Source: an uncultured Gemmatimonadota bacterium (lineage in GTDB: Bacteria > Gemmatimonadota > Gemmatimonadetes > Gemmatimonadales > Gemmatimonadaceae). Taken from it: DNA of 7,244 bases. Below are positions 1-7,244 of this stretch, piece after piece. The stretch's first letter is position 1. The number at the start of each line of letters is the position of its first letter. A program made the translations under genes and the position numbers. The notes under the pieces were generated by a model. The model was not told where the DNA came from. It did not search any database and worked only from the letters and a program-made list of their open reading frames with translations. The DNA lies in the NCBI GenBank assembly GCA_946479015.1, contig CAMLEQ010000192.1, positions 1 to 7,244 of the forward strand, written 5' to 3'.

Positions 1-334
1 CGCCGCGCGAGTGCAGGTAGCCGGTGCGGAGCGCGTCGGCGATGCCGCGGCGGCGGCGGTGGCGCGCGACGCGGAGGAACGGGTAGCGGCGCTGCAACTC
101 GTCGAGGACGCGGGCGCTGTCATCCTCGGAGCCGTCGTCCACCACCACCACCTCGAAGGAGAACGGGGCGCCACCCAGGGCGGCCTCCGCCTGCTCCATG
201 AACAGCGGCAGGTTCTCCGCCTCGTCCTTCGCCGGCACGAGCACGGACACGTCCACCGCGCCGCGCGCGGCCGCGCGCGGCGCGGTGGACTCGGGGGCGA
301 AGCGCGCGATGGGATCGGATGCGGCCATGCTCAT
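1..334 (-). CDS. Family 2 (GT-A) glycosyltransferase, N-terminal part
   Basis: The gene begins at ATG 334, overlapping the rpoN stop by 4 nt (ATGA), and runs off the window at base 1 after 111 codons. A second in-frame ATG at 328 is an equally possible start. Residues 1-28 are a low-complexity Ala/Arg/Pro leader, partly encoded by a perfect palindrome. The GT-A nucleotide-sugar fold begins at VDVSVLVPAKDEAENLP (27-43), followed by FEVVVVDDGSEDDS (60-73) with the family DDGS motif, and RGIADALRTGYLHSRG (96-111). It resembles polyprenyl-phosphate sugar transferases of the DPM1/ArnC type, but the acceptor-side regions and any membrane segments are outside the window, so donor, acceptor and pathway cannot be named. 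Its place in an LPS operon suggests a cell-envelope glycan role. It occupies the spot of hpf in Proteobacteria. Confidence 0.88.
   Translation of the reverse strand, partial: MSMAASDPIARFAPESTAPRAAARGAVDVSVLVPAKDEAENLPLFMEQAEAALGGAPFSFEVVVVDDGSEDDSARVLDELQRRYPFLRVARHRRRRGIADALRTGYLHSRG
251..290. repeat. Perfect 40-bp palindrome inside the glycosyltransferase gene
   Basis: Bases 251-270 are the exact reverse complement of 271-290 with no spacer. The outer ten bases are GTCCACCGCG and CGCGGTGGAC, and each inner ten is CCGCGCGCGG. Symmetry stops at 250/291. It encodes residues 16-28 of the glycosyltransferase (Ser-Thr-Ala-Pro-Arg-Ala-rich), just before the first beta strand of the catalytic fold. 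In mRNA it would form a nearly all-GC hairpin about 45 nt after the start codon. No T-run follows on the minus strand, so it is not a classical intrinsic terminator. Confidence 0.95.
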
Positions 335-1794
335 ACGCGCTTGCGCATGCGCGCCGAGAGCACGCCGAGCTGGTCGCGGTACTTGGCCACCGTGCGCCGC
401 GCGATCTGCACGCCGCTCTCCTTCAGGATGTTCACGATCGCCTGGTCGGTGAGCGGATGGCGCGCGTCCTCCTCGGACACGAGCTTCTGGATCTGCGCCT
501 TGATCCCGCGCGCGGACACGTCCTCGCCGCCGGTGGTCGAGAGCCCCGACGAGAAGAAGAACTTGAGCGGGAGCACGCCGCGGGGCGTCTGGACGAACTT
601 CTCGTTCGTCACGCGGCTCACCGTGGACTCGTGCATGTTGATCACCTCGGCCACCTCGCGCAGCGTGAGCGGCTTGAGGAACTGCACGCCCTTCTCGAAG
701 AAGTCGCGCTGCCGGTCCACGATGAAGTTCATCACCTTGAGCATCGTCTGCCGCCGCTGCTCGATCGCCTGGATCATCCAGTTGGCGGAGTTGAGCTTGT
801 TGGAGATGAACTCCTTGTTCTCGCCGTCGAACTTCTTCTTGTCGCGCGCGATCTCCTGGTACGCCCGCGAGAGCTTGAGGCGCGGCAGGTTCGCGTCGTT
901 CAGGAAGATGTGGTACTTGCCATCGATCTTCTCGACGATGAGGTCGGGGATGATGTAGTTGTCCCCGGCGTCGCTGTAGATGAGGCCGGGCTTGGGATCG
1001 AGCTTGGCGATCTCGTCGGCCGCCTTCTGCACGTCGCCCGGGCTGATGCCGAAGCGCTTCGAGATCTCGCTCCACCGATGATTGATCAGCTCGTCGAAGC
1101 AGTCGCGGACGAGGCGGAACGGCACCGATTGCTCGAGCCCCGCCTCGCGGAGCTGCAGCAGGAGGCACTCGCGCAGGTCGCGCGCGCCGACCCCCGGGGG
1201 ATCGAGGCTCTGGACGATGCGCAGCATCTCGTCGATCTCGCGCTCGGTGTAGAGCGGCACCTCCTCCTCATCGCGGCCCGCGGCTTCGGCGTGGCCGAGG
1301 AGCAGGTCGTTCACCCCCGTCCGGATCTCCTCGAGCGAGCAGGAGAGATAGCCGTCCTCGTTGATGTTGCCGATGAACTCGTCGGCGAGGAGCATCTGGC
1401 GGGGGTCGAGGTCGAGCAGCGTGACCTGGTCGCGCAGGTGGTCCCCGAGGTCGCGGGTGTCCACCGTGACGGGCTCGAAGTACTCCTTCTCCTCGTGCTC
1501 CTCCGGGCGCCCGCCCGCGTCGAAGCCGTTGAGGAGGATCTCCTCCCAGTCGATCTCATCCGCGTTCTGCTTCTCCTGCTCCTCGGCCGCGGTCTCCCCC
1601 TCCGCGGCCGCCTCCTCGTCTTCCTCCTCCTCCGGCTCGACCATCTCGAGGAAGGGGTTGTTGAGCAGCTCCTGCTTCAGGTGCTGCTGGAGGTCGAGCA
1701 GGGGCATGTACAGGAGATCCATCGCCTGGTACAGGCGTGGATTGATCTTGATCTCCTGCTTGAGCTGCGTGCTCTGGCTGATCCCGGCTTTCAT
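331..1794 (-). CDS. rpoN: RNA polymerase sigma-54 factor RpoN
   Basis: RpoN directs RNA polymerase to -24/-12 promoters and needs AAA+ activators to open them. The 487-residue length is normal for the family. Region I (1-50) is the activator-interacting region, with [27 protein letters not shown] and ending NNPFLE. Residues 51-105 form a very acidic region II (runs of Glu/Asp, then DEIDWEEIL). The core-binding region (about 115-310) has [20 protein letters not shown] (196-215) and LDPKPG (265-270). The helix-turn-helix region (about 376-415) has [20 protein letters not shown] and the family sequence [15 protein letters not shown] (403-417). The RpoN box ARRTVAKYR (465-473), which reads the -24 element, is intact. 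The ATG at 1794 overlaps the lptB stop by 4 nt (ATGA) with a weak GGGTGA upstream. rpoN after lptB is conserved in many Gram-negative bacteria; no sigma-54 activator is visible here. Confidence 0.97.
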
Positions 1795-3053
1795 GACACG
1801 TCACCCGGCGTCGAATCGGACTCGCCCTGGTCCACGCGGGCGAAGCGGGCGCGCAGTCGTGCCGCGAGCGTCGGGCCGAGGTAGATCCTCGCCACCGTGT
1901 CGTCGAACACGAGCTCGCGCACGGTGCCCGAGACCTTCACCTGCCCATCGAACATGATGTAGGCGCGGTCCACGATGTCCAGAGTCTGCTCCACGTTATG
2001 GTCGCTGATGAGCACCCCGATGCCCCGATGCCGGAGCCCCGCCACGATGGTCTGGATGTCGTGCACCGCGATCGGATCCACGCCGGCGAACGGCTCGTCG
2101 AGCATCATGAACTTCGGCTCCGTCACGAGCGCGCGCGTGATCTCGAGCCGACGCCGCTCCCCGCCGGAAAGCGAGTAGGCCTTGCTGTCCCTGAGGTGCT
2201 TGATGCTCAGCTCATCCAGCAGGCGGTCGAGCCGCTGCTGCCGCTCCTCCGCCGAGAGCTTCATGGTCTCCAGGATCGCGAGGATGTTCTCCGCGACCGT
2301 GAGCTTCCGGAAGATCGACGGCTCCTGCGAGAGGTACCCGATCCCGAGCCTGGCCCGCCGGTACATGGGCATCTCGGTGATGTCCTGGTTGTCGAGCAGG
2401 ATCCGCCCCTCCTGCGGCTGGATGAGACCGACGATCATGTAGAAGGTGGTCGTCTTGCCGGCGCCGTTGGGGCCCAGAAGGCCGACGATCTCCCCCTGTT
2501 GCAAGCGAAGGGCCACGTCGTTGACCACGCTGCGCCGCCGGTAGGTCTTGAGCAGTCCGACGGCTTCCAGCACGCTCCCGGCCGCCGCTGGCTTCGGCGC
2601 GCCGCCGTCTCCTCCCTTCCGGACCGCGGCGTGCTCACCGGTGTAGCGGAGCACGTCGGACATCTCCGTGCGCCGCATGGCGGCGCGGAACGGCTCGAGC
2701 GCCTTCCAGTACCGGTCCGCGATGCGGATGACGCCATCCGGCGAATCGAGGCCGCCTGGAGGGAGGATGATCATCCCCTCGTCGACGAAGCGGGGGAACA
2801 CGGCCTTGGCCAGGTGCGCGCGCACCTCGTCGAGACTCAGCCGGCCGGACTCCCGCTCGGAGTCGCCCCCCTCCTGGCGCACCATCTCGAGGTGGTCGTT
2901 GCGGTAGTGAATGGCGGCGTCGTTGAACACGACCTCGCCGCCATCGCGCGCGACGCACACGAGCGAGTGGAGGGCGAGCGCGGTGGAGCGATCGCCCCGC
3001 GCCTTCTGGTCGATGAACCGCTCGACTTCGGGGGGCAGCTGGAAATCGCTCAC
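1791..3053 (-). CDS. lptB: LPS export ABC transporter ATPase LptB with N-terminal extension
   Basis: LptB is the cytoplasmic ATPase that, as a dimer with LptF and LptG, powers extraction of LPS from the inner membrane. The 420-residue product has two parts. Residues about 160-395 are a complete LptB-type ATPase: Walker [10 protein letters not shown] (194-202), Q-loop [14 protein letters not shown] (240-253), signature LSGGE (295-299), Walker B FMMLDEP (315-321), H-loop His352 within the LptB-typical SDHNVEQTL, and IYLG near the end (390-393). Residues 1-137 are an unrecognised region joined by a Gly/Ala/Pro/Lys linker (about 138-160); E. coli LptB is only about 241 residues. A tail of about 25 residues after IYLG is also extra. 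The GTG start at 3053 overlaps the lptA stop (GTGA) and follows GGAGAGG at 5 nt. ATG at 2663 (Met131) could yield a shorter protein, but would leave about 390 bases without a gene. No LptF or LptG gene is in the window. Confidence 0.94.
2577..3053 (-). other. N-terminal region of LptB, unrecognised domain
   Basis: This part encodes residues 1-159 of the LptB product, ahead of the ATPase. I do not recognise a family. It is probably soluble: there are no membrane segments and no signal peptide. Secondary structure looks mixed, with an opening helix ([16 protein letters not shown]), a strand-rich part ([24 protein letters not shown]), a helix ([21 protein letters not shown]), strands around MIILPPGG and GVIRIADRY, then a helix ([20 protein letters not shown]). 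The patterned hydrophobics and charged linker look like real protein rather than a mis-called frame. A regulatory or partner-binding role is possible, but nothing in the sequence names it. Confidence 0.7.
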
Positions 3054-4594
3054 GTCGTCCTCTCCGGCGGCGCGGTGGTGTCGGTGGGCGCCTTCGCGGG
3101 AGGCGCGGCGGGTTGGGCGCCGCGCGTGGTCGCCGGGGAAGCGCCCCGCCGCGGGCGGCGCGGGCGCGCCGGCGCGGCATTCGCCGGCGTGGCGGGGGCG
3201 CCGGTGGTGTCCGTCGCGCCGGGCACCGACGGATCGAGGTACACGCCCGCGGACTGCCCCGCGATCGCCACCTGCTGCACCTGGCGGTTCTCGAAGGTGA
3301 CGGTGATCCGCTCCCCGCGCACGTAGTTCACCGCGGGCCCGATGGCGGCGGTGTCCTTGGCGGCGAGCTGGTAGAACGAGCGCGCGTGCCCCAGCGACCG
3401 AAGCTCGGTGATGCGCGGCTGGCGGCTCGAGTCGGCGGGCGCGCCCGTCCCGCGGCCCGCGGCGGCGCGGACGCTGTCGGCGCGCGCCGCGCTGTCCGCG
3501 CGCGTGCTGTCGAAGTACGCGTACACCGTGTCGCCGCGCAGCCAGTCGTGCTCGGTGGTGTGGATCTTGGTGGTGTCCGGAACGCTCTGGGCGAAGGCAT
3601 CGCGCAGCGCGCGGATCTCGCGCAGCCGCTGCTCCGGCATGCGGACGTCGAGCGAGTCGGCGACGATGTCGTACGTGGGATTGGTGGCCCGGGCGCGCGA
3701 CTTCCCCCACGCGTGCACGCGCTGCAGCCGCCCGCCCGCCATGGCGAAATCGAGGGTGTCGGCGGTGAGGGTGGCGTCCTGGCTCACCCCTTTCGCCTTC
3801 CCCTGCGAGAGCACACGCTCGAGCGCGCGGCTCCGGCCGTACAGATCGATGACCTGGCCGGTGAGCGTGAACGGCCGGTCGCCGCGCGCGGTGATGCTCG
3901 GCGACCGCACGAGCCGCGCGAACTCGCGCCCGCTGTCCAGCCACGCCGAGTCGCTGTGGGCGAGCACGTCGGTCCGCGTGATGTCCACCTTGCCGGAGGC
4001 GAACACCAGGCTGTCGCCGTGCATGGTCACGACGTTGGCGACCACGGTCATCGGCTCCGCCGGCTTGCCGGAGGAATCGGCTTCCACCACCCGGATCGTG
4101 GGCCGTCCGGGCGCGGTCATGCTCTGCTCCGGGCGGATCCCGGGGGCGGCGCGCAGGTACTGGATGTGCGGCCCGTCGAGCGTGGTGCCGCTCGGGAGCC
4201 GGGCGTGCACGCGCCCGTCGGCCTCGAGCCGCTCCTCGGCCATGAAGTAGTCGGCGAGGTCCGAGTCGAGGGTGAGCCGCGGCTCGGTGTAATGCACGTT
4301 CCCGATGAGGTGCAGCAATCGCCGGTCGCCGTAGTACTCCGCGCTGTCGGCGATGAGCGTCATGCTCTGCGCGGGGCAGCGCGCGATCACCCCGCCCCCG
4401 ACGAAGCTGTTGTACTGCCCGCTCGGCTGGCGCACCGAGTTGACCCGCGGCGGGCTGGTGGTGTTGCGGGCGGAGAACTGCAGCTGGCACTGCCCGCCCG
4501 GCGCCGCCGGGCGCTGCTGGGCGCGCGCGTTCCGCGCCGCGAGCGGCACGAGCGCGAGCACCACGCCGGCGACGAGCGCGATCGGGCGCCGCAT
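3050..4594 (-). CDS. lptA: Large OstA-like periplasmic LPS transport protein (LptA)
   Basis: LptA-type proteins bridge the periplasm and carry LPS from LptC to LptD. This one has 514 residues against about 185 in E. coli. Residues 1-25 are a signal peptide with an ARA cleavage site, predicting a periplasmic protein. The body (about 60-450) has at least five OstA-like repeats of the form A-D-S/T-x-x followed by R-L-x-x-V/I-x-A-x-G, for example [11 protein letters not shown] (78-88), [22 protein letters not shown] (277-298, with an inner gap in conservation) and [17 protein letters not shown] (311-327). It has only two cysteines, Cys36 and Cys73, a possible disulfide. Residues 455-514 are a basic tail rich in Pro, Ala, Thr and Arg, probably unstructured. 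The ATG at 4594 touches the lptC stop (TGATG); the preceding GTG (4597) would add one residue and a 4-nt overlap. Such long OstA proteins also occur in Bacteroidetes; a non-Lpt OstA role is possible but unlikely beside lptB and lptC. Confidence 0.86.
3059..3065 (-). promoter_or_regulatory. Ribosome binding site of lptB
   Basis: GGAGAGG lies in the last codons of lptA, 5 nt before the GTG at 3053. It supports translation of the N-terminal extension, and so the fused reading of lptB, rather than a start at the internal ATG 2663. Confidence 0.7.
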
Positions 4595-5151
4595 CACGGC
4601 TTCTGCCCCGGCAGGGTGAACGTCCCGCCGCCCGTGATCACCTGCTTCACCTGCAGGTTGTGCAGGTCGGGATCGGAGATGAACCCGATCCCGTGGAGCA
4701 CGCCCGTGGGCTGGGTGAGCACGAACGCGCTGTCGCTGCTGATCTGATTCACCCCCTGCAGGTAGCGCAGCTGCTCCGTCTCGAGGCGCCGCCCGTCGGT
4801 GGTCACCACCACCACGTTCTTGCGCGCGATCATCTCCCCGCGCGGCATGGCGTACGTGCCCTCGCGCGACGTCAGCACGGCGTTCTGCTGGCCCGTGCTC
4901 GTGTAGAAGTTCGTCCGCTCGTTGCGCACCTCGATGCGCGTGCTTCCGTCGAAGAAGTACGCGGTGTCGGCGTGCAGCTGCGCGCGGAGCACCCCCTGGT
5001 TCGTGATGAGCGTGGTGATGCCGAACATCACCTGGTCCGCGGTGTCGGCGAGCGGGTTGGCGGGCGCGGGCTTGGGCTCGGTGCCGCTGCCGCAGGCGCC
5101 GAGGGCCGCCGCGGCGGCGAGCGCGAGCACGGCGATCGCGCGCCGCCTCAC
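4594..5151 (-). CDS. lptC: LPS export protein LptC, predicted lipoprotein
   Basis: LptC sits on the periplasmic side of the inner membrane, bound to the LptB2FG transporter, and hands LPS to LptA. The protein has 185 residues, close to the E. coli length of about 190. Residues 1-19 are a signal sequence (three Arg, then an Ala/Leu-rich core) ending in a lipobox, L17-G18-A19-C20, so Cys20 is probably lipidated. In E. coli LptC is instead held by a single transmembrane helix. After a short linker ([13 protein letters not shown]), residues 40-175 form an LptC/OstA-like beta-strand fold with [36 protein letters not shown] and [20 protein letters not shown]. Gly at +2 after the Cys lacks the Asp that signals inner-membrane retention in E. 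coli; sorting rules may differ here. The GTG start at 5151 overlaps the kdsD stop (GTGA); a weak GGGGTG lies just upstream. Confidence 0.9.
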
Positions 5152-6110
5152 GACACCCCGGCCCGCATGAGGTCGTGCAGGTGCACCATCCCCACCAGAA
5201 TCTCTCTCTCGTCGAGTACGGGCATGGCCATCACTCCGAACTTCTCCATGCGAAAGACGATCGCGCTCCCGAGCTCATCCGCGCGCGCCACCTTGGGCTC
5301 GCGGTTCATCACGCGCGACACCGGCACCCGCAGGAAATCGTCTTCGCGCTCCATCAGCCGCGTCAGATCCCCCGCGGTCACCACGCCGAGCACGTGCCGC
5401 TCCGCGTCGATGATCGCCACCGTGCCGCGCCGCTTCGCGAGGAGCACCACGGCCTCGCGCATCGTCCCGTCGGGGGGGAGCGTGGGCACGTCGGCCGTGA
5501 CCATCACGTCGCGCGCCCGCGTGAGCAGCTTCTTGCCGAGCGAGCCGCCGGGGTGCAGCCGGGCGAAGTCCTCGCGCCGGAACCCCTTGCGCTCGAGCAG
5601 CGCCACCGCCAGCGCATCTCCCATGGCGAGCGCCGCCGTGGTGCTGGTGGTGGGGGCCAGGTCGTGCGGACAGGCCTCCTCGCGCACCCAGGTGTCGAGC
5701 ACCACATCGGCCTGGCGCCCGAGGGTGGACTCCCGCCCTCCCGTGAGCGCCACGATCTGTACCCCCAAGCGCTTCAACTGCTCCAATAGGGGAAACAGCT
5801 CCTCCGTCTCCCCGCTCTTGGAGATCAGGATGGCCACGTCGGACGGGCCCACGATTCCGAGGTCGCCGTGGATGCTCTCGACGGGGTGGAGGAACGTCGC
5901 GGGGGTGCCGGTGGACGTGAGCGTCGCCGCGATCTTGCGCCCCACGAGCCCCGACTTCCCCACGCCGGCCACGATGGCGCGCCCGCGCGAGCACGCGAGC
6001 ATCTCCACGGCGCGCGCGAACGCGCCGTCGAGGCGGCGCTCCACCTCCTCCAGCGCCTCGCGCTCCATGCGGAGCACGCGCCGGCCGCGCTCCACGAGCG
6101 CATCGCTCAT
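5148..6110 (-). CDS. kdsD: D-arabinose 5-phosphate isomerase (KpsF/GutQ/KdsD family)
   Basis: This cytoplasmic aldose-ketose isomerase converts ribulose 5-phosphate to arabinose 5-phosphate, the sugar substrate of KdsA. The 320-residue protein has the family layout: an N-terminal SIS domain (about 35-170) and two CBS domains (about 200-255 and 265-318). SIS motifs are AGVGKSG (48-54), ESIHGD (78-83), ISKSGETEE (96-104), TTSTTAALAMGDALA (155-169) and HPGGSLGKKLL (186-196). Lys52, Glu104, Glu145 and His186 line up at a constant offset of 7 with K59, E111, E152 and H193, which I recall as the catalytic set of E. coli KdsD. The ATG at 6110 overlaps the kdsC stop by 4 nt (ATGA) and follows a good GGAGGT; an open frame continues upstream to about 6254 but has no family sequence. 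GutQ and KpsF are close paralogues; the neighbours favour the LPS role. Confidence 0.96.
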   Translation of the reverse strand: MSDALVERGRRVLRMEREALEEVERRLDGAFARAVEMLACSRGRAIVAGVGKSGLVGRKIAATLTSTGTPATFLHPVESIHGDLGIVGPSDVAILISKSGETEELFPLLEQLKRLGVQIVALTGGRESTLGRQADVVLDTWVREEACPHDLAPTTSTTAALAMGDALAVALLERKGFRREDFARLHPGGSLGKKLLTRARDVMVTADVPTLPPDGTMREAVVLLAKRRGTVAIIDAERHVLGVVTAGDLTRLMEREDDFLRVPVSRVMNREPKVARADELGSAIVFRMEKFGVMAMPVLDEREILVGMVHLHDLMRAGVS

Positions 6111-6682
6111 CGCAGCACCTCCAGCGAGGCTCCGGTCCGTTCGGCCACGTATCCCTCGGTCACCGCGCTCCACTCGCCGCGCGCCTTCAGCAGCAGCTCG
6201 GTGAACTCCCGCACCGCGCCGCGCCCCCCGTGGCGCTCGAGCTGGAGCCGGCACGCGTCGCGAATCTCGGGGACGGCGTTTCCCACCGCCACCGGGAGAC
6301 CGACGACGCGGAGCACGGCGAGATCGGGGAAGTCGTCGCCGATGAACGCCGCCTCTCCCGGCGCCACGCCGTGCCGCTCGAGGATGCGGCGGAACGCGGG
6401 CAGCTTGCGCGCGTGCGCGTCCTGCACCAGGTCATCCACCTCGAGCTCCGCGGCGCGGATGCGCACGCTCTCGGACACGCGCCCGGTGACGATCACCACC
6501 TTGATCGCGGCGGCGCGCAGGAATCGCACGGCGAGCCCGTCCTGGATGTCGTAGCGCTTGAGCTCCATCGGCGCGCCCGCGACGTCGCCGAGGTAGATGC
6601 CGCCGTCGGTGAGCACGCCGTCCACGTCGAGCCCGACGAGCCGGATGCCGCGGGCGAGCGCCGGCTCGATCACCGGCGGCAC
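6107..6682 (-). CDS. kdsC: Kdo-8-phosphate phosphatase (HAD superfamily, KdsC)
   Basis: KdsC hydrolyses Kdo 8-phosphate to Kdo and phosphate in the cytoplasm, the step after KdsA. It is a compact cap-less HAD phosphatase (C0 type). Counting from the GTG at 6673 (188 residues, the length of E. coli KdsC), motif I is DVDGVLTD (16-23, nucleophile Asp16 and acid/base Asp18), motif II is IVTGR (61-65), the Lys is at 90 and motif III is GDDFPD (112-117). The C-terminal tail has GGRGAVRE (149-156), a KdsC hallmark reaching into the neighbouring subunit's active site in this tetrameric family. Two starts are possible. GTG 6682 has a strong GGAGGTG at 6691-6697 with 8-nt spacing and gives 191 residues and a 13-nt overlap with kdsA; I prefer it. 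GTG 6673 gives the 4-nt GTGA overlap seen at other junctions. The stop overlaps kdsD by 4 nt. Confidence 0.95.
6117..6122 (-). promoter_or_regulatory. Ribosome binding site of kdsD
   Basis: GGAGGT lies within the end of kdsC, 6 nt before the ATG at 6110. It fixes that ATG as the kdsD start rather than any codon in the open frame extending further upstream. Confidence 0.75.
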
Positions 6683-7244
6683 GTGCGCCACACCTCCACC
6701 AGCCGCTCCACCAGCGCGTCGAGCTGGTGCAGCGGGATCATGTTGGGCCCATCGCTCGGGGCGTGGTCGGGGTCGGGGTGCGTCTCCATGAACAGCCCGT
6801 CCGCCCCCGCGGCCACGGCGGCGAGCGCAAGCGGCGGGATGAACTCCCGCGCCCCCCCGCTCGCGCCTCCCGCACCGAGTCCCGGGCGCTGCACGCTGTG
6901 GGTGGCGTCGAACACCACCGGCACGCCGCAGGCCTCGCGCATGCGCGCGAACGACCGCATGTCCACCACGAGGTCGCCGTAGCCGAAGAAGGTGCCGCGT
7001 TCGGTGACGGCGATCTCGCGGGAAGCGGGAAGCGGGAAGCGGGAAGCGATGTCGGGAGCAGGTACGCCTCCCGCTTCCCGCTTCCCCCTTCCCGCTTCCC
7101 GGACTTTCTCCACCGCCCCGCGCATCCCCTCCGGATGCATCCACTGCCCCTTCTTGATGTTCACCGGCTTCCCCGTCGCGCCGGCGGCGACGAGCAGGTC
7201 GGTCTGGCGGCAGAGGAACGCCGGGATCTGGAGCACGTCCACCA
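6670..7244 (-). CDS. kdsA: 3-deoxy-8-phosphooctulonate synthase (Kdo-8-P synthase), 3' part
   Basis: KdsA condenses phosphoenolpyruvate with arabinose 5-phosphate to give Kdo 8-phosphate in the cytoplasm, the committed step of Kdo synthesis. The gene enters from beyond base 7244; the first whole codon is at 7242 and 190 codons remain, about the last two thirds of a normal enzyme. Visible family motifs, numbered from that codon, are [17 protein letters not shown] (1-17), the substrate-binding NIKKGQW (28-34), [16 protein letters not shown] (81-96), [11 protein letters not shown] (111-121) and [20 protein letters not shown] (152-171). The His, Glu and Asp used as metal ligands in metal-dependent KdsA are present, but the deciding N-terminal Cys/Asn lies outside the window, so the class is open. 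Residues 52-76 replace what is normally about a three-residue loop and are encoded by a palindromic repeat. The TGA stop at 6672-6670 overlaps the start region of kdsC. Confidence 0.95.
6691..6697 (-). promoter_or_regulatory. Ribosome binding site of kdsC
   Basis: GGAGGTG on the minus strand, a full match to the common anti-Shine-Dalgarno sequence, lies 8 nt before GTG 6682 and 17 nt before GTG 6673. It supports the upstream start of kdsC. It sits inside the kdsA codons for VEVW, so chance cannot be excluded. Confidence 0.55.
7015..7089 (-). other. In-frame insert in the KdsA loop before the VTERG strand
   Basis: These 25 codons (RGKREAG through PLPASRE) separate VREAG from IAVTERG. In E. 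coli KdsA, as I remember it, the equivalent stretch runs KEGG-NDK-VILCDRG, so only about three residues are expected here; the net gain is about 22 residues (66 nt). The segment is rich in Arg, Gly, Pro and Ser and is translated almost wholly from the palindromic repeat. In the TIM barrel it falls in a helix-to-strand connection, on the face opposite the active site, where an insert could be tolerated. The exact ends of the insertion need an alignment to close relatives. Confidence 0.8.
7019..7101. repeat. Inverted array of 7-bp repeats (hairpin element) inside kdsA
   Basis: On the plus strand, four perfect tandem CGGGAAG units (7019-7046) face four CTTCCCG units (7074-7101), the second of which is CTTCCCC (mismatch at 7087). 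The two 28-nt arms are complementary apart from that base. The 27-nt spacer holds a second, inner inverted repeat, CGGGAG (7053-7058) and CTCCCG (7068-7073), around a 9-nt loop. The inner right arm abuts the outer right arm, while six bases (7047-7052) are unpaired on the left. The element is read in frame as part of kdsA and also forms a strong hairpin in its mRNA. It resembles a mobile palindromic element, or an expanded repeat, rather than ordinary coding sequence. Confidence 0.93.

What the first reader, a model, noticed from the sequence alone, without database searches (positions are those of the whole stretch)
7019..7101. Palindromic 7-bp repeat array inserted in a conserved metabolic gene
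Four CGGGAAG units face four inverted copies across a 27-nt spacer that itself holds a smaller inverted repeat, so the whole element is a nested hairpin. It sits inside the coding sequence of kdsA without breaking the frame. Rickettsia palindromic elements are a known precedent for palindromes that spread into coding genes in frame; I know of no named family with this unit. The flanking codons for VREAG are CGG GAA GCG GG, which already contain one repeat unit, so the element may have been seeded by, or targeted to, a matching host sequence.
Basis: partly seen in the sequence, partly recalled or inferred. Interest (0 to 1): 0.75.

Follow-up and report, generated by a model that had tools for sequence, protein, structure and literature searches.

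The report
Shape-shifting seven-letter DNA hairpin in gene
A DNA hairpin made of seven-letter repeats sits in frame in a loop of a conserved sugar-synthesis gene of an uncultured bacterium; some relatives appear to carry hairpins of the same design but other repeat words at the same spot, and between genes, probably because DNA copying itself grows and mirror-copies them.

Summary
The array is real: (CGGGAAG)4, a 27-nt spacer and four CTTCCCG copies (one with a mismatch), 7019-7101, in frame in a KdsA loop predicted to be disordered. It is one case of a wider phenomenon. Several Gemmatimonadota relatives carry period-7 arrays, mostly intergenic; neighbouring opposite-strand arrays are G-rich first in 26 of 26 pairs. 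At the same KdsA loop, relatives' peptides read as other heptamers, and the two arms match each other beyond chance (21 of 102 loops score 15 or more; 2.7 expected from swapped halves; 0 shuffled). Between two sister genomes, palindromes changed unit at three orthologous sites and one had its inner part inverted. RAYT and reverse-transcriptase domains were not found in most of 18 repeat-rich genomes. Best reading: slippage grows heptamers and template switching copies one arm onto the other; kdsA tolerates it where the loop is unstructured and the frame is kept. Inverted heptamer pairs are known from Xanthomonas (PMC4692102). The in-gene hotspot with arm-coordinated unit change is, as far as my few searches show, a new variant. 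Copying between loci is not excluded.

The parts
7019..7046 (+). G-rich arm, (CGGGAAG)4
7047..7073 (.). 27-nt spacer with a nested inverted repeat CGGGAG (7053-7058) / CTCCCG (7068-7073)
7074..7101 (+). C-rich arm, CTTCCCG CTTCCCC CTTCCCG CTTCCCG (one mismatch)
7020..7043 (+). canonical G-quadruplex motif GGGAAGC x3 GGG in the left arm
7077..7100 (-). canonical G-quadruplex motif in the right arm, other strand
6670..7242 (-). kdsA (3-deoxy-8-phosphooctulonate synthase), C-terminal 190 aa, start beyond the window; the element lies in the loop between a helix and a strand

Best explanation
The element is a heptamer-repeat palindrome produced and maintained by DNA replication errors rather than by a dedicated transposase. 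Step 1 (inferred): a GG-containing 7-nt word expands by slippage. Step 2 (inferred; its two signatures, arm matching and spacer inversion, are seen): the polymerase switches template at the hairpin and copies one arm onto the other, which makes the array palindromic, keeps both arms on the same unit and sometimes inverts the spacer. Step 3 (inferred; possible intermediates seen): single-base variants spread through an arm by slippage and then to the other arm, so the unit changes in place between close relatives. Step 4 (loop shown by prediction only, tolerance inferred): in kdsA the element survives because it falls in a disordered loop and its total length and units keep the frame open. The G-rich-first polarity suggests that the strand that folds back is the G-rich nascent strand; this is inferred.
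For: Period-7 arrays dominate: 30 in 512 kb of G212, against 0-5 for each other period from 4 to 16 except 25 at the harmonic 14; none of period 7 in 340 kb sampled from two other genomes of the same family, G021 and G076. A reverse-complement partner of 11 nt or more lies within 150 nt of 11 of 45 arrays in four genomes, 0 of 225 in random flanks. Polarity: 26 of 33 neighbouring array pairs are G-rich then C-rich, 0 the reverse; the other 7 are same-strand or ambiguous. Such a partner lies on the 3' side of 57 of 117 arrays and on the 5' side of 0; at 8 nt or more, 74 against 1 (both arms of a pair count). KdsA loops: arms match within the protein, own score 10.28 against a maximum of 9.70 in 2000 permutations; 21 of 102 at 15 or more against 2.7 expected from swaps and 0 shuffled; of these 20 G-first, 0 C-first, 1 neutral. 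Loops read as half-converted: P0005, left arm GGGAAGC, right arm GGGAATC (my reading). Unit switches between G220 and G171 at three orthologous sites. One inner segment inverted, 80 of 82 bases identical in the inverted alignment, the signature named in the abstract of PMC8604942. No PF01797 in 15 of 18 and no RVT_1 in 14 of 18 repeat-rich genomes. Loop 155-173 predicted with pLDDT under 50.
Against: Within one genome many loci share the same few units, and in G220/G171 also outer ends, which slippage at separate loci does not predict. Within that class (15 elements) arms match their own partner only slightly better than others' (28.2 against 27.0 of 35; 232 of 20000 permutations as high). Across DNA elements of a genome the own partner scores higher on average (for example 19.1 against 11.2 in G212, much of it class), but it ranks best for only 2 of 9 elements in G212, 1 of 7 in G220, 3 of 3 in G171 and 2 of 5 in G262. 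In the KdsA test the mean percentile rank of own halves is 0.42 where 0.5 is chance: the excess lies in a minority of loops. The wobble account of stem asymmetry in PMC8794818 (passages) predicts T over A as well as G over C in the 5' arm; T and A are equal here. Nothing here explains why the period is seven. Some orthologous elements are unchanged (G220 C24 near 4286).
Confidence: 0.5

Rival explanations
1. A mobile palindromic repeat family (REP-, MITE- or RPE-like) moved by an unidentified transposase inserts repeatedly at the kdsA loop and between genes, with different subfamilies in different lineages.
For: Many dispersed copies per genome: pattern GGGAANN x3 has 249 overlapping matches in G273 and 183 in G262; TTGGTNN x3 has 191 in G212. 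Shared outer ends in the TTGGTCR class. Presence/absence difference at one G220/G171 site.
Against: Spacers differ between the 13 G220/G171 loci of this class printed; PF01797 in only 3 of 18 repeat-rich genomes against 1 of 12 others; unit switching at orthologous sites. No target-site duplication was looked for. Other transposase families were not searched. Apparent 2-nt empty sites in G171 were assembly gaps.
Confidence: 0.25
2. The hairpins are kept by selection for a function in DNA or RNA, such as transcript 3' ends or G-quadruplex switches; arm matching reflects compensatory change.
For: 98 of 120 arrays are intergenic although 85-92% of the DNA is called coding; arm length peaks at 3-4 whole units, four being enough for a G-quadruplex, as Rehm et al. 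stress for Xanthomonas.
Against: Changing all units of both arms together by point mutation and selection is unlikely (inference); the kdsA copy is inside a coding loop; many units have only GG. Rehm et al. could not identify a regulatory role.
Confidence: 0.13
3. A telomerase-like reverse transcriptase adds G-rich heptamers to broken ends, which are then joined head to head, giving the G-first polarity.
For: The polarity equals that of fused telomeres (recalled); G212 has TTAGGGG-like units.
Against: RVT_1 found in only 4 of 18 repeat-rich genomes and 2 of 12 others; several unit classes per genome.
Confidence: 0.04
4. Assembly or binning artefact, or contamination.
For: The organism is known from a metagenome bin; its own KdsA (P0001, 99% over the whole query) is probably the same record.
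Against: Proteins predicted from several other sources, and DNA of G212, G211, G266 and G273, show comparable inserts at the same site.
Confidence: 0.02

Closest known systems
GGGNATC heptameric repeats of Xanthomonas and Nostoc (Rehm et al. 2015, PMC4692102; parts 1 and 5 of 8 and passages read)
   Same: 7-nt G-rich units, preference for about four copies, mostly intergenic, dispersed, convergent inverted pairs (70 in Xcc, 75 in Xac), G-quadruplex potential
   Different: Here several unit classes per genome and clade, an in-frame hotspot inside kdsA, unit change at orthologous sites with arms changing together, one inverted inner segment
Tandem heptamer repeats as the most abundant intergenic repeats of many prokaryotes (SPADE, PMC6344855, passages read)
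   Same: period 7, wide distribution, function called unclear
   Different: No palindromic heptamers, polarity or turnover in the passages that I read
Template-switch evolution of inverted repeats (PMC8604942 abstract; PMC8794818 abstract and passages)
   Same: arm homogenisation and spacer inversion; G on the 5' side of stems
   Different: Described there for yeast genes and RNA stems, not heptamer arrays; T over A asymmetry absent here
Rickettsia palindromic elements (recalled; none of the 8 papers listed holds the term)
   Same: palindrome tolerated in frame in coding genes
   Different: No conserved element sequence seen here; unit differs between close relatives
REP/BIME elements mobilised by RAYT (recalled)
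   Same: short dispersed palindromes, mostly between genes
   Different: PF01797 not found in 15 of 18 repeat-rich genomes

Membership tests
GGGNATC-type heptameric repeats (Rehm et al.) | tandem 7-nt G-rich unit, about four copies | tested here: met
GGGNATC-type heptameric repeats (Rehm et al.) | unit sequence GGGNATC | tested here: not met
   unit is GGGAAGC, one base from GGGAATC
GGGNATC-type heptameric repeats (Rehm et al.) | under-represented in coding regions | tested here: inconclusive
   this copy lies inside kdsA, but in samples of five related genomes 98 of 120 arrays are intergenic
GGGNATC-type heptameric repeats (Rehm et al.) | convergent inverted pairs | tested here: met
   this element; in relatives 26 of 33 neighbour pairs convergent, 0 divergent
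Rickettsia palindromic elements | in-frame insertion into a coding gene (recalled) | tested here: met
Rickettsia palindromic elements | many copies sharing one element sequence (recalled) | tested here: not met
   in relatives the unit varies and the spacers read differ, although the TTGGTCR class of G220/G171 shares its arms; the window's own genome could not be tested
REP elements with RAYT | genome encodes a Y1 transposase of PF01797 (recalled) | tested here: not met
   3 of 18 repeat-rich and 1 of 12 other genomes; bins may be incomplete, window genome not held
Template-switched inverted repeats | arms homogenised with each other | tested here: met
   weak within one class and by rank
Template-switched inverted repeats | spacer inversion between relatives | tested here: met
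   one site; other sites were not tested for inversion
Reverse-transcriptase product | RVT_1 in the genome | tested here: not met
   4 of 18 repeat-rich, 2 of 12 others
Known structured RNA | Rfam match at gathering score | tested here: not met
   0 matches in the window and 7 element loci

The most novel reading that the evidence does not exclude
Bacterial tandem heptamers, called unexplained in 2018, are the visible product of one directional replication process: G-rich nascent heptamer arrays fold back and are copied into mirror arms, always G-rich first. The process rewrites the repeat word in place between close relatives and can be captured inside genes as a fast-evolving protein loop, as in kdsA.
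Probability: 0.33. Interest if true: 0.78.

Novelty: new variant of a known kind. Interest (0 to 1): 0.6.

Why it matters
Heptamer repeats are reported as the most abundant intergenic tandem repeats in a wide range of prokaryotes, with no clear clue to function (PMC6344855, passages). The kdsA loop and the orthologous G220/G171 sites give a natural series in which the surroundings hold still while unit, arm and spacer change, so slippage, arm conversion and polarity become directly testable. It also shows a route by which a non-coding repeat process may add rapidly changing peptide to an otherwise conserved enzyme.

Tried and rejected
RAYT transposase as driver: not supported, PF01797 in 3 of 18 repeat-rich genomes. 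Reverse transcriptase as driver: not supported, RVT_1 in 4 of 18. Known RNA family: none in the window and 7 loci. T-over-A asymmetry expected from the wobble template-switch model: absent, 12 elements T over A, 13 A over T, 1 tie. Apparent 2-nt empty sites in G171 are NN assembly gaps and were not counted. The first alignment of contig C24 to G171 used the wrong orientation (C24 part) and was redone. A score threshold of 10 in the KdsA arm test does not separate own from swapped halves (49 against 47.1 expected), so 13 or more was relied on. I first counted it as evidence that the units fitted to KdsA loops hold no stop codons; this is circular, because units with stops were left out of the fit and the loops come from open frames, so I dropped it. 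Paper searches, beyond the papers cited: Gemmatimonadota with palindromic repeats (14 listed, none opened), Gemmatimonas with tandem repeats and intergenic (none), heptamer terms, quasipalindrome, RPE.

Full report
Observation. The window holds (CGGGAAG)4 at 7019-7046, a 27-nt spacer with a nested CGGGAG/CTCCCG, and four inverted units at 7074-7101, the second of which is CTTCCCC. Both strands fold far better than 200 shuffles. Each arm is also a G-quadruplex motif. The element lies in the C-terminal 190 codons of kdsA on the minus strand and is read through in frame. The other genes in the window look like a lipopolysaccharide cluster: kdsC, kdsD, lptC, an unassigned ORF, lptB, rpoN and a glycosyltransferase fragment.

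The organism. No whole genome is held for the window. The nearest protein, P0001, is named as from a Gemmatimonadaceae bacterium and is 99% identical over the whole query; it is probably the same record, so it is not independent support. By score the nearest of the 200 phylum and 179 family genomes searched are G212, G211, G266 and G273, with kdsA 77-85% identical.

The kdsA site is a hotspot in one clade. In the 120 best-listed KdsA proteins the helix-to-strand loop could be cut out of 116, giving 102 unique loops of 10 to 50 residues, median 25, and many read as translations of different heptamers. In the DNA of the four nearest genomes the loop holds (CCACTCG)n in G212, (CGCGTCC)n in G211, a degenerate heptamer pair in G266 and a GGGAATC/GGGAACC-like pair in G273; G280 (L051) holds a run like CGCCCCA and G142 (L031) two degenerate heptamer words. 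By eye these are 6 of the 62 loci of other genomes whose loop was printed (30, 19 of 20 fetched); the other 56 are mostly shorter and show no clear heptamer array. Because a 7-nt unit gives a 7-residue cyclic peptide, I scored each loop against all heptamer necklaces without stops, asking the left half to fit a unit and the right half its reverse complement. Own halves score 10.28 on average, while the best of 2000 permutations of right halves reached 9.70; the mean percentile rank of own halves is 0.42, so the excess lies in a minority of loops. At a score of 15 or more there are 21 of 102 loops, against 2.7 expected from swapped halves and none after shuffling residues; at 13 or more there are 29, of which 28 are G-rich first, 0 C-rich first and 1 neutral. 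On a quick tree of 115 KdsA rows with the loop removed, 37 rows labelled with 10 units need at least 17 changes, where 9 is the least possible and shuffled labels average 24.4 (0 of 200 as low), so units are clustered by kinship yet change often. The tree is weak: 58 of 108 inner branches are open, 78 rows are unlabelled, and the well-supported branches alone force 3 changes for GGGAAGC, 2 for GGGAATC and 1 each for three other labels. In one shallow group GGGAAGC, GGGAATC, GGGAGAC and GGGAACA-type loops sit next to each other. P0005 and P0012 read as having arms one base apart, as half-converted elements would (my reading).

The same design in relatives' genomes. In 512 kb of G212 there are 30 period-7 arrays, 25 at the harmonic 14, and 0-5 at each other period from 4 to 16; G273 has 7, G142 5, G211 3 and G266 0 in smaller samples; G021 (200 kb) and G076 (140 kb) have none of period 7. 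The pattern GGGAANN x3 occurs in 36 of 177 genomes of the family, up to 249 matches, several per array, with few control matches in most genomes. TTGGTNN x3 occurs in 12 of 177, up to 191; there the reversed control pattern also matches in several genomes (for example 71 in G212), presumably through related units. With a lower threshold 131 arrays were found in 1.05 Mb of eight genomes; some of these regions were fetched because a pattern matched there, so densities for G220, G171, G273 and G262 are not unbiased. Of 33 neighbouring array pairs within 150 nt, 26 are G-rich then C-rich, 0 the reverse, 4 both G-rich, 1 both C-rich and 2 ambiguous. A reverse-complement partner of 11 nt or more lies 3' of 57 of 117 arrays and 5' of none; at 8 nt, 74 against 1; arrays with no clear G/C bias or short flanks were dropped, and both arms of a pair count. 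Of 120 arrays tested with a home-made gene caller, 98 are intergenic, 6 partly and 16 inside a called gene, several of these near a gene end or of low complexity, while 85-92% of the DNA is called coding. So the kdsA copy is an unusual one.

In other groups, three stretches in the species collection hold the exact G-first palindrome with this unit, in a Baikal Gemmatimonadetes bin, a Sulfuricella bin and Zobellella iuensis; the C-first pattern was not scanned there, so this says nothing on polarity. Of 8 Zobellella regions read, 6 hold a single array without a clear partner; no C-first pair was seen in the 12 regions of the three genomes.

Change between sister genomes. G220 and G171 are mostly 91-97% identical over the long contig matches compared (89% and 81% in single stretches). 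At G220 C35 16613 a CCGGAAG palindrome corresponds to a GGCAGAC palindrome in G171 with the same flanks on both sides. At C22 5494 and 8005, both inside one continuous 9.1-kb match, the classes also differ by my reading, TTGGTCR against GTTGGTG and GATGGAA against GGCRGAC; in the stretch shown one flank is close and the other diverged. At C22 12974 the class is kept but the inner part is inverted, 80 of 82 bases identical in the inverted alignment. Several other sites keep their class, and the element at C24 4286 is unchanged. At C35 10850 an array is present only in G171. Apparent empty sites with NN in G171 are assembly gaps and were not counted.

Mechanism. Arm homogenisation and spacer inversion are the two signatures of template switching between inverted repeats named in the abstract of PMC8604942. 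PMC8794818 (abstract and passages) adds that intrastrand switching could enrich G on the 5' side of stems, which fits the polarity, but also T over A, which is not seen here. A dedicated enzyme is not supported: PF01797 is in 3 of 18 repeat-rich and 1 of 12 other genomes, RVT_1 in 4 of 18 and 2 of 12; I picked these 30 genomes by the counts, their completeness is not given, and other transposases were not searched. Against a purely local process, the TTGGTCR elements of G220/G171 share outer ends, arms match their own partners only slightly better than those of other elements, and over all classes the own partner ranks best for only 8 of 24 elements (2 of 9, 1 of 7, 3 of 3, 2 of 5). Copying between loci therefore remains open.

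Why kdsA tolerates it. The best AlphaFold2 model of P0001 (45 sequences, mean pLDDT 86.3; the other four 69.1-84.9) has the insert, residues 155-173, below 50 between helix 136-150 and strand 176-180. The element must also keep the frame and hold no stop on the coding strand; half of all 7-nt words (1184 of 2344 necklaces) are stop-free on both strands, and 6 of 12 intergenic units tried are not. That the KdsA units are stop-free follows from how they were found and is not evidence.

Known or new. Rehm et al. 2015 (PMC4692102; parts 1 and 5 of 8 and passages) describe GGGAATC repeats with convergent inverted pairs in Xanthomonas; a passage reports the hypothesis that the heptamer size reflects the DNA segment at the polymerase active site. 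The SPADE paper (passages) calls tandem heptamers the most abundant intergenic repeats of a wide range of species, without a clear clue to function. I found no paper on heptamer palindromes in Gemmatimonadota or on the kdsA loop in the listings, which cover only open-licence papers. I file it as a new variant of a known kind.

Noticed in passing
window 1794-3050 (-): The lptB frame stays open upstream of the ABC part (residues 176-322 of the 419 codons from 3050), and the open frame runs on to 4490; an N-terminal extension of about 140 codons is possible but may be a chance open frame.
   Followed up: partly
window 3053-4597 (-): 515-codon ORF between lptC and lptB with no NCBIfam or Pfam match; by position perhaps an LptA/OstA-like protein.
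   Followed up: partly
L193:15517-15754 (G220 C35): A palindromic repeat of about 240 nt built of GGATGCN-like heptamers has dozens of partial matches in G171.
   Followed up: partly
L077:12733-13089 (G212): Long facing arrays of telomere-like heptamers, AGGGGTT and CCCTAGA/CCCTAGC, with arms of related but different units.
   Followed up: partly
L059:1659-1689 (G212 C3): A CACCAAT array lying well inside a called 1048-codon gene, a second candidate in-gene heptamer array.
   Followed up: no
L254, L257-L259 (Zobellella iuensis): Long single GGGAAGC/TGGAAGC arrays without a clear inverted partner, up to about 28 units by length in L254.
   Followed up: partly
window 5054-5076 (+): A further G-quadruplex motif near the start of lptC.
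   Followed up: no
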